Part shown: piece after piece, positions 1 through 64,000 of the stretch
Numbering within the stretch: the first letter of the stretch is position 1
Layout of the letters: every line of letters starts with the position of its first letter
From: Acinetobacter corruptisaponis
Lineage (GTDB): Bacteria > Pseudomonadota > Gammaproteobacteria > Pseudomonadales > Moraxellaceae
Direction of reading: 5' to 3'
DNA: 64,000 bases
Assembly (NCBI RefSeq): GCF_030053775.1
Contig: NZ_CP125669.1
Coordinates: 620,001-684,000 of the forward strand
Position numbers and translations under genes: made by a program
Notes under the pieces: generated by a model
Databases searched by the model: none
Told to the model about the DNA's origin: nothing
The model's input: only the letters and a program-made list of their open reading frames with translations

Positions 1-331
1 GATTGTACCAAGCCCAAGGCTGGTGAATCAGTTCCAGTAACGCATCTGGTACATAGGCATGAAAGATATGCAAGTTCACAATCACATCATCATATTCATG
101 GCGAATCACATCAAAACCATGCCAGTCCTTTAAGCCAATGCCCACCTCTTCATAAATTTCCCTGCGGCAGGTCTGCTCAGGTGTTTCTCCCTGCTCAACT
201 TTCCCTCCAGGAAATTCATGCTTATTGCCCTGATGTTGATTGGCCTGACGCCACCCCACCAATACCTTGGATTTATGCAATAAAATTGCAATCGCAACAT
301 CAATGACATTCTTTACTATCACAGTCCACAT
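1..331 (-). CDS. Nudix hydrolase (MutT-like), C-terminus cut off by window edge
   Basis: Minus-strand frame that starts at ATG 331 and runs off the left edge, so only the first 110 residues are seen. The Nudix box is intact at about residues 37-59 (GG, E, then REIYEEVGI), matching GX5EX7REUXEEXGU, which binds the Mg-pyrophosphate of the substrate. The N-terminal strand has the VAIAILLHKSKVLVGWR pattern typical of MutT-like 8-oxo-dGTP pyrophosphatases, which clean oxidised nucleotides from the pool. It is transcribed away from hemP. The exact substrate cannot be decided from the motif, and other small Nudix enzymes fit equally well. Confidence 0.85.
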   Translation of the reverse strand, partial: MWTVIVKNVIDVAIAILLHKSKVLVGWRQANQHQGNKHEFPGGKVEQGETPEQTCRREIYEEVGIGLKDWHGFDVIRHEYDDVIVNLHIFHAYVPDALLELIHQPWAWYN

Positions 332-427
332 CCCTCATCTTTACAGAGTAAATCCCTGTCATTCATCAATTTGCACATCGTTCTGAAAAAAACTTATAAA
401 TGATTTTGTAAATTATTCAAATTTACG

Positions 428-461
428 TTGACAGGTCTATTCGATAATGATTATCATTTAA
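428..461 (+). promoter_or_regulatory. hemP promoter with overlapping Fur box
   Basis: A near-consensus Fur operator, GATAATGATTATCATTTAA, lies at 443-461. It overlaps a promoter with -35 TTGACA at 428-433 and -10 TATCAT at 452-457 (18-bp spacer). Fur-Fe(II) binding here would cover the -10 and block transcription when iron is plentiful, so hemP should be expressed under iron starvation. Confidence 0.85.
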
Positions 462-493
462 AACGTTAGATAATACACCACGGAGCATAACAA

Positions 494-664
494 ATGAACG
501 CACCATTTAACCTATTCACTCGTAGCACTGATGCAACTCAATCCTTACCAATGTTGCATTCAAACAACCTATTTGCCCTAGGCCGCGAAATTCGCATTAT
601 GCACGCTGGTGAAGAGTATCGCCTACGCCTCACCCGTAACAACCGTCTGATTTTAACCAAGTAA
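494..664 (+). CDS. hemP: Hemin uptake protein HemP
   Basis: A 56-residue protein starting at ATG 494, ending LTRNNRLILTK. The C-terminal half (LGREIRIMHAGEEYRLRLTRNNRLILTK, split here only for naming) matches the HemP family, whose hallmark is a basic bind-and-loop segment of the type hxGxxYxLRxTRxxKLILTK. HemP proteins are small cytoplasmic factors tied to haem uptake; in some bacteria they activate haem-receptor transcription. It sits 33 bp behind a Fur box, which fits iron control. No haem receptor gene lies next to it here, so it is a free-standing copy. Confidence 0.9.
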   Translation: MNAPFNLFTRSTDATQSLPMLHSNNLFALGREIRIMHAGEEYRLRLTRNNRLILTK

Positions 665-754
665 AATAATAATAATCGGATAATAATAAACGTGGAAATA
701 GCAGTATGTCAGCGCGTACTGCTTTTTAATTCATCTAAAAAATAGAATAAAGCT

Positions 755-2089
755 TTAGACAAGCAATCTGACCACGACTTTTAATCCGCCATACGAGGAT
801 GGCAGCAATTCCATTTGCCCATGATGTAGTTCGATAATTTTCCTACAAATGGATAAGCCTAAACCCGATCCCTGTGTCCTGGTTCCCAAAGCACGATAGA
901 AACGTTCTCCAAGATGCTGCAAGATTTCAGGATGAATACCATCTCCCTCATTTTCAATAATAAGCTGCAAATATGAATCCCACTTATCTAAAGTGATATA
1001 GACACAACCTTTTTCTGGTGTATAGCGTATGGCATTGTCCAGCACATTACGAATACAGGTAAAAATTAACTGCTGATTGGCAAAAACCATATCGTCTTGT
1101 TCTGCCACTAAAAACTGTTGCTGAATCTGGATTACCCTTTGCTTGATAAATGGCGTCAGAGCCTGAATCGCCTCATCAATCACAGTGTGCAAAGCAAAAT
1201 ATGTCTTGGGCAAGTTCTCAGCATATTCAGGGTCTAAACGTGCCAGCAACAGCAAATTTTCCAGCGTTTGGGTCCCTCGACTAATATCCTGTTGCATTGC
1301 AGCAAAATCACTGGCGCGTTCTGGATATTTACGTTGTAAAAGCTGTAAACGCATCTGAATCGCAGATAAGGGCGAACGCAGTTCATGCGAGGCATCCGCA
1401 GTAAAACGCTGTTCGGCTTTTAGCGATTGTTCCAGACGTTGCAACAAGTGATTTAACTGCCCCAGCATAGGCTGCAATTCTTTAAATTCAATGCTGGAGG
1501 ACTGGATTGGCGTTAGATAATCCGCATTTTTCTCCGAGATTTGATCGGATAATTGATGAATCGCCCTAAACTGCCGTTTGACCAGAAAATGCTGCATGAT
1601 CCACTGCATCAGCCACAGCATGATCAGAATGAGAGAATAACCAGCAAAGCTATGCATCAATTCTTTAAAGCGATCACCTAAAGGTTGTAATAGCAATACC
1701 TGCATGTGGGATTGGTGATCTTCTGCCCGATAACTACGCCAGAGCTGTCGCTCCTGCCAGATAAAGCCATACTGATCATCACCTGTATTCAAGGTGTAAT
1801 ACTGTTGCTCAAGCTGAAAATCCTCGGACTGGGTCAGAATCTGTTGCTGGTAGCTCAGGCGATACTGGATATCAAACTGGTCACTTAATTCATCAATCTG
1901 CTGCCCTGATGTTGAGGTCAGATCAGCAATCAGCAGCATATCTGAAATCTCATCCATGATTTCATCCTGAACCTGCATGGTCTGATAGATTGAAATCACC
2001 ACAAATAAAAGCAATGCCACACAACCTGCAATCACTGAACTAATCAATGAGGTTTTAATCAGCCTGCTTTGTAGCGACACCACTTTCAT
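755..2089 (-). CDS. qseC: Sensor histidine kinase, QseC-like
   Basis: A 444-residue inner-membrane kinase. Two membrane helices (about residues 13-33 and 148-166) bracket a periplasmic sensor loop. The H-box has ADASHELRSPLSAIQ with the phospho-accepting His near residue 235, the N-box has NVLDNAIRYTPEKG, and the G-boxes are NEGDGIHPE and GSGLGLSI. It ends the cluster ygiW-qseB-qseC and follows its regulator by 4 bp, so the two are co-translated. The same gene order occurs around E. coli qseBC, which is the main reason for choosing QseC over PmrB. The signal it senses is unknown. Confidence 0.85.
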   Translation of the reverse strand: MKVVSLQSRLIKTSLISSVIAGCVALLLFVVISIYQTMQVQDEIMDEISDMLLIADLTSTSGQQIDELSDQFDIQYRLSYQQQILTQSEDFQLEQQYYTLNTGDDQYGFIWQERQLWRSYRAEDHQSHMQVLLLQPLGDRFKELMHSFAGYSLILIMLWLMQWIMQHFLVKRQFRAIHQLSDQISEKNADYLTPIQSSSIEFKELQPMLGQLNHLLQRLEQSLKAEQRFTADASHELRSPLSAIQMRLQLLQRKYPERASDFAAMQQDISRGTQTLENLLLLARLDPEYAENLPKTYFALHTVIDEAIQALTPFIKQRVIQIQQQFLVAEQDDMVFANQQLIFTCIRNVLDNAIRYTPEKGCVYITLDKWDSYLQLIIENEGDGIHPEILQHLGERFYRALGTRTQGSGLGLSICRKIIELHHGQMELLPSSYGGLKVVVRLLV

Positions 2090-2093
2090 AAGC

Positions 2094-2753
2094 TTAATCC
2101 TGGTGCATCCGATAGCCTAAACCACGAATGGTTTTGATATATTGCCCGCCAATTTTTTTGCGAATCTGGTAGATATACACTTCGATGGCATTACTCTCAA
2201 TTTCCTCGCCCCACGCATACAGTGATTCTTCCAGTTGCTCACGAGTCAGGATATGTTCTGGTTTTTGCATTAATTTATGTAAAATCTGAAATTCTTTTGC
2301 AGTCAGGTTGATGACTTGTCCCGCTTGTGTCAGGGTCTTGGCTTGCGGATCAAGCTGTAGATTGGCAAAAGTCAAATATTGGCCTGCCTGAGTCTGATGT
2401 TGCCGCAGTTGTGAGCGCACCCGTGCTGACAATTCTTCCAGATTAAACGGTTTGACCAGATAATCATTGGCACCTAAATCCAGCCCCTCCACCCGATCAT
2501 GAATGGCATCTTTGGCGGTAATAAAAATGACGGGCGTATTGGAGTTTTGATGGCGAATGCTTTTTAGAATGTCATCCCCCGAAGCCTTGGGTAAACCACG
2601 ATCTAGCAAGATACAATCATATTGATGCTGCTCAACTGCCAGTATCGCATGATCACCCCGTTCTACCCAGTCGACGCTATAGCCATCCAGTTCCAGCCAG
2701 TCCTTGATACTTTCTGCCTGAGAGGCATCATCCTCAGCCAATAAAATTCGCAT
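2094..2753 (-). CDS. qseB: OmpR-family response regulator, QseB-like
   Basis: A 219-residue regulator. The receiver domain (1-120) has the acidic pair EDD near residue 7, the phospho-acceptor Asp51 in CILLDRGLP, Thr in ITAKD and Lys in LVKPF. The C-terminal winged helix (about 125-217) has the OmpR pattern LTAKEFQILHKLM and IRGLGYRM. It is followed 4 bp later by the partner kinase gene. Upstream there is a strong hairpin, so this pair probably has its own promoter at about 2754-2813, perhaps with read-through from ygiW. Confidence 0.9.
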   Translation of the reverse strand: MRILLAEDDASQAESIKDWLELDGYSVDWVERGDHAILAVEQHQYDCILLDRGLPKASGDDILKSIRHQNSNTPVIFITAKDAIHDRVEGLDLGANDYLVKPFNLEELSARVRSQLRQHQTQAGQYLTFANLQLDPQAKTLTQAGQVINLTAKEFQILHKLMQKPEHILTREQLEESLYAWGEEIESNAIEVYIYQIRKKIGGQYIKTIRGLGYRMHQD

Positions 2754-2813
2754 AAAGCCATACTCGCATCTGATCCATCCACATCCATCATGCCTTTAAA
2801 ATAAATCACATGC

Positions 2814-2846
2814 AAAAAAACCACATGATCATCATGTGGTTTTTTT
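2814..2846 (-). terminator. Rho-independent terminator after ygiW
   Basis: Stem CCACATGAT/ATCATGTGG flanked by A7 and T7 tracts, so it can work in both directions. It lies between ygiW and qseB, both on the minus strand, and would separate the two transcription units or attenuate read-through. Confidence 0.8.
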
Positions 2847-2862
2847 GACAATATTGCAGTGA

Positions 2863-3228
2863 TTAGAACTTCACTTGATCTACATCCACTTCTACACGCT
2901 TGGTCGGTTTATAGTCGATGTCGATTTCACCGATAACGGTTACAGGTGTTTTGGCAGAAACAGGCTGTCCTTGCCATAAATCATCATCAATATCGACCGT
3001 GATGCTGCCTGTCTGGTCACTAAACTGGTATTTCTCATCACCTGTTGCCTTGACCACATAACCTTTAAGCTGAACAGGCGTATCATCTTTTAAGGTCAAT
3101 GCCTGTTTCACCGTAGTGATTTGTGTAGGCGCCAATGCCTGCTGATTGACTGCCGTCGTATTCGCAACCGCAAATGTTGTTGCACCGACCAAACCTGCAA
3201 TTACAGCAACTTTAGAAAATACGTTCAT
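2863..3228 (-). CDS. ygiW: Periplasmic BOF (OB-fold) stress protein, YgiW-like
   Basis: A 121-residue protein. The start is placed at ATG 3228, behind GAGGAA and directly before a signal peptide (NVFSKVAVIAGLVGATTFAVA, cleaved after AVA), rather than at the longest frame, which begins 54 bp upstream. The mature part matches the BOF/YgiW-YdeI family, a periplasmic OB fold: QLKGYVVKATGDEKYQFSD, then GSITVDIDDDLWQG and VTVIGEIDID. Members are linked to tolerance of cationic peptides, peroxide and metals. It lies directly upstream of qseBC as in enterobacteria. Confidence 0.87.
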   Translation of the reverse strand: MNVFSKVAVIAGLVGATTFAVANTTAVNQQALAPTQITTVKQALTLKDDTPVQLKGYVVKATGDEKYQFSDQTGSITVDIDDDLWQGQPVSAKTPVTVIGEIDIDYKPTKRVEVDVDQVKF

Positions 3229-3312
3229 TTTAATTTCCTCATCTTTGTTGATCATCTCGATGTAGTCATTAAAACAAAACAAGATGAGGTGAATCTTAGG
3301 TGATGAAAAAAC

Positions 3313-5091
3313 TTAGCTTAATGGCACCACCCGAAGCACTTCTTCCAATGTGGTCATTCCCTCAATCACCTTACGCGCCCCTGCGATACGCAAAGGTTCA
3401 ATGCCCTCTTTCTTAGCCTGTGCACGTAAATGATCCAGTGTGCCATTAGCACTAATGATGGATTTCAACTCCAGACTGACTGGCATAAACTCATAAATAC
3501 CGACACGTCCCTTATAACCCGTTTGGCGACACACTTCACATCCGACAGCCTTATACATCGTGGTTGGCGTATCCATCATGTAGTCAAAAGTCAGGTGTTC
3601 CCATTCCTGCTCATTCATGGAAGTTTGCTGTTTGCAATGCGGACAAAGGCGACGCACCAGACGTTGTGCCAATACACCCAAAATTGTAGCTGCGGTCAGG
3701 AATGGCTGCACCCCCAGATCATGCAAACGGGTCAAACTGGATGGCGCATCATTGGTATGCAGGGTCGAAAGTACCAAATGTCCTGTCAGTGCCGCCTGAA
3801 TCGCCATATTGGCGGTATCGTGGTCACGAATCTCCCCGACCATAATAATGTCAGGATCTTGACGCATGAGGGCACGCACACCATCGGCAAAACCCAGTTC
3901 AATATTGGGATTGACCTGCATCTGGTTAAAGCTGGGTTCCAGCATTTCAATCGGGTCTTCAATGGTACAGACATTGACCTGTTCAGTCGCCAGTTGCTTG
4001 AGTGATGAATATAGCGTGGTGGTTTTACCCGAACCTGTTGGCCCTGTCACCAGAATAATCCCATGACTATGCTGCGTCAGTTGCTGCCAGCTTTGTAATA
4101 AATGCCCCTCAAAACCCAACTGCTGAAAACTGCGTACCAGCACTTCTGGATCAAAAATACGCATCACCAGCTTTTCACCAAAGGCAGTTGGCAAAGTGGA
4201 GAGACGCAATTCGGTTTCCTGACCTTTTGGGGTACGGGTTTTTAGACGCCCATCCTGTGGCTTACGCTTTTCCGCCACATTCATCCGTCCCAGAATTTTA
4301 ATACGGGAAATCACCGCAGTCAGCGTATTGGCAGGCATGTTGTAGATGGTATGCAACACCCCATCGATACGGAAACGCACCTTACCTTTGTCTTTTCGGG
4401 GTTCAAGGTGAATATCACTGGCCCCTTGTTCAAAGGCAAATTGCAGCACCCAGTCCACCAATTTGACAATATGCTGGTCATTGGCATCGGGATTCTGGGT
4501 ATCGCCCAACTGTAACAAGGCCTCAACGCCTTTATTGTCACGATCAAAGGCACTGGTGTTTTGTGAGGAACTGACCGCACGGCTAACCTGATAATATTCC
4601 ACCAGATAGCGTTGTAATTGCTCAGGATTCAGTAACACCCGTTCAATCTTTCTTGGCGCTAAACTGCGCTCCAGATTGTTCTGCCATTCCGTTAAAAAAG
4701 GCTGATCTGTCCCGATCAGAATCCGATCCGCATGTACTTCAACAGCCAGAATATGATTACGAACTGCGAATTCCTGTGACATAACACTGGTTAAAGCACT
4801 GACATCAGCTTTTAGCGGATCAATCACAAATAAGGGAACTTCGGCTTTTTCTGCTAACCACTGACATAAACGATTCAAGGTTAAGGTTGTAGCAGGATTG
4901 AGTTGATCCTTTAAATTAAAACTGGCAATCCACTGTAAGGGATGCCATTTCAACTGATCTTTTTGACGATGAGTGGTTTGAATAAACAGTTTATCCCGTT
5001 CCGTAATTCGCCCATCTTTTTGTAATTGTTCCAGACACCACGTTACATCAATCGAAAAAGAAAAACCTGCAAATTTTGTCTGCGCTTGCAT
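3313..5091 (-). CDS. gspE: Type II secretion ATPase GspE
   Basis: A 592-residue cytoplasmic hexameric ATPase that powers type II secretion. The start is ATG 5091, with AGGGA 10 nt upstream; the longer frame starts at TTG 5100 without a spaced ribosome site. It has an N-terminal domain to about 200, then Walker A GPTGSGKTT near 350-358, the Asp box IEDPIE, Walker B DPDIIMVGEIRD and the His box STLHTNDAP. The zinc tetracysteine (CPHC and CEVC) is present, as in GspE and PilB. PilB is the main alternative, but no pilC or pilD adjoins it. Here gspE stands alone, apart from gspL-gspM at 29.6-31.2 kb. Confidence 0.85.
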   Translation of the reverse strand: MQAQTKFAGFSFSIDVTWCLEQLQKDGRITERDKLFIQTTHRQKDQLKWHPLQWIASFNLKDQLNPATTLTLNRLCQWLAEKAEVPLFVIDPLKADVSALTSVMSQEFAVRNHILAVEVHADRILIGTDQPFLTEWQNNLERSLAPRKIERVLLNPEQLQRYLVEYYQVSRAVSSSQNTSAFDRDNKGVEALLQLGDTQNPDANDQHIVKLVDWVLQFAFEQGASDIHLEPRKDKGKVRFRIDGVLHTIYNMPANTLTAVISRIKILGRMNVAEKRKPQDGRLKTRTPKGQETELRLSTLPTAFGEKLVMRIFDPEVLVRSFQQLGFEGHLLQSWQQLTQHSHGIILVTGPTGSGKTTTLYSSLKQLATEQVNVCTIEDPIEMLEPSFNQMQVNPNIELGFADGVRALMRQDPDIIMVGEIRDHDTANMAIQAALTGHLVLSTLHTNDAPSSLTRLHDLGVQPFLTAATILGVLAQRLVRRLCPHCKQQTSMNEQEWEHLTFDYMMDTPTTMYKAVGCEVCRQTGYKGRVGIYEFMPVSLELKSIISANGTLDHLRAQAKKEGIEPLRIAGARKVIEGMTTLEEVLRVVPLS

Positions 5092-5125
5092 AACCGTCAA
5101 ATCCCTAAATTTATGATTTATATTT

Positions 5126-5860
5126 TTAACTTACCTGTTCCACAGCCGTCACTGTGACATTGCTTGCATCGACCTTAAAACGTACATTCAAGTCGGCAAA
5201 ACACATGCCATAGACTCGTTCAGCATCTTCCTGATAGGCAGGACGAGGGTCTAAAGATAACACCTGTTCCAGTTCATCGAATACCTTTTTATTTAAAATA
5301 GCCTGCTTTAATAATTGCTGCTGTTGTGTTTGTGCAGTTTCTGTCCAGATCACTGATTTACGTACAGGTTCATCCTGAGCATAACCACTACTTGCATCTG
5401 GCACTGCATCCGAATACTGGATATAAGGTTTAATATCCAGAATCGGTGTGCCATGTAGTAAATCACTACCCATCACATAAAGCCGTACGCTTTTCCCTTG
5501 CTTTTCCACTCGTAAAAACTGCACCACGGATAGACCGATTGGCGATGGACGATACATGCTTCGGGTAGCAAACACTCCCATTTTCTGGTTCCCACCTAAG
5601 CGTGGTGGCCTCACCTGCGCACGAAATTTAACCACTTGGTTTGAAGCATTATCATTTTGTTTATTCTCATGAAACTGCCACAGCAACCATAAATGGCTAA
5701 ACGCCTCGATCCCCTCAAATGCCAGAATATCGTTATAAGGTACCACCATCTCTATATAAGACTCGACCTGTACCAGATTTGGCTGACGCGGAATACCAAA
5801 CTTTTCATGGTAGGGAGAATGCATGTAGCCGATAATCGGCATCTCAACTAAATTACTCAT
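5126..5860 (-). CDS. trmO: tRNA (N6-threonylcarbamoyladenosine37-N6)-methyltransferase TrmO
   Basis: A 244-residue YaeB/TsaA-like protein. TrmO adds an N6-methyl group to t6A37 of tRNA-Thr using S-adenosylmethionine. The family core is present: IGYMHSPYHEKFGIPRQP at the N-terminus, FSHLWLLWQFH, RPPRLGG, GVFATRSMYRPSPIGLS and LDIKPYIQYSD. The C-terminal extension ends with VLSLDPRPAYQ, as in the proteobacterial enzymes. ATG 5860 is preferred over the GTG codon directly before it. It follows 34 bp upstream of gspE on the same strand, and may share its transcript. Confidence 0.92.
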   Translation of the reverse strand: MSNLVEMPIIGYMHSPYHEKFGIPRQPNLVQVESYIEMVVPYNDILAFEGIEAFSHLWLLWQFHENKQNDNASNQVVKFRAQVRPPRLGGNQKMGVFATRSMYRPSPIGLSVVQFLRVEKQGKSVRLYVMGSDLLHGTPILDIKPYIQYSDAVPDASSGYAQDEPVRKSVIWTETAQTQQQQLLKQAILNKKVFDELEQVLSLDPRPAYQEDAERVYGMCFADLNVRFKVDASNVTVTAVEQVS

Positions 5861-5960
5861 CACTTTTTCTTATAAACACAATTAAATATATTCAGTTTAT
5901 CGAGAATGATTTTAGATTAGAATAGCAACCTGTTTCTTTTAACTGTGATCGAGACCTTGA

Positions 5961-6740
5961 ATGGCTGCTTTTAACGTTGAACGCATTACTCATGTTCACC
6001 ACTGGAATGACACACTTTTTAGTTTTAAAACAACACGTGACACCAGTCTACGTTTCAAAAATGGTCAATTCGTCATGATCGGTCTTGAAGTGAATGGCAA
6101 GCCGTTAATGCGTGCTTATTCGATTGCAAGCGCGAATTATGAAGAAGAACTGGAGTTCTTCTCAATTAAGGTACAAGACGGTCCATTGACTTCCATTTTA
6201 CAAAAAGTACAGGTTGGCGATGAAATCCTGATTTCTAAAAAACCAACAGGGACGCTCGTACACGACGATTTATTACCAGGTAAAAATTTATACCTTTTAT
6301 CTTCTGGTACAGGTCTTGCTCCTTTCCTTTCCCTGCTTCGTGATCCTGAAACTTACGAAAAGTTTGAGAAAGTGATCATGGTTCATGGTACACGCTATGT
6401 TTCAGAGCTTGCCTATCAGGATTTAATCCTGAATGAACTGCCAAACAATGAATTTTTTGAAGAACTGGGCATCAAGGATAAATTGGTTTATTACCCAACC
6501 GTAACCCGCGAGCCATTCCATACACAAGGTCGTGTCACCACTGCCATTGAAACTGGCGAACTGTTTGAAAAAATCGGTTTACCACGTTTTAACCGTGAGA
6601 CAGACCGTGCCATGCTCTGCGGTAGCCCAGCTTTCCTGAAAGATGTGGCTGCCCTGCTAGACCAACATGGCCTGGTTGAATCACCACGTATGGGTGTTAT
6701 GGGTGATTATGTTATTGAACGTGCTTTTGTAGAAAAATAA
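5961..6740 (+). CDS. fpr: Ferredoxin/flavodoxin-NADP+ reductase
   Basis: A 259-residue FAD enzyme passing electrons between NADPH and ferredoxin or flavodoxin. The FAD-binding RAYSIAS is at about residues 52-58, and the NADP-side motif LLSSGTGLAPFLSLLRDP at about 113-130. There is also the conserved MLCGSPAFLKD, and the C-terminus VIERAFVEK is that of bacterial subclass I FPR. Transcribed divergently from trmO with 100 bp between, and closed by a strong terminator, so it is a single-gene unit. Confidence 0.93.
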   Translation: MAAFNVERITHVHHWNDTLFSFKTTRDTSLRFKNGQFVMIGLEVNGKPLMRAYSIASANYEEELEFFSIKVQDGPLTSILQKVQVGDEILISKKPTGTLVHDDLLPGKNLYLLSSGTGLAPFLSLLRDPETYEKFEKVIMVHGTRYVSELAYQDLILNELPNNEFFEELGIKDKLVYYPTVTREPFHTQGRVTTAIETGELFEKIGLPRFNRETDRAMLCGSPAFLKDVAALLDQHGLVESPRMGVMGDYVIERAFVEK

Positions 6741-6765
6741 CTTTTTCATGATGTACAAAAGAACG

Positions 6766-6797
6766 AACCGAGGTGAATACCTCGGTTTTTAATTTTT
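6766..6797 (+). terminator. Terminator after fpr
   Basis: Nine-bp stem AACCGAGGT/ACCTCGGTT with a GAAT loop, followed by a T-rich run, starting 26 bp after the fpr stop codon. Confidence 0.9.
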
Positions 6798-6876
6798 ATT
6801 TAAAATATTATTAAGGATTTATTTATATTAATTTATACAAAATAGTTTATTTAGAAATACTGTATTTATTTAAAAA

Positions 6877-7437
6877 TCAAGCCGCATCCAAAGCAATCAA
6901 TCTTTCAATATAATACCAACACTCCTCAATTTTCGCATGGTCTTTATTTACTTTCGCATATGCCGTCATACCATCCAGAATATTAATATACATTGCTGTC
7001 AATACATACGGTTGAAACACTTTGGCTTTCTCAAACAGATTCTCTAGTAATCCCATCAACCATTCCCTATATTCTACAATCGGGCGAATAATCGATGGAT
7101 ATTGCTGCAATATCTCCAATGAAGCCTTTTGAAACATGCATCCATGAAAATCATCTGAATTAAACCAGGCTAAATGCCAAAAATAGACAGCCTTGATTTT
7201 ACCCAAATAATCATCTCCTGCTTTCAGGCTAATTTCCTGCTCAATCGCTTCCTGAATACTCTTATTTCGTCGGGACAAACACTCCTCAATTAAGCTCTCT
7301 TTGGAGGGAAAGTACTTGTAGAACGTCATCTTGGCAACACCAGACTCACTGATAATTCGATCTACCCCGACAGAACTATAGCTATAGCAATTGAAGAGAC
7401 GAAGAGCTGTTGCAATAATATCTTCTTTTTTAGACAT
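6877..7437 (-). CDS. TetR-family transcriptional regulator
   Basis: A 186-residue regulator. The start is ATG 7437 behind AAGGAT; the longer frame opens at TTG 7464. The N-terminal TetR helix-turn-helix is clear (about residues 3-50): IIATALRLFNCYSYSSVGVD, then IISESGVAKMTFYKYFPSKESLI. The C-terminal domain (ligand and dimer part) matches no specific subgroup. The gene faces away from the haem-oxygenase-like gene at 7890 across 450 bp of AT-rich DNA, so that region may hold its operator. The effector is unknown. Confidence 0.88.
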   Translation of the reverse strand: MSKKEDIIATALRLFNCYSYSSVGVDRIISESGVAKMTFYKYFPSKESLIEECLSRRNKSIQEAIEQEISLKAGDDYLGKIKAVYFWHLAWFNSDDFHGCMFQKASLEILQQYPSIIRPIVEYREWLMGLLENLFEKAKVFQPYVLTAMYINILDGMTAYAKVNKDHAKIEECWYYIERLIALDAA

Positions 7438-7889
7438 TTTATTATCCTTTTTAAATTCTATCAAAAAGCTTAATATATTATTTAGACATAGTTTAAATGC
7501 TGGATAAATCTGGCAACTATGTATTGTTTATCTTATTTTAAGAGCATTTAAGAAAATATAAAACATTTCTTCACTGTCTCTGTTATTAAGTTAAGCAAAA
7601 ATGAACATATAAACAAGATGATTTGTAAAAAAACTTTTCTAATTAAAAATTTTTTAAATATATCGTGAAATAGTTCACCTTTTATTTAAAGTTAAGTTAA
7701 TTAATAACGTATATTATCATTTTTTAGCCTATTTAATAAATTGATTTCACAAAAAAATCATTTTATATTTAAATTATCCAATAAAAAGATGTTTGGTTGA
7801 TCTAATTCGTTATATTCATAAACAACCAAAGAAATCGAACTAAATAATTGGAAAAGCAATAATATTTATTAATACATGAGTACAAGACT
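7438..7889. promoter_or_regulatory. AT-rich divergent regulatory region
   Basis: No gene of credible length is seen in these 452 bases. The DNA is much more AT-rich than its surroundings. It holds two inverted repeats: GTGAA/TTCAC at 7665-7678 with a 4-bp centre, and TTTGGTTG/CAACCAAA at 7792-7799 and 7823-7830 with a 23-bp centre. The first has the size of a TetR-type operator; the second lies 60-98 bp before the haem-oxygenase-like gene and could be an operator pair or an mRNA leader hairpin. Function is inferred only from position. Confidence 0.45.
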
Positions 7890-8750
7890 ATGCCAAAAAA
7901 ATTTGAAAATTTTGACAGCCCTAGACAGAATGCTATAGACGGAATGAAAAATAGTATTTCTGCTGAACTATGGAATAAGAACTTGAACTTTCTGAATACC
8001 CTGAGAGCAGAAATTTCAAATCATCCTGTTTCCAAACACCCTGCTATCCAGCTTTTAAATGATGGCTTAATTGACAAGGAAACGCTCAAGCATATCCATC
8101 TGGAATACCGTCATGCGATTGTTCAGGTATTTACCGATGCCCTGCTCATGGCACAGTTCCAGACCAAACAACTGGAACCTCGCCTTTTGTCTGGTTCCAA
8201 AATGTTCCCTCGTTTCCTACTCAACCTGAACATTCTTGATGAATTTGGCTTCCGCCCAGGCCTGGATCAAGAGGGTTATTATTCAGGCAATCCACAATAT
8301 GCACACTATCCATTATTTGAAGATGTTCTCAATGACTTTGAACTTAGCCAATCAGAACGCAATGATTATCAGCCATCCATTATCGCGCAACGAGTACGCA
8401 GCTATTTAGAAGATTCCTTTGATCGTTATGAAGCCGTTTCTGCCCTGCTGGCGGTTGCTGAAGAAGAGGTAATTTTATTTAGCCCAGCACTGCGTCAGGC
8501 AACCCATGCAGTTGGTTTCGATGTGGATAGTGGTTACTACTATGTGCATGGTGTATCCCACGATGCAACAGCAGAAGCGGCTGATGATGACCATGAAGAT
8601 GATTTATGGTTTGTATTGGCTCAGGCCTGTGAAGAATCAGACTATGACTCGATTCGCCAAATTTGTCTGGAATATTGTGATCTCTGGCAGCAGTTCTGGG
8701 ATGAACAAATTGCAACCTATCAATACGAAACGTTTAAGAAACTTGCTTAA
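7890..8750 (+). CDS. Possible haem-oxygenase-like (HDO-type) protein, function unknown
   Basis: A 286-residue, helix-rich soluble protein. Its acidic and histidine spacing recalls haem-oxygenase-like diiron oxidases (Haem_oxygenas_2 group): Glu72 and His75 in HIHLEYRHAI, Glu191-193 in LAVAEEEVI, and His220/His224 plus Asp232-234/His235 near the C-terminus. The family pattern is E/H, E, H, then Dx3H; here the last motif is DDDH, with the Asp two or three residues before the His, so the match is imperfect. Related enzymes cleave or oxidise fatty acids and amino acids. It is monocistronic with a strong terminator, and its neighbour is a divergent TetR regulator. It may also be a catalytically altered relative. 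Confidence 0.5.
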   Translation: MPKKFENFDSPRQNAIDGMKNSISAELWNKNLNFLNTLRAEISNHPVSKHPAIQLLNDGLIDKETLKHIHLEYRHAIVQVFTDALLMAQFQTKQLEPRLLSGSKMFPRFLLNLNILDEFGFRPGLDQEGYYSGNPQYAHYPLFEDVLNDFELSQSERNDYQPSIIAQRVRSYLEDSFDRYEAVSALLAVAEEEVILFSPALRQATHAVGFDVDSGYYYVHGVSHDATAEAADDDHEDDLWFVLAQACEESDYDSIRQICLEYCDLWQQFWDEQIATYQYETFKKLA

Positions 8751-8772
8751 CTTTATGACCTGCTCCATTGAG

Positions 8773-8800
8773 GAAAAGCGCCCGAGAGCGCTTTTCTTTT
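8773..8800 (+). terminator. Terminator after the haem-oxygenase-like gene
   Basis: Stem GAAAAGCGC/GCGCTTTTC with a 6-base loop, then CTTTTTC; the first base is 22 bp after the stop codon. It also lies just beyond the end of the small minus-strand frame 8803-8919, so it could serve both. Confidence 0.85.
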
Positions 8801-8802
8801 TC

Positions 8803-8919
8803 TTATAGACCAGTTGCTATTAATACAACAAAACTAAATAACAACGAGCCGAAAGATCTTTTACAATGTACATGAACTTCTTGTTCAACCTTTTGCGTAT
8901 ACTGCTCTAAGTTTTCCAT
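8803..8919 (-). CDS. Possible 38-residue membrane peptide
   Basis: An ATG frame encoding a charged N-terminal helix (MENLEQYTQKVEQEVHVHCK) followed by a hydrophobic segment, SFGSLLFSFVVLIATGL, that could be one membrane helix at the C-terminus. The stop sits directly before a hairpin able to end transcription on this strand. Only a weak TTAGG lies before the ATG, at short spacing, and no promoter is evident. The layout (amphipathic tail plus one helix) is common among small membrane proteins, but chance cannot be excluded. Confidence 0.35.
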   Translation of the reverse strand: MENLEQYTQKVEQEVHVHCKRSFGSLLFSFVVLIATGL

Positions 8920-9111
8920 AACCTAATGCTCATTTAATGTACTGCAACTACTAATTTGCCTAAACAATCTATTAAATGAAATTAGCAAAAAGTCGTAGAT
9001 CATACTAGGACAATAGTTTAACCATATGGTCTAAATGTGACAAAATTCAGCACTTTCTAAAAAATAATCCTGAACCTGAATATTTTTATTCTATCCATTT
9101 AATTTTCAGAT

Positions 9112-9141
9112 AAAAAAAGCTCACCAAAGTGAGCTTTTTTT
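9112..9141 (-). terminator. Terminator after the cold-shock gene
   Basis: Stem AAAAAAAGCTCAC/GTGAGCTTTTTTT with a CAAA loop, immediately downstream of the cold-shock gene stop on the minus strand. Confidence 0.92.
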
Positions 9142-9153
9142 CAAAAGATTTTA

Positions 9154-9372
9154 TTAGTTCTGGGCAACTACGGTGATACCCGTTGCCTGAGGACCTTTTT
9201 TACCTTGAGCAACAGTAAATGATACGCGTTGTCCTTCATGAAGAACCTTGAAACCATTGCTTTGGATTTCACTGAAATGAGCAAATACATCTTGCCCAGA
9301 ATCGGCATGAATAAAACCAAAACCTTTAGTTTCATTGAACCATTTAACTGTACCAGTCACAGAATTAGACAT
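9154..9372 (-). CDS. CspA-family cold-shock RNA chaperone
   Basis: A 72-residue single cold-shock domain. RNP1 (KGFGFIHA) and RNP2 (DVFAHFSEI) are both intact, the N-terminus is [12 protein letters not shown], and the C-terminus is the usual GPQATGITV. These proteins bind single-stranded RNA and melt structures. AGG lies 8 nt before the ATG. The 210 bp between it and the upstream tRNA gene could hold a long structured leader, as in other csp genes, but I see no diagnostic element. The exact paralogue (CspA, C, D or E) cannot be assigned. Confidence 0.95.
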
Positions 9373-9586
9373 AAATTAACCTATATACAAAAATACTTTG
9401 GATGCTTAGCAGCAATTAACTGGAAATAATAAACTCTGAAACTAAATCTGATAAAACGAAAGGTTTGGCTAAACTACGAAATCTAAGATTTGCTGAATCA
9501 ACAGTATTATTCTTCTAGTTATTATTTACTATACACGCTTTCTCTTAACACGCAATCAATATCTGTTCATATCGATATACAAAATT

Positions 9587-9663
<77 letters not shown>

Positions 9664-9676
9664 TTAGGGAGTTAGC

Positions 9677-9705
9677 GTTATACGCCCATAGGCTGGATAA
9701 TGCAA
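9677..9705 (-). promoter_or_regulatory. Promoter of the initiator tRNA gene
   Basis: Read on the minus strand: -35 TTGCAT (9700-9705), a 17-bp spacer, and -10 TATAAC (9677-9682), placing the start of transcription a few bases before the mature tRNA 5' end at 9663. Confidence 0.7.
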
Positions 9706-9937
9706 ACCATTTTTAGAAATTTCACTTAATTATTAAAATAATGCTTATTTTAAGTACAAATTCAACAATAAATCAGCTTAATAGCTAGTTCAATGTACTG
9801 CAGCCAGAATTTACATAAATGATTGTATGCTCAATAAAACAACTATTTTCTTATAATTCAAAATACTAAAAAATATTATGCAGTGGAAAGCCCGTTATGT
9901 AACAATATCGAAAGTTTTTTGATTTCTTTAGTGCCTC

Positions 9938-10483
9938 ATGTCGCTGATTATTGGTATTGATCCTGGTTCACGTTTAACAGGGTATGGAATTATCGAAAAA
10001 GATGGTAATAAATTGCGTTTTGTTGATGCAGGAACCATTCGTACCGAAACACAAGCAATGCCTGAGCGTTTAAAACGCATTTTTGCGGGTGTTGAGCGGA
10101 TTGTTAAATTTCATGGTCCAACTGAAGCTGCGGTCGAACAAGTGTTTATGGCACAAAACCCTGACTCTGCCTTAAAACTTGGTCAAGCACGTGGCGCTGC
10201 GATTGCAGCACTGGTGAATTTGGATTTAAATGTAGCGGAATATACTGCCCGTCAAATTAAACAGTCTGTGGTGGGCTATGGAGCCGCTGAAAAAGAACAG
10301 GTACAAATGATGGTAATGAAATTACTCAATCTTAGCATTCAACCACAAGCTGATGCTGCTGATGCACTTGCTGCTGCCATTTGTCATGCACATGCTTCAG
10401 GAAGTATGAGCAAAATGGCAGTGCTGAATGCGTTGGGAGGAATGGCACGAGGAAGAAGCCGTTCCAGTAGTAGACGGCGTTAA
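9938..10483 (+). CDS. ruvC: Holliday-junction resolvase RuvC
   Basis: A 181-residue endonuclease that cuts four-way junctions made by RecA-dependent recombination. The four acidic catalytic residues are present: Asp in IIGIDPGS (7), Glu in AAVEQVF (about 68), and the two Asp of [16 protein letters not shown] (about 138-141). The C-terminus has an extra basic Arg/Ser tail ([11 protein letters not shown]). ruvAB are not adjacent, in contrast to enterobacteria. No good ribosome site is seen before the ATG. Confidence 0.97.
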
Positions 10484-10526
10484 GATCTTCGCCTTAGCTA
10501 TCGTGCAGCAATAAATCCTGTTTAAA

Positions 10527-11303
10527 CTATGGTTTAGAAATATCACTATTTTCCATATATCGGCTTGGACTTACTCCCAAAACCCGATGAAACATCGTGC
10601 TAAATGCTGCTGGATTTTTGAAACCCAAATCATAAGCTATTCGCTGTATAGATTGCTTCTGGATGAGTTTTTCGAGACTTAACAAGATACAAGCTTGTTA
10701 CCGCCATTTTGAAAAAGATAGGCCTACCTCACTTTTAAAAAGACGACTAAAATGCCGTTCACTTGTACATAGCTGGGTAGCGAATTGTTCTGGCGAAAAG
10801 TGAATATTTGGATTTTCTATAAACTTTTTACAAATCTCGAGCATCGCTTTATTTTCAGGCAAAGGTAAATGCAGGTCTACCGTCTCACAAATTTCCAGCT
10901 CACTTAGAATCAATTCAAAAATCAATTCATCGTGCCGAGAAAAAGGCTCATTCAACTCTGGCGCTTTCAAAAGCAATTGCCTGAGTAAAGGCGATATAGA
11001 CAAGACTTCACAATATATTGTATGTCTGGGCACATACTCAGGAAGAATATACAGGCTACAGGTTTTGACATTAAACAATGTAAGTTGATGGGCAACTTCT
11101 GGTGGAATCCAGACTGCTCTCTCAGGTGGAATTATCCAGCTTCCTTGTGGTGTTTCTACATGAATTACGCCTTGCGCTCCATATAGTAATTGAGCACGCT
11201 TATGCGTATGCATGGCAAGGACATAATATTCATCATATTGTGTTTCTATCGCAATAATTTTATGTTTTAAATGCTCAACACTATGAATGGAAATCTGTTT
11301 CAT
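10527..11303 (-). pseudogene. AraC-family regulator broken by an in-frame stop
   Basis: The frame from ATG 11303 gives 201 residues: an N-terminal cupin-type domain (HTHKRAQLLYGAQGVIHVET) and the first HTH helix pair (FSPEQFATQLCTSERHFSRLF), then stops at TAA 10698-10700 after SKWR. In the same frame, with no shift, the sequence continues QACILLSLEKLIQ, IQRIAYDLGFKNPAAFSTMF and GVSPSRY, which is the second AraC helix-turn-helix, ending at TAG 10527. Restoring the TAA to CAA gives a complete 258-residue regulator. The truncated product lacks half its DNA-binding domain. The likely target is the divergent TauE gene 96 bp away. Confidence 0.88.
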
Positions 11304-11399
11304 GTACGTGTCTGATTTGAGTAATTAAAAGCGGAATATAACAAATTTTCATGTTTGAGAAAGTTCTAAACTCATCTTTCTTTTTCTAGATTAATCCTT

Positions 11400-12218
11400 A
11401 TGGAACTTTATCTCATTTTACTTTTCTCTGGGCTTATCAGTGGCATATTAACTATATTATTTGGTTTTGGAGGGGGCTTTATTGTTGTCCCTTTGGTTTA
11501 CGCTACAATTCGCCTGCATGCTACGGCTGACTCCTTAGCATATAGTATGGCATTCAAAAGTGCCGTTGCAACCTCGCTATTATTAATGATCCTTAATTCT
11601 GGGCTAGCAACGTATCAACAGTACCGACGTGGATTAATCCAAAAACAATATCTTTTCCCTATTGCTTACTGGATTGGTGCAGGTGCTATTTTGGGAACAT
11701 TTATATCTCTACATACTCCACCAGTTCTCTTAAAATGGGCTTTCATCTCATATCTTTGCATGACTATTCTTGATTGTTTAGTACGTCAACTTAGAAAGCC
11801 AAAACCTCATCATTCTTCTACACGACTGCTTAATACAAAAGAACAAAGCCTAGGCGGTTTCTTGATTGGCAGTGTTGCTTCCGCGCTAGGCGTTGGCGGA
11901 AGTGTAATGACAGTACCCTTATTTCGTCGCTGTGGTTTGCAGATGTCCACATCAGTTGCTTTAGCAAACCCTTTAAGTATGCCTGTTGCACTTGCGGGTT
12001 GTTTCACTTTTGTGATGAGTCAAATCATTCAAACACAAAATTTAGGCGAGTATTTTATTGGATATTTTTATTACCCTGCTTTGATCTGCTTAATCATTGG
12101 CGGTGTTTTAGGTATGAAGATTGCTGTTCTCTGGTCTGGAATACTGTCGGATCAAATACATGAATGGGGATATATCACATTGTTAATCATTGTCATGGTC
12201 AGCATTTTTATAGCTTAA
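11400..12218 (+). CDS. TauE/SafE-family membrane exporter
   Basis: A 272-residue polytopic inner-membrane protein, about eight helices, of the TauE/SafE (formerly DUF81) family, whose members move sulphite, sulphoacetate or related organic anions. Two repeat signatures are visible: GILTILFGFGGGFIVVPLVY near the N-terminus and GGFLIGSVASALGVGGSVMTVPLF in the middle. It is divergent from the broken AraC regulator, which may have controlled it. The substrate cannot be read from sequence. Confidence 0.85.
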   Translation: MELYLILLFSGLISGILTILFGFGGGFIVVPLVYATIRLHATADSLAYSMAFKSAVATSLLLMILNSGLATYQQYRRGLIQKQYLFPIAYWIGAGAILGTFISLHTPPVLLKWAFISYLCMTILDCLVRQLRKPKPHHSSTRLLNTKEQSLGGFLIGSVASALGVGGSVMTVPLFRRCGLQMSTSVALANPLSMPVALAGCFTFVMSQIIQTQNLGEYFIGYFYYPALICLIIGGVLGMKIAVLWSGILSDQIHEWGYITLLIIVMVSIFIA

Positions 12219-12289
12219 TTCAAACCTGCTTGATTAAGGTTTAGATCTAATCAGATAAAATCCATGATTTATTTTTAAAAATAAGTGAG

Positions 12290-13858
12290 TTAATCAGCAT
12301 TCACCACCTTATAAATCATTTTCCCCATTTCATGTGCCTGTAAACCTCTCATGCCATTCTCAGCGAGTAAGTCTCCTGCCTGTGCATGTAGACTCACAAT
12401 TTCATGCAATGCGATCTGTTGATGAAACTGGGCCTTTAAACTGGCAATCATCCCTGCCAACACATCACCCATACCCCCTGTTCCCATCCCAGGATTACCC
12501 TGTGTACAGATAAATAGTTCATCTTCTAAAATCAGGCTACCTGCACCTTTCAATACCCATTGTCCTGCATATTTTTGTTGCAGTTGTTGAATTGCAGTGA
12601 TTCGATCTTGTTCAATATCAGCAGGCTTGCAACCTAACAAAGTCGCAGCTTCACCTGAATGTGGTGTTGCATAGACATGCTGATTCAATTTTTGTGGATG
12701 CTTTGCCAGAAACCAAAGTCCATCCGCATCAAGCACGACCTCTAAATGCGAACTTTGATTGAGTGAATCAAACCATTGTTGATAAATCTGTTCAGCCCAT
12801 TCATCTCGCCCCAACCCCATACCAAAACAGACAGTATCCACATGGTTTAATAAAGTTTGGATTCCACCTTGATCCAATACATTAATATCCCGCACCATAA
12901 TGTTTGGTGAACGCGACAAAATCGCCTGATGGTGTTTGGCATGACAGACCACGCTGACTTTTCCAGCACCTGCATGAAAAGCGGCTTCGGCTGACATGAT
13001 CACAGCTCCACCCATATCCGCATGACCACCCACCACCAGTACATGCCCATAACTGCCTTTATGACCAAAGGCCTGACGTTTAGGCAAAGCGATTTTTTCA
13101 GGGGAAAGATAGGCGATTGGTTTTAATTCCACATCAGTTGGAATCAGGCTGACTAAATGTAGCTGCCCGACATATTCCTTGCCTTGTCCAGTAAACAGCC
13201 CTGCCTTATATCCTAAAATGGTAAAGGTTTGATTTGCTTGAATTGCACAGGGTAAAGCCTGACCTGTATTGGCATGCAATCCACTAGGGATATCGATTGA
13301 AACTTTTAAACCAGTTTGTGCATTAAAACATGCAATAACAGTTTGCCAATGTTGATCAAGTACTCGGTTTAAACCAATGCCAAACAAGGCATCAATATGA
13401 CAATCAACCTCTCCTAACCTCTCCTTAAAAAGGAGAGGAACTTCAGGGATTATATAAGGTATTGAATACGAGGAAGTCTCCACCCTATCAGGGGAGAGAT
13501 TTAGAGGGGGGTATGGAAATCGTTGAATATTGACTTGATGCGCTTGTGCATATTCATAAGCTTGTTTTAAATCAGGTGATTGACCAAGTTCTGTTGCATA
13601 AACAGTCACATTAAATCCATGTTGTTTAAGAAAAGCCGCAATATAATAGCCATCACCCGCGTTATTACCCTGTCCGCACCATACCGCAATCGTTTTAATA
13701 TGTTTTTGTTGAAACTGTTCAATCAATTGTCGGGATATTGTCCACGCCGCTTGCTGCATCAAGCCAAGTGATGAGTTTTGCTGTGCAAACCAGCGTTGCT
13801 CCCATACTTGAATACTTTGGCTATGATAAACAGGGCTATGGTAAACTGAACCTTGCAT
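12290..13858 (-). CDS. nnrD: Bifunctional NAD(P)HX epimerase/dehydratase
   Basis: A 522-residue YjeF-type repair enzyme. The N-terminal epimerase domain (VWCGQGNNAGDGYYIAAFL) interconverts R- and S-NAD(P)HX. The C-terminal dehydratase has VVGGHADMGGAVIMSAEAA and the nucleotide-binding GNPGMGTGGMGDVLAGM, converting S-NAD(P)HX back to NAD(P)H with ADP. Between them, about 36 residues (roughly 119-155, starting PYPPLNLSPDRVE and ending PLLFKERLGEV) are encoded by a palindromic repeat that keeps the frame open. The start lies only 21 bp from the divergent queG start. tsaE does not follow, unlike in E. coli. Confidence 0.93.
   Translation of the reverse strand: MQGSVYHSPVYHSQSIQVWEQRWFAQQNSSLGLMQQAAWTISRQLIEQFQQKHIKTIAVWCGQGNNAGDGYYIAAFLKQHGFNVTVYATELGQSPDLKQAYEYAQAHQVNIQRFPYPPLNLSPDRVETSSYSIPYIIPEVPLLFKERLGEVDCHIDALFGIGLNRVLDQHWQTVIACFNAQTGLKVSIDIPSGLHANTGQALPCAIQANQTFTILGYKAGLFTGQGKEYVGQLHLVSLIPTDVELKPIAYLSPEKIALPKRQAFGHKGSYGHVLVVGGHADMGGAVIMSAEAAFHAGAGKVSVVCHAKHHQAILSRSPNIMVRDINVLDQGGIQTLLNHVDTVCFGMGLGRDEWAEQIYQQWFDSLNQSSHLEVVLDADGLWFLAKHPQKLNQHVYATPHSGEAATLLGCKPADIEQDRITAIQQLQQKYAGQWVLKGAGSLILEDELFICTQGNPGMGTGGMGDVLAGMIASLKAQFHQQIALHEIVSLHAQAGDLLAENGMRGLQAHEMGKMIYKVVNAD
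13406..13512. repeat. In-frame palindromic repeat element inside nnrD
   Basis: About 107 bp with imperfect terminal inverted repeats: CCTCTCCTAACCTCTCC at the left and, reversed and complemented, CCCCCTCTAAATCTCTCCCC at the right. A perfect inner hairpin CCTCTCCTT/AAGGAGAGG lies at 13418-13438. Its length and phase leave the nnrD frame intact. It resembles small non-coding palindromic repeats dispersed in Moraxellaceae, and the Rickettsia palindromic elements in being carried inside a protein gene. That it is a dispersed family is inferred; this window has only one copy. Confidence 0.65.
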
Positions 13859-13879
13859 GTTTTCCCCTATTATTGGTTT

Positions 13880-15004
13880 ATGGCTTCTACCACATCATCC
13901 GAGAAACTGTCTCAAAAAATCAGGCTACAACAGCTTGATCCTCAAGAGCTTAAAGCGTGGATAAAAGCACAGGCTTTGGCATTGGGTTTTTCTGATTGTG
14001 TCATTGCCAAACCAGATGCTCAAGATCAAATGCCACGTTTTAATGAATATTTAAAGCGTGGTTATCATGCAGATATGCACTATTTGGAAGAAAATCTGGA
14101 AAAACGTGCTGATCCAAAATTGCTCGTTCCTGGCACAAAAAGTATTATTTGTGTGCGAATGAACTATCTTGTGGCATCACCCAAGCCCCGTTATGTACCA
14201 TTCGAACCAAATTCAGCCATTATTGCGCGTTATGCACGTGGACGTGATTATCATAAAATCATGCGTGGACGGCTTAAAACTCTGGCCACCAAAATCAGGG
14301 AAAAAGTGGGCGATTTTGAATCACGTCCTTTTGCCGACTCAGCTCCTATTTTTGAGAAATCTCTGGCTGAAAGTGCAGGTATGGGCTGGACAGGCAAACA
14401 TACCCTACTCATCCATAAAAAATCAGGCTCTTTTTTTGTGTTAGGTGAATTATTTACTTCACTTGAACTGCCTTTTGATCAGCCTGCGACTGCACATTGC
14501 GGTTCATGTACCGCCTGTATCGACATTTGCCCAACCCAAGCGATTGTTGAACCCTATATGCTGGATGCCAGAAAATGTATTGCCTACTTAACCATTGAAT
14601 ATAAAGGCATCATTCCAGAAGAATTACGTTCAGGCATAGGTAACCGTATTTTTGGCTGTGATGACTGTCAGTTGATTTGTCCTTGGAATAGCTTTGCCAA
14701 AACTGCATCCATTCCAGATTTCGACCCAAGACATGGTTTAGACAACATCAGTTTACTGGATATCTGGCAATGGGATGAAGCGACTTTTCTTACCAATACT
14801 GAGGGCAGTCCAATACGCCGTACAGGTTACCAATCCTTTAAGCGTAATATTGCAATCGGTTTAGGAAATGCGCCATACTCGGCTGAAATCATAAGCCAAT
14901 TGCAAGATGCAAAAATGTGGCACGATGAGATCGTCAATGTACATATTGACTGGGCAATCCAACAGCAATTGCAGCAGGCGACAATACATGGCATGGAAAA
15001 ATGA
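13880..15004 (+). CDS. queG: Epoxyqueuosine reductase QueG
   Basis: A 374-residue cobalamin-dependent [4Fe-4S] enzyme that performs the last step of queuosine formation in tRNA. Two ferredoxin clusters are seen: CGSCTACIDICPTQAI and the later GCDDCQLICPWN with an extra Cys in ARKCIAYLT. N-terminal cobalamin-domain motifs include ADMHYLEENLEKRADP and FADSAPIFEKSLAESAGMGW. ATG 13880 is chosen over an upstream TTG; no clear ribosome site precedes either. The start is 21 bp from the divergent nnrD start, so the promoters must overlap the neighbouring coding sequence. Confidence 0.95.
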   Translation: MASTTSSEKLSQKIRLQQLDPQELKAWIKAQALALGFSDCVIAKPDAQDQMPRFNEYLKRGYHADMHYLEENLEKRADPKLLVPGTKSIICVRMNYLVASPKPRYVPFEPNSAIIARYARGRDYHKIMRGRLKTLATKIREKVGDFESRPFADSAPIFEKSLAESAGMGWTGKHTLLIHKKSGSFFVLGELFTSLELPFDQPATAHCGSCTACIDICPTQAIVEPYMLDARKCIAYLTIEYKGIIPEELRSGIGNRIFGCDDCQLICPWNSFAKTASIPDFDPRHGLDNISLLDIWQWDEATFLTNTEGSPIRRTGYQSFKRNIAIGLGNAPYSAEIISQLQDAKMWHDEIVNVHIDWAIQQQLQQATIHGMEK

Positions 15005-15071
15005 TGCTTTTTGCCCTTTGGCTTTGGCACGATTTCTGTATGATGAATCTCAGTGTTTGTAATCAATCATC

Positions 15072-16079
15072 ATGGATATAACAATGACCTTACGTAATGA
15101 CTGGACTCGTGATGAAATCCAAGCTTTATATAATCAACCCTTTCTAGACTTAGTATTTGAGGCGCAAGGCGTTCATCGTCAGCATTTTCAGGCAAACACC
15201 ATTCAGGTCAGCACCCTGCTTTCAATCAAGACAGGTAAATGTCCAGAAGACTGTAAGTATTGCTCGCAATCGGCTCATTATGATTCAAAACTGGAAGCGG
15301 AAAAGCGGATTGCGGTGGATAAAGTCATTCGTGAAGCACAGGCAGCAAAAGAGTCTGGTTCTTCCCGTTTCTGTATGGGTGCGGCATGGCGCAACCCACA
15401 TGAGCGTGACATGCCTTATGTACTGGAAATGGTTCGTGAAGTGAAAGCGTTAGGCATGGAAACCTGTATGACTTTGGGGATGCTAAACCAGTCTCAGGCA
15501 GAACGTTTAAAAAATGCAGGCCTGGATTATTACAATCACAATCTCGATACTTCCCGCGAATATTATTCACATATTATCAGCACCCGTACCTTTGATGACC
15601 GTTTGAATACGCTTGACCATGTGCGTCAGGCAGGTATGAAAGTCTGTAGTGGTGGGATTGTCGGTTTAGGCGAAAGCCGTAATGACCGTATTGGTTTACT
15701 GCATGAGCTTGCAACCATGCCTGTTCACCCTGAATCTGTGCCAATCAACATGCTGGTTCCAATTGAAGGTACACCACTTGCCGATGTTGAAAAGCTGGAT
15801 GTCACTGAGTGGATTCGTACCATTGCGGTTGCACGTATCATTATGCCGCACAGTTACATTCGTTTATCTGCGGGTCGTGAGTCACTCAGCGATTCTGATC
15901 AGGCATTGGCATTTATGGCTGGGGCAAATTCACTGTTCTCTGGCGATAAGCTTCTGACCACACCAAATGCTGGTGAAGGCAAAGATCAGGTCTTGTTTGC
16001 CAAACTGGGTTTAACCGCAGAAAAGCCAAAACCAACTCTTGCAGAACTTTCCATTGATGCCATGAGCATGAGTGCATAA
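15072..16079 (+). CDS. bioB: Biotin synthase BioB
   Basis: A 335-residue radical-SAM enzyme inserting sulphur into dethiobiotin. The SAM cluster motif CPEDCKYC is at about residues 54-61. The second-cluster ligands lie in [17 protein letters not shown] and [12 protein letters not shown], and the Arg in RLSAGRE is present. A second in-frame ATG at 15084 (MTLRNDW) is at least as plausible a start. The gene stands alone with its own terminator; bioA, F, C and D are not nearby. Confidence 0.97.
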
Positions 16080-16082
16080 ATG

Positions 16083-16116
16083 AAAAAGCCTTGTCATTTT
16101 AGACAAGGCTTTTTTC
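16083..16116 (+). terminator. Terminator after bioB
   Basis: Thirteen-bp stem AAAAAGCCTTGTC/GACAAGGCTTTTT with a 6-base loop, starting 4 bp after the bioB stop. The A/T symmetry means it could also act for the convergent ahpF. Confidence 0.92.
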
Positions 16117-16149
16117 TATCGGCAAATTATCAGTAATTTACAATTAAAC

Positions 16150-17715
16150 TTACACACCAGAACGAATCATGTAGTCAAAGGCGGACAGTGACGCCTTGGC
16201 TCCCTCACCCGTGGCAATGATGATTTGCTTGTACGGTACGGTGGTACAGTCACCCGCAGCAAATACACCCTTGACACTGGTTTCATTACGATCATTGATC
16301 ACAACCTCACCACGGTTGCTCAACTCAACCGCACTGTTCTTCAGGAAATCGGTGTTTGGCAACAAACCAATCTGCACAAAGATCCCTGCAAGTTCCACCG
16401 TATGTTCAACCTCAGTGGCACGGTCCCTGTATTTCAATGCCGTTACCTGTGAACCATCACCAACCACTTCTGTGCTGAGTGCATTCAGGATCACGGTGGT
16501 GTTTGGCAGACTGTTTAGCTTGTCCTGCAATACCTGGTCGGCACGAAGCTTGGTGTCAAACTCGACCAAAGTTACGTGCTCCACAATCCCCGCAAGGTCA
16601 ATTGCAGCCTCAACACCTGAGTTACCCCCACCAATCACCGCAACACGCTTGCCCTTGAACAGTGGGCCATCACAGTGCGGACAGTACGCAACACCACGGG
16701 TTCGGTATTCAGCCTCACCTGGCACATTCATTTCTCTCCAGCGCGCACCTGTTGAAAGGATGATGGTTTTCGATTCAAGCTTGGCACCATTTTCCAGCTC
16801 AACCTCAACCAGACCATTGGCGGTTTGATCCGCACCTGTGATCTTGCTGACCCGTTGCAGGTTCATGATGTCCACACCATATTCACGCACATGCGCTTCC
16901 ATGTCCTGGGCAAACTTTGGACCTACAGTTTTTTGTACCGTGGTAAAGTTCTCAATATCCATGGTATCCATGACCTGACCACCAAAGCGTTCAGCCACGA
17001 TGCCTGTTTTGATACCTTTACGTGCTGCATAGATTGCGGCTGTACCACCTGCAGGGCCACCACCAATCACCAGAACGTCAAACGCGTCTTTGGCATTGAG
17101 TTTGGCTGCATCTTTTTCGGCTGAGTTGGTGTCCAGTTTCGCTACGATTTCTTCCAAAGTCATACGGCCCTGACCGATATGTTCATTGTCCTGAAACACC
17201 ATTGGTACCGCCAGGATTTTGCGTTCCTCCACTTCATGTTGAAAGAATGAACCATCAATCATGGTCGCGGTGGTGTTTGGATTGTTGATTGCAATCAGGT
17301 TCAATGCCTGCACCACATCTGGACAGTTATGGCAGCTTAAAGACACAAACACATCAAAGTTGGCGGTCAGGTTTAAACCCTTGATCTGGTTTAGCACTTC
17401 ATCTGACACTTTCGGCGCATAGCCAGACACCTGCAACAATGCCAAGATCAGGGAAGTAAACTCATGTCCCATCGGCAGGCCAGCAAAGAACACACGCGGC
17501 TGTTCACCTGCCTTGGCAATACCGAAACTAGGACGGCGAGCGTTTGAACCGTCAAAACGCGCCGTAACCTGGTCAGAAAGTTCCGCAATTTCAGTCACAA
17601 GCTCTTTGATTTTTGCGGCTTTGTCAGAATCATCCAAGGCGGCAACCAACTCGATTGGACTTTCTAAACGTTCTAGGTAGGCTTTTAACTGGGTTTTAAT
17701 ATTTTGGTCTAACAT
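16150..17715 (-). CDS. ahpF: Alkyl hydroperoxide reductase subunit F
   Basis: A 521-residue flavoprotein that passes electrons from NADH to the peroxiredoxin AhpC. The N-terminal tandem thioredoxin-fold domain carries its dithiol in [11 protein letters not shown]. The thioredoxin-reductase part has FAD motif [17 protein letters not shown], active-site CPHC in [14 protein letters not shown] motif [12 protein letters not shown] and the C-terminal FAD motif [12 protein letters not shown] 17715 is used, with TGGAGA 6 nt upstream; the longest frame begins at TTG. ahpC is not adjacent. Confidence 0.96.
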
Positions 17716-17842
17716 GCAAATCTCCAAATTCTCAGCAGTTCAAGTCAGCTAAATTCATTTCATGGGGCTATAGTACGCAAAACCATTGAATAGGTAAAAC
17801 AGTATGTTTTTATGAGTTCGATCGGATAAACCGAATTAAGAC

Positions 17843-18760
17843 TTAATAAACATCAAGCTTTTGACTAATGCGTGCACGGCGATTTTTTAGATGCTTGGCG
17901 AGGATATATAGAATTGCACTCAAAGCTGCAACCAAAAGGACCATACCCCACAGAACCACATTTACAATTTGCGAAACACGCTCTGCCTGTTGCGCACGTA
18001 AATCCAGTGGTTGTGTCAAAGCGGTGATGCTTTTGCCATAAAGTTGCTGCTGCATGCCCCATAACTGCTCAGGTTTAAAGCCATATTCTTTAAACTGAAC
18101 TGTGTTATTCTTTTCAGCATCAATTAATTGATTAACATAAATATTTGCTGTCTTTCGATCAACGGGCTGATGTAGTAAAGCGACTTGGGCCAACACATAA
18201 GCTTTTTCTGTTGATGAAATATTAGCTTGCTGTAGGTCCTGCGCAATCTGGCTTTCAACGATATTGTTCTCATAGCTCATCCATTGCTGATAAGCCTGCT
18301 TGGTTTCATCTTTCCAGTCATATTGCAAATAACTCAAACCTGACCACAGCAGAATAAAGGCAATGACCCATGCTAAAATTCGCTGGGTCCATGCCTGAAA
18401 GCGACGCTGAAAGAATCTAAGCTTTTTCGCCCAACTGACTAGTAAAAATGCGCCAATAAATGAGACAAATATTTTAAGGAACAGCCAGCCAAACCAAGAC
18501 AGCAAATTAAAGAAATAATCAACAGGCTGTTTAAAAGGAACGAGTTCCTGCACATGATAGGGCAAATCCAGCGCCTGAACATGCACGGAAAGATCAAAGA
18601 AACGATAGATAAACTCTTTTTGCAAAAACAGGGATGCAATGATGACAACCGCCAATGTGCTGGTCAGGAAAAACCAGATCATCAGGTTACGTTGGCGTTT
18701 CTTTAAAATATCTAAACGCTGATCAATCGGCTGTACACTCAAATCGTCTATCGGCGACAA
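17843..18760 (-). CDS. Membrane protein of unknown function in the TelA operon
   Basis: A 305-residue protein with about four membrane helices (residues 28-46, 84-106, 127-146 and 267-288). The loop between the third and fourth is mostly helical and Gln-rich. I recognise no family. It has no ATG at the right place and probably starts at TTG 18760, which has a good GAGGAAAG ribosome site 6-7 nt upstream. It follows telA by 21 bp, so it is the third gene of that operon and presumably a membrane partner of the two TelA-type proteins. That link is inference from position. Confidence 0.75.
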   Translation of the reverse strand: MSPIDDLSVQPIDQRLDILKKRQRNLMIWFFLTSTLAVVIIASLFLQKEFIYRFFDLSVHVQALDLPYHVQELVPFKQPVDYFFNLLSWFGWLFLKIFVSFIGAFLLVSWAKKLRFFQRRFQAWTQRILAWVIAFILLWSGLSYLQYDWKDETKQAYQQWMSYENNIVESQIAQDLQQANISSTEKAYVLAQVALLHQPVDRKTANIYVNQLIDAEKNNTVQFKEYGFKPEQLWGMQQQLYGKSITALTQPLDLRAQQAERVSQIVNVVLWGMVLLVAALSAILYILAKHLKNRRARISQKLDVY

Positions 18761-18781
18761 TGATCTTTCCTCTCAATATTA

Positions 18782-19918
18782 CTAATTCAGGTTTTTCGGG
18801 GGATTCTGACCGCTATTTTCAAGAACCAAATGATTCAAACTATCCTGTAATGCACGTAAACGTGTGGTTGCTTCAGCACGTTTCTGCATCCCTTCTTTCT
18901 GGATTTGAATCACGTCGTTTACTGTTTTAATGAGGGTATTTTGTACATGTTCAAGGGTTTCCACATCAATGACTGAACGTTGATTCGCTTTGGCCGTATC
19001 GACTGAGTTCTGATGCAATAGTTCAGCATTACGGCGCAGTAATTCATTGGTGGTATCATCAATGGCCTTGGCAAGTTGTACACTATTCTTCTGCTCCTGC
19101 AATGAAATCGCCAAACTAATCTGGTTTTTCCATGCAGGCAAGGTAATGTTTTTGATCGCATAGAACTTATCCACCAACATTAGGTTATTTGACTGGATAA
19201 TGCGAATCATGGGCAAGGTTTGCATCGCAGATTGCTGTAGAACCTGTAAATCACTGACTCTTTTCTCAAGGTTATTGGCCAAGTGATTCAGGTCATAAAT
19301 CTGCTGTGTGGTTTGCTGATCCTGTTCTTGCGTGGTTAAGCTTGAAATTTGCAGCTGGATGTCCTGCTGTTTCAACTGCCCCGCAGCAATATAAACACCA
19401 AGTTGTTTATATTCATCCTGAACTGCATCAAACATCTTGTCGAGTGTCCCTACTCGTGCCTTAAGACCCGATTGCGAGCTTTCAATCTCTTTCACCAAAA
19501 CATCAATCTGCTCTTTGGTGGTATTAAAATGCTGGTCAAAACTTTGCTTGGCATTCTTAAACCTACTCAACAAACCACCCAAAAAGCCTGAGCTTTTTGA
19601 TTTGTTCAAAATACTGGAAGTATTGAGTTGCTGCGCGACCTGAACCACTTCATTGAGCTTTTGGCCTGTTGTATCAAGGTCTTTGTTTTGAACCAAACCC
19701 AACAACTCATCTGTATAGGTTGATGTTTTATTGGCAATGTTTTTACCGTATTCGGCCACCACAGTGGTACTGATGTCTGCAAGTTCTTTATGCGCATCCA
19801 TAACCTCGGCAAAGTCCTGTGGCTGCAAGCCCAACTCTTTTAGGTTAAGTTGTTCAAAACGCTGCTCCTGCCTAATTTTAAGTTCGCTGGATGATTTTAT
19901 AAGTTCTGAATCTGACAT
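18782..19918 (-). CDS. telA: TelA-family protein (toxic-anion-resistance type)
   Basis: A 378-residue, almost entirely helical cytoplasmic protein of the TelA/XpaC-associated family. The family hallmarks are SSGFLGGLLSRFKNAKQSFD after the N-terminal helices, long coiled coils at about 145-240 (LTTQEQDQQTTQQIYDLN), and ITLPAWKNQISLAISLQEQ. TelA proteins are linked to tellurite and envelope-stress resistance, but their molecular role is unsettled. It is the middle gene of a three-gene minus-strand operon; the gene 13 bp upstream looks like a diverged partner. Confidence 0.87.
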   Translation of the reverse strand: MSDSELIKSSSELKIRQEQRFEQLNLKELGLQPQDFAEVMDAHKELADISTTVVAEYGKNIANKTSTYTDELLGLVQNKDLDTTGQKLNEVVQVAQQLNTSSILNKSKSSGFLGGLLSRFKNAKQSFDQHFNTTKEQIDVLVKEIESSQSGLKARVGTLDKMFDAVQDEYKQLGVYIAAGQLKQQDIQLQISSLTTQEQDQQTTQQIYDLNHLANNLEKRVSDLQVLQQSAMQTLPMIRIIQSNNLMLVDKFYAIKNITLPAWKNQISLAISLQEQKNSVQLAKAIDDTTNELLRRNAELLHQNSVDTAKANQRSVIDVETLEHVQNTLIKTVNDVIQIQKEGMQKRAEATTRLRALQDSLNHLVLENSGQNPPKNLN

Positions 19919-19930
19919 GATATTCCCCTC

Positions 19931-20707
19931 TTATTTCTGTAATGATTTTTTCAGATTTTGGATTAAATCTTCTCGGCTTTTGTCCAACTGCTCAATGGTC
20001 TTTGATGAGTTGGACTCACGACTTTGCTCTAGATGATAACGCCACGCTGGAATCAACACCTGCTGCGCCTCTTTAAAACGGTCTAAAAGGCTAAAAGATA
20101 AATGCTGTGACAATTGCATCTGTTTCATTGCAATGTCATTGCTGGTCTGTAAAGTTTGTAATGTATTGATCTTTTTAGATAGACGCTCAACGAAATGATC
20201 AAGTACCTGCTGTTTACTAAACTGGGGATATTCTTTTAAAAACTCATCAGCAGCCTGTATATACGCCGCCATCTGTTCCCTTAAACCCAGAGCCTGCTGC
20301 AAACGTGACTGCGATTTCTGAATCTCAACCTGTAGCTTTTGGCTTAAGTGGTTTGCCTCACTGATTAAACGATCCAGGTCTTTGACATATTTGACCTGTC
20401 CAGCATCATATTCAACATCAATCCCCAGCCATTTTTGCAGTGCATTAAATTTTCGCCCGCCCACATAATTTTTTGAGCGTGATAGTTGCTGAACAATCTG
20501 GGTAATCACTTCACTGAGCTGCTGGTTTAGCTTTGGATCAACACCATTCAACAAGACACTTTGCGCCTGCACCAAATGATCTGCATAATGATTTAAACGA
20601 TGGGGATCACTGAGTAAAGGCAATAGATCATTGCGCTTAATCGCCAGAATATGTTCTTGATTCAGTTCAAGTTGCCATAAAGGGGTTAAGTCGAGCGGTA
20701 TAGTCAT
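19931..20707 (-). CDS. TelA-like helical partner protein
   Basis: A 258-residue, helical, Gln-rich protein. It shares the layout of its TelA neighbour: KFNALQKWLGIDVEYDAG replaces the SGFLGGLLSRF segment, followed by coiled coils, then FKEAQQVLIPAWRYHLEQSRES, which parallels LPAWKNQISLAISLQ in TelA. It therefore looks like a diverged paralogue or TelA partner. ATG 20707 is used, since the longest frame opens at TTG; no ribosome site is visible. Directly upstream is a 14-bp perfect inverted repeat, so translation or transcription start may be controlled there. Confidence 0.7.
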   Translation of the reverse strand: MTIPLDLTPLWQLELNQEHILAIKRNDLLPLLSDPHRLNHYADHLVQAQSVLLNGVDPKLNQQLSEVITQIVQQLSRSKNYVGGRKFNALQKWLGIDVEYDAGQVKYVKDLDRLISEANHLSQKLQVEIQKSQSRLQQALGLREQMAAYIQAADEFLKEYPQFSKQQVLDHFVERLSKKINTLQTLQTSNDIAMKQMQLSQHLSFSLLDRFKEAQQVLIPAWRYHLEQSRESNSSKTIEQLDKSREDLIQNLKKSLQK

Positions 20708-20716
20708 AGAAGTAAA

Positions 20717-20773
20717 AAATAGTAAGAACAAATAAATTTGATCGCTATTAGTTGTAGCATGTTCTTACTATTT
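20717..20773. repeat. 14-bp perfect inverted repeat before the TelA operon
   Basis: Arms AAATAGTAAGAACA (20717-20730) and TGTTCTTACTATTT (20760-20773), exact reverse complements, 29 bp apart. The inner end is 10 bp before the operon's first ATG. In RNA the arms would form a long A-U-rich stem just before the start codon, followed by U-rich sequence. As DNA they could be two operator half-sites. The minus-strand TACTAT in the near arm could also be a -10 element. Confidence 0.75.
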
Positions 20774-20830
20774 CGCATACTTAAATGTTGTTATGATTTT
20801 TAAGCATTTCACTTTATCATTTTTAAAAAC

Positions 20831-21247
20831 TTATGATTTTTGCGGAAGCGCATAGGTCCCAATCACATGCGCCACTGGTTCCTCATCACCTACAGAATAT
20901 AACCATACTTCCCCTGTCACCAAGGTTCTGCCAACTTTAATCAACTTGCAGACTGCCCTGATATCCCGTGTCCCATCTGGCCTGCGAAAGAAATTGATAT
21001 TCATGTTGGTGGTGACCGCCATTTTAACCAATCCCAAATGTCCAATAATTGCCACATACAGCACAAAGTCTGCCACCAGCATCAGGGTTGGCCCAGACAC
21101 AGTCTGACCAGGACGCAGGTCATCCTGATCCACCCGATACAACAATTGTGCACCTTTAGGGGTAATCTCTTCAATCGTGTTCTTTCTAAGTGCCTGTGAA
21201 AATTCCTGAGCCAGAAACTCAATGATTTCCTGTTTATTCGCTGCCAT
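20831..21247 (-). CDS. PaaI-type hotdog thioesterase
   Basis: A 138-residue hotdog-fold protein. The central LRPGQTVSGPTLMLVADFVLYVAI follows the PaaI/YiiD pattern, in which an acidic residue on the central helix activates water for thioester hydrolysis; here Asp of VADF is the candidate. Further family strands are AVTTNMNINFFRRP and LVTGEVWLYSVGDEEPVAHVIGTY. ATG 21247 is preferred over the upstream TTG. The acyl substrate is unknown. A minus-strand fatty-acid desaturase gene lies 108 bp upstream, so lipid metabolism is plausible. Confidence 0.85.
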   Translation of the reverse strand: MAANKQEIIEFLAQEFSQALRKNTIEEITPKGAQLLYRVDQDDLRPGQTVSGPTLMLVADFVLYVAIIGHLGLVKMAVTTNMNINFFRRPDGTRDIRAVCKLIKVGRTLVTGEVWLYSVGDEEPVAHVIGTYALPQKS

Positions 21248-21354
21248 ATCTCTCAAAACCTATAATGCTACAACCTATCATCCATTTCAGCATTTATACT
21301 CAAGAAACAGGAAGCAACCTACTTCTCTTGAACAAAAACAAGGATCATCAATTT

Positions 21355-22338
21355 TTAATCTGCTTTTGCTGAAAGCTCATTCAACACTTGCCAATAAGTT
21401 GGTGGTTCAGAAACATGACCACGCTCACGTAACATCTGGTGCATTCTTGGCAACTTAAAATAAGGCACTGCCGCCATCAAATGGTGCTCTTTATGATAGT
21501 TGACATGAATCGGCGCAACTAAAGCCCTTGCGATATAACCTGCTTTAGTCGTGCGAGTATTGGTTAAAGCACTGTTACTGGTTTCCATTCCTGCATGTTC
21601 AGCCATGGAACGAACACGTAGCAACAGTGGGAACGGCGTTACATAGGCCAATACCCAAAGCGCATAGAGTTTGGGATGTCCTGCTGCCCAAAGTGCCGAA
21701 AATAAAGCGGTATTGGTGACAATGGCCCCACCGCTATTTTTTATAAATGCCTTTGGATAATCAGACCATTGCCGTCCCTCTTGAGCAATCCAGCGACGGT
21801 CATTGGAAACCGTCCATTCCATTTTCTCAACGTCCATCAACACACGCCCAAGCGCAAATTTAAAACCAGTCACACCCGATAAATCACGCATGAATTTACG
21901 CATGAGGGATTTTTTAGAGGTTGGAAACCCTGCGACAAGTGATAAATCTGGATCATCCACTGTTGATGTTTTACTGTGATGGCGGAGATGATGCTTACGG
22001 TATTTATGTAGGTCATTCCAGACTGGGCGGGCACACAACCAGTCGGTTAAGGTATCGTTGAGCCATTTGGTTTTAAACAGGCTTTGATGTGAAGCATCAT
22101 GCGTAAGGATAGCCAATGCCAATTGACGGCCAGCCAGAATAACCAAAGCTACAATACATATTAGCAACTTGCCCCAGTTTGGCAAATATTCCCAAAAGCC
22201 AGCAACAGTGGCAAAGGTTCCACCAATCACCGCCCAGGTTGACAAAACAGCCCAGCTACCATGCAGATCCGATTTGGCAGTCAATTCCGTGATTTCTTCC
22301 CGTGTGAACAAATCACTAATAGCCGTACGTGTGTTCAT
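21355..22338 (-). CDS. Membrane fatty-acid desaturase
   Basis: A 327-residue membrane di-iron enzyme. The histidine boxes that hold the iron pair are HDASH (about 79-83), HKYRKHHLRHH (about 110-120) and HVNYHKEHH (about 278-286). Four membrane helices are evident around them (for example LLICIVALVILAG and LYALWVLAYVTPFPLLL). Such enzymes insert a double bond into an acyl chain using O2 and ferredoxin or rubredoxin. AGG lies only about 4 nt before ATG 22338. Position and stereochemistry of the bond cannot be told from sequence. Confidence 0.9.
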   Translation of the reverse strand: MNTRTAISDLFTREEITELTAKSDLHGSWAVLSTWAVIGGTFATVAGFWEYLPNWGKLLICIVALVILAGRQLALAILTHDASHQSLFKTKWLNDTLTDWLCARPVWNDLHKYRKHHLRHHSKTSTVDDPDLSLVAGFPTSKKSLMRKFMRDLSGVTGFKFALGRVLMDVEKMEWTVSNDRRWIAQEGRQWSDYPKAFIKNSGGAIVTNTALFSALWAAGHPKLYALWVLAYVTPFPLLLRVRSMAEHAGMETSNSALTNTRTTKAGYIARALVAPIHVNYHKEHHLMAAVPYFKLPRMHQMLRERGHVSEPPTYWQVLNELSAKAD

Positions 22339-22459
22339 ATCCTATCCTGCAATTTTTGTATTTTTATAAAACTACATAACTATTCACTTTATTCTAAATT
22401 AAGTAATATTTCTGTCAATAAATTAAAATTAAATTTTTAGTAATATTTTTAATTGGTAT

Positions 22460-23257
22460 TTACACGACACTAAGTTCATAAAACTTGCGCCACAGTTCCA
22501 AACCTGTTTGATCCAGTTGTTGCACACTCAGGGCAAATTGTTCCCTAAGCTGTACATCAACAAAATCCTCAGGTAATAAAGGATCGTTCATGAGCAGAGA
22601 AATTGTCTGGCGACCTAATAATAGTGATTCCCGCGCGGCATCCTCCAATGAGATTCGGTCAACCGTAGCCAACCATTTCTGAATCATTTGGCTATATTTC
22701 TCATAGTTCTGGTTGAGTGTTTGTGTTGACCATAAAGTGGGAATCGTTGCCAAAGTCTTCTCATCAAAATGACTAATCTGGCAAATCTTGGCACTCATTT
22801 CCAAACCTGAAGCCTTTAATTCGGAAAAAAGATGATCAAATGTAATCGCCAAATTATCGGGACGAATATAAATCCCCTGTTCCAACTCCTTAAAGCCAAA
22901 ACGTTTTAATGCCCGTTCACGACGGTTCAACGCAGTACGGTCAACTCGTCCCAGCTCACCTGTAAAAACAGCAAGATATTGATGTGTCCATTTCTTGGTC
23001 TGCTTAATCCCGTTCTTACGGTTCAGCATCACATTGGCCCATTCATGCGACTGGACCGTGAATTGATAGACACCGCGCTCAATTGCCTCGATCACGCCAT
23101 CACCAGATAGACGGGTTACGGCAACACGGATACTGTTTTCACTAATCTCAAAAAGCTTGGCAGCAATAATAATTTGTTTAATTGAGATCTCTCGACCTTG
23201 TAGCCCTAAAAGTAGATCAATAATCAAGTCTCGGGCATTCATTTTAGCTATTGTCAT
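22460..23257 (-). CDS. PaaX-family transcriptional regulator
   Basis: A 265-residue protein. The N-terminal winged helix (NARDLIIDLLLGLQG, then ENSIRVAVTRLSGDGVIE) has the PaaX layout, and the middle domain (TKKWTHQYLAVFTGELGRVDRTALNRRERALKRFGF) and C-terminal part fit too. PaaX represses phenylacetate catabolism until phenylacetyl-CoA binds. No paa genes are in this window; a desaturase gene follows, so it may govern other acyl-CoA genes. The specific ligand is unknown. Confidence 0.82.
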   Translation of the reverse strand: MTIAKMNARDLIIDLLLGLQGREISIKQIIIAAKLFEISENSIRVAVTRLSGDGVIEAIERGVYQFTVQSHEWANVMLNRKNGIKQTKKWTHQYLAVFTGELGRVDRTALNRRERALKRFGFKELEQGIYIRPDNLAITFDHLFSELKASGLEMSAKICQISHFDEKTLATIPTLWSTQTLNQNYEKYSQMIQKWLATVDRISLEDAARESLLLGRQTISLLMNDPLLPEDFVDVQLREQFALSVQQLDQTGLELWRKFYELSVV

Positions 23258-23325
23258 CTTATTCTAGAACCAGTTTTAAAATATGAAATATTGGAAAAAA
23301 TAAAGAATGGGAATTTTAACCGAAT

Positions 23326-23358
23326 CCGCCTCTTTTAACATCTCTGCAAAAGAGACGG
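23326..23358 (-). terminator. Possible terminator or hairpin after uppP
   Basis: Stem CCGCCTCTTTT/AAAAGAGACGG with one mismatch and an 11-base loop, 10 bp after the uppP stop on the minus strand. It has no immediate T tract, so it may only protect the mRNA end. Confidence 0.4.
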
Positions 23359-23367
23359 GTTTCAATT

Positions 23368-24168
23368 TTAAAGGAAAATGAATAATAAAATCACGCCAAG
23401 CACGATACGGTACCAGGCAAATACACGTAAGGTATGACGCTCAACAAATTTCACCAAGGCACTCACCACCAGTAATGCGGCAATAAAGGCAGCAACAAAT
23501 CCCACCGCGATATTCAGCATATTGTCCTGTGTCAGTACATCGGCATTACGAATAAGGTCAAAGGTTGCCGCACCCAGCATGGTTGGCATGGCCAGAAAGA
23601 AAGAAAACTCCGTCGCAGCTTTACGTGATAGGCCTGAAAACATTCCTCCCACAATAGTGGCACCTGAACGTGATGTTCCTGGAATCATCGCCACACACTG
23701 CGCGCACCCCACAAGAAAAGCCTGTTTATAGGTGATCCTGGTTGCCTCTGTGGTCTTATGCTCAAACTTGATTGACTCCACCCAGAAAATGATGAGGCCA
23801 CCGACAATCAAGGCAACCGCCACCACAAGTGGGCTAAACAAAACACTCTTAATGAAATCAACAGCAAACACCCCAATCATCACAGCTGGGAAAAATGCAA
23901 TCAGAACACTAAAAGCAAAGTGTCGTGCCTCTGAATCACCACTAAAAAAACCTTTTAATAGATCAACAATTTTTTGGCGATATAACCAGCAAACTGCCAG
24001 AATTGCCCCAAGTTGGATCACGACTTCAAAGACACGGCCATCGTCTGAATGGAAGTCAATCATATGACCAAATAAAATCAGGTGCCCTGTACTTGAAATG
24101 GGTAAGAACTCTGTCAGCCCCTCAATAAACCCTAAAAACAACGCCTTTAAAATTTCAATGTGTTCCAT
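23368..24168 (-). CDS. uppP: Undecaprenyl-diphosphate phosphatase UppP (BacA)
   Basis: A 266-residue inner-membrane enzyme with about eight helices that recycles the lipid carrier for peptidoglycan and other wall polymers; overproduction gives bacitracin resistance. Both catalytic signatures are intact: [17 protein letters not shown] near the N-terminus, and [14 protein letters not shown] in the middle, with the Arg and Ser of the phosphatase site. The mid-protein GDSEARHF and C-terminal [13 protein letters not shown] match the family. It appears monocistronic. Confidence 0.97.
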
Positions 24169-24334
24169 AACTTACTCGAAAGCACCCATATAAAATTCAA
24201 TAAAAAAATTAACGGCAAGCTTACCTTGAAATAGGCATTTTTTATGTGATTGTCACGTAACGTTTTTAAAAATATGGGGACTTTTGAAATTCTAGCCTAA
24301 CATGCTGTTAGATATAAAAATTTGGAAATTTATC

Positions 24335-26224
24335 TTAAATAATCATCAAGCTATTTTTTTTCTGCATTTGCTCAACAACTTCACGGGTATCAAAGCCCAA
24401 ACGCCAGTACAATAGCTCTAAAACATCTAGTTCATCTTGAGTAATGATTCGGTCACTCCATAGGCATCGTTCTGCAATTGCTAAAATATTGAGGCGATCA
24501 CGCAATAACAAACCTGAAACATCATTCAGGATTTCAGCCAGATCTAGTGGCTCATCCGAGATATCAGCATAAGTCTGCATTTCTTCCTGGGTTAGAAGTT
24601 CCTGCAAAATCCGTTCACGGACCTCAAGCTGATTCGGACTGTTAATTTGCTGTACATGCAGCAATGCATCAATCAAATGCACAATCTGGGATTTTACATC
24701 CTCAAAGGCTGTCGGCAAATGTGCTGGCATCAAGTTCAACTCATATTTTACCCGTTCCAGCAATAGTGCATCCAGTAAGCCAACCTCACCATCCTCCTGA
24801 ATAATACAGGCCAGTTTGGTTAGAAACTGACGTGCAATACTAGTAGGCATATGACCAATGTTCTTGCAGGCATCATGGAAAATCTGCACATGAATCCGCC
24901 CATCCAGATTTAACAATGCATCCACAATCGCATGACTCACCGCCGCATCCTGCGGAATAAATTCACGGTACTGACGGATCATCAGGATCGCCACCATCAC
25001 TTCTCTTGAACCCGTCGCGGTCTGCATGGCACGCTGAATCAGTTCAGGACGCTTTTTATTTTTCCGCATCTCAGGATTGAGTGGCTTGATCGCATCATTC
25101 AAGGCAAAGCTTATCGGTGATAAGCGTAGCAAAGGCAATGGTTGTGGGGAACTCCATGCCATAGTGATATCAGTAGCTTCCTCTTCTAAAGAACGAAATA
25201 AGCTAAATAGAGGTCGATTGCGTATTTTTCTTAAATTTTCTAATTGCAAATCCTGTAATAAACTTGGATTTAACTCATAAATTCGATCTTTAATACTTGG
25301 ATGAATATTCAGCCAGCTTTGCGGACTCAGTGAGTTGGCAAAGCACATATGCGAAATTGACTCAGAGTATGCGCTGTGGATTTGGGAACCTGAATGATGC
25401 ACATAAATTCGTAGCAAGGTTTGAATATTGGCGTTGTTGTTCATCAAACGCATGGTTTTCAGGTCATTGCGAAAGGTTCGTCCACTTAAGGTGAGATACT
25501 TGATTAAACGGGTGATCAGGATACCCAGACTGCCAATCAACCAAATCACTCCACCGATTGCCACAAAAATGGTCTCAAATTTATTACGGTAAGAAGTTGC
25601 ATAGGGATTGTAACCTGCCTGTGCAAGCTTGCTGCCCCATTGGCTAAACGTAGTCAAACCACTATATAGAATTTTAAGTTTGGTATTTTCAACTGCTTCA
25701 CCTGATAGAATCTGGTTAAACTCATAACTCAACAGACCATACAGCTCAAGTTCATCCAAATTTTGCAATGCCCCCCAGGTCAGGATAATCACGATATCCT
25801 GCGACCTGAAACCAGCAGTTAAGGCATTTACCCCGACCTCATCAGGCAATACATACACTGCAGGGGTATCAATCGCAAAGCTGCGTGCAACCTGTTCCAC
25901 CACTTTTAAAGCGGTACTTTCTTCAGGGGTACTTTCATCGAACACCAGACGGCGTGCTTTTAACTGCTTTGCAAGGGAATGCCCCCCTTTACGCAGCACA
26001 TACAGTTCAGCACTAACAGACCAAACCATTACACACAATAATAGGCAGACGAAATAAGGACTTAATACATGCCACCAGATTGGCTGGGTATAGTCAAAAA
26101 AATGAACCACCAAACCCAAAATCAAATTGAGAATAAAAACAGTTAATGCCATAGCAAGCAGGCAAAAGCTGACTGACCATGCAATATTCTTATTTTCAAT
26201 TAAATAATGGCTCATTTCTTTCAA
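24335..26224 (-). CDS. M48-like membrane protein without the zinc motif (putative pseudoprotease)
   Basis: A 629-residue protein with two N-terminal membrane helices (about 18-42 and 54-71) and another pair near 220-245. The middle follows M48/HtpX closely: VYVLPDEVGVNALTAGF, then IVIILTWGALQNLDELELYGLL. Where the zinc-binding HExxH should stand, the sequence is YEFNQ (about 167-171), so both His are gone and the usual later ADxxA glutamate region is altered too. The long C-terminal helical part (350-629) is unknown. It probably lacks peptidase activity and may act as a scaffold or regulator. Start TTG 26224 has AAGGA 9 nt upstream; ATG 26215 is the alternative. Confidence 0.75.
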   Translation of the reverse strand: MKEMSHYLIENKNIAWSVSFCLLAMALTVFILNLILGLVVHFFDYTQPIWWHVLSPYFVCLLLCVMVWSVSAELYVLRKGGHSLAKQLKARRLVFDESTPEESTALKVVEQVARSFAIDTPAVYVLPDEVGVNALTAGFRSQDIVIILTWGALQNLDELELYGLLSYEFNQILSGEAVENTKLKILYSGLTTFSQWGSKLAQAGYNPYATSYRNKFETIFVAIGGVIWLIGSLGILITRLIKYLTLSGRTFRNDLKTMRLMNNNANIQTLLRIYVHHSGSQIHSAYSESISHMCFANSLSPQSWLNIHPSIKDRIYELNPSLLQDLQLENLRKIRNRPLFSLFRSLEEEATDITMAWSSPQPLPLLRLSPISFALNDAIKPLNPEMRKNKKRPELIQRAMQTATGSREVMVAILMIRQYREFIPQDAAVSHAIVDALLNLDGRIHVQIFHDACKNIGHMPTSIARQFLTKLACIIQEDGEVGLLDALLLERVKYELNLMPAHLPTAFEDVKSQIVHLIDALLHVQQINSPNQLEVRERILQELLTQEEMQTYADISDEPLDLAEILNDVSGLLLRDRLNILAIAERCLWSDRIITQDELDVLELLYWRLGFDTREVVEQMQKKNSLMII

Positions 26225-26287
26225 TGTAAATTTTCCTTATTACATTGTTTCTGTCAGGGGCTCAAGTGCCCCTCAGTATCATAAAAT

Positions 26288-26312
26288 AAAAAAGCGGGAA
26301 ATTCCCGCTTTT
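26288..26312 (-). terminator. Terminator after purF
   Basis: Eight-bp stem AAAGCGGG/CCCGCTTT with an AAATT loop and flanking A/T runs, 17 bp beyond the purF stop codon on the minus strand. Confidence 0.85.
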
Positions 26313-26328
26313 CTAGAGATTAAAATGC

Positions 26329-27867
26329 TTACTCTTCCTTAACCCCTGTTAAGTCCACTGAAGCGGCATCAATATTTACATCAATGTAGCCATCGGCTTT
26401 CTTTTTTGCTGTGTCATTACGTTTTTGCTCAAGCTCAGCAAGATATTCCTTGTCGATACCACCCGCCACATAGACTCCATCAAAAACAGAGCAATCAAAC
26501 TCTCTCAGATCAGGCACTTTACTGGTACGAACCGCATTTTTCAAATCTTCAAGATCCTGAAAAATCAAACGGTCTGCACCAATAATTTCACGGATTTCCT
26601 CAACAGTACGATCAGACGCAATCAGTTCAGACTTTGCTGGCATATCAATACCATACACGTTTGGATACTTCACCATCGGTGCGGCGGAGGCAAAAAATAC
26701 TTTCTTTGCACCTGAATCACGCGCCATCTGAATGATTTCATTACAGGTGGTACCACGTACAATCGAATCATCCACCAATAGAACATTTTTGTCCTTGAAC
26801 TCAAGTTCCACAGGGTTTAGTTTCTGACGAACTGATTTTTTACGCTGCTGTTGACCAGGCATAATAAAGGTACGTCCGATATAACGGTTTTTCATAAACC
26901 CTTCACGGAACTTCACACCCAGAATATTCGCCAACTCCAAAGCAGAGGTACGGCTGGTATCAGGAATTGGAATCACCACATCAATATCATGTTGCTCACC
27001 CCATTCTTGCAGAATTTTATGGGCAAGTTTCTCCCCCATTTTCAAACGCGCTTTATATACCGAGATTCCATCAATCGTGGCATCTGGACGGGCAAAATAA
27101 ACATATTCAAAAATACAAGGGCGGTATTCAGGGTCAACTGCGCATTGTTTTGAGAATAACTGGCCTTTGCTGTCAATGAAAATCGCTTCACCTGGCGCAA
27201 TATCACGCTCAATCTTAAAGCCAAGCGCGGTAATCGCTACTGATTCAGAGGCAATAATATATTCAGTGCCCTGCTCAGTTTCGCGTGAACCATAAATCAG
27301 TGGGCGAATCCCATTTGGATCGCGGAAACCGACCAGACCATGACCTGTAATCATTGCAACTACGCCATAGGCACCCTTACAGCGCTCATGTACACGGGAA
27401 ACAGTATGGAAAATATCTGCTGGTGTCGGGTTTAATGTGCCAATTTTCTGTAATTCATGTGCAAACACATTCAACAGAACTTCCGAATCGGAGTCGGTAT
27501 TCATGTGACGCAAATCTGTCTTAAACAGATCTTCATGAATTTCTTCGGCGTTGGTCAGGTTACCATTGTGTGCAAGGGTAATACCGTATGGAGAATTCAC
27601 ATAAAACGGCTGCGCCTCCGCACTGCTGGATGAACCCGCGGTTGGGTAACGAACGTGCCCAATCCCGTAGTTACCCAACAATGCACGCATATGGCGGGTA
27701 TGGAACACATCACGCACCATGCCATTATCCTTGCGGAGAAATAAACGCCCTTGATGACAAGTGACGATTCCCGCTGCATCCTGTCCCCGATGTTGCAACA
27801 TCGTCAAAGCATCAAATAACATTTGGTTCACTGGCGATTTACCGGCTATCCCAACAACTCCACACAT
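26329..27867 (-). CDS. purF: Amidophosphoribosyltransferase PurF
   Basis: A 512-residue enzyme for the first committed step of purine synthesis, PRPP plus glutamine to phosphoribosylamine. The N-terminal nucleophile Cys2 follows the start Met directly (CGVVGI), as in the E. coli-type enzyme without a propeptide. The glutaminase has [11 protein letters not shown] and NGNLTNAEE; the PRPP loop is [16 protein letters not shown]. The cvpA gene 40 bp upstream gives the classic cvpA-purF unit. Confidence 0.97.
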
Positions 27868-27907
27868 AGCAACCTCGCGACAAGCTAGGAACGGGGTTTA
27901 ACCCCAA

Positions 27908-28501
27908 TTAATAAAAAGGATTTTTCGTCGAATGATCAGAACGCTGATCGACCGCAGCACGTTCTGACTCGTCCATTTCGGTTGAAGGGCGATGTAACAA
28001 GGCACCTTCAGATGTCATTTGATGTAAAGCTTGATTTGCAGCATCTTTAGAGATTTCTGTTGCTAAAGGTGCATAGGGTAATAGGATTTGTACAAACTTG
28101 GACTGTTTCCAGTGTGGCGAGCTTTCCACCCACGGACCAACGCCCTGCATGGTGACCAAAACAATCAGTAGGCCTTTTAGGGAACCAAATGCACCACCTG
28201 CTAAACGATTTAATGGGCCCAGTTTCAAACTTTTCAAGAGGCCATTCAGCAGTGCCGAAACAATCCAGGTACACACCACAATGATCAGTACGATAAAAGC
28301 GAAAGCTGCAATTTTTTGCACGACAGGGTCTTGGCTTAGGCTGCTCATTGCAGGCGCCAATATAACAGCGTATTTGGCCCCCACGATCAATGCGAATATC
28401 CATCCGACCAAGTTCGCAAAGGCTTTGATAAATCCTTGACGCAAACCGTTCAGCCCTCCAATGAGCAAGATGATCACAATAATGATATCAAGCGTGTTCA
28501 T
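27908..28501 (-). CDS. cvpA: CvpA-family inner-membrane protein
   Basis: A 197-residue membrane protein with four helices: LDIIIVIILLIGGLNGLRQG, the following LVGWIFALIVGAKYA, a third at about 62-84, and one near 103-120. These, with the LNRLAGGAFGSLKGLLIV segment, define CvpA, needed in E. coli for colicin V export, and linked to envelope stress. The charged C-terminal tail (about 150-197) is cytoplasmic. It lies 1 bp after pyrD and 40 bp before purF, so the nucleotide-synthesis genes and cvpA are probably co-transcribed. Confidence 0.93.
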   Translation of the reverse strand: MNTLDIIIVIILLIGGLNGLRQGFIKAFANLVGWIFALIVGAKYAVILAPAMSSLSQDPVVQKIAAFAFIVLIIVVCTWIVSALLNGLLKSLKLGPLNRLAGGAFGSLKGLLIVLVTMQGVGPWVESSPHWKQSKFVQILLPYAPLATEISKDAANQALHQMTSEGALLHRPSTEMDESERAAVDQRSDHSTKNPFY

Positions 28502-28502
28502 T

Positions 28503-29510
28503 TCACACTGTCATCGCATTAACACAGTCTTTAACCAATGTTGGGCCAGCATAAATCAGCCCACTATAAACCTGAACAAGGCTCGCGCCTGCCTGTTGCT
28601 TCGCCACAGCCTGCTCACCCGATAGAATGCCACCCACCCCAATCAGTGGAATCTGGCCATCCAGCACTTCGGCAAACTGGCTTAAACATTCGGTACTTTT
28701 CTCAAATACTGGCGCACCCGACAAACCGCCCGCCTCATTGCCATTCGGCAGGTTTTCCACACCATCACGACCAAGTGTGGTGTTGGTGACAATCAGGCCA
28801 TCAATCTTGAACTTGAGTAATTGCACTGCAATAAAATTAATGTCTTCAGGTGTTAAATCTGGCGCAACCTTAAGTACCAAAGGAACATAATGCTGATATT
28901 GTTGCGCAAGTTCCAGTTGGCGACCTTTCAAGGTTTGTAGCAACTCTGTAAGTGCATCACCACTTTGTAAACTGCGCAAGTTCTTGGTGTTTGGAGATGA
29001 AATATTGACAGTGATATAGGATGCGTAGTTATAGACCTTTTCCAGACAGATCAAATAGTCGGAAACAGCATCCTCAACAGGTGTATCGGCATTTTTACCA
29101 ATGTTGATGCCTAGCACACCCTTGAATTTTGAGCCTTTTACATTTTCAATCAGTTGCTCCACCCCGTCATTGTTAAAGCCCATGCGGTTAATAATTGCCT
29201 TTGCTTCAGGAATACGGAATAAACGGGGCTGGGGATTGCCTGCCTGTGGGCGTGGGGTAATGGTGCCAATCTCAATAAAGCCAAAACCCAATGCAGCCAA
29301 TGCATCAATGTGGGCACCGTTTTTATCCAGACCAGCGGCAAGACCAACGGGGTTTGGAAATTCAATGCCCATACATTTTACAGGTTTAGCGGCAACTTTC
29401 TGGTGCATAAAGCCAAGTTTATGCGCTTTATCAAGCATGGAGAGTGTGAGTTCATGTGCACGCTCTGGTGCCAAAGTAAACAACAAAGGGCGGGCCAATG
29501 AATATAACAT
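28503..29510 (-). CDS. pyrD: Dihydroorotate dehydrogenase (class 2)
   Basis: A 335-residue FMN enzyme on the inner membrane, oxidising dihydroorotate with quinone in pyrimidine synthesis. The N-terminal hydrophobic helices ([21 protein letters not shown]) mark the quinone-linked class 2. Core motifs are [41 protein letters not shown] with the catalytic Ser, and [11 protein letters not shown] 29510 is preferred to GTG 29519. It is the first gene of pyrD-cvpA-purF on the minus strand. Confidence 0.96.
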
Positions 29511-29601
29511 ACCAATCACAGTCTACTGATTTTTCAAGTAAGCGTATTATAGGCATAGGCTCCACAAAACGCCATGCTTGGCAGAGAGTTATTTTTAGCG
29601 T

Positions 29602-30081
29602 CTACTGAACTGTTGCCGTTAATTTAATCTGGCCCGTATTGGAAACCATGTCCATTTTTTCAATACTCAGCCCCATCTGCGACAGTTGCATTAAAAAGTT
29701 GGCAAGTACTGCATAGTTCTGATGTTCCGCAACAATTTGAATCTGCTCCCCATTTTGCTGCGAAGAAACCGCCAAACCTTGCTGCTGTGCTGTACGCTGG
29801 ATTTTATCCGCCGCGGAAAGCCCAAGATCATTGGCAGGCTTCATGGTGGCGGCATTACTCTGCATCCAGACCGTTAAATCCTTGAGCTCATTTAAACGCT
29901 TTTGTTGCTGGTTTGCCAAAGCATGCATTTTCCACAAGGCGGAACCAACAATCACAACGATTAAAAAAACAGTTGTAAAAACCACCATCACGCGCTCACG
30001 CACTGATAGGCTCTGTAAATATTGATTCAGCGCCTCAGCTTTCTGATCAAGACTATTTTGTAATTGTGTGAACGCTTTCAT
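29602..30081 (-). CDS. gspM: Type II secretion inner-membrane protein GspM
   Basis: A 159-residue protein with an N-terminal cytoplasmic segment, one membrane helix (about 29-48, VMVVFTTVFLIVVIVGSALW) and a periplasmic ferredoxin-like domain ending VSNTGQIKLTATVQ. The repeated LSAADKIQRTAQQQGLAVSSQQNGEQIQI pattern is characteristic of GspM. It starts within the last bases of gspL, so the pair is translationally coupled. Assignment rests on the gspL neighbour as well as topology. Confidence 0.85.
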   Translation of the reverse strand: MKAFTQLQNSLDQKAEALNQYLQSLSVRERVMVVFTTVFLIVVIVGSALWKMHALANQQQKRLNELKDLTVWMQSNAATMKPANDLGLSAADKIQRTAQQQGLAVSSQQNGEQIQIVAEHQNYAVLANFLMQLSQMGLSIEKMDMVSNTGQIKLTATVQ

Positions 30082-31220
30082 TATTTTACTTTGACCATCC
30101 CAATCGCACCGACACTATCCGCCTGTACATTTCCGAGTTCCGCCTGAAAACCCTGCTGATTCAACTGCTGTGCCAATGCCTGCAAGTCATTTGCCGATTT
30201 TGCCTTTAACGACATTGCCAATGTTGAAGCATCATAACTAACCTGCTGGGCGACAATCTGTTTCTGCATCAGGATTGGTCCTACCCGACTGAGCAAGGAC
30301 AATGCCTGAGTATCTCCAAGCTGACTCATGCGCAACTGGCTTTCAAACTGGCTTTTAATGTTCTGCTCAGTCACACGGGTATTTTCACCAAACCAATGTT
30401 TATACTGATCGATCGCCTGTACAGCAGTTTGATCCGCCACCTTTCTCAGCTTTGACCAGCGCAAGGCATCATAACCCAACTGCACCAGAATCACCGCCAA
30501 TAAAACGGCTGCCGAGGCTTTCCAGTAGCCTGACCATTGTACATCGGCATTTTTTGCCTTTGGCAGCACATTAAATGGATATTGCTTTGGTCTTTGGAGC
30601 TGCTCAAATTGGTAGCTAAACTCGGTACGTTGATCCTTGCTTGATGCTACTGCCAAAATATCCAGTTGGCCTGCACTGAGATTGGCAAATTTATATTGCG
30701 TTTCTGGTGACTGAAATTCCAGAAATAACCCTAAATCATCAACCGAGTTACCTGACCAGACATTTTCCCTCATCAGTAAATGGTCATACAGATTCACCAG
30801 CACCACTTCATTTTGTTCTGGCTCAGGCAGAATCAGAAAATCAGGCAAGAAAGCGACAATCTGGATCGGTAAAAGGCTTAGTGCATGCTGCCAAGTTTCA
30901 ATGGTAAATTGCGCAACACCTAAAATATTGAGCTGATCATGCTGAAAATGATGTACCACTTTCATCTGATCAATCGGCAAGGTCACAAACTCTTCTAACA
31001 GATATTTAATGCCCTCCTGCCCCAATTGCTTGTAATGCGCCTTTGTCATGGGTTGCTGCAACATTTGGGCATTGCGGCTAGGAAAATAGACCACCGCCTC
31101 TTTTCCACTATGCGCTTGCAGGTCCTGAATGAGTTGTTCAAGACTGTTTGCCTGCAACCAGTTTTCCCCAGCCGACCAATACCATGTTCCATTGGTTTCG
31201 GGCATCCATAAATACAGCAT
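30081..31220 (-). CDS. gspL: Type II secretion protein GspL
   Basis: A 379-residue inner-membrane protein. The cytoplasmic actin-like domain (1-230: MLYLWMPETNGTWYWSAG, YLLEEFVTLPIDQMKVVHH) binds the ATPase GspE. One membrane helix is at about 233-253 (WKASAAVLLAVILVQLGYDAL), followed by a periplasmic ferredoxin-like domain. It overlaps gspM by one base. gspE is 26 kb away in this window, so the secretion genes are dispersed, as in Acinetobacter generally. Confidence 0.87.
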   Translation of the reverse strand: MLYLWMPETNGTWYWSAGENWLQANSLEQLIQDLQAHSGKEAVVYFPSRNAQMLQQPMTKAHYKQLGQEGIKYLLEEFVTLPIDQMKVVHHFQHDQLNILGVAQFTIETWQHALSLLPIQIVAFLPDFLILPEPEQNEVVLVNLYDHLLMRENVWSGNSVDDLGLFLEFQSPETQYKFANLSAGQLDILAVASSKDQRTEFSYQFEQLQRPKQYPFNVLPKAKNADVQWSGYWKASAAVLLAVILVQLGYDALRWSKLRKVADQTAVQAIDQYKHWFGENTRVTEQNIKSQFESQLRMSQLGDTQALSLLSRVGPILMQKQIVAQQVSYDASTLAMSLKAKSANDLQALAQQLNQQGFQAELGNVQADSVGAIGMVKVK

Positions 31221-31260
31221 CGGTGTTCAGTATCCTTATCCTGTTGAGGATAAATAAAAT

Positions 31261-31716
31261 TTATATTGTTGGTGTAAAACGATTGTTCTGCGTTGATAAA
31301 CCATTCGCAATCACAGCCTGATCATAAATACGTGCTTCAGCCAATGCAAATGGATTAAAGCTTTCATGGGTCAATTGTTCTGCAATATGTGCCACCACAT
31401 TCATGTGACACACCACCGCAATCGACTCATATGGAAGCTTGGATAGCCATTCTATGGCATCTTTGGCATTATCATCGGGTTTAATTTTATCGCAGATTAA
31501 CACAGGAATTCCTTGAAAATGTGCCTTGATATGTTCCAGCGTTTCCTGCGCGCGCAGTAATGGACTGACAATAAAAACCTCAGGCTGAATCACATCTTTG
31601 AGAAAGTGCCCTGTTTGCTCAGCCTGTTGATGCCCACGCGCTGTGAGTGGGCGCTGCATATCATTTCCATTCACTGCTGGAGACGCTTCACCGTGACGAA
31701 CTAAAGTGAGTTGCAT
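31261..31716 (-). CDS. sixA: Phosphohistidine phosphatase SixA
   Basis: A 151-residue histidine phosphatase with LVRHGEASPAV near the start (catalytic His), VSPLLRAQETLEHI, and VVCHMNVVAHI at the end. The short length with no cap domain is typical of SixA, which removes phosphate from phosphohistidine in phosphotransfer and PTS-Ntr proteins. ATG 31716 is favoured, with AGAGA upstream; ATG 31722 (MIMQ) is an alternative. It lies between gpsA and gspL, all on the minus strand. Confidence 0.9.
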   Translation of the reverse strand: MQLTLVRHGEASPAVNGNDMQRPLTARGHQQAEQTGHFLKDVIQPEVFIVSPLLRAQETLEHIKAHFQGIPVLICDKIKPDDNAKDAIEWLSKLPYESIAVVCHMNVVAHIAEQLTHESFNPFALAEARIYDQAVIANGLSTQNNRFTPTI

Positions 31717-31777
31717 AATCATTCTCTAATTTTTTTCTTGATTCAAAGCATAACAACTTTGGATGACAATTTTTTGA

Positions 31778-32851
31778 TTAAACCTCATGATGAGGTAAAA
31801 CAAATTCAACATCGCTACGATGGCCATTTTTCATTAAGGACAAGGCAATGGTCATTGGCGGTGCATTTTCAAAAATCACCTCATACAAGGCATTGGTGAT
31901 TGGCATATACACATCCAGCTCCTGTGCCTTGGTACGCACCTGTACAATGGTGTTGATGCCCTCGGCGGTTTGTCCCAGTTCTTTAGTCGCCTGATCCAGT
32001 GTTTTACCTGAACCCAGGGCAAAACCGATCTGATAGTTACGGCTTAATGGACTGTTACAGGTCGCAAATAAATCACCCACACCTGACAACCCTAGAAATG
32101 TCAATGGATTGGCGCCCTGCTTCACCGCAAATCGGCTCATTTCAGCCAAGGCACGGGTTAAGATCATACTTTTGGTATTTTCACCAATGTTATAGGCAGC
32201 GCCCATCCCCATTGCCACCGCATAGATATTTTTTAGCGCACCGCCCAGTTCCACACCATGCACATCATCACTGCCAAAAACACGGAACAATGCACTATGC
32301 AAGGCGTGTTGCACTGCATAGCGAACCAGTTCAGATTCACTGGCAATCACTGTACCCGATGGCATACCCGCCATAATTTCTTTTGCCAAGTTTGGCCCTG
32401 ATAGAACCCCATAAGGCACTTCAGGTAATTCTGCGCGGATAATATCACTCATGAAACTAAAGGTTTTAGCTTCAATCCCTTTGGTCAGTGAAACCACTGC
32501 CTGCGCACTAATAAACGGTGCAATTTTCTTCAATACATCACGGAATGAATGACTTGGAATCGCCACCAAAATAATGTCACGATCACGTACAGCCAATTCC
32601 AGATCAGAAACCGCACGCAAACCTGTTTCCAGTGTGTAATCAGGCAAATAGCGCTTGTTGATATGCGTTTGATTGATTTCCTCAGCAACAGCCTCATCAC
32701 GAATCCAGATCATGGTGTCGCAGCCATTACGCACAGCCAGATTCGCCATCGCCGTACCAAAACTCCCCCCACCCAGCACTGTAATTCTTAATGCTGTTTT
32801 CTGGTCTACAGCTACGGGTTCAACCAAATCACTAAACTTCAACTCTGTCAT
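31778..32851 (-). CDS. gpsA: Glycerol-3-phosphate dehydrogenase [NAD(P)+] GpsA
   Basis: A 357-residue soluble enzyme that reduces dihydroxyacetone phosphate to make glycerol-3-phosphate for phospholipids. The NAD motif ITVLGGGSFGTAMANLA is at about residues 23-39, preceded by a 20-residue extension. Catalytic-region motifs are VVSLTKGIEAKT, VLSGPNLAKEIMAGMP, ELGGALKNIYAVAMGM and LSGVGDLFATCNSPLSRNYQIG. AGGA lies 6 nt before the ATG. sixA follows 61 bp later. Confidence 0.97.
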   Translation of the reverse strand: MTELKFSDLVEPVAVDQKTALRITVLGGGSFGTAMANLAVRNGCDTMIWIRDEAVAEEINQTHINKRYLPDYTLETGLRAVSDLELAVRDRDIILVAIPSHSFRDVLKKIAPFISAQAVVSLTKGIEAKTFSFMSDIIRAELPEVPYGVLSGPNLAKEIMAGMPSGTVIASESELVRYAVQHALHSALFRVFGSDDVHGVELGGALKNIYAVAMGMGAAYNIGENTKSMILTRALAEMSRFAVKQGANPLTFLGLSGVGDLFATCNSPLSRNYQIGFALGSGKTLDQATKELGQTAEGINTIVQVRTKAQELDVYMPITNALYEVIFENAPPMTIALSLMKNGHRSDVEFVLPHHEV

Positions 32852-32893
32852 TTTTTATCCTGAAACAAATTTCTAATCATTCACAAATAAGAT

Positions 32894-33472
32894 TTAGATG
32901 GCCTGCCATACTTTTAAAAAGTCCTGACTCTCTATTTCGGCACGTGGTGCAATCGCTTTGGCCGCAGTTCCCACATAGATAATACCTGAGATCAAGTCCT
33001 GCTCCTTTAGGCCCAATTGCTGTTTTAGCCAGTTCGACTCAACCACAGCACCTGAACGCCAAATACTGGCAAAACCTTGTGCCTGCAAAGAAAGCAGGAA
33101 ATTTTGAATGGCAGCGCCTGTACTTAAAATCTGTTCAAAATGTGGGACTTTTGGGTGGTCCTGAATGGTGGTTAAGGCCAGAACCAGCAAAGGCGCACGA
33201 AATGGATGTTGCTTGACGCGATCCAACTGTGCTGGCTCGGTCTCACCTAAATCGGCCAAAGCCTTTGCCAAGTACTCACCAAAAGCGGCACGCTGTTCAG
33301 GCGTCACAACCACAAAACGTGTTGGTTTTAAACGATGATGATCGGGCGCCGTGAGTGCGGCCTGTACCGCCTTTTCAAGTTGTTGTGTATTCGGCGCTGG
33401 TTCAATAAGTTGTCCAATTGATTGACGTTGATGAATATTATGATGAATGATTTCTATTTTTGAGTCCGTCAT
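32894..33472 (-). CDS. Nitroreductase-family FMN protein
   Basis: A 192-residue NfsA/NfsB-superfamily protein nearest the short YdjA group. Its FMN-site segments are HQRQSIGQLIEPAP near the N-terminus, AALTAPDHHRLKPTRFVVV, and AIQNFLLSLQAQGFASIWRSGAVVES. ATG 33472 is used; the longer frame opens at GTG 33493. It could act on nitroaromatics or on an unidentified quinone-like substrate. It lies between gpsA and a divergent lipoprotein gene. Confidence 0.87.
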   Translation of the reverse strand: MTDSKIEIIHHNIHQRQSIGQLIEPAPNTQQLEKAVQAALTAPDHHRLKPTRFVVVTPEQRAAFGEYLAKALADLGETEPAQLDRVKQHPFRAPLLVLALTTIQDHPKVPHFEQILSTGAAIQNFLLSLQAQGFASIWRSGAVVESNWLKQQLGLKEQDLISGIIYVGTAAKAIAPRAEIESQDFLKVWQAI

Positions 33473-33667
33473 TGAAATAAATCTAACTAACACAAGGATT
33501 GCGCTAGATTAGCATAATCTGAATGATTTCCACCACGTCCAATCCCTGCTTAATCATTAATTTGAGAAATTTAACAGAGCATCAGCACAAACTGTACATA
33601 ACCTGCAAAAGCATTCAAAAATTCTATGTTCAAATAATACAATTCTGTCGTAACTTGAGAACAAGCA

Positions 33668-34051
33668 ATGAAAAAAACTTTTATTATGTCTTTACTTGGC
33701 GGTTTGGCACTTGGATTAACTGCATGTGCATCCACCCCAACCAATACCTTGGCGATTCAAAAAGAAAACAATCAATATGAAGTCACAGGCATTGGTAAAA
33801 CCAGCCTGATTGCCAAAAACAATGCGGTCAGTGCCGCACAAAAAACCTGTACCCGCAATACCTCACCTGTCGTGGTTGATGAAAAAACCGCATACCAAGG
33901 AGTTTTAAAAGGCGTGGTGGATGAGCAAACAGGAAAAATGGTTGAGGCTGCCGCAGGGGTCATTGGTACACTGACTGGTAAAAACGCTTCTCTGGCAAAA
34001 GATGATGACTATCAAACAACCTTGACATTCTACTGCAAAACCAATGGATAA
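33668..34051 (+). CDS. Small lipoprotein of unknown function
   Basis: A 127-residue protein with a lipoprotein signal peptide (MKKTFIMSLLGGLALGLTAC, lipid-modified Cys20). The mature part is YEVTGIGKTSLIAKNNAVSAAQKTC, then a Val-rich segment with VVDEQTGKMVEAAAGVIG. Two other Cys (about 60 and 124) may pair. I do not recognise a family. It is probably an outer-membrane or periplasmic lipoprotein, and it is followed directly by a bidirectional terminator. Confidence 0.8.
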   Translation: MKKTFIMSLLGGLALGLTACASTPTNTLAIQKENNQYEVTGIGKTSLIAKNNAVSAAQKTCTRNTSPVVVDEKTAYQGVLKGVVDEQTGKMVEAAAGVIGTLTGKNASLAKDDDYQTTLTFYCKTNG

Positions 34052-34055
34052 ATAT

Positions 34056-34087
34056 AAAAAAGCCGATGTTTAAACATCGGCTTTTTT
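34056..34087. terminator. Bidirectional terminator between two lipoprotein genes
   Basis: A perfect palindrome: A6, then GCCGATGTTTAAACATCGGC, then T6. It ends the plus-strand lipoprotein gene at 34051 and the minus-strand one whose stop is at 34099. Confidence 0.95.
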
Positions 34088-34098
34088 ATTTGCGTCAC

Positions 34099-34338
34099 TT
34101 ATTGAACTTCGCTCACAGCCACTTCTGAAGCTGCACCCTGTTCCGTAACATCAGTATGGTTTTCATCTAAATTCGGTTTATCAATGGCATCAATCGCAGC
34201 CTGTTGTTCTGGACTCGTTTGTGTGACTGAAGTTGTCTGCTCTTGCTGTTCAGTATTTTTCGCTTCTTCTTTCTTTGCACATGCAGTCAGCATGATTGGA
34301 GCAATAATTAAAGCGGCAAGGGTTAATTTAAATTTCAT
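34099..34338 (-). CDS. Small acidic lipoprotein
   Basis: A 79-residue protein: signal peptide MKFKLTLAALIIAPIMLTAC, then a low-complexity Glu/Gln/Thr-rich chain with no fold that I can recognise (KKEEAKNTEQQEQTTSVTQT at the start). ATG 34338 is preferred to the GTG directly before it. Short acidic lipoproteins like this are common in Acinetobacter envelopes, but function is unknown. Confidence 0.8.
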   Translation of the reverse strand: MKFKLTLAALIIAPIMLTACAKKEEAKNTEQQEQTTSVTQTSPEQQAAIDAIDKPNLDENHTDVTEQGAASEVAVSEVQ

Positions 34339-34426
34339 CACGGCTTTCCACAGTTACTTGCTTAAGTTGTGACAAGCATATTTCAGATATATGACATTTT
34401 TATGACCACAATACCCGCCAAAAACA

Positions 34427-34457
34427 AAAGAGCCGATCTTCATCGACTCTTCTTTTT
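34427..34457 (-). terminator. Terminator after pgk
   Basis: Hairpin AAGAGCCGAT/ATCGACTCTT with one mismatch, a CTTC loop and flanking A/T runs, 35 bp downstream of the pgk stop on the minus strand. Confidence 0.75.
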
Positions 34458-34491
34458 AAAACATGCTTATAAATCAAGAGTTAAATCCTGA

Positions 34492-35679
34492 TTACGCACG
34501 CTCAAGCAAAACTGCAACTGCTGGAAGCGTTTTACCCTCAACAAACTCAAGGAAAGCACCACCACCTGTTGAGATATAACCAATTTGATCAGCCACGGCA
34601 TATTTATCAATTGCAGCAAGCGTATCACCACCACCCGCAATCGAGAAGCCAGCAGATTCAGCAATCGCCAAAGAAAGTGCCTTGGTTCCTTCACCAAATT
34701 GATCAACTTCAAACACACCCACTGGGCCATTCCAAAGAATGGTTTTCGAAGATTTTAAAATCCCTGCAAATGCTTTTGCTGTTTCTGGACCTACATCCAA
34801 AATCATGTCAGTGTCAGTCACATCTGCAACGTTTTTCACAACAGCCTGTGCATTTGCCAATGAACCCAAAAAGTCTTCAAAGTTGATTTGGCTGGCATCA
34901 GCAACCACAACATCAGTTGGAAGTGGAACACTGACTTTTGCCGCAATTTGTTTCGCCGTTTCAACCAAATCAGCTTCGTAAAGCGATTTACCCACATTGA
35001 ACCCAGCAGCAGCCAGGAACGTATTGGCAATACCACCACCCACAATCAACTGGTCACAAATGGTAGAAAGTGAATTTAATACATCAAGCTTGGTTGATAC
35101 CTTGGAACCTGCAACAATTGCCACCATTGGTTTTTCAGGAGTTTGCATTGCACGACCAAGCGCATCCAACTCAGCCGCCAGTAATGGACCTGCCGCAGCG
35201 ATTGGTGCAAAACGCGCTGCACCCTCAGTTGAAGCTTCTGCACGGTGTGCTGTACCAAATGCATCCATCACAAACACATCACAAAGTGCCGCATATTTCT
35301 TTGCAAGCTCTTCGTTATTTTTCTTTTCACCGTGGTTGAAACGCACGTTTTCAAGCAATACCACCTGACCTGCTTCAACCTCAACACCATCTAAATAATC
35401 AGTAAATAACTTTACTTCCTGACCCAATGCCTTGCTTAAATAAGCTGCAACAGGTGCAAGTGATTGTTCTGGTTTTGGCTCACCCTCTACAGGACGACCA
35501 AGATGAGAAAACACCATCACTGCTGCGCCTTTATCCAAAGCCGCCTTAATTGTTGGTAGTGCAGCACGTAAACGTGCATCGCTGGTAATTTCCCCATTTT
35601 TTACAGGAACGTTTAAGTCTTCACGAATAAGAACTCGTTTACCTGCTAAATCAAGATCAGTCATGCGCTGAAAATTCAT
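34492..35679 (-). CDS. pgk: Phosphoglycerate kinase
   Basis: A 395-residue glycolytic enzyme transferring phosphate from 1,3-bisphosphoglycerate to ADP. Motifs are [38 protein letters not shown], the hinge and nucleotide segments [15 protein letters not shown] and NGPVGVFEV, and [12 protein letters not shown]. The start is placed at ATG 35679, giving [15 protein letters not shown] as in other Pgk proteins; an in-frame ATG 33 bp upstream exists. No gap or epd gene is adjacent. Confidence 0.97.
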
Positions 35680-35819
35680 GGATGGCTCTCTAGTTGATTT
35701 TAAAAACGGCATAATTTTAAATGATTCTCAAAAATAAAGGTGAGTTTTTTTGCAGAAAAGCTGTTGAAAACTGCTATTTTGGTGATAATACTTGGTATTA
35801 TTTAACTGCAAAATGTTTT

Positions 35820-36203
35820 ATGTCTATTCACCCAGATCCTAAAATTAATCGCTTAAATGTGCTTGGCGAACCTTTAGCCAGTTGTTGCTATGACCCGATT
35901 ACAGGCTATTTTCGTAACGGTTTTTGCCACACTTCAGTTACAGACTTAGGTCAACACACCATGTGTGCGCAGATGACTTCTGATTTTCTGAATTTTTCAC
36001 AGAAAGTCGGGAATGATTTAATTACACCATTACCCGAAGTCGGCTTTCCTGGTCTTAAACCCGGTGACTTCTGGTGTATCTGTGTAACTCGCTGGGTTGA
36101 GGCCTATCAGGCTGGACATGCCCCACCGATTAAACTGAATGCCTGCCACAATGCAGTGCTGCACTATGTTCCATTGAATATCTTAGTGGAATATGCTGTT
36201 TAA
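35820..36203 (+). CDS. DUF2237-family protein
   Basis: A 127-residue protein of the DUF2237 family, function unknown. The family pattern is NVLGEPLASCCYDPITGYFRNGFC, then GQHTMCAQMTSDFLNFSQKVGNDL, and PGLKPGDFWCICVTRWVEA. The conserved Cys pairs suggest a metal site or disulphides. ATG 35820 fits the family start; the longer frame from 35721 adds 33 unlike residues. The stop shares a base with the start of the Maf gene (TAATG), so the two are translationally coupled. Confidence 0.87.
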   Translation: MSIHPDPKINRLNVLGEPLASCCYDPITGYFRNGFCHTSVTDLGQHTMCAQMTSDFLNFSQKVGNDLITPLPEVGFPGLKPGDFWCICVTRWVEAYQAGHAPPIKLNACHNAVLHYVPLNILVEYAV

Positions 36204-36796
36204 TGAACCAATTCCAACTGATTCTGGCTTCTAGCAGCCAAACCCGTAAAGACTTAATGGATCGTTTGGGCCTGGATTATCGTTGTATTTCACCTGATAT
36301 TGATGAATCCGTTCAAGGTGAAACCCATGCCGATGATTTAGCTAAACGTCTCGCTTACGAAAAAGCCCATATTATTGCAGAACAATATCCAAATGCGATT
36401 GTGATTGGCTCTGATCAAGTGGCTTGGCGAGAACATGCACCTGATGATTTTATTGGTAAACCGTTAACGGTTGAAAATGCAATTCAACAGTTACAGGCAA
36501 ACTCAGGCAATACCGTATTTTTTAGCACGGCCCTCAGTGTTCAACATCTTGAATCTGGTTTTAAAACCACATTGGTCGAACATTATCAGGTTAAATTCCG
36601 TCAGCTTAGCCAAGCTGAAATTGAACGTTATATTGCAGTTGATCAGCCTTTGCATTGTGCTGGTAGTTTTAAGTGTGAACGTTTAGGCATTAGTTTATTT
36701 GAAAAAATGGTTGGTGATGATCAAACAACCTTAATGGGATTACCCATGATTCAACTGTGCAGAATTTTACGTCAGTTTGGAATGAATGCGCCTTGA
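36203..36796 (+). CDS. Maf-family nucleoside triphosphate pyrophosphatase, YceF type
   Basis: A 197-residue Maf protein, a house-cleaning pyrophosphatase for modified nucleotides. Motifs are LILASSSQTRKDLMDRLGL, PDIDESV, VIGSDQVA and AGSFKCERLGISLFE. The last segment fits the YceF subgroup (7-methyl-GTP) rather than YhdE (dTTP/UTP). It is coupled to the DUF2237 gene. It is the last core gene before the accessory operon at 37.0 kb. Confidence 0.92.
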   Translation: MNQFQLILASSSQTRKDLMDRLGLDYRCISPDIDESVQGETHADDLAKRLAYEKAHIIAEQYPNAIVIGSDQVAWREHAPDDFIGKPLTVENAIQQLQANSGNTVFFSTALSVQHLESGFKTTLVEHYQVKFRQLSQAEIERYIAVDQPLHCAGSFKCERLGISLFEKMVGDDQTTLMGLPMIQLCRILRQFGMNAP

Positions 36797-36971
36797 TCTC
36801 TACCATTATTTCTATAATTGCCAAATTTTAAGATTTTCATATTCCTAAAGAAAGAAAAACAGGCTTTACGCTTTTAAAAGATTGTTCACGTCGCAATTTT
36901 TACTTATTTAAGCACAGTACAGTAAAAAAATATTTATTTTATAAATCAATCACTTAAAACCAAAAATATGA

Positions 36972-37001
36972 TTGACCACCTTATATTCAGATTGCTATAA
37001 C
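36972..37001 (+). promoter_or_regulatory. Probable promoter of the accessory operon
   Basis: A -35 TTGACC at 36972-36977 and -10 TATAAC at 36996-37001 with an 18-bp spacer, about 30 bp before the phosphatase start codon at 37033, which has AGAGG 5 nt upstream. The 236 bp from the Maf stop to that start is AT-rich and otherwise without a gene. Confidence 0.6.
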
Positions 37002-37742
37002 TTGCTGACTTTCTTCTTTATAAGAGGTTGTCATGACTGATCTCTATTATGAAATGCAGGCATTAACATGGCGAGCAAAACCACCGATTCAACAAGATGC
37101 AATCTTAATTGGAAATAAAGTAATTCAGCATGATGGCTTTATCAGTAAACGCTATCTTTATCAAAAAGATGACTATTGGTGTGCTGCGATTTCTGACGGG
37201 GTCAGTAGTAGCCCTAAAGCTGAACTTGCTGCTCAAACGGTTCTAAGAAGTGTTTTGACGCAAACGCAAATACAAAATCAAATTCGTTTGCAAACAGTAC
37301 AGGATGATTTAAGTACTGATTTAGCTAGCAATCTAAACACTTATGGTGCTAGTGCCACCTTGGCAGTCATCACACCATCTAATCCATTTAGTTTTGTCAA
37401 TATTCAACATTTGGGAGATAGTCGAGTTTATTTATTTAGCAGCCATAATCAACACTGGTATGCCCTGACCCAAGACCATAATTTCCTTACAGAAATGCAG
37501 CAAAATGGTGAAGTAGAAATTAAAGAAACTGAACAATATGCCAGTTTCTATTACATGCTGAACCATTGCTTTTGTGCTGACTCTTTACATGATGTTCCTG
37601 AATTTTCACCCAAAGAGGAATATTTGGGTGAGGGAGGGAGATGCCCTCTTGATCTGTAGCGATGGTGTGCATGATGTTTTGGAATGCAATCACTGGCGGT
37701 CTTTAATGCCTGAAACTCGATTAAAAACATGGTTATTAAATA

Positions 37743-38714
37743 ACCTGAATCACGGATAAGCCATAGACTTGAAAAAGAGAAGGACTAGAGCCATCAGTTA
37801 GTTACCACACAAAACTTACGACTCTAGTCCTTATGTTCGATAGTACCCAATTATTCTGTATAATTGATGATTTCTTTCTAAAATTTGAATCAGTTTACTG
37901 GAAATTCTTAAAGCAAAATCTTAAATGCCTAAGAATTCGCCCTGCACAGCTCAGTATTTCTGAAATTGTCTTTATTGCAATTTGGTATAAACATTCACAT
38001 TTCAATAACTTTAAAGCATTCTTTACGGCACTGAGACATAACTATCTTCATTTATTCAAAAGCCTGCCTTGTTACCAACGTATGATTTACCTGATCAATA
38101 CTCATCAACTGGCTTTACATGCCTTACATTTCGCCCTGATGAAAGATCAGCAAAGTTCTTATTTATGGATCGATTCAACGACATTGGCTGTCTGTAAAAA
38201 TCAGCGAATAAAAAGACATAAATCGCTAGCAGCAATTGCAACTCGTGGTAAAAGTTCTATGGGTTGGTTCTTTGGTTGTAAGTTGCATGTACTTATGAAT
38301 CAGTCAGGTGAAATACTCAGCACAGCTTTATCAAATGGGCATACAGCAGATATAAAAATGGTTGAACAGTTAGTCAAAGGAATGACTGCTAAATTGTATG
38401 CTGATCGTGGCTATATTAGTCATGAATTAAAGAGTAAATTAAGAGTACAAGATATTGATTTAATTACCTATCACCGAAAGAACATGAAATCTATACAGTT
38501 ATCAAAAGCAGATGAATACCATCTGAAACAACGCAATAAAATAGAAACTTTATTCAGTTTGCTGAAGGGGGCGTACAATCTAGTGACGACTAGAGCGAGA
38601 AGTGTTGCAGGCTATTTAGCTGGTATTTATGCATCTTTATGTGCTTATCAAATATGTCATCAAAACAAGCCGATGATTCGTATTATGGAAATATCGGCTT
38701 AAACAAGATTCGGG
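37743..38714 (+). mobile_element. IS982-family insertion sequence, complete, with 6-bp target duplication
   Basis: A 972-bp element. Ends ACCTGAATCACGGATAAGCC and the inverted ACCCGAATCTTGTTTAAGCC match at 15 of 20 positions. Direct repeats TAAATA flank it at 37737-37742 and 38715-38720. One transposase gene fills most of it. Intact frame and matching duplication indicate a recent insertion that may still be mobile. It sits inside the phosphatase pseudogene with its transposase on the operon's strand. Confidence 0.9.
37833..38702 (+). CDS. IS982-family transposase
   Basis: A 289-residue DDE transposase of the IS982 family. Catalytic positions: Asp in LWIDSTTL (about 114), Asp in LYADRGYIS (about 189) and Glu in RNKIETLFSLLK (about 236). 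The C-terminus YLAGIYASLCAYQIC is typical. It is the only gene of the element and fully intact. Confidence 0.95.
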   Translation: MFDSTQLFCIIDDFFLKFESVYWKFLKQNLKCLRIRPAQLSISEIVFIAIWYKHSHFNNFKAFFTALRHNYLHLFKSLPCYQRMIYLINTHQLALHALHFALMKDQQSSYLWIDSTTLAVCKNQRIKRHKSLAAIATRGKSSMGWFFGCKLHVLMNQSGEILSTALSNGHTADIKMVEQLVKGMTAKLYADRGYISHELKSKLRVQDIDLITYHRKNMKSIQLSKADEYHLKQRNKIETLFSLLKGAYNLVTTRARSVAGYLAGIYASLCAYQICHQNKPMIRIMEISA

Positions 38715-38799
38715 TTAAATATGAAAACTACCCTCCATCAAAACCATCCTTTTGATAATGTCAGTATGATTTTGATTCGTTTAACACAGGAAAATCCAT

Positions 38800-38994
38800 A
38801 TGAAGAATAATGAGGAATTATTACAGCAAGCAATTCTTTTTGCCAAAGAACTCGACTACATTTCAGTTTCGGGTTTACAACGTAAATTTTTAATTGGATA
38901 TCAACAGGCGAATAAGTTACTCGAGTGTTTGATTGAAACTAAAATTTGTGCAGTAGATTTTACACCTCATTATGGTCATTTAGTTTACAAGTAA
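38800..38994 (+). CDS. Free-standing FtsK gamma-domain protein
   Basis: A 64-residue protein that aligns over its whole length with the C-terminal gamma domain of the DNA translocase FtsK, for which the E. coli pattern is QAVQFVTE then SISGVQRQFRIGYNRAARII. Here it reads QAILFAKELDYISVSGLQRKFLIGYQQANKLLE. In FtsK this winged helix reads the KOPS polarity signals and touches XerD; here no motor domain is attached. It starts inside the phosphatase stop region (ATGAAGAATAA overlap), with AGGA 8 nt upstream, so it is co-translated. Probably a small DNA-binding protein for the operon. Confidence 0.8.
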   Translation: MKNNEELLQQAILFAKELDYISVSGLQRKFLIGYQQANKLLECLIETKICAVDFTPHYGHLVYK

Positions 38995-39004
38995 GGAGTT
39001 TCTG

Positions 39005-39418
39005 ATGCCAAGAATACTTAAAAATATAGATCAAATTGCGCTTGAGAAACAACGTGATGTGTTATATGTACTTTTTCATAGTAGTTATAATGATATTTTC
39101 AACAATGAAGATCTCACACTTAAGTTTCACTATGAAACCTGTATTGCTCGTCAGCAATTGATTGAATGGTTAGAAAAACATGAAATTGATTTTTCCGAAT
39201 GTTTTGGCTGGTCATCTCGAAGTGGAATTATGTCAATGCCTTATCTGGGTGAGATTTACCTTGATGTACCCTTTGATGAAGCTAACCCCAAATATCAACT
39301 GTTATATAACCACCTAGAAAATTTTGATGGCAGTATGAAAATACAAGGCGTTACTTGGTATTACTGCCCATTGAGTGAGGCTTTAGAAAATCATGCCCAG
39401 AACTTAAATGATGATTAA
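39005..39418 (+). CDS. Unknown 137-residue protein in the accessory operon
   Basis: No family recognised. It is acidic and soluble. Features are an N-terminal helix (LKNIDQIALEKQRDVLYVLFH), a segment with paired aromatic residues (FSECFGWSSRSGIMSMPYLGEIYLDVPFDEAN) and a Trp/Tyr-rich end (QGVTWYYCPLSEALENHAQ). A strong AAGGAG lies 6 nt before the ATG. It sits 10 bp behind the gamma-domain gene and 17 bp before the nuclease gene, so it is part of the same transcript and could be a regulator or inhibitor of the nuclease. That role is a guess from position only. Confidence 0.78.
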   Translation: MPRILKNIDQIALEKQRDVLYVLFHSSYNDIFNNEDLTLKFHYETCIARQQLIEWLEKHEIDFSECFGWSSRSGIMSMPYLGEIYLDVPFDEANPKYQLLYNHLENFDGSMKIQGVTWYYCPLSEALENHAQNLNDD

Positions 39419-39435
39419 TAAGTAAAGGAAATTAA

Positions 39436-40662
39436 ATGAATCTCAATATATCTAAACTACTTAATCAAGTTTCCTATGAATTAAAAGCACTTGAACTAGC
39501 ACGACAAAAATATAAAAAACAGCTTGCCCCAAATTTTTCAGTATTTAATTATATTTATACAGATGAAATGATGCTAAGTAGAATCATTGCTGATTTATTA
39601 AACCCAAGTGGCGATCATGCACAGGAGCATCTATTTCTATCCCTATTTCTTCATCAATTGGATTTACCTGATGATTGGAGAAATATTAATTTAGATCATG
39701 CAGACATCACTGTACAAACAGAAAAGACGATCAGAAATGGTCGAAGAATGGATATTTATATCCACATTAAAATCGCTCAGCAAAGCTATGGTATCTGTAT
39801 TGAAAATAAACCATTTGCTGCGGATGGTGATCAACAATTACAAGATTATGCTAATGAAATGAGCTTTCTTTTTCCTCAAAATTGGCATCTTGTCTATTTA
39901 TCTGGGTATGGTAATGAACCAGCAAAACATAGTGTCAAACCTGAAATCTTAAAATCATGGTTAGACCAGAAAAATTTCAGCCATATTACTTTTCCTGACT
40001 TAATACATTGGTTAAAGCAGTCTTTAACGGAATGTCAAAATGACAAAGTGATTTATTTCATAAAAGAGTTTAAACATTATATTGAAAAGGAATTTTTATC
40101 AATGAATGATATTTCAGAACAAAATCATCTTTTAAACATAATCTTACAAGATCCTCAGCATATTCAAGCTACATTTCAGTTATTAGGAGTCAAAGATCAA
40201 TTACAAGACTCTTTGATTCATAAACTTGAACAACAACTACAGAGTGCTGTCCACCAGAAAGGTTGGTATATTACTGACCATATTTCTCGTGATCACTGGA
40301 CTGGATTAAATATTTTTTACACACAAAAACATAAGCTATGCTTTAGAATAGAATTTAATCATTATAACTATCGGGGATTTTTTATAGGAATTGCTAAACG
40401 AGAGGAAAATCTAGCTGCCCCTGAACTATTCCATCAAATTCATTCAACCATATCAGAACTATTCCCTCATGAAAAAGTTAAACAAAGTGAATGGTGGGCG
40501 ACATATATTGATCAAAAAGATATATGGGATTGGCAGACACATACCCATGTTTGGTCAATGATTGAATCAGGCGAATTATGTCAACGTATCACGCAATATG
40601 CAGAACTTATTTACCAAGCACTAAATCAGAAAAATTTATTAGATGAATTCAATCTTAGTTAA
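39436..40662 (+). CDS. PD-(D/E)XK nuclease of the PDDEXK_4 type
   Basis: A 408-residue protein whose first 150 residues match the PDDEXK_4 nuclease group. There is a leading Glu in HAQEHLFLSLFL (Glu64), then RRMDIYIHI (Asp106), GICIENKPFAADGDQQLQDY (Glu123-x-Lys125, Gln134 and Tyr138). These residues form the metal-dependent endonuclease centre. Residues 200-408 are a helical and mixed C-terminal domain (WTGLNIFYTQKH, WWATYIDQKDIWDWQTHTHV) that I cannot assign; it may choose the target. It is the last gene of the operon and is followed 2-5 bp later by a strong terminator. Substrate unknown. Confidence 0.83.
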   Translation: MNLNISKLLNQVSYELKALELARQKYKKQLAPNFSVFNYIYTDEMMLSRIIADLLNPSGDHAQEHLFLSLFLHQLDLPDDWRNINLDHADITVQTEKTIRNGRRMDIYIHIKIAQQSYGICIENKPFAADGDQQLQDYANEMSFLFPQNWHLVYLSGYGNEPAKHSVKPEILKSWLDQKNFSHITFPDLIHWLKQSLTECQNDKVIYFIKEFKHYIEKEFLSMNDISEQNHLLNIILQDPQHIQATFQLLGVKDQLQDSLIHKLEQQLQSAVHQKGWYITDHISRDHWTGLNIFYTQKHKLCFRIEFNHYNYRGFFIGIAKREENLAAPELFHQIHSTISELFPHEKVKQSEWWATYIDQKDIWDWQTHTHVWSMIESGELCQRITQYAELIYQALNQKNLLDEFNLS

Positions 40663-40663
40663 A

Positions 40664-40704
40664 AAATTTCCCCCATTCACCATTTTATTGAATGGGGGAA
40701 TTTT
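40664..40704. terminator. Strong bidirectional terminator
   Basis: Twelve-bp perfect stem TTCCCCCATTCA/TGAATGGGGGAA with a 9-base loop, flanked by A and T tracts. It closes the accessory operon on the plus strand and the serine-hydrolase gene (stop at 40706) on the minus strand. Confidence 0.95.
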
Positions 40705-40705
40705 G

Positions 40706-41968
40706 TTAAAACCAGCCTTTTCTTCCCTCTAACACCGCATCAGCACAACGCAAGGCTTCCTGACTCAAGCCCCATAAACGATAATCACCTGTTGCGGAAG
40801 TGGTACTAAAATTATGCGTATAAGCGAAACTGAGTGCACGGTCAGGATCACACCACGCACCTGAACCATTAAAACCCATGTGTCCAAAACCATGCGGTGC
40901 GCGTTTACCCATCGTTAAAATACGGTGATAACCCAAACGCCAGTGCATCGGAATCGGCATCACACGGTCACGGGCTTTCGATTGTACTGTACTTAACTGC
41001 TTAAACACTTCTGGACGAATCAATTGCTGTCCATTCCACTGCCCTTGATTGGCAAGCATTGCATAAACTCTGGCAAGACTATCCGCAGTAAACACCCCAT
41101 TGGCGGCAGGAATCACTGCTTGCAGGCCTGCATCACTATAAAAGCTAAAGTTACGCATGCCTTTCGGGATCATAGCATCCTGAAAATCTTGCGGGCTTTG
41201 CCCAGAAATTTCCAATAGTTTTTCTGACAATGAAACCTTACGTGGTTGATTGCTTTTCTTGGTTTGTGGTTTAGGTGTAACTACTGATTTTGGTTTTTCC
41301 AGCAAACGAGCAACCCGATCCAGCTCAGAAGCAGGTACGCCAAAATAAGCACCATTCAATTCAAGTGGTTGAACCAAATAACGTTGCATTAACCAGCTCA
41401 GCGGTTGCTTGGCAGCTTTTTCAATCACACCACCGACAATCCATCCATAAGTAAGCGGCTGATATGCAAAACTCTGCCCTGCTGCAAAACGAGGTGTGGC
41501 TTTGGCAATGACATCCAGCATATGCGGCCAATCCAGCATTTCCGTTGCTGCATCAATTACATTGCGAATATCAAACAAACCACTTTGATGGGATAAGACA
41601 TGACGCAAGGTAATGTTGGCTTTGCCATTTTGAGCAAACTCAGGCCAGTACTGTGCAATTGGCGTATCGTAATCAAGTAAACGTTCACTCACCAAGATAT
41701 GTGCAAGTGTTGCCAATATGCCCTTACCTGTGGAATAGCACATCGACAAAGTATCTGCTTGCCAATCTTGATCTTGAGATTTCTTACCCGTGAAAATATC
41801 GACAACTTTCTGGCCTTGAAAATAGACCACCAATGCCGCGCCACCCTGATGGCTGCGTGCATCCTGAAAACGGCTAAACTGTGTAGCCAGATCAGTGAAA
41901 CGCTCATCAACCTTGCCATGATAATTATGCGTATCGGCAAATAAAATCTCTTTAATCACAGCCCACAT
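40706..41968 (-). CDS. Serine hydrolase of the beta-lactamase/EstB type
   Basis: A 420-residue class C-beta-lactamase-related esterase. Catalytic Ser79 and Lys82 are in CYSTGKG, and the second-motif Tyr169 is in FAYQPLTYGWIVGG; in this group the third position is not Asn, so beta-lactam hydrolysis is unlikely. The C-terminal GFGHMGFNGSGAWCDP supplies the final HxG-like motif. It has no signal peptide. In Acinetobacter genomes it is commonly next to MaoC and FabG genes, as here, which suggests lipid or ester metabolism. Confidence 0.85.
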   Translation of the reverse strand: MWAVIKEILFADTHNYHGKVDERFTDLATQFSRFQDARSHQGGAALVVYFQGQKVVDIFTGKKSQDQDWQADTLSMCYSTGKGILATLAHILVSERLLDYDTPIAQYWPEFAQNGKANITLRHVLSHQSGLFDIRNVIDAATEMLDWPHMLDVIAKATPRFAAGQSFAYQPLTYGWIVGGVIEKAAKQPLSWLMQRYLVQPLELNGAYFGVPASELDRVARLLEKPKSVVTPKPQTKKSNQPRKVSLSEKLLEISGQSPQDFQDAMIPKGMRNFSFYSDAGLQAVIPAANGVFTADSLARVYAMLANQGQWNGQQLIRPEVFKQLSTVQSKARDRVMPIPMHWRLGYHRILTMGKRAPHGFGHMGFNGSGAWCDPDRALSFAYTHNFSTTSATGDYRLWGLSQEALRCADAVLEGRKGWF

Positions 41969-42038
41969 CCTTATGATCGTTATGTTTTTAGAATACCCCT
42001 CTTGCGAACAAAAGGGATAATTTTAAATATGATCGGTA

Positions 42039-42893
42039 TTAAAGTGCTTTTACTGTACCTGCAACGTGAGGTTTTTGAGATTTCACATTACGAATCAAGA
42101 AGTCAGTTTCCTTGCCCTGAGTTGCAGTTAGAAACTCAACTTTTGATGGAAGATACATGGGTAATTTAAACCATACATCTGCTTCATAGGCATCTGCCAG
42201 ATCAAGGCTTGCCAATGCTTTTGCCTTACTCCACATACCATGTGCAATCGCCTGTTTAAAGCCAAACGCTTTTGCAGTGACTGCATGAATATGGATCAGG
42301 TTAAAGTCGCCTGAAATCGCTGCATAACGGCGACCCGTATTTTCAGCAACATTCCACTCTGCTTTTGGCTGATAAGCTGGTTCTTTGGTATCTTTGGCTT
42401 TCTCGCCTGCTTTTTTCTCAGTTTTTTGACGTGACAAATACGTGGTTAAACTTTCTGCCACTACTTCATTGCCCACTTTGGCAGTGGTAATGAAGTCAAA
42501 TTGCAAGCCTTTGTCATGTGGCTTTAGCTCACCAAATTTACAAGACAGGGTGATTTGCTCATTTACAGCAATTTTACGTGTTTGCTTGATCTGGTTACGA
42601 ATATGCACCAAACCTAAAATCGCAAATGGAAATGCCTCACTGGTCATCATGTGCATTTGCAGACTTTGAGACAATACAGCTAAATAAATTGCTGGCACAA
42701 AACCATCATTTTTAAAACCGCAAATCTCGTTATAGCTTTCTAAATGCTTTGTATCAATCTTTAGGGTATCCACCACATATTCTACCTGCGGCAATACTTT
42801 CTCACCTTTTGGCTTTTTAAAAATTAAACCCTGAATGACTTTTGGATAAGCTAAATAAGGTTTTGGCAATTGACTAAAATGACGTGCATTCAT
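42039..42893 (-). CDS. MaoC-type (R)-hydratase domain protein
   Basis: A 284-residue hotdog protein. The C-terminal half has the MaoC catalytic segment YAAISGDFNLIHIHAVTAKAFGFKQAIAHGMW (about 181-212), with the conserved Asp and His that hydrate enoyl-CoA to (R)-3-hydroxyacyl-CoA. The N-terminal half resembles a second, inactive hotdog. Start ATG 42893 has AAGG upstream; the longer frame from 42938 is not used. It lies 66 bp after the FabG-like gene with a hairpin between, so expression may be lower than that of the upstream gene. Confidence 0.88.
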   Translation of the reverse strand: MNARHFSQLPKPYLAYPKVIQGLIFKKPKGEKVLPQVEYVVDTLKIDTKHLESYNEICGFKNDGFVPAIYLAVLSQSLQMHMMTSEAFPFAILGLVHIRNQIKQTRKIAVNEQITLSCKFGELKPHDKGLQFDFITTAKVGNEVVAESLTTYLSRQKTEKKAGEKAKDTKEPAYQPKAEWNVAENTGRRYAAISGDFNLIHIHAVTAKAFGFKQAIAHGMWSKAKALASLDLADAYEADVWFKLPMYLPSKVEFLTATQGKETDFLIRNVKSQKPHVAGTVKAL

Positions 42894-42915
42894 AATGGAC
42901 CTTTCAATAATTTTT

Positions 42916-42945
42916 ATAAAAAAGGGATGCAAAAGCACCCCCTTT
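42916..42945 (-). terminator. Intra-operon hairpin between fabG-like and maoC-like genes
   Basis: Arms AAAGGGATGC (42921-42930) and GCACCCCCTTT (42935-42945), pairing with a small internal loop, followed on the minus strand by TTTTTTATAAAAATT. It lies between the FabG-like stop and the MaoC start, and could be a terminator or attenuator. Confidence 0.6.
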
Positions 42946-42959
42946 CAAAACGTTAATGC

Positions 42960-44351
42960 TTACGCACCCAACAAGCTTTGACCACATACGCGAACAACGT
43001 TACCAGTCACACCTGTTGAACCTGTAGATGCAAACCATGCAATCGCCTCTGCCACATCGACAGGTTGACCACCCTGGTTCATCGAGTTCATACGGCGACC
43101 AGCCTCACGAATCGCGAATGGAATCGCAGCAGTCATTTGAGTTTCAATGAAACCAGGCGCAACTGCATTGATCGTAATACCGTTCTTTAATGTAGGGGCA
43201 GTAAACTTAACTAGACCAATTACACCTGCTTTAGAAACAGCGTAGTTTGTTTGACCCAGGTTACCTGCAATACCACTGATTGATGATACACAAACGATAC
43301 GACCATTTGCATTTAAACCATCATTTGAAAGTAAGTAATCGTTAACACGCTCAATTGCAGACAAGTTGATGTTGATTACCAAATCCCAAAGCTCTGGCTT
43401 CATGTTTGCCAAAGTTTTGTCACGGGTAATACCAGCATTGTGAACAATCACATCCAAACCGCCTTGTTTAGCAGCGGCAGTTTTGATTTTCTCACCAGCA
43501 TCGGCAGCAGTAATGTCGATTGCCAATACTGAACCACCAATTTCACCCGCAACGCGCTCAAGATCAGCTTGTTGTTGTGGAACATCCAGACAAATCACGT
43601 GTGCGCCATCACGAGCAAGAACGTGTGCAATCGCTTCACCAATACCACGGCTTGCACCAGTCACCAACGCTGTTTTACCAGCAAGTGGTTTTGCCCAGTC
43701 TAATTTCACTGTTTCTGCTTTAGAAACACGGATCACTTGACCAGAAACGTAAGCTGAACGTGGAGAAATCAAGAAACGTAAAGTTGACTCAAGGTTTGCT
43801 TCTGCACCTTGATCTACATAAACCACTTGAGCAGTGATACCTTTCTTGAACTCTTTACCAGCAGATTTAACAAAACCTTCAAGCGCGCGCTGAGCAATTG
43901 CCTGTTTTACAGTTTTCGCTGTTTCAGGAGTCGTACCGATCACAATCACACGACCTGAACTTGAAATCTGACGTGCGATTGGGTTGAAGAAGTTGTACAA
44001 CTCTTTTAACTGTTCAGAATCCTTGATACCAGAAGCATCAAATACCACTGCCTTGAACTTAGATTCTTTGTCATCTGCATTCAAAGGACGAAGATTTAAA
44101 CCTACTTTTGCAGCAGTTTGTTGTAATTCAACGTTGTTGCCCACGTAGCTATCTGCGTGGATGTTGCTAAGAACTTGAGCAATCGCAGCAGAAATTGTGC
44201 TTGATGGCGCTGCGCCAAGCAATACTGCACCATTCACAACAGGTTGAGCACTCTCGAAACGATCTAGCGTAACTGGTGATGGTAAACCTAAATTTTTTAC
44301 AACAAATTTACCCAAAGGTGATTGTGTAAATGCCTGGTATTGATCGGTCAT
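42960..44351 (-). CDS. Long FabG-like 3-oxoacyl reductase (SDR)
   Basis: A 463-residue protein made of an N-terminal Rossmann-like half (1-205, degenerate, without GxxxGxG) and a complete short-chain dehydrogenase. The second half has TALVTGASRGIGEAIA (NADPH loop), NNAG-like HNAGITRDKT, catalytic Ser in SSISGIAGNLGQTNYAVSKAG (Ser, Tyr, Lys) and a PGFIETQMT loop. Double-length FabG4-type reductases with an inert first domain are known in actinobacteria and Acinetobacter and use 3-oxoacyl-CoA. It is divergent from the thiolase, and upstream of the MaoC-like gene. Confidence 0.9.
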   Translation of the reverse strand: MTDQYQAFTQSPLGKFVVKNLGLPSPVTLDRFESAQPVVNGAVLLGAAPSSTISAAIAQVLSNIHADSYVGNNVELQQTAAKVGLNLRPLNADDKESKFKAVVFDASGIKDSEQLKELYNFFNPIARQISSSGRVIVIGTTPETAKTVKQAIAQRALEGFVKSAGKEFKKGITAQVVYVDQGAEANLESTLRFLISPRSAYVSGQVIRVSKAETVKLDWAKPLAGKTALVTGASRGIGEAIAHVLARDGAHVICLDVPQQQADLERVAGEIGGSVLAIDITAADAGEKIKTAAAKQGGLDVIVHNAGITRDKTLANMKPELWDLVININLSAIERVNDYLLSNDGLNANGRIVCVSSISGIAGNLGQTNYAVSKAGVIGLVKFTAPTLKNGITINAVAPGFIETQMTAAIPFAIREAGRRMNSMNQGGQPVDVAEAIAWFASTGSTGVTGNVVRVCGQSLLGA

Positions 44352-44575
44352 GGTTATTATCTCTCATACAAATGAATTTTTTACAGATACATGAATCATG
44401 TTGGTAAAATAACATGGAATCAGGGTCTGATTGACTCACAGCAAATCATACTTGAGTTCATGTCTGGATGTCTTGACCTGAATGCGGTCTCCAACGTCAT
44501 TCTAGTCAATACAGCTGCATTGTAAATATGCTATGGTTATAATAAGAATATCGCAATTATGCTTGGAAAAGCCTT

Positions 44576-46102
44576 ATGAGCAAAACAACTCAAGAAAATC
44601 CAGCAGTCGAGAATTCTGCTCAGGAAACTGTGTCAAATACATCAAAAGCTACTTCTACCACAGGTAAAAGTGCTGGCACAACTTCTAAAGCAGCAAGTAC
44701 GACACCAAAAACGACGCGTACTCGTTCTACAAGTCGTAGTACCAAAAGCACTGCTTCTTCTACTTCTACAAAAGCAGCAACAGCTAAAACAACCAAACCT
44801 TCTGTTCAACAGGATAAAAGCATGAGCCAAAACACTGTTCGCCGTGTTGCCATTATTGGCGGTAACCGTATTCCATTCGCTCGTTCAAACGGCGCATATT
44901 TCACTGCTTCAAACATGGATATGTTCACCGCGGCATTAAACGGCTTAGTTGAGCGTTTTAACCTACAAGGCCAACGTTTAGGTGAAGTGGTTGCAGGTGC
45001 GGTATTAAAACACAGCCGTGACTTCAACATGACTCGTGAGTGTGTTTTAAACACTCAGCTTGCACCAGAAACTCCAGCTTATGACATTCAGCAAGCATGT
45101 GGTACTGGTTTACAGGCAGCTTTCCTTGTTGCAAACAAAATCGCTTTGGGTCAAATCGAAGTGGGTATCGCAGGTGGTGTAGATACAACTTCTGATGCAC
45201 CGATCGCTTTTGGTGACGGTTTACGTAAAGCTTTGCTTGAGTTAAACATTGCTAAAACAGGTAAAGACCGCTTAAAGGCATTGAAAAAAATCAACCTTAA
45301 AGACTTGATGGATGCGCCTAAGAATGGTGAACCACGTACAGGTTTTGCAATGGGTGACCACGCTGCCATTACAGCGTTAGAATGGGGCATTACCCGTGAA
45401 GATCAAGATGCCTTAGCCGCTTCTTCTCACCAGAAAATGGCAAAAGCATACGAAGAAGGTTTCTTTGATGACCTCATCACACCGTTCCTGGGTTTAAGCC
45501 GTGACAACAACTTACGTGCTGACTCTAGTGTTGAGAAATTGGCAAAATTAAAACCAGTTTTTGGTAAGGGTGAAGCTGCAACAATGACAGCTGGTAACTC
45601 TACTCCGTTAACTGATGGTGCTTCTTGTGTACTGTTGGCTTCTGAAGAATGGGCTAAGGCAAATGGCCACGAAGTTCTTGCCTACCTAACTTTCTCTGAA
45701 ACTGCTGCGGTTGACTTCGTTGGCAAAAAAGAAGGTTTATTGATGGCTCCTGCTTATGCAGTTCCACGTATGCTTGAGCGTGCTGGTCTTAAACTTCAAG
45801 ATTTCGACTACTATGAAATCCATGAAGCATTTGCATCACAAGTTCTTTCTACCCTAAAAGCTTGGGAAGATGAGAAATTCTGTAAAGAGCGTTTAGGCCT
45901 GGATGCACCTTTAGGTTCTATTGATCGTAGCAAACTTAACGTGAATGGTTCTTCTTTAGCTGCGGGTCACCCATTTGCTGCAACAGGTGGTCGTATTATC
46001 GCGACTGCTGCGAAGTTACTTAACCAAAAAGGTTCAGGTCGTGTTTTAGTTTCGATCTGTGCTGCTGGTGGTCAAGGTGTTGTTGCAATTATTGAAAAAT
46101 AA
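44576..46102 (+). CDS. Thiolase (acetyl-CoA C-acyltransferase, FadI-like) with long N-terminal extension
   Basis: A 508-residue protein. Residues about 83-508 form a complete thiolase: nucleophile Cys in DIQQACGTGLQAAF, YEIHEAFAS (His) and SICAAGGQG (second Cys), with NGSSLAAGHPFAATGGR. Residues 1-82 are a Ser/Thr/Lys-rich, disordered-looking extension without homology to thiolase. ATG 44576 has GGAAAAG in front. An internal ATG at 44822 (MSQNTVRRVAII) has AGGA 7 nt upstream and would give a normal 426-residue thiolase. It probably acts in beta-oxidation or the reverse condensation, with the divergent FabG and MaoC proteins. Confidence 0.9.
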   Translation: MSKTTQENPAVENSAQETVSNTSKATSTTGKSAGTTSKAASTTPKTTRTRSTSRSTKSTASSTSTKAATAKTTKPSVQQDKSMSQNTVRRVAIIGGNRIPFARSNGAYFTASNMDMFTAALNGLVERFNLQGQRLGEVVAGAVLKHSRDFNMTRECVLNTQLAPETPAYDIQQACGTGLQAAFLVANKIALGQIEVGIAGGVDTTSDAPIAFGDGLRKALLELNIAKTGKDRLKALKKINLKDLMDAPKNGEPRTGFAMGDHAAITALEWGITREDQDALAASSHQKMAKAYEEGFFDDLITPFLGLSRDNNLRADSSVEKLAKLKPVFGKGEAATMTAGNSTPLTDGASCVLLASEEWAKANGHEVLAYLTFSETAAVDFVGKKEGLLMAPAYAVPRMLERAGLKLQDFDYYEIHEAFASQVLSTLKAWEDEKFCKERLGLDAPLGSIDRSKLNVNGSSLAAGHPFAATGGRIIATAAKLLNQKGSGRVLVSICAAGGQGVVAIIEK

Positions 46103-46119
46103 TCGCTAACCTGATCAAC

Positions 46120-46152
46120 AAGGGGCTGGGTCTTTGGATTTAGTCCCTTTTT
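46120..46152 (+). terminator. Terminator after the thiolase gene
   Basis: Arms AAGGGGCT and AGTCCCTT with one mismatch around a 14-base loop, followed by TTTTT, 18 bp after the thiolase stop. Confidence 0.6.
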
Positions 46153-46201
46153 TATTATAATGATGGTTAAGTAAACAAATACCAATAAAAACATTTATCC
46201 T

Positions 46202-46504
46202 ATGCAGTCTTTCTTATTTGATCAACTTTTTTATATAGGTGCCTGGCATCCAATTTTATTGGTTCTATTATTTTTGTTTGGATTTTATCTTGCGGAATTA
46301 TCTTTTAAAAAGGCTTTAACCAAATATCCCGTTGAAAGCCTACATGGCTATAGAAGAGTATTGAATAGTGTCCTTTGTAGTATTTCATTTTTTACGATGA
46401 GCTATGTATTTAACTTTAATTTTATCTATTTTCTTTCTTCCTGTATTTGTTTACCTTATATGATAACTCGAAAAATAAATTATCAAATTACCAACGGGTA
46501 CTAA
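46202..46504 (+). CDS. Small membrane protein of unknown function
   Basis: A 100-residue protein with two or three membrane helices (about 16-32 and 52-88) and no recognised domain. It is AT-rich compared with its neighbours. The next gene starts 2 bp after its stop. The pair looks like an accessory gene unit. No ribosome site is clear before ATG 46202, which reduces confidence. Confidence 0.6.
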   Translation: MQSFLFDQLFYIGAWHPILLVLLFLFGFYLAELSFKKALTKYPVESLHGYRRVLNSVLCSISFFTMSYVFNFNFIYFLSSCICLPYMITRKINYQITNGY

Positions 46505-46506
46505 AC

Positions 46507-46680
46507 ATGTGGTTATTTATTATAAATATTTTCCTATTTTTAGGGCTATGTTTTGTTCTACTGCATTTCTTCGCAGGTGAAGAAGAACATTTACCAATTA
46601 TTATATTTTTCGCTATTTGTCTTTGGTTCATGAGCTTTATTGTTTGGATGTTACATTTTAAAGATCATGTTCCTGCTTAG
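46507..46680 (+). CDS. Small membrane protein, second of a pair
   Basis: A 57-residue protein from ATG 46507 with two membrane helices (about 3-22 and 29-50) around an acidic turn, HFFAGEEEHLP. It is only 2 bp behind the preceding gene and ends 1 bp before the end of a convergent gene. No family recognised; the frame could start further upstream, but that would overlap the preceding gene. Confidence 0.55.
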   Translation: MWLFIINIFLFLGLCFVLLHFFAGEEEHLPIIIFFAICLWFMSFIVWMLHFKDHVPA

Positions 46681-46681
46681 A

Positions 46682-47035
46682 CTATTTTGCTCGTTGAAAC
46701 TTCACATAATAATCATTCAAGATTTTAATTACTTGCTTCAACTCTCTCAAATTTTCTTCTGTATTTCCTAATCGCTCGACAAAACGCTGTGAATGAATTT
46801 CTAGATCAATTTTTTCATTAATCTGTGGTGAAATTTCAAAAAGTTTCGCCAAGTTATTAAAATTATCTAGCTTGCGGTTTGAAAAGTAAACTAAACGAGA
46901 ATCCAATTCATTGAGTACCCGACCATTTAGAATAGGCCCTTTCTCTGGGTTAAATTCTAAATCATGCTCTTTTAAGAACAACTGTTCAGGTGATTCCTTA
47001 TTGCTTTTAAATAAGCTTGTAAACTGGCTTAACAT
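46682..47035 (-). CDS. Unknown 117-residue helical protein
   Basis: A soluble, mostly helical protein with no recognised family. It has an N-terminal MLSQFTSLFKSNKESPEQLF, a Lys/Glu-rich middle and a coiled-coil-like end (ENLRELKQVIKILNDYYVKF). It is convergent with the small-membrane-protein pair, ending 1 bp from its stop. No upstream gene is on the same strand until the GST gene region, so it seems monocistronic. Confidence 0.6.
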   Translation of the reverse strand: MLSQFTSLFKSNKESPEQLFLKEHDLEFNPEKGPILNGRVLNELDSRLVYFSNRKLDNFNNLAKLFEISPQINEKIDLEIHSQRFVERLGNTEENLRELKQVIKILNDYYVKFQRAK

Positions 47036-47118
47036 CTATTAATTCCATTACCTTTAGGGCATTATTAAACCGTTAAACACTTATCATAAGCAACTGACAT
47101 CATCATTTCCATATAAAA

Positions 47119-47141
47119 AAAGCATCCTGAACAGATGCTTT
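47119..47141 (-). terminator. Terminator after the tandem-GST gene
   Basis: Eight-bp stem AAAGCATC/GATGCTTT with a 7-base loop and a T-rich tail on the minus strand, 9 bp beyond the stop codon at 47150. Confidence 0.85.
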
Positions 47142-47149
47142 CTTATCAT

Positions 47150-47938
47150 TTATTTTCCGTACTGCTTTTTCAGGTACTCAACAATCTTGGCTGACTCAAA
47201 CATCTTCACGCCTGTATTTGGATCAACCAGATATGGCACCTGAATATCACGCCCCATGACTTCAACCACTTTTTCACGCTTACCATTAGGCAGTGGAATA
47301 TAGTGGCCTGGCTTTAAACGTAAAACCGCAGGCCCCATATCTTGCCAGCGTTCTTTTGGTACATTATGTAGTACATAAGGGAGTTCTAATTCCGTTAATA
47401 CTTCACGAACCAAACGTGTATAAGGACTTGCCTCAAAGCTCCACAACTCTAATAACTTTTCTGGTGCAGGGCGATCTATAATCTGTTGGTTAATCCATAT
47501 ACCACGACCCACATTGGCAACTGAAGCCAAAGCCGAAATATACGGAAGCTTTGGATAGTGGCTGAATTTCCTTGGAGTTTGCCCTGTTTTACCATAATGC
47601 TTGAATAGGTAATGAATAATCTCTTGTGACTCATAAAGTTGAGTCCCTGTATTTTCATCAATTAAAAATGGAAACTGTTTTTTTCCACCTTTTTCTTTCA
47701 CGATTTGGCGATACTTCTTCCCACCTTTAGGACATGGATAAATTTCCACATCCAGATTCAGCAAAGTAATGACCTCACGAACACGGCGGCAAAATGGTGA
47801 ACCCTCAAATTCATATAACTTTAAAGGTTTTGCTGGCTGCTTAGGTTGTGATGTTCCCATCACACCCCGCCCCCCCTCAATCAGGCTTGCGGCAACAGAT
47901 TGTAAAACCTTAATTTGATGATTCACCATTTTCAGCAT
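47150..47938 (-). CDS. Tandem thioredoxin-fold glutathione S-transferase-like protein
   Basis: A 262-residue protein with two copies of the GST N-terminal (thioredoxin-like) fold and no GST helical C-terminal domain. The first has EFEGSPFCRRVREVITLLNL and a cis-Pro QFPFLIDENTGTQLYESQEI; the second has SFEASPYTRLVREVLTELEL and QVPYLVDPNTGVKMFESAKI. The first keeps a Cys after SPF, the second has Thr instead. A helical linker lies between. Function is likely glutathione-linked redox chemistry. ATG 47938 has AAGGA upstream. rraA lies 12 bp upstream, so they share a transcript. Confidence 0.87.
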   Translation of the reverse strand: MLKMVNHQIKVLQSVAASLIEGGRGVMGTSQPKQPAKPLKLYEFEGSPFCRRVREVITLLNLDVEIYPCPKGGKKYRQIVKEKGGKKQFPFLIDENTGTQLYESQEIIHYLFKHYGKTGQTPRKFSHYPKLPYISALASVANVGRGIWINQQIIDRPAPEKLLELWSFEASPYTRLVREVLTELELPYVLHNVPKERWQDMGPAVLRLKPGHYIPLPNGKREKVVEVMGRDIQVPYLVDPNTGVKMFESAKIVEYLKKQYGK

Positions 47939-47950
47939 ATCGCGATCCTT

Positions 47951-48463
47951 TTAACAGTCGACTAACTTTTCTTTAGCAATCACAATTCCGTTATTATCTG
48001 CATAGATATAATCACCAGAACTGATTGTTACACCACCAAAATACAATGTGATATCGACTTCACCTATGCCTTTACGGTTACTTTTTTGTGGAATTGTAGC
48101 CAATGCATGCACACCTAAATCAAGTTCAGCAATTGCATCCACATCACGCACACAGCCATAAATCACCACACCATTCCATTGGTTCTTCACCGCCGATTCT
48201 GCAATCAGGTCACCCATCAGGGCGCAACGCATAGAAGCACCGCCATCCACAACCAGCACCTTACCTGCACCGTCAGTTGCCAATAGCTCTTTTACACGTG
48301 AGTTATCTTCAAAACACTTGACTGTTACAACCTGCCCACCAAAAGTTTTACGCGCACCATAACTTTTAAAGAATTTTCCATCCAAGCTTGGCGTGACGAC
48401 TTGCAGGTCTTTCTCAGGATTATCATCTAACAAATCACAGGTTACAAAAGGGATTGTTGCCAC
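47951..48463 (-). CDS. rraA: RraA-family protein (RNase E inhibitor-like)
   Basis: A 170-residue protein with the RraA core: VVDGGASMRCALMGDLIAESAVKNQWNGVVIYGCVRDVDAI. In enterobacteria RraA binds RNase E and lowers its activity; related proteins are oxaloacetate decarboxylases or aldolases that use the same fold. Start GTG 48463 has GGAG 7 nt upstream. It is followed 12 bp later by the tandem-GST gene and preceded by a sugar-epimerase-like gene, all on the minus strand. Confidence 0.9.
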   Translation of the reverse strand: MATIPFVTCDLLDDNPEKDLQVVTPSLDGKFFKSYGARKTFGGQVVTVKCFEDNSRVKELLATDGAGKVLVVDGGASMRCALMGDLIAESAVKNQWNGVVIYGCVRDVDAIAELDLGVHALATIPQKSNRKGIGEVDITLYFGGVTISSGDYIYADNNGIVIAKEKLVDC

Positions 48464-48478
48464 TGAAGTTCTCCATTA

Positions 48479-49141
48479 TTAGGTTTGTTGTATACTCAAA
48501 TTATCATACAGCTTAAATGCAGCTGTTTGGGTCTGGGCTGCGACCAGCATAGTATCCGCCAATTGTTCGGCGGATACAGGCTTAACTTTAAACGGCTTGG
48601 TCCAGGCTTTTTCGACCAGTTTATATACGGTCTGAGCCATATCTTCCAACACCCTTACTTCACTGCGCTTACCAATCAACAATGAAGGCTGGAAAATTGA
48701 AAGTTTATAAATTGAGAGGCTTTTGAGATATTCTTCCAGTTCGCCCTTTACCTTATTGTAGAAAATTGGCGATTTAGCATTCGCTCCCAAGGCGCTGACA
48801 ACCAATAAATGAATATTTTTATCCTGAACCAGATCAGCAAAGTGTGCATTGATTTCATAATCAATTGCATAAAATTTTTCTTTTGAACCCGCCTGTTTAA
48901 TGGTGCTTCCCAAGCAGCTAAACGCATGGGTATGTGAACTGACATCCTCATCATTCAACAAAAGAAAATCTTCCAGAATAAGCTGTGTTACTTTACTATA
49001 AGATTTTAATATATCTGAATTTTTTCTCACCACAACAGTGATTGAACTAAAATCATCTGATTGTTGCAACCGCTCCACCAAGGCCTGGCCAACCAGACCC
49101 GTTGCACCAATCACGATTGCTTTTTTATCACCTCTATTCAT
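48479..49141 (-). CDS. NAD(P)-binding oxidoreductase (HTATIP2/YcfA-like SDR)
   Basis: A 220-residue atypical short-chain-dehydrogenase protein. The dinucleotide loop is IVIGATGLVGQALVERLQQ at about 9-27, followed by ITVVVRK and FSCLGSTIKQAG, then HLLVVSALGANAKSPIFYNKVKG with the YxxxK-like Tyr and Lys. It probably binds NADPH; the substrate is unknown. No ribosome site is seen before the ATG, which is preceded by AATTAAAA. It is the first gene of the three-gene set with rraA and the GST-like gene. Confidence 0.82.
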   Translation of the reverse strand: MNRGDKKAIVIGATGLVGQALVERLQQSDDFSSITVVVRKNSDILKSYSKVTQLILEDFLLLNDEDVSSHTHAFSCLGSTIKQAGSKEKFYAIDYEINAHFADLVQDKNIHLLVVSALGANAKSPIFYNKVKGELEEYLKSLSIYKLSIFQPSLLIGKRSEVRVLEDMAQTVYKLVEKAWTKPFKVKPVSAEQLADTMLVAAQTQTAAFKLYDNLSIQQT

Positions 49142-49231
49142 TTTTAATTATTCCCAGCCATAACCAAGCCTAATGTAACGTTTTCTTGCAAGATTATCAC
49201 CTGTTAAATGTAGTTAAAGACGTTACAAAGC

Positions 49232-49260
49232 TTGACTTCATGGCCTAGTTTCCTCAAAAT
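49232..49260 (+). promoter_or_regulatory. rpsT promoter
   Basis: A -35 TTGACT (49232-49237), 17-bp spacer and -10 CAAAAT (49255-49260), about 94 bp before the S20 start codon, leaving a leader of about 85 nt. Confidence 0.6.
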
Positions 49261-49353
49261 ATGGCACTTGTTTACGGGCTGGTGAATGTTTCCAATATTT
49301 TTTGGTTTAAACTTCAGCCCGCCCAGACCAACTTATTTTCAAGGAGTGCACGA

Positions 49354-49620
49354 GTGGCAAACTCTGCTCAAGCTAAAAAACGTGCTCGTCAAAACGTTAA
49401 AGCACGCAAACACAACGCAAGCTTGCGTTCTATGGTTCGTACTTACATCAAACGTACAGTAAATGCAATCGCTGCTGGTGATTATGCTGTTGCTACAGAA
49501 GCTTACAAAAAAGCTGTTCCTGTAATCGACCGCATGGCTGATAAAGGCATCATCCACAAAAATAAAGCTGCTCGTCATAAGAGCCGCTTAAATGCTCAAG
49601 TTAAAGCGCTAGCTAACTAA
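49354..49620 (+). CDS. rpsT: 30S ribosomal protein S20
   Basis: An 88-residue basic ribosomal protein. GTG 49354 is the start, with AAGGAG 8 nt upstream; it gives [21 protein letters not shown], the usual S20 beginning. The Lys/Arg-rich helices, [22 protein letters not shown] and [17 protein letters not shown] are all in place. S20 binds early to 16S rRNA. It is monocistronic with its own terminator. In E. coli it is autogenously regulated; no such element can be judged here. Confidence 0.97.
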
Positions 49621-49632
49621 TTTGTTGCATGT

Positions 49633-49661
49633 AAAAAAGCCCGTTTTTCGGGCTTTTTTAT
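49633..49661 (+). terminator. Terminator after rpsT
   Basis: Eleven-bp stem AAAAAAGCCCG/CGGGCTTTTTT with a T5 loop, 12 bp after the S20 stop. It lies before the convergent gene at 49666 and can work in both directions. Confidence 0.95.
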
Positions 49662-49665
49662 TGTC

Positions 49666-50955
49666 CTAACTTTTAGCTGCATAGGGCTGCAAAGCTGTTC
49701 CCCCATCCTTAACGATCTTGATCAGCTTTTGGCAAAACTTATAGCTGTCTTCCAGTAGCCCCAGATCATGAACCCGAGCCTTATTCAGGGTTAACAATGT
49801 TTTATGATGCTGGTAACGTTCACCCAGATAATCTTCGTCCTGACTCAAGGCGATCATCATCAACTCAAAGCGAAAGTCCAGGTCAATCTTAATATCTGCT
49901 GGCATATCGCCATAGGCCCAGGCTTGTAAAGTTTCCAGCCTGCCCTGCCCCAAATTTGAGAAGATAAAATTAATATAGCCATCAAGGTTTTGGAAAAATT
50001 CTTGAATATCGACCTGTGTATCCCAGCGTCCCGTTAATGCAAAACACGGTTCAGTACTATTTTTTAATCCTGTGTTTTTATGCACATCCATAGAACGCAA
50101 GCGGAAAATCAAACGCTCAGGCAACTGTTCCTGTAAATGTTGGGGAATAAAATGGTTGGTAAAATCCATTGCAAATGACAACATCGGGCTAATGGTCAGT
50201 TTTCTAAGCACCATTTTTAATTGATAGAAAATTCCCGCCTGTTCTTGAGTAAGTAAAAAGCAGCGATACCCTGTGTCTTTAGCTAATTGTGGTTTTCCCA
50301 GATTTCCCCAATTGGAAATAAAGTCATGTGCGACATTAAAAACACTCAATTCAAGGTTTTTGGTGTAACTTTGCTGTTCAAACCACTGGCTGATAAGCTG
50401 TTCAGCCTCTGGCATATTTTGTGGAATGGGAAATTGGCTTGATTCAACAACCGCCTCAACTTGAGGTTGAGGCTCAGATGATACAGATGCAGGTTCCTGT
50501 TTGATCTCCAAAGGTTTTAGCAAATAAGGCTGTAGCATCATCACAACCGCATTTTCTGGCGACTGTAGCTCACCAATTGCCCAGACATTATAATTCGGTT
50601 CATAAAAGCCCACGCCTGTTTCATGCACCGCCTCATAAAAGACACGATACATGGCATCATTCTGCTCAACCTGCTCCAAAGCATCGAGCTGGACGACAGC
50701 ACACGTTTCCTGATCAAATTTATGCCTGATCTGCTGCACCCATTTCTGAGTATGTTCTGAAAAATAGGCTTGATACAAGGGATCACAAACTTTATTTGCA
50801 AATGAAGTTAGCCAAGCCTTTAGAGTTCTGCCATGACTTGGTATATGGCTATATTGTTGATGTAATTCAAATGCCACCTGATATGAGTCATCTTCGCTGG
50901 GAACCTTGCCTGTAAAGATTTCTGGCTCCCATAAATAAATTGTGTTTAATGACAT
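49666..50955 (-). CDS. Unknown 429-residue soluble protein
   Basis: No family recognised. The N-terminal 150 residues contain WEPEIFTGKVPSEDDSYQVA and DALEQVEQNDAMYRVFYEA; residues 158-185 are a Pro/Glu-rich linker; then a Trp/Phe-rich domain (FISNWGNLGKPQLAKDTGYRC, AMDFTNHFIPQHLQEQLPE, CFALTGRWDTQVDIQEFFQNL). The last part is mostly helical. It has no membrane segment or signal peptide. ATG 50955 with GGAT 7 nt upstream is preferred to TTG 50967. It is probably a conserved Acinetobacter protein, because its codon usage is ordinary. Confidence 0.7.
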   Translation of the reverse strand: MSLNTIYLWEPEIFTGKVPSEDDSYQVAFELHQQYSHIPSHGRTLKAWLTSFANKVCDPLYQAYFSEHTQKWVQQIRHKFDQETCAVVQLDALEQVEQNDAMYRVFYEAVHETGVGFYEPNYNVWAIGELQSPENAVVMMLQPYLLKPLEIKQEPASVSSEPQPQVEAVVESSQFPIPQNMPEAEQLISQWFEQQSYTKNLELSVFNVAHDFISNWGNLGKPQLAKDTGYRCFLLTQEQAGIFYQLKMVLRKLTISPMLSFAMDFTNHFIPQHLQEQLPERLIFRLRSMDVHKNTGLKNSTEPCFALTGRWDTQVDIQEFFQNLDGYINFIFSNLGQGRLETLQAWAYGDMPADIKIDLDFRFELMMIALSQDEDYLGERYQHHKTLLTLNKARVHDLGLLEDSYKFCQKLIKIVKDGGTALQPYAAKS

Positions 50956-51142
50956 ATTTTTATCCAATTATGCGTCAATCTTATCTTTTTATCTGCCTAT
51001 AATGACGAAAGAAACAACTTTTTAAAAGTAAACTTTTTATTATTTTTTGAGTGTTGTAAGTAATTTATTATGCTTTAGAAATTATTAATCCTCCTAATAA
51101 TAATGAATTTATATTGCTTATTCTCTTTCATACTTATTAGGC

Positions 51143-51874
51143 TTATTGATTCTGAAAACCCTTAATGGTGAGTTCCTGCCTTTCACCACGCCAAATCCAT
51201 TTCAACTTGCTGTTGACAAAGTCCTCTCCCTCAAACCAGACAAACAGCCCCTCCATCATGTCAGGCCAATCGGACTGTTCAATTTGTTTGTTACCTGAAA
51301 TGACCGCAACAATTGCAGCGAGAATGGTGTCGTGACTCACAGCCAGACTTAATCCATTCTGTCGAGTGGGATGGGTGTGATAAAGCAGTTCAAGGACATC
51401 AAATACGCCTGTAATGGGATGTTTCATCCCTGGCAAGGCATTATTGACAAAACTATTAATAAAACCCAAGGCACCCTGTTTACGGAAATAGGGCGCAGCC
51501 TGCTGAATGTCCAGCACAAAGCTGCCTGGTTCAACCAGCAAGCGCTGTTCAACAATTTCAATGGTATGGGTATTGACCGCTTTATGGGTGCGATCGGCAC
51601 CCTCGATCATCAATGCGGCGGTATCCACGCAACGCTGGATTGGGCTTGAAATACAGTGCTGAATGGCCCGATCGGTATTCTGAATTAAATATTGCCCCCA
51701 TGCATAGGCAAGCTCCCGACCCTGTTCAGTCAACTGGAGATCATAGCCCGCCAAGCCCTGACCATTTACCAATTCACGTAGCGAGTGGCGGGTAAATAGA
51801 GTTACAGGGGTTGAAGCATCGGGAAGTAAATCAATTGCTTCAAACATGCTTTTTGGCAATAAATGCAGGGCCAT
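51143..51874 (-). CDS. Histidine phosphatase superfamily protein
   Basis: A 243-residue protein. The catalytic His is in FTRHSLRE (about 27-34) rather than the usual RHGE, then CISSPIQRCVDTAALM (Arg), and LAVSHDTILAAIVAV (second His). The order is that of acid-phosphatase-type members with an inserted segment. There is no signal peptide, so it is cytoplasmic. Substrate unknown. It lies 56 bp downstream of cysQ, all on the minus strand. Confidence 0.85.
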   Translation of the reverse strand: MALHLLPKSMFEAIDLLPDASTPVTLFTRHSLRELVNGQGLAGYDLQLTEQGRELAYAWGQYLIQNTDRAIQHCISSPIQRCVDTAALMIEGADRTHKAVNTHTIEIVEQRLLVEPGSFVLDIQQAAPYFRKQGALGFINSFVNNALPGMKHPITGVFDVLELLYHTHPTRQNGLSLAVSHDTILAAIVAVISGNKQIEQSDWPDMMEGLFVWFEGEDFVNSKLKWIWRGERQELTIKGFQNQ

Positions 51875-51930
51875 ATTAAAATTTATAAAAGATGAGAATT
51901 TAGCCCACTATACCATGAGCTGCTCAACTC

Positions 51931-52788
51931 TCAATCTAAAATGCCTGAATGACTCAAGGCATCATAAGCAATTTTTTTGCAATCCTGATCTCTAAAGGCG
52001 ATAAAACCCTTGTTCAGCACAGTCTCCCGCTGGTTGTACTGGAACGGCTTGCCATCCAGCGTCATCAAACCACCACCAATACTTTCCAGAAAAGCCTGTC
52101 CTGAACTGGTGTCCCATTCAGAGGTTGGATGAAAGCGTGGATAGATATCAATCTCTCCCTCCAGCATCATACAGAATTTATAGGCACTGCCCGCCTCACG
52201 GCGAATAACCTCACGATACTGCAAAATCGGTTCAATAAAGTTTTTGTACTTTGGATTCTTACTATTATGGCTCAGGCCAATTTGAATCGCTGCTTCAGCC
52301 ACATGTTCTTCAATCTGGTACTGCGACCATTGCTGGCGGCTAAAACTATATTTATAAGGCTGCTGTGAGGTATAACCTATATACATCACCTGCTCACATG
52401 GCACCGCAATAATCGCGAAAGTGGTGTGACTGTTTTCAATCAGGCTCAGGTTGATGGTAAATTCATCACGTTCATGGATAAACTCCTTAGTTCCATCAAG
52501 AGGATCAAGCATCCAGCAACGTTGCCATGCAGCTCGGGCAGAATAATCACTTTCTTCTGACAACACAGGTAAATCGGGGGTTATTTCCGCCAAGTGGTTT
52601 AATAAAAAACGGTTTATCTTAAGGTCAGCCTGTGTCACAGGTGAATCATCACTTTTTTCCTGAATATTAAACTCGCAACCCGCACAATAACTTTGGTATT
52701 CTTCCAACAATATTTGACTTGCCTGCGCCATAATTGGCACAAGTTGCGAAATCAACTGATCCTGTGGGGCAAGCGTTTTAATAAACAT
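51931..52788 (-). CDS. cysQ: 3'(2'),5'-bisphosphate nucleotidase CysQ
   Basis: A 285-residue inositol-monophosphatase-fold enzyme that removes the 3' phosphate of 3'-phosphoadenosine 5'-phosphate, a by-product of sulphate assimilation. Metal motifs are LSEESD, WMLDPLDGTKEFI and SEWDTSSGQAFLESIGGG. The start is at ATG 52788. It is divergent from the HAD gene whose start is 11 bp away, so the two promoters must lie in the other gene's coding sequence. Confidence 0.93.
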   Translation of the reverse strand: MFIKTLAPQDQLISQLVPIMAQASQILLEEYQSYCAGCEFNIQEKSDDSPVTQADLKINRFLLNHLAEITPDLPVLSEESDYSARAAWQRCWMLDPLDGTKEFIHERDEFTINLSLIENSHTTFAIIAVPCEQVMYIGYTSQQPYKYSFSRQQWSQYQIEEHVAEAAIQIGLSHNSKNPKYKNFIEPILQYREVIRREAGSAYKFCMMLEGEIDIYPRFHPTSEWDTSSGQAFLESIGGGLMTLDGKPFQYNQRETVLNKGFIAFRDQDCKKIAYDALSHSGILD

Positions 52789-52799
52789 AGATCAACCTT

Positions 52800-53504
52800 A
52801 TGTCATATTCAGATTTACAGCAGCAACCCATCATATTCTTTGATATGGATGGCACTTTACTTGATTTAGCCTTTGACGATTTCATCTGGAATCATTGTTT
52901 GCCAGAGCGACATACCCAGGTCCATCAGTGCAGTCTGCAACAGAGTCAACAAACCCTGTTTCAGTTCTACCAACAGCATAAGCATACACTATCTTGGTAT
53001 TCTTCGGCGTACTGGACGGCGAAAGTTGGTGTTGATGTATTACAACTCCAATACGAACATCGGGAAAAAATTCGTGCCCGTATAGGCTGTCATCAACTTT
53101 TGCAACAACTCAAAAATCGTGACTATCGCTGCTGGTTACTGACCAATGCTGACCGCGTGGGGCTACAGCTTAAACTTGAAAATATCGAGTTAAGTCCCTA
53201 TTTTGAAGTAATGGTCAGCAGTGAGGAACTGGGACATGCCAAGGAGGAAGTTGCATTTTGGCAAAAGCTGCAACAACTGCATCCCTTTAATCCAGCCCAG
53301 GCTGTTTTTGTGGATGACACCGTTGCGGTACTCAAAGGCGCAGAAGACTTTGGCATCTCGCAACTATTCAGTATTCTACAACCCTCAAGCGCAAAGCCCG
53401 CAAGAGTGGCAACAGAACTCCCTTACCCTGCACTCGACCATCTAACTGAACTTGTCGATTATCTTGACATTAAACTACAGGATACAGATGCCAAAACAGC
53501 ATGA
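52800..53504 (+). CDS. HAD-family nucleotidase, YrfG-like
   Basis: A 234-residue HAD hydrolase. Motif I is FFDMDGTLLDL at about 13-23, motif II LLTNADR, and motifs III-IV are GHAKEEVAFW and VFVDDTVAVLK. The cap resembles the GMP/IMP 5'-nucleotidase YrfG. In E. coli yrfG is next to hslR, as here, where hslR overlaps by 17 bp; this synteny supports the call. Confidence 0.87.
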   Translation: MSYSDLQQQPIIFFDMDGTLLDLAFDDFIWNHCLPERHTQVHQCSLQQSQQTLFQFYQQHKHTLSWYSSAYWTAKVGVDVLQLQYEHREKIRARIGCHQLLQQLKNRDYRCWLLTNADRVGLQLKLENIELSPYFEVMVSSEELGHAKEEVAFWQKLQQLHPFNPAQAVFVDDTVAVLKGAEDFGISQLFSILQPSSAKPARVATELPYPALDHLTELVDYLDIKLQDTDAKTA

Positions 53505-53916
53505 ACCAGCAAGCATGGATGCCATGCGCATTGATAAGTGGCTTTGGGCAGCGCGTTTTTTTAAGACACGCTCCATTGCCAAGGCTGCCATAGAGGGTGG
53601 TAAAGTCCATCACCAGAATGAACGCGTCAAGGTGTCCAAAGACGTACGCATTGGCATGGAGCTCACCATCCAGCAGGGTTTTGAGAAAAAAACCGTGATC
53701 ATCAAGGCTCTTTCTTCGGTACGTGGTGGCGCACCAATTGCCCAGCAGCTTTATGAAGAAACGACAGAAAGTATTGAACGTCGGGAGTTGCATGCCTCAC
53801 AGCGAAAAATGCATAATCTAGCCCGACCAGATCACCGACCAAGTAAAAAAGACCGTCGTGATATCAATCGTTTTAAACATGAAAATGCTCAATCATGGTC
53901 TTACCATGACGAGTAA
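53488..53916 (+). CDS. hslR: Heat-shock RNA-binding protein Hsp15 (S4 domain)
   Basis: A 142-residue protein. The S4 domain is MRIDKWLWAARFFKTRSIAKAAIEGGKVHHQNERVK, split here after the first 20 residues only in thought; its basic C-terminal tail (RKMHNLARPDHRPSKKDRRDINRFKH) is also typical. Hsp15 binds free 50S subunits carrying a stalled nascent chain after heat shock. ATG 53488, with AGGA upstream, is used; the longest frame opens at TTG 53452. It overlaps the HAD gene by 17 bp. Confidence 0.93.
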   Translation: MPKQHEPASMDAMRIDKWLWAARFFKTRSIAKAAIEGGKVHHQNERVKVSKDVRIGMELTIQQGFEKKTVIIKALSSVRGGAPIAQQLYEETTESIERRELHASQRKMHNLARPDHRPSKKDRRDINRFKHENAQSWSYHDE

Positions 53917-53997
53917 TTTTTACAATAATGGACGCGTCATCTTGTGTCGTACAGACACAGGTCAGATGTAGAATAAACAATGAGAATCTGCCACTAT

Positions 53998-54040
53998 ACC
54001 CAAGTCCCAACAAGTTGAGATTCAATACATCCACTTGGGT
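53998..54040 (+). promoter_or_regulatory. Inverted repeat in the recA leader
   Basis: Arms ACCCAAGT (53998-54005) and ACTTGGGT (54033-54040), with a nested CAAC/GTTG at 54008-54017, ending 35 bp before the recA ATG. No LexA box of the CTG-N10-CAG kind is seen in 53917-54075. Acinetobacter lacks a classic LexA, so this repeat may be a leader hairpin or operator for another damage regulator; its function is inferred. Confidence 0.5.
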
Positions 54041-54075
54041 TAGTCGTTAAGAAGATAAAGTTTTGAGGTTTTGAG

Positions 54076-55122
54076 ATGGATGATAATAAAAGTAAGGCGT
54101 TACAAGCTGCATTAAGCCAGATTGAAAAACAGTTTGGTAAAAATACGGTGATGCGCCTCGGTGACAATACCGTACAGGCAGTTGAGGCTGTTTCCACAGG
54201 TTCTTTAACACTGGATATCGCACTCGGCATTGGCGGATTACCAAAAGGCCGTATCATTGAGATTTATGGTCCTGAATCTTCAGGTAAAACCACCATGACA
54301 CTACAGGCGATTGCACAGTGTCAAAAAAATGGTGGCACCTGTGCCTTTATTGATGCGGAGCATGCCCTAGACCCACAGTATGCGCGTAAATTAGGTGTTG
54401 ATATTGACAACCTGCTGGTATCACAGCCAGATCATGGTGAACAGGCGCTGGAAATTGCCGACATGCTGGTTCGTTCAGGCGCAATTGACTTAATCGTTGT
54501 CGACTCTGTTGCTGCGTTAACCCCTAAAGCTGAAATTGAAGGCGAGATGGGTGACTCACATATGGGCTTGCAGGCACGCTTGATGAGTCAGGCATTACGT
54601 AAAATCACGGGTAATGCAAAACGTTCCAACTGTATGGTGATCTTCATTAACCAGATTCGTATGAAGATTGGTGTAATGTTCGGTAGCCCTGAAACCACAA
54701 CTGGTGGTAACGCACTAAAATTCTATGCATCTGTACGTCTGGACATTCGCCGTATTGGCCAGGTTAAGGAAGGTGATGAAATTGTGGGTTCTGAAACCAG
54801 GGTTAAGGTCGTGAAGAACAAAATGGCGCCTCCTTTCCGTGAAGCAGTGTTCCAGATTATGTATGGCAAAGGCACCAATCAACTCGGTGAACTTGTAGAC
54901 CTTGCGGTACAGCAGGAAATCGTACAAAAAGCGGGTGCATGGTACTCTTATCAAGGCAATAAAATTGGTCAGGGTAAAAATAACGTGATTCGCCATTTTG
55001 AAGAAAACCCACAAATGGCTCAGGAAATTGAAAAGCTTATTCGTGAGCAACTTCTCACCAAAAACAATACTGAAGCCGCACAAACTGAAGATGCAGAAGA
55101 ACCAGACTTGTTAGAAAGCTAA
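54076..55122 (+). CDS. recA: Recombinase RecA
   Basis: A 348-residue DNA strand-exchange ATPase. The N-terminal [19 protein letters not shown], Walker [15 protein letters not shown] at about 63-76, [18 protein letters not shown] (Walker B), loop 1 and loop 2 region [21 protein letters not shown] are all conserved. The acidic C-terminal tail ends with [15 protein letters not shown] lies 7 nt before the ATG. It is followed by a terminator and recX. Confidence 0.99.
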
Positions 55123-55127
55123 GCTAG

Positions 55128-55148
55128 AACGCCCTACGGGGCGTTTTT
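55128..55148 (+). terminator. Attenuating terminator between recA and recX
   Basis: Seven-bp stem AACGCCC/GGGCGTT with a TACG loop and a T5 tail, starting 6 bp after the recA stop. Partial read-through would give low recX expression, as is known for recA-recX in other bacteria. Confidence 0.85.
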
Positions 55149-55164
55149 CTTTCATGAGGAAAAT

Positions 55165-55647
55165 ATGTTGAATTCGGAAAAAACTGAAAAGCCCAAAACA
55201 TTAACAGGTCAGAGACTACGCTCCTATGCCTTTACCCTACTGACCCGCCGTGACTACTCACAAGCGGAGTTAATCACAAAACTCAATCAATATGCAGCTC
55301 ATCCTGATGAGGTGGCAAATCTGGTGGAGGAATTAGCTGAGCAAAACTATCAGAGTGACCAACGCGTTGCCGAACAGACTTTGGCCAGCCAAATTCGCAA
55401 GGGAAAAGGCTTACAACGCATCAAACAGACATTAAAGGCCAAGCAGCTCGATACTGAATTGATTACCGAAGAACTTCAGGATATTGATTGGTATGAACAG
55501 GCATATCAACTCAAGGTTAAAAAATTTGGAGAGGCTGTAACCAAGGATCCAAAAATAAAGGCAAAACAAATTCGGTTTTTACAATACCGTGGTTTTGATA
55601 TGGATGTAATTATGAAAGCGGTTGCCCGAACGAGCGAAGAAGAGTGA
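55165..55647 (+). CDS. recX: RecA modulator RecX
   Basis: A 160-residue helical protein. The repeats of RecX are visible: RLRSYAFTLLTRRDYSQAELITKL, EELAEQNYQSDQRVAEQTL and KARLR-like KIKAKQIRFLQYRGFDMDVI. RecX binds the RecA filament and blocks extension. GAGGA precedes the ATG at 55165. The recA terminator sits 17 bp upstream. Confidence 0.95.
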   Translation: MLNSEKTEKPKTLTGQRLRSYAFTLLTRRDYSQAELITKLNQYAAHPDEVANLVEELAEQNYQSDQRVAEQTLASQIRKGKGLQRIKQTLKAKQLDTELITEELQDIDWYEQAYQLKVKKFGEAVTKDPKIKAKQIRFLQYRGFDMDVIMKAVARTSEEE

Positions 55648-55652
55648 TTGGT

Positions 55653-55768
55653 GGCAACCCTACCAGCATGACTTCGGCACATTATAGTTCTACTACCGTT
55701 GCTACCTTCCAGTCCTGGCGGGGTTCGTAGAGTACAATTGCGAAGCTACCAGCAGGGCTACCATTGCC
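55653..55768 (-). ncRNA. ffs: 4.5S signal recognition particle RNA
   Basis: On the minus strand, GGCAA at the 5' end pairs with TTGCC at the 3' end, enclosing a long hairpin with the conserved SRP domain: GAACCCCGCCAGGACTGGAAGGTAGCAACGG (given in two parts: GAACCCCGCCAGGACTGG, then AAGGTAGCAACGG). This matches the Ffh-binding loop with its symmetric and asymmetric internal loops, as in Pseudomonas. The RNA joins Ffh to target membrane proteins co-translationally. Ends are placed by pairing and may be off by a few bases. Confidence 0.93.
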
Positions 55769-55774
55769 TGACAA

Positions 55775-55802
55775 AGTATAGAGATTTTTACCTGAGTTGC
55801 AA
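55775..55802 (-). promoter_or_regulatory. ffs promoter
   Basis: Read on the minus strand: -35 TTGCAA (55797-55802), 16-bp spacer and -10 TATACT (55775-55780), 7 bp before the SRP RNA 5' end. Confidence 0.75.
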
Positions 55803-56080
55803 GACTTGTCTCTGTTTTTCAGTAAGTTTTTAATTCAACTGCCTAATTCATCATCAATACTGCCACTATATCTTTATAATCGACTTAAAAGCTGTATAAA
55901 CATTAAACAACAGCCCTCTAATTCTCTTCAAAAGTGCTTGAAGATTGTAAATGCTTATTGCATTTAAACGAGTTGCTGTTTTAATGGCTAAATCAAAAAC
56001 GTGTATTCGGTGTGTTGCAAGTAAAAAATGAAGACTTGTTCGCCCACAGCTTTGTTTTTCAACTTTATGGATGAATTTTC
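55803..56080. other. Intergenic region between ffs and cpoB
   Basis: No gene of credible length is seen. A promoter for cpoB should lie here on the plus strand, but I cannot point to a convincing -35/-10 pair. A weak GGATG lies 12-14 nt before the cpoB ATG. Confidence 0.5.
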
Positions 56081-56944
56081 ATGCTAAAAAAGCATTCTAT
56101 ACTTTTTATTGCGCTACTCAGCAGTACGCATTTATATGCCAATGTCCCGATTGAATCTCGTGCCCTAAGCCAACAGCAAGCCAATAACGTCGTTGCAGGT
56201 TCTCCAAGTTTAAACTGGGAAATCATGCAAAAGAATCAAAAACTTGAAGAAGAAATTCGTAAATTACGCGGCCAGTTAGAAGAACATGACAATGCAATTG
56301 AACAACTCAAGAAAGAGCTTGCCAATCGCTATACAGATTTAGACCAGCGTCTGGAGCTGCTTTCACAGAAAATTGACCCACCAGAAGAAAATACCGAAGA
56401 GAATGGTGCTACAGATACCGCTCAGGCTGGAACAGAGGGGACAGCAACCGCAATAACACCCACCCCGCCTCCAGTAGCGGCTGTGACACCTAAACCTCAA
56501 GCCCAGACAGAGGCCCCTGCTGCTGTGCAGCCACAGACAAATACGGCAACAACAAACACCACCAATAACCAGATTGAACTCGAAAAGGCAGCTTATACGG
56601 TTGCATTAGATGCATATAAACAAGGTGGCGCTAAAAAGGCAATTCAGCCAATGCAAAACTTTATTAAAAACCACCCGAATGGTATTTATGTGGGCAATGC
56701 CTATTTTTGGCTGGCTGAGTTCTATTTAGCTGTTGACCCTGTGGACTATAAGGCAGCCAAGCAGAATTACAATATTGTTGCCACACGTTATCCAAACTCA
56801 GCAAAAGCTTCACGTGCAGTTTATCAACTGTATAGCATTGCAAAAGATGTAGATAAAAATACAGCCTTGGCAAACCAGTATAAGTCCAAGTTGCTTAGCC
56901 AGTATCCTCAATCTGAGGAAGCGAAATTTATTCAGAAAAAATAA
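56081..56944 (+). CDS. cpoB: Cell-division coordinator CpoB (YbgF)
   Basis: A 287-residue periplasmic protein. The signal peptide is about MLKKHSILFIALLSSTHLYA, followed by a coiled coil at about 48-100 (KNQKLEEEIRKLRGQLEEHDN) that trimerises and binds TolA. A Pro/Thr/Ala-rich linker runs about 110-165, then tetratricopeptide repeats (AAYTVALDAYKQGGAKKAIQ, YVGNAYFWLAEFYL, KAAKQNYNIVATRYPNS). CpoB couples peptidoglycan synthesis to outer-membrane constriction. tolB and pal are not beside it in this window, unlike E. coli. Confidence 0.93.
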   Translation: MLKKHSILFIALLSSTHLYANVPIESRALSQQQANNVVAGSPSLNWEIMQKNQKLEEEIRKLRGQLEEHDNAIEQLKKELANRYTDLDQRLELLSQKIDPPEENTEENGATDTAQAGTEGTATAITPTPPPVAAVTPKPQAQTEAPAAVQPQTNTATTNTTNNQIELEKAAYTVALDAYKQGGAKKAIQPMQNFIKNHPNGIYVGNAYFWLAEFYLAVDPVDYKAAKQNYNIVATRYPNSAKASRAVYQLYSIAKDVDKNTALANQYKSKLLSQYPQSEEAKFIQKK

Positions 56945-56960
56945 CCAACTTCCTCCAATA

Positions 56961-56992
56961 AAAAAGCCAGTTTATGAAAACTGGCTTTTTTA
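56961..56992. terminator. Bidirectional terminator between cpoB and ppiD
   Basis: Thirteen-bp stem AAAAAGCCAGTTT/AAACTGGCTTTTT with an ATGA loop, serving cpoB on the plus strand and the convergent ppiD whose stop is 15 bp away. Confidence 0.93.
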
Positions 56993-57006
56993 TGCTTAGA
57001 ACAAAC

Positions 57007-58878
57007 TTATTTGATCTTTGCCTTGGATTTTAAATATTCAGTATAGTCTTCCAGAATTTGTTGACCACGGAACTGTTGATAGAGTTTGCTCAACTCATGC
57101 ATTTGTTCTGGTGGTAACTCACTCGCAATACTGGTGTTCACATTGGAAACAGCAACGATCACCAGTTCATTTGGCAGTTTAGCTGTTGTAGCAGACCACA
57201 TACCCTCTTTGCCTGGTGCTGGGATACTAAATGCCGCGCGCTCAATCGCACGCTTTAAGCCTTGTGAACGTGCATATGTACCTGCATCTTCAAAGGTTAC
57301 CTGTGATTTCGCAACCACCTGTGCAGCAGGTTGCGTTTTAAAATCAGCAAGGATGCTGGCAATTTTTGCCTGAGCAGCCTTATAGGCTTTCTCTTCAACC
57401 ACTTTCGCCTTTACTTCTGCTGTGGCCTGTGCCAATGGCTTGATCCCTGCTGGATGATAGTCACGGACTTTAATCCAGATGGTATCGCCATTTGCCAACT
57501 GAATATTTGAAGATGCGTTACGATCACCATTCTTCACATCATCATTAAACAATTTAGCCTTAACATTCAAATCGCTCAAATATGGGTTCTCAGTGGTTAA
57601 GGTTACACCTTTAACAGATTCAACACGGGCACCTTTTACTTCCTGTGCAACCGCATCCAGAGAATCACTACCAACCACCATTTCATTCAGGCTATTGACC
57701 GTATCACTGAATAGATTCGCCAGTTTGGCTTTCTCAACTTCAGCAGTTAAACGTACCTTTTCTGATTCAAACGACGGCAATTTCACCATTGGAGAATTTG
57801 CTTCAATAATGTGATAACCATATTGGGTTTTAACAGGTTTTGAAATTTCACCATTCTTTAATGCATTGACTGCATTGTCAAAATCAGTTGAGAAAACACC
57901 TGGCGCATAGGTCGCCACCAAACCGCCCTGAGTTTTAGAGCCTGGATCATCAGAAAACTGAGCAGCGGCATCAGCAAATGTCATGCCCGCCTGAATTTTT
58001 GCATAGACTTCATTGGCAAGCTTTTGAGCCGCAGCATCATCACGGGCATCCGTGGTGATCAAAATATGTTTAACTTCACGTTTTACATCTTTTTGCTGTT
58101 TTTCAACAAATGCCTTATAAGCTTGCTGTAAATCGGCATCTGTTACTGCAAGATTGGTCGCAGGAAGTAATGCTGGGCTTAAAACCACATAATCCACATC
58201 AACACTTGCAACCTGCTTGAATTCATTTTTATGCTTGTTGTAGTAATCCGTGATTTCCTGACTGGAAGCAGTTACACCCTTTTTATAATCATCCAGCTTG
58301 ATGCTTGCCAAATGCAGGGTACGCTGTTCTGTCTGCAAGTTAGCCAATTGCTGTAGGTCTAACTGACTCACCAATGCATAATCCATCAAGGTGGTTGAAA
58401 TCATTTTCAAGGCATGGTCCTGACGCAGGCTGGCAATCAGCCCCTGATTGGTCATGCCCACTGAACGCAGGTAATTTTCATAGAGCTGCTGGGAAAACTT
58501 GCCATTTTCCTGAAAACTCGGCTGTTGAGCCAACATTTGCTCAAGCTGTACATCGCTTAAAGAAATGCCGAGTTTTTCAGCCTGCTGCAAAAGCAAGCTA
58601 CGCGCAACCAGCGCATCCAGTGCCTTTTGCTGAATCACAGGCAGGTTGAGCAGTGATTCATCACCCTTAACCAATGATAAATATTGATCTTTATAATTTT
58701 TGGTTGCACTTTCTAATTCTTTATTAGAAATATCCTGACCGTTAACCGATTTCGCAACGTCTGCCTTATTGCTACCACTAAAATATCCTTCAATACCTAC
58801 AAGTGCCAAAGGGGTCAAAAACAAAACTAACAGGACTTTGCCAAGCCAACCCTTAATGACTGTACGAAACGATTCCAT
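57007..58878 (-). CDS. ppiD: Periplasmic folding factor PpiD
   Basis: A 623-residue protein. One N-terminal membrane helix (about 13-33, LGKVLLVLFLTPLALVGIEG) anchors a periplasmic SurA-like chaperone domain (SVNGQDISNKELESATKNYKDQ, then LLLQQAEKLGISLSDVQLEQML). Parvulin domain follows at about 268-360: REVKHILITTDARDDAAAQK, FADAAAQFSDDPGSKTQGG and YGYHIIEANSP. The C-terminal part is another SurA-like section. It interacts with the Sec translocon in E. coli. HU follows upstream, as in hupB-ppiD of E. coli. Confidence 0.95.
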   Translation of the reverse strand: MESFRTVIKGWLGKVLLVLFLTPLALVGIEGYFSGSNKADVAKSVNGQDISNKELESATKNYKDQYLSLVKGDESLLNLPVIQQKALDALVARSLLLQQAEKLGISLSDVQLEQMLAQQPSFQENGKFSQQLYENYLRSVGMTNQGLIASLRQDHALKMISTTLMDYALVSQLDLQQLANLQTEQRTLHLASIKLDDYKKGVTASSQEITDYYNKHKNEFKQVASVDVDYVVLSPALLPATNLAVTDADLQQAYKAFVEKQQKDVKREVKHILITTDARDDAAAQKLANEVYAKIQAGMTFADAAAQFSDDPGSKTQGGLVATYAPGVFSTDFDNAVNALKNGEISKPVKTQYGYHIIEANSPMVKLPSFESEKVRLTAEVEKAKLANLFSDTVNSLNEMVVGSDSLDAVAQEVKGARVESVKGVTLTTENPYLSDLNVKAKLFNDDVKNGDRNASSNIQLANGDTIWIKVRDYHPAGIKPLAQATAEVKAKVVEEKAYKAAQAKIASILADFKTQPAAQVVAKSQVTFEDAGTYARSQGLKRAIERAAFSIPAPGKEGMWSATTAKLPNELVIVAVSNVNTSIASELPPEQMHELSKLYQQFRGQQILEDYTEYLKSKAKIK

Positions 58879-58978
58879 AAGAATTCCAATATTTTATTTC
58901 GGGGCAATTTTAACTGAAAAAACAAAGCGAATGAATGCAGAATAAGGCTCAAAGCAAATTTTTCATTCAATAAATAAA

Positions 58979-59002
58979 AAACGCACCCGAAACGGTGCGT
59001 TT
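58979..59002 (-). terminator. Terminator after hupB
   Basis: Nine-bp stem AAACGCACC/GGTGCGTTT with a 6-base loop, then a T-rich tail on the minus strand, 16 bp beyond the HU stop. It would isolate hupB from ppiD. Confidence 0.87.
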
Positions 59003-59017
59003 ATTGATTTAAAAAGA

Positions 59018-59290
59018 TTACGCAACTGAATCTTTTAAACCCTTACCTGGTTTAAAGCTAGGCACTTTGCTTGCTTTAATTTGAAGCTCTTCACCCGTTT
59101 TAGGATTGCGGCCAGTACGTGCAGCACGTTCTTTAACGCTAAAAGTACCAAAACCAACTAAAGTAACCGTGTCACCGTTTTTAAGTGCTTCAGTGATTGA
59201 CGCAATTGTTGCATCGAGTGCCTTACCAGCATCCGACTTAGATACTCCCCCTTTTTCAGCAATCGCATCAATTAATTCTGATTTATTCAT
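59018..59290 (-). CDS. hupB: DNA-binding protein HU
   Basis: A 90-residue histone-like protein that bends DNA as a dimer. It shows [22 protein letters not shown], then [26 protein letters not shown] with the DNA-intercalating Pro in RNPKTG, and [14 protein letters not shown] at the end. The hupB-ppiD order is as in E. coli. IHF is excluded because the tail is the HU type and the N-terminus matches HU-beta. Good confidence on family. Confidence 0.96.
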
Positions 59291-59458
59291 GATAAAAAAT
59301 ATCCTCTTAATATCGTTTGTTAAGATCCAAGGCTATAGTTTAAAAGGCCATGCCGCCTTTATAGCAATGCTTTAGGGGAGAACGCAATACTAGAAAGACC
59401 TTTTAGCCAAAATAAATACTGAAATACGACATAAACAGATGAGTATCTGCGCTTTTTT

Positions 59459-59914
59459 TTACTTTTTATTCAATTTGGCCTTAAGTTGATTATTTTCTTC
59501 GATTAAGGCATCCACCTTGATATGAAGCTGAACCAGAAGCTGTTCAATATGTTGGAGGTCTTTTGGAGTCACCAAACCAATCCGATTTAAGGAATGGTTG
59601 ACGCCAGTGTCCAGGATTTTTTCCACCTTGTCCTTGGTGTCGGTCACTGACTCTTTGGCTTTCTCTGTGACCTTGCCTACGGTATTGTCTGCAAAGTCCA
59701 CCGTCTTGGATTCCAGCTCCTCACCGACTTTGACTAGGGAGTCAAATAATTTATTTCCCTCTTCTTCAGCACGTGAAAAAGCACCTAAACCCGCCAGCCA
59801 GATTTGTTGTGTATACTTTTTGAAATCGAGTGCAGATTTCTTCGAACTCTTTGATTTTGGCTTAGTTTTTACCTCAGCTTCTTCATTCGGATTTTCTATG
59901 TTCGAGTTATCCAT
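59459..59914 (-). CDS. Phasin-like protein
   Basis: A 151-residue protein of the phasin (PhaF/PhaI, poly(hydroxyalkanoate) granule) type. The Lys/Ser/Glu-rich N-terminal tail (about 1-28) precedes FKKYTQQIWLAGLGAFSRAEEEGNKLFDSLVKVGEELESK. Amphipathic helices and a leucine-zipper-like end (DLQHIEQLLVQLHIKVDALI) follow. Phasins coat hydrophobic granules; no PHA synthase lies nearby, so other roles, such as lipid-body or DNA association, are possible. Confidence 0.83.
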   Translation of the reverse strand: MDNSNIENPNEEAEVKTKPKSKSSKKSALDFKKYTQQIWLAGLGAFSRAEEEGNKLFDSLVKVGEELESKTVDFADNTVGKVTEKAKESVTDTKDKVEKILDTGVNHSLNRIGLVTPKDLQHIEQLLVQLHIKVDALIEENNQLKAKLNKK

Positions 59915-60123
59915 TGACCATTGCTCCCAAGCACTTTACAAACAGTATGTCGTATTTAACCATAAAAATGTTTTTATAATATCAAAATTAAGACTTGATC
60001 GTTTTATAAAACTGTTCTACAAAGCAACAAAGACCTGTAAATTATTTTCAATAATTGAGTAAGGATGCTCAGGCTTACAAGTCTTGTTGTTTTATAGCGA
60101 TATTGGTAAGGAAAAATCAATCA

Positions 60124-60762
60124 ATGAATGAAAGCTCAAAATCCAAACATTTATGGCTAAATGTGACATTGATTGCTTTAGAGACTTTTTTTTCCTTTAT
60201 TTTAACCCACGATGCCACCCTGCGCTTACAGGCACAGAAACTGATCCAGAAAAAAACCACGATCAGGATAAACAGCTACATCCCTTTCTTTGATTTTTAC
60301 ATTCAGTTCACTGAAAAAGGCATTTTATTCGACCTTGCCGCCAATGATCGTACAATTGATATCGAGATCAACACCACGCTGATTGACTTAATTAAAATCT
60401 TCATCTTTAGCAATCAGCAAAGTCTATACAATATGCGGATTATGGGTAAGTCCGAACTTACCGCAGACCTGACCGATGTATTACAGCACCTCACCCTGTC
60501 CAGAATTTTAGTCAACTGGCGTGAATGGTTCAACCACTTTGAGAATGATGCCGAAGCCGTTGCTTCCCAACAGCGCATTGCCCCACTACTTGATAAAATT
60601 GACCAGCAACGTTCTGAAATCAACACTTTACTGGTTGAGGCAAAACAATACCAAAACCGTATTCACCGCATGCAAAAACGCCAGCGCCTGATCAATATTG
60701 GCTTTGCTGTATTGAGCTTTATTTTTATTGCCTTTTTTGTTTATAATATGTGGATACAATAA
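60124..60762 (+). CDS. UbiJ/SCP2-like protein with a C-terminal membrane helix
   Basis: A 212-residue protein. ATG 60124 is chosen (AGGA about 12 nt upstream); the longest frame opens at TTG 60055. Residues 10-130 follow the SCP2/UbiJ layout: LIALETFFSFILTHDATLRLQ, then a beta-rich section with ending NMRIMGKSELTADLTDVLQHL and ILVNWREWFNHFENDAEAV. A coiled coil and one helix (about 190-209, NIGFAVLSFIFIAFFVYNMW) end the protein. UbiJ helps ubiquinone assembly; here the tail helix suggests a membrane-anchored version. The call is tentative. Confidence 0.5.
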   Translation: MNESSKSKHLWLNVTLIALETFFSFILTHDATLRLQAQKLIQKKTTIRINSYIPFFDFYIQFTEKGILFDLAANDRTIDIEINTTLIDLIKIFIFSNQQSLYNMRIMGKSELTADLTDVLQHLTLSRILVNWREWFNHFENDAEAVASQQRIAPLLDKIDQQRSEINTLLVEAKQYQNRIHRMQKRQRLINIGFAVLSFIFIAFFVYNMWIQ

Positions 60763-60804
60763 TTTCATAATATTTTACTTTTCACGCTGATAATGACAAT
60801 TTAA

Positions 60805-60836
60805 AACTTGACTATTTTAGTCGGAATTCATAAAAT
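60805..60836 (+). promoter_or_regulatory. isc operon promoter with IscR type-1 site
   Basis: A -35 TTGACT (60808-60813), 17-bp spacer and -10 TAAAAT (60831-60836). The -35 is embedded in TTGACTATTTTAGTCGGAAT (60808-60827), which fits the E. coli IscR type-1 site (YTGACTRWWWYAGTCRR type). Clustered IscR would bind it and repress the operon when Fe-S clusters suffice. Confidence 0.82.
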
Positions 60837-60869
60837 TTAGTCATCTAGTCTAACCATGTGTACCGAATC

Positions 60870-61343
60870 ATGCGTCTTACAACTCGCGGTCGTTACGCAG
60901 TGACTGCTCTACTTGATTTAGCTTTGCAGCCAACTGAACAAACGATCACGCTTGCGGAAATAGCAGCTCGCCAATCTATCTCAGTCGCTTATCTAGAACA
61001 GTTATTCGCAAAACTTAAGCGTCATGGGTTAGTTTCAAGCGTTCGTGGTGCAAATGGTGGATATCACCTTGCTCGACATGCAAGTGAAATCACGGTGCTA
61101 GAAATTATTGAAGCTGTAAATGAAACTGTCGATGCGACCCGTTGTGACCATAAAGGCAACTGCCAAAATGGTGCAATGTGTTTGACACACGACTTATGGC
61201 AAGAACTCTCCCACCATATTGCCGATTATCTTGCGAAAATCACCCTTGCCGACCTTATTTCACGTGACAATGTTCAAACCGTTGCCCTGCGTCAAAATTC
61301 AGCAAGTTTAGATTCAGCCCTTCTATCGGTTACAGGTATTTGA
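60870..61343 (+). CDS. iscR: Iron-sulphur operon repressor IscR
   Basis: A 157-residue Rrf2-family regulator. Start ATG 60870 ([19 protein letters not shown]) is the standard IscR beginning; an upstream in-frame GTG at 60858 is ignored. The winged helix is followed by the cluster-binding Cys92, Cys98 and Cys104 in [21 protein letters not shown] (20-residue limit: [13 protein letters not shown]). It autoregulates its operon through the adjacent site. iscS begins 1 bp after its stop. Confidence 0.96.
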
Positions 61344-61344
61344 C

Positions 61345-62562
61345 ATGAAACGTCCAATTTATCTTGATTACGCAGCAACCACACCTGTGCTCCCTGAAGT
61401 TGCAGAACGTATGATGGAATGTTTAACGTTCGAAGGGACATTCGGTAATCCAGCATCACGTTCGCATGCTTATGGTTGGCAGGCTGAAGAAAAGGTTGAG
61501 TATGCTCGTGAGCAGGTTGCAAACCTAGTTAAAGCTGATCCCCGTGAAATTGTCTGGACTTCTGGTGCAACTGAGTCTGACAACTTGGCACTTAAAGGAA
61601 TTGCCCAGTTCTATGGTTCAAAGGGCAAACACATTATTACCAGTAAAATCGAACACAAAGCAGTGTTGGATACTTGCCGCGAGCTTGAAGAACAAGGTTT
61701 CGAAATTACCTATTTAGAGCCAGAACCACGTACAGGTTTAATTACACCTGAGATGGTGAAAGCAGCATTACGCCCAGATACAATTCTTGTGTCACTGATG
61801 ATGGTCAACAACGAAATTGGTACTGTGACTGATGTTGCTGCAATTGGTGAACTCACCCGTGCCAACAAGACATTCTTGCACGTTGATGCGGCACAGGCTG
61901 CTGGTAAAGTTGAAATTGACCTTTCCACCATGAAAGTGGACCTGATGAGTTTCTCTGGTCATAAAGCTTATGGTCCTAAAGGCATCGGTGCCCTTTTTGT
62001 TCGCCGTAGCCCACGTGTTCGCCTAAAAGCGCAAATGCACGGTGGTGGTCATGAACGTGGCATGCGTTCTGGTACTTTAGCGACCCACCAGATTGTAGGC
62101 ATGGGTGAAGCGTTTGAAATTGCAGGCAAGACCATGCAGGCAGAACAGGAACGCATTCGCAAATTACGTGACAAACTCTGGAATGGCTTTCAAGACCTTG
62201 AACAAGTGTTCTTAAATGGTCATCCAACACAAAACGTTGCAAATTACCTCAATGTCAGCTTTAACTTCGTTGAAGGTGAATCGTTGATGATGGCACTGAA
62301 AGACCTCGCTGTTTCAAGTGGTTCTGCATGTACCTCTGCAACCTTAGAACCATCATACGTATTGCGTGCTTTAGGTTTGTCTGATGAGTTGGCGCACAGC
62401 TCAATCCGTTTCAGTTTTGGTAAATATACCACTGAAGCAGATATTGACCACGTATTGACCCTTACCAAGGCTGCTGTAGAGAAATTGCGTGAACTTTCTC
62501 CGCTTTGGGATATGTACAAAGAAGGTATTGACCTTTCAACAGTTGAATGGGCTGAACACTAA
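61345..62562 (+). CDS. iscS: Cysteine desulfurase IscS
   Basis: A 405-residue PLP enzyme removing sulphur from cysteine to build Fe-S clusters and tRNA thiolations. The PLP Lys is in [18 protein letters not shown] (about 206), and the persulphide Cys in [16 protein letters not shown] (about 328). Motifs [11 protein letters not shown] and [11 protein letters not shown] are intact. It follows iscR by 1 bp; a 91-bp gap precedes iscU, without an obvious terminator. Confidence 0.98.
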
Positions 62563-62653
62563 TTCATTGAGCTTTTAATTGAACTCTTCATTGAAAACAG
62601 TGTTTTAACCCTCATATTAATATTAGGCTGACCCCGAGGTTTGGAGAAGCGAC

Positions 62654-63040
62654 ATGGCTTATAGTGAAAAAGTAATTGATCATTACGAAAACCCTCGTAA
62701 TGTTGGTGTTTTAGACAAAAATGCAGAAAACGTAGGTACAGGTATGGTCGGTGCGCCTGCCTGTGGTGACGTGATGCGTTTACAAATTCAAGTCGATGAC
62801 AATGGCGTAATTGAAGAAGCTCGCTTCAAAACTTATGGCTGTGGTTCTGCAATCGCATCAAGCTCACTTGTAACCGAATGGTTAAAGGGCAAAACACTTG
62901 ATGAAGCTCAGGCAATCAAGAATATCGATATCGCAACTGAACTTGCACTTCCACCAGTCAAGGTACACTGCTCTGTATTGGCGGAAGATGCGATTAAAGC
63001 TGCGATTGAAGACTATCGCGGTAAGAAAGCCAAAGCTTAA
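62654..63040 (+). CDS. iscU: Iron-sulphur scaffold IscU
   Basis: A 128-residue scaffold on which Fe-S clusters form. Three cluster Cys are visible: GAPACGDVMRL (37), FKTYGCGSAIASSS (63) and VKVHCSVLAEDA (106), with Asp39. The LPPVK motif for HscA recognition is present. GGAG lies 7 nt before the ATG. It lies between iscS and iscA. Confidence 0.98.
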   Translation: MAYSEKVIDHYENPRNVGVLDKNAENVGTGMVGAPACGDVMRLQIQVDDNGVIEEARFKTYGCGSAIASSSLVTEWLKGKTLDEAQAIKNIDIATELALPPVKVHCSVLAEDAIKAAIEDYRGKKAKA

Positions 63041-63070
63041 ATTGACCATTGATCAAACATTGGAGTTTTC

Positions 63071-63391
63071 ATGATCCATTTAACTGAAAATGCTGCGACT
63101 CACATCAGCAATTACCTGCAAAACCGCGGTAAGGGTGAAGGCATTCGTATTGGTGTGAAAACTTCGGGTTGTTCTGGGTTGGCTTATGTGCTTGAGTTTG
63201 TCGATGATGTCGATACACATGATCAAGTCTTTGAACAACTCGGTGTTAAAGTTTTTGTTGACCCTAAAAGTCTGGTTTATCTCAATGGTTTAGAGATGGA
63301 TTATGTCAAAAATGGTCTAAACGAAGGCTTTGAGTTTAACAACCCAAATCAAAAAGGTGAATGTGGTTGCGGTGAATCATTTACTGTTTAA
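63071..63391 (+). CDS. iscA: Iron-sulphur A-type carrier IscA
   Basis: A 106-residue A-type protein. Three conserved Cys: one in TSGCSGLAY (about 35) and two in GECGCGESF (about 99-101). It receives or carries Fe-S clusters to target enzymes. The spacing of 30 bp from iscU is typical of the isc operon. Confidence 0.97.
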
Positions 63392-63475
63392 CTTCATACA
63401 CCCTCTTTATTTTTCGTCAAAACAGTGTGTTCCGCACTGTTTTAACGTATTTATCAATAGCGGAATTCATCTCCC

Positions 63476-63994
63476 ATGAATCATTTTGAGTTGTTCCAAT
63501 TACCAGAAGCACTCGATATAGATTTAGCAGCTTTAAAAAAACAGTTTTTAAGTTTGCAACAGCAATATCATCCAGACAAAGCCACTGACAAAGATCAGGC
63601 ATTGATCAAGTCAAGTGAAATCAACCAAGCCTATAAAGTGCTCTCACAAGTGGATAGCCGTGCTGCGTATTTACTTGCCTTAAAAAAACAAGACCATCAT
63701 CTTGACCAATCCATTAATGATTTTGAGTTTCTGCAATCCGCACTTGAAATGCGTGAACAGCTTGACGAAGCCACATCAGCAGATCAGCTACGCACATTAA
63801 AAGTTGATGTGCAACAATGGATTGATAGCCTAGTCCGAGAGTTCAAGATTGATTATGCGGATGAAGACTGGGCTGAGGCACGTGATACCGTTCGTAAGCT
63901 GCGTTTTTTCCAACGTGTGATGAATGATATTGATAAAGCTGAAGATCGTATGCTGGACGAAGAAGATAGCTTCGATCTGGACGATGATTTTTAG
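63476..63994 (+). CDS. hscB: Fe-S cochaperone HscB
   Basis: A 172-residue J-type protein. HPD is in LQQQYHPDKATDKDQ at about residues 30-40, and the C-terminal helices bind IscU. It presents IscU to HscA, whose gene should follow outside this window. The stop falls 6 bases before the window end, and the frame is complete. Confidence 0.95.
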   Translation: MNHFELFQLPEALDIDLAALKKQFLSLQQQYHPDKATDKDQALIKSSEINQAYKVLSQVDSRAAYLLALKKQDHHLDQSINDFEFLQSALEMREQLDEATSADQLRTLKVDVQQWIDSLVREFKIDYADEDWAEARDTVRKLRFFQRVMNDIDKAEDRMLDEEDSFDLDDDF

Positions 63995-64000
63995 ACCTCC

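What the first reader, a model, noticed from the sequence alone, without database searches (positions are those of the whole stretch)
13406..13512. A palindromic repeat element is translated inside the NAD(P)HX repair enzyme
About 107 bp with inverted ends and an inner perfect hairpin sits in frame within nnrD and adds about 36 residues without stop or frameshift. The encoded segment (PPLNLSPDRVE to PLLFKERLGEV) has no place in the YjeF fold. The parallel is the Rickettsia palindromic elements carried in coding genes. Such tolerated insertion is unusual in gammaproteobacteria.
Basis: partly seen in the sequence, partly recalled or inferred. Interest (0 to 1): 0.6.

Follow-up and report, generated by a model that had tools for sequence, protein, structure and literature searches.

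The report
Translated palindromic repeat inside nnrD
A short palindromic DNA repeat that normally sits between genes in Acinetobacter has landed inside a metabolic repair enzyme gene and reads as an extra protein loop; this is a real but known kind of event, here with an unusually readable history of spread and decay.

Summary
Window 13406-13512 is exactly one 107-bp dispersed element: two inverted hairpins joined by an outer stem. It lies in frame in nnrD (12290-13858, minus strand, 522 aa, uninterrupted). At least 16 other places in the own genome match, none inside a frame of 80 aa or more. Relatives occur in 117 of 175 Acinetobacter genomes searched. Of 126 places whose context I checked, two lie well inside a recognised gene, both in nnrD at the same site in two species; a third is an N-terminal candidate in a LolA-like gene.

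None of 46 nnrD loci from other named records has the full element, so it is not a normal domain. A. venetianus keeps one arm; ANC 4805 perhaps a weaker vestige. In the second carrier (G143, near A. modestus) the element sits in a roughly 400-bp recombinant patch resembling ANC 4805. The encoded peptide shows no purifying selection; the flanking enzyme does.

Best reading: a REP-dimer-like repeat, translated, tolerated in a variable loop, passed between species by recombination, then decaying. Translated palindromic repeats are known in Rickettsia and gammaproteobacteria: a new member of a known kind. No RAYT gene tied to it was found; other transposase types were not searched.

The parts
12290..13858 (-). 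nnrD, bifunctional NAD(P)HX epimerase/dehydratase, 522 aa, intact frame
   Evidence: TIGR00196 and TIGR00197 over their cut-offs; NF007856 matched below its cut-off
13406..13512 (-). 107-bp inverted-hairpin-dimer element, read in the one frame of six that is open; encodes PPLNLSPDRVETSSYSIPYIIPEVPLLFKERLGEV
13418..13438 (.). hairpin unit A, 9-bp perfect stem, 3-nt loop
13475..13501 (.). hairpin unit B, imperfect stem
   Evidence: more mismatched than in several intergenic copies
13407..13416 (.). outer stem, left arm
   Evidence: helix 1
13502..13512 (.). outer stem, right arm
   Evidence: helix 1

Best explanation
The segment is one copy of a dispersed, normally intergenic Acinetobacter repeat built as an inverted dimer of two hairpins (REP-dimer or BIME-like). 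A copy took the place of the native loop between two strands of the NnrE (YjeF_N) domain of nnrD, in a frame without stops, so that the enzyme gained a probably unstructured loop. The peptide is tolerated ballast: it changes freely while the rest of the enzyme is conserved. The element-bearing allele moved between species by homologous recombination (shown for G143) and decays in some lineages (one arm left in A. venetianus). Shown: repeat family, in-frame location, absence of the full element in the relatives examined, a recombinant patch in G143, no sign of purifying selection on the peptide. Inferred: that the protein is made and active, that there was a single original insertion, in which lineage it happened, and that the loop is unstructured. 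The insertion mechanism is unknown.
For: Own-genome copies; 16 of 17 own places and 8 of 9 places in G143 are not inside a frame of 80 aa or more. One open frame of six in the window copy; 11 of 96 frames open in the 16 other own copies. 46 of 46 nnrD loci of other named records lack the full element (45, A. junii); of the 30 best genus loci only G000 and G143 have it; a DNA search of 175 genomes found the full element in nnrD only in these two. Between the two carriers: element 3 synonymous and 13 nonsynonymous differences (omega about 1.5), flanks omega 0.13 and 0.06; codon-position test p 1.5e-4 against all flanks, 0.006 against the nearest 60 codons on each side. G143 is 93-100% like A. 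modestus L040 in all 60-bp bins left of the patch; in the four bins flanking the element it is 68-85% like L040 and 87-98% like ANC 4805/G121. Informative sites: 23 ANC 4805-like to 3 A. modestus-like at 1717-1797, and 31 to 3 at 1986-2109. The two nnrD copies are sisters in a tree of 15 copies (93/95). A. venetianus keeps an arm (0 of 2000 mononucleotide shuffles as good). Predicted structure: residues 117-146 below pLDDT 50 between strands 110-113 and 153-157.
Against: Between the two carriers the element is far less diverged (91 of 107 identical) than fourfold-degenerate sites in the flanks (70 of 155; p 2e-11). Plain vertical descent does not fit, and independent insertion at one site is not excluded. 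The recombinant patch is not clean: the bin at the right end of the element is 88% like L040 and 77% like G121, with 6 of 6 informative sites at 1951-1980 A. modestus-like; right of the patch identity to L040 also varies, 79-100%. The ANC 4805 vestige is weak (p 0.017). The structure model is poor overall (mean pLDDT 61, 19 sequences). The selection test rests on 16 differences. No protein or RNA evidence.
Confidence: 0.8

Rival explanations
1. The same site in nnrD was hit independently by the same repeat subfamily in two lineages (an insertion hot spot), rather than by one insertion that spread.
For: Element divergence is much lower than flank divergence, and identity falls right at the left end of the element. 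Other copies of the subfamily are nearly as close to the window copy over aligned columns (79-84%, gapped) as the G143 nnrD copy is (85%, ungapped), though with lower scores (at most 110 against 150).
Against: Same orientation, same frame, same ends, no indels; the two nnrD copies pair in the tree at 93/95; recombination into G143 is directly visible.
Confidence: 0.25
2. The segment is a functional, selected part of the enzyme (a regulatory loop or binding site).
For: Retained in frame in two species.
Against: Omega about 1.5, with 13 of 16 changes nonsynonymous; low confidence and no secondary structure in the model; reduced or absent in relatives.
Confidence: 0.07
3. A normal variable loop of NnrD that resembles a repeat by chance.
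For: The loop varies in length in the genus even without the element.
Against: Full-length DNA matches in the same genome at E 3e-16 and 7e-9; exact ends; the ordinary loops of two other species do not match the element (p 0.74 and 0.80).
Confidence: 0.01
4. RAYT-mobilised REP element in the strict sense.
For: Hairpin units in inverted dimers; a RAYT-like gene in the genome, and RAYT-like matches also in G143 and G166, which carry the element family.
Against: The own RAYT has a different REP on both sides (GTAGGGGCGAA...TTCGCCC). In 8 RAYT loci from 6 genomes no hairpin motif of this family lies near the gene; the only match is about 680 bp upstream in L246.
Confidence: 0.1

Closest known systems
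Intragenic REP dimers (PMC3733652, 2013; section 15 read, other passages)
   Same: Short hairpin units, inverted dimers, mostly intergenic, some within coding regions as 20-30 aa; in Xanthomonas recB different REPs lie at about the same site.
   Different: Units here carry CTAA/TTAG at the stem base, not GTAG or CGTC; Acinetobacter has 0 occurrences in that text.
Rickettsia palindromic elements (RPE; via passages of PMC2229807, and PMC10969869)
   Same: 105-146 bp, terminal inverted repeats, in frame within conserved enzymes, tolerated.
   Different: RPEs are reported in frame in many genes; here 2 of 126 places. No RPE sequence was compared.
ERIC/RU elements in enterobacteria (PMC2759123, passages)
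   Same: Intergenic repeats with open frames found fused to genes in gammaproteobacteria.
   Different: Other elements (103, 127 and 168 bp classes); sequences not compared here.
MITEAba12 (PMC6382973, passages)
   Same: Short inverted-repeat element of similar length (113 bp) in Acinetobacter.
   Different: It has 16-bp ends shared with ISAba12 and 9-bp target duplications; no duplication was seen here by eye, and IS ends were not compared.

Membership tests
REP/BIME-type repeat (broad sense) | hairpin units of about 20-40 bp, in inverted pairs | tested here: met
   single units of about 35 nt also occur
REP/BIME-type repeat (broad sense) | dispersed copies, mostly outside genes | tested here: met
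GTAG or CGTC REP superfamilies | GTAG or CGTC tag at the stem base | tested here: not met
   read by eye from the sequences: CTAA/TTAG instead
RAYT-associated REP | REPs of the family flank a RAYT gene | tested here: not met
   8 loci of 6 genomes; RAYTs below the sensitivity of these searches could be missed
Rickettsia palindromic element | palindromic, about 100-150 bp, in frame in a conserved gene | tested here: met
   translation itself not shown
Rickettsia palindromic element | frequent in coding genes | tested here: not met
   2 of 126 places inside a recognised gene, plus 1 N-terminal candidate
Rickettsia palindromic element | sequence kinship with an RPE family | not tested
   no RPE sequence fetched
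MITE | target site duplication, and ends shared with an IS | tested here: inconclusive
   no duplication seen by eye at nnrD or at own copies; IS ends not compared

The most novel reading that the evidence does not exclude
The NnrD loop is a permissive landing site at which the same repeat has been gained more than once, by repeated insertion or by recombination tracts little longer than the element, so that a non-coding repeat behaves as a transferable protein-segment cassette. The LolA-like gene, where two different repeat families occupy the same N-terminal spot in two related species, would be a second such site.
Probability: 0.3. Interest if true: 0.55.

Novelty: new member of a known kind. 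Interest (0 to 1): 0.42.

Why it matters
It adds Acinetobacter to the bacteria whose dispersed palindromic repeats can lie in frame inside a conserved enzyme, and it offers something rare: natural alleles with the full element, with a remnant and without it, in related species. One of them (G143 against A. modestus) differs near the element by a short recombinant patch. That makes the cost or neutrality of such an insertion directly testable. Four searches of the held open-access library aimed at Acinetobacter palindromic or REP-type repeats listed no paper that by its title or abstract start describes this family (one search found none at all); I did not open most listed papers.

Tried and rejected
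Rfam had no match to 13000-14000 at E<=1. The local repeat search found no direct repeat and one unrelated inverted pair. That the genome's RAYT mobilises this family was rejected. Pfam Y1 transposase matches occur in 35 of 175 genomes, among the 9 genomes only in G000; a protein search with the own RAYT also found relatives in G143 and G166, so the Pfam search alone misses some. The frame-specific peptide search (22 of 175 genomes at E<=1) found a long frame through the element only in nnrD; a 517-aa frame in G024 is read-through upstream of the likely start of a pyridine-nucleotide oxidoreductase gene, and in two other long frames (G011, G117) no element is visible. Frames of 106, 142 and 139 aa through copies in L147, L269 and L311 have no Pfam family over cut-off. 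One of the two structure predictions allowed was used; its model is poor. Paper search returned nothing relevant; search 62 aimed at the guanylate kinase work, which I know only through review passages.

Limits of counts. One search scored 150 of 476-725 candidates per genome and its listing was cut, so copy numbers are lower bounds; one search scored 22 candidates per genome. The 126 places are 26 rows (test: inside a frame of 80 aa or more with 30 nt to spare), 18 new of 22 loci (100 aa, 60 nt; 4 were places already, and 3 further loci were dropped there as duplicates) and 82 loci (100 aa, 45 nt); L266 and L275 had cut flanks, so their coordinates were wrong and I judged them from the frames and motifs printed. 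One search aligned nnrD from 20 of 23 fetched loci (G140 twice); 3 (G001, G152, G089) gave no frame in my filter. nnrD loops were seen for part of the 163 genomes with an nnrD match, not for all. Gene names of neighbours (purH, purD and others) are recalled from the sequences, not annotated by a call.

Full report
Check of the observation. The window lies in an Acinetobacter genome (G000, 4.15 Mb; window = C1:620001-684000). nnrD is a single frame, 12290-13858 on the minus strand, 522 aa, with both domains recognised by Pfam and NCBIfam. The strand folds into an outer stem enclosing two hairpins, one of them a perfect 9-bp stem. The consensus fold of nine copies is the same. Its stems covary by three of five measures; the number of pairs with a double change (119 of 500 shuffles as high) and of further pair types do not exceed shuffles. 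Two of the nine are the nnrD copies, so this is evidence for the family and not for nnrD alone.

A repeat family. In the own genome the window copy (queried with 141 bp) finds full-length relatives at E 3e-16, 7e-9 and 2e-5 and two partial ones. The model finds at least 17 distinct places including nnrD (list truncated; the weakest used is E 3.5e-4). Across 175 genomes of the genus, own genome included, 69 match the window DNA at E<=0.001 (many hits are single hairpins of about 35 nt) and 117 match the model at E<=1e-7. I examined the gene context of 126 distinct places: 26, 18 new ones and 82. Only the two nnrD copies lie well inside a recognised gene. A third, in G121, lies in frame between a conserved start codon and the signal peptide of a LolA-like gene; its true start is uncertain. 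Three more lie in frames of 106-142 aa without Pfam support. The family is thus largely intergenic, and nnrD is an exception.

Frame. The window copy has one open frame of six, the one that is used; the G143 copy has that frame and one on the other strand. Among 16 other own copies 11 of 96 frames are open, against 15% in shuffled sequence. The element is not specially adapted to be read through. The LolA-like candidate uses a different frame (PPSKSP...) from nnrD (PPLNLS...).

Relatives of nnrD. None of 46 nnrD loci from other named records has the full element: 45 seen, A. junii. Among the 30 best genus loci (window included) only G000 and G143 have it, and the DNA search of 175 genomes found it in nnrD nowhere else. 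The loop of related species is about 18 residues of unrelated sequence, and about 9 in the A. baumannii group; A. venetianus has a long loop of its own with one arm of the element. The solved relative TM0922 has about 22 residues where the window protein has about 50, between two separately aligned stretches of which the first is weak. In the model the segment 117-146 is below pLDDT 50 between two strands; the model is weak overall, so this is only consistent with a surface loop. The native loop is missing where the element sits, so this is a replacement rather than a clean insertion. I saw no target duplication.

History. In a tree of NnrD without the loop the window groups with A. venetianus (98/85), while G143 groups with A. 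tjernbergiae, A. modestus and G114 (99/95). The A. venetianus allele (L038, identical in the tree to G171) keeps one arm of the element ending in the same junction; none of 2000 mononucleotide shuffles matched as well. ANC 4805 (L039, identical to G121) has a weaker similarity (p 0.017). Two ordinary loops show none. G143 is 93-100% like A. modestus L040 in every 60-bp bin left of the patch. In the four bins flanking the element it is 87-98% like ANC 4805 and 68-85% like A. modestus. The bin at the right end of the element goes the other way (77% and 88%). Farther right it is again mostly A. modestus-like, 79-100%. Informative sites are 23 ANC 4805-like to 3 A. modestus-like at 1717-1797 and 31 to 3 at 1986-2109, with 6 of 6 A. 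modestus-like at 1951-1980 between them. The element allele therefore reached G143 by homologous recombination, in a patch that is not perfectly clean.

Selection and age. Between G000 and G143 the flanking coding sequence has dS about 1.2 and omega 0.13 (left) and 0.06 (right). The element has 3 synonymous and 13 nonsynonymous differences, omega about 1.5 (small numbers). The excess of changes at codon positions 1 and 2 is significant (p 1.5e-4 against all flanks, 0.006 against the nearest 60 codons on each side). So the peptide shows no conservation as a protein. Yet 91 of 107 element bases agree, against 70 of 155 fourfold sites. The two copies seem to share an ancestor more recently than the genes around them. 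Copies at three intergenic sites with the same neighbours in both genomes are 76-78% identical over aligned columns, but only 48-67% of the alignment length matches because of gaps; this speaks against strong nucleotide-level constraint on the family, without excluding it. A tree of 15 copies pairs the two nnrD copies (93/95). Either the element travelled in short tracts, or the same subfamily hit the same site twice; I favour the first.

Mechanism of insertion. Unknown. The genome's RAYT-like gene (E 1.5e-16 to the NCBIfam RAYT model, below its cut-off) has another REP family on both sides, and eight RAYT loci from six genomes, G143 and G166 among them, are not flanked by this family. The units lack GTAG and CGTC tags. 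Other transposase families were not searched.

Comparison with what is known. The phenomenon is established: RPEs in Rickettsia (passages of PMC2229807 and PMC10969869), intragenic REP dimers in several gammaproteobacteria (PMC3733652, section 15 read, which also reports different REPs at about the same site in recB of two Xanthomonas and cautions about N-terminal cases), and ERIC-like elements in enterobacteria (PMC2759123, passages). This is a family and a gene that I did not find described, not a new kind. It works like an RPE insertion, but it fails the RPE trait of being frequent in genes and was not compared with RPE sequence.

Noticed in passing
L141 1501-1606 / L254 (G121) and L255 1384-1480 (G034): In a LolA-like gene an element of this family (G121) and, at the same N-terminal place, a RAYT-type REP (G034) lie in frame between a conserved start and the signal peptide; orthologs in G158, G136 and G096 have neither, and the G171 ortholog was not compared. 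A start codon downstream is possible in both.
   Followed up: partly
L082 (A. junii CIP 64.5), about 2785: nnrD is split between two frames near residue 283: a frameshift or a sequencing error.
   Followed up: no
L083/L246 (G000:C1:1647701-1648213): A RAYT-like gene with inverted GTAGGGGCGAA...TTCGCCC REPs on both sides.
   Followed up: partly
L002 and L004, flanks of the element: Outer sequences of the type CCCCCTTTTTCAAAG flank some copies, in L002 as a further inverted module, so copies can be mosaics of several hairpins.
   Followed up: no
G163 and G102: Pfam Y1 transposase matches in high number (23 and 12).
   Followed up: no
L005/L179, L166/L178, L169/L180: G000 and G143 carry diverged copies at intergenic sites with the same neighbours, so the family has probably long occupied them.
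   Followed up: partly
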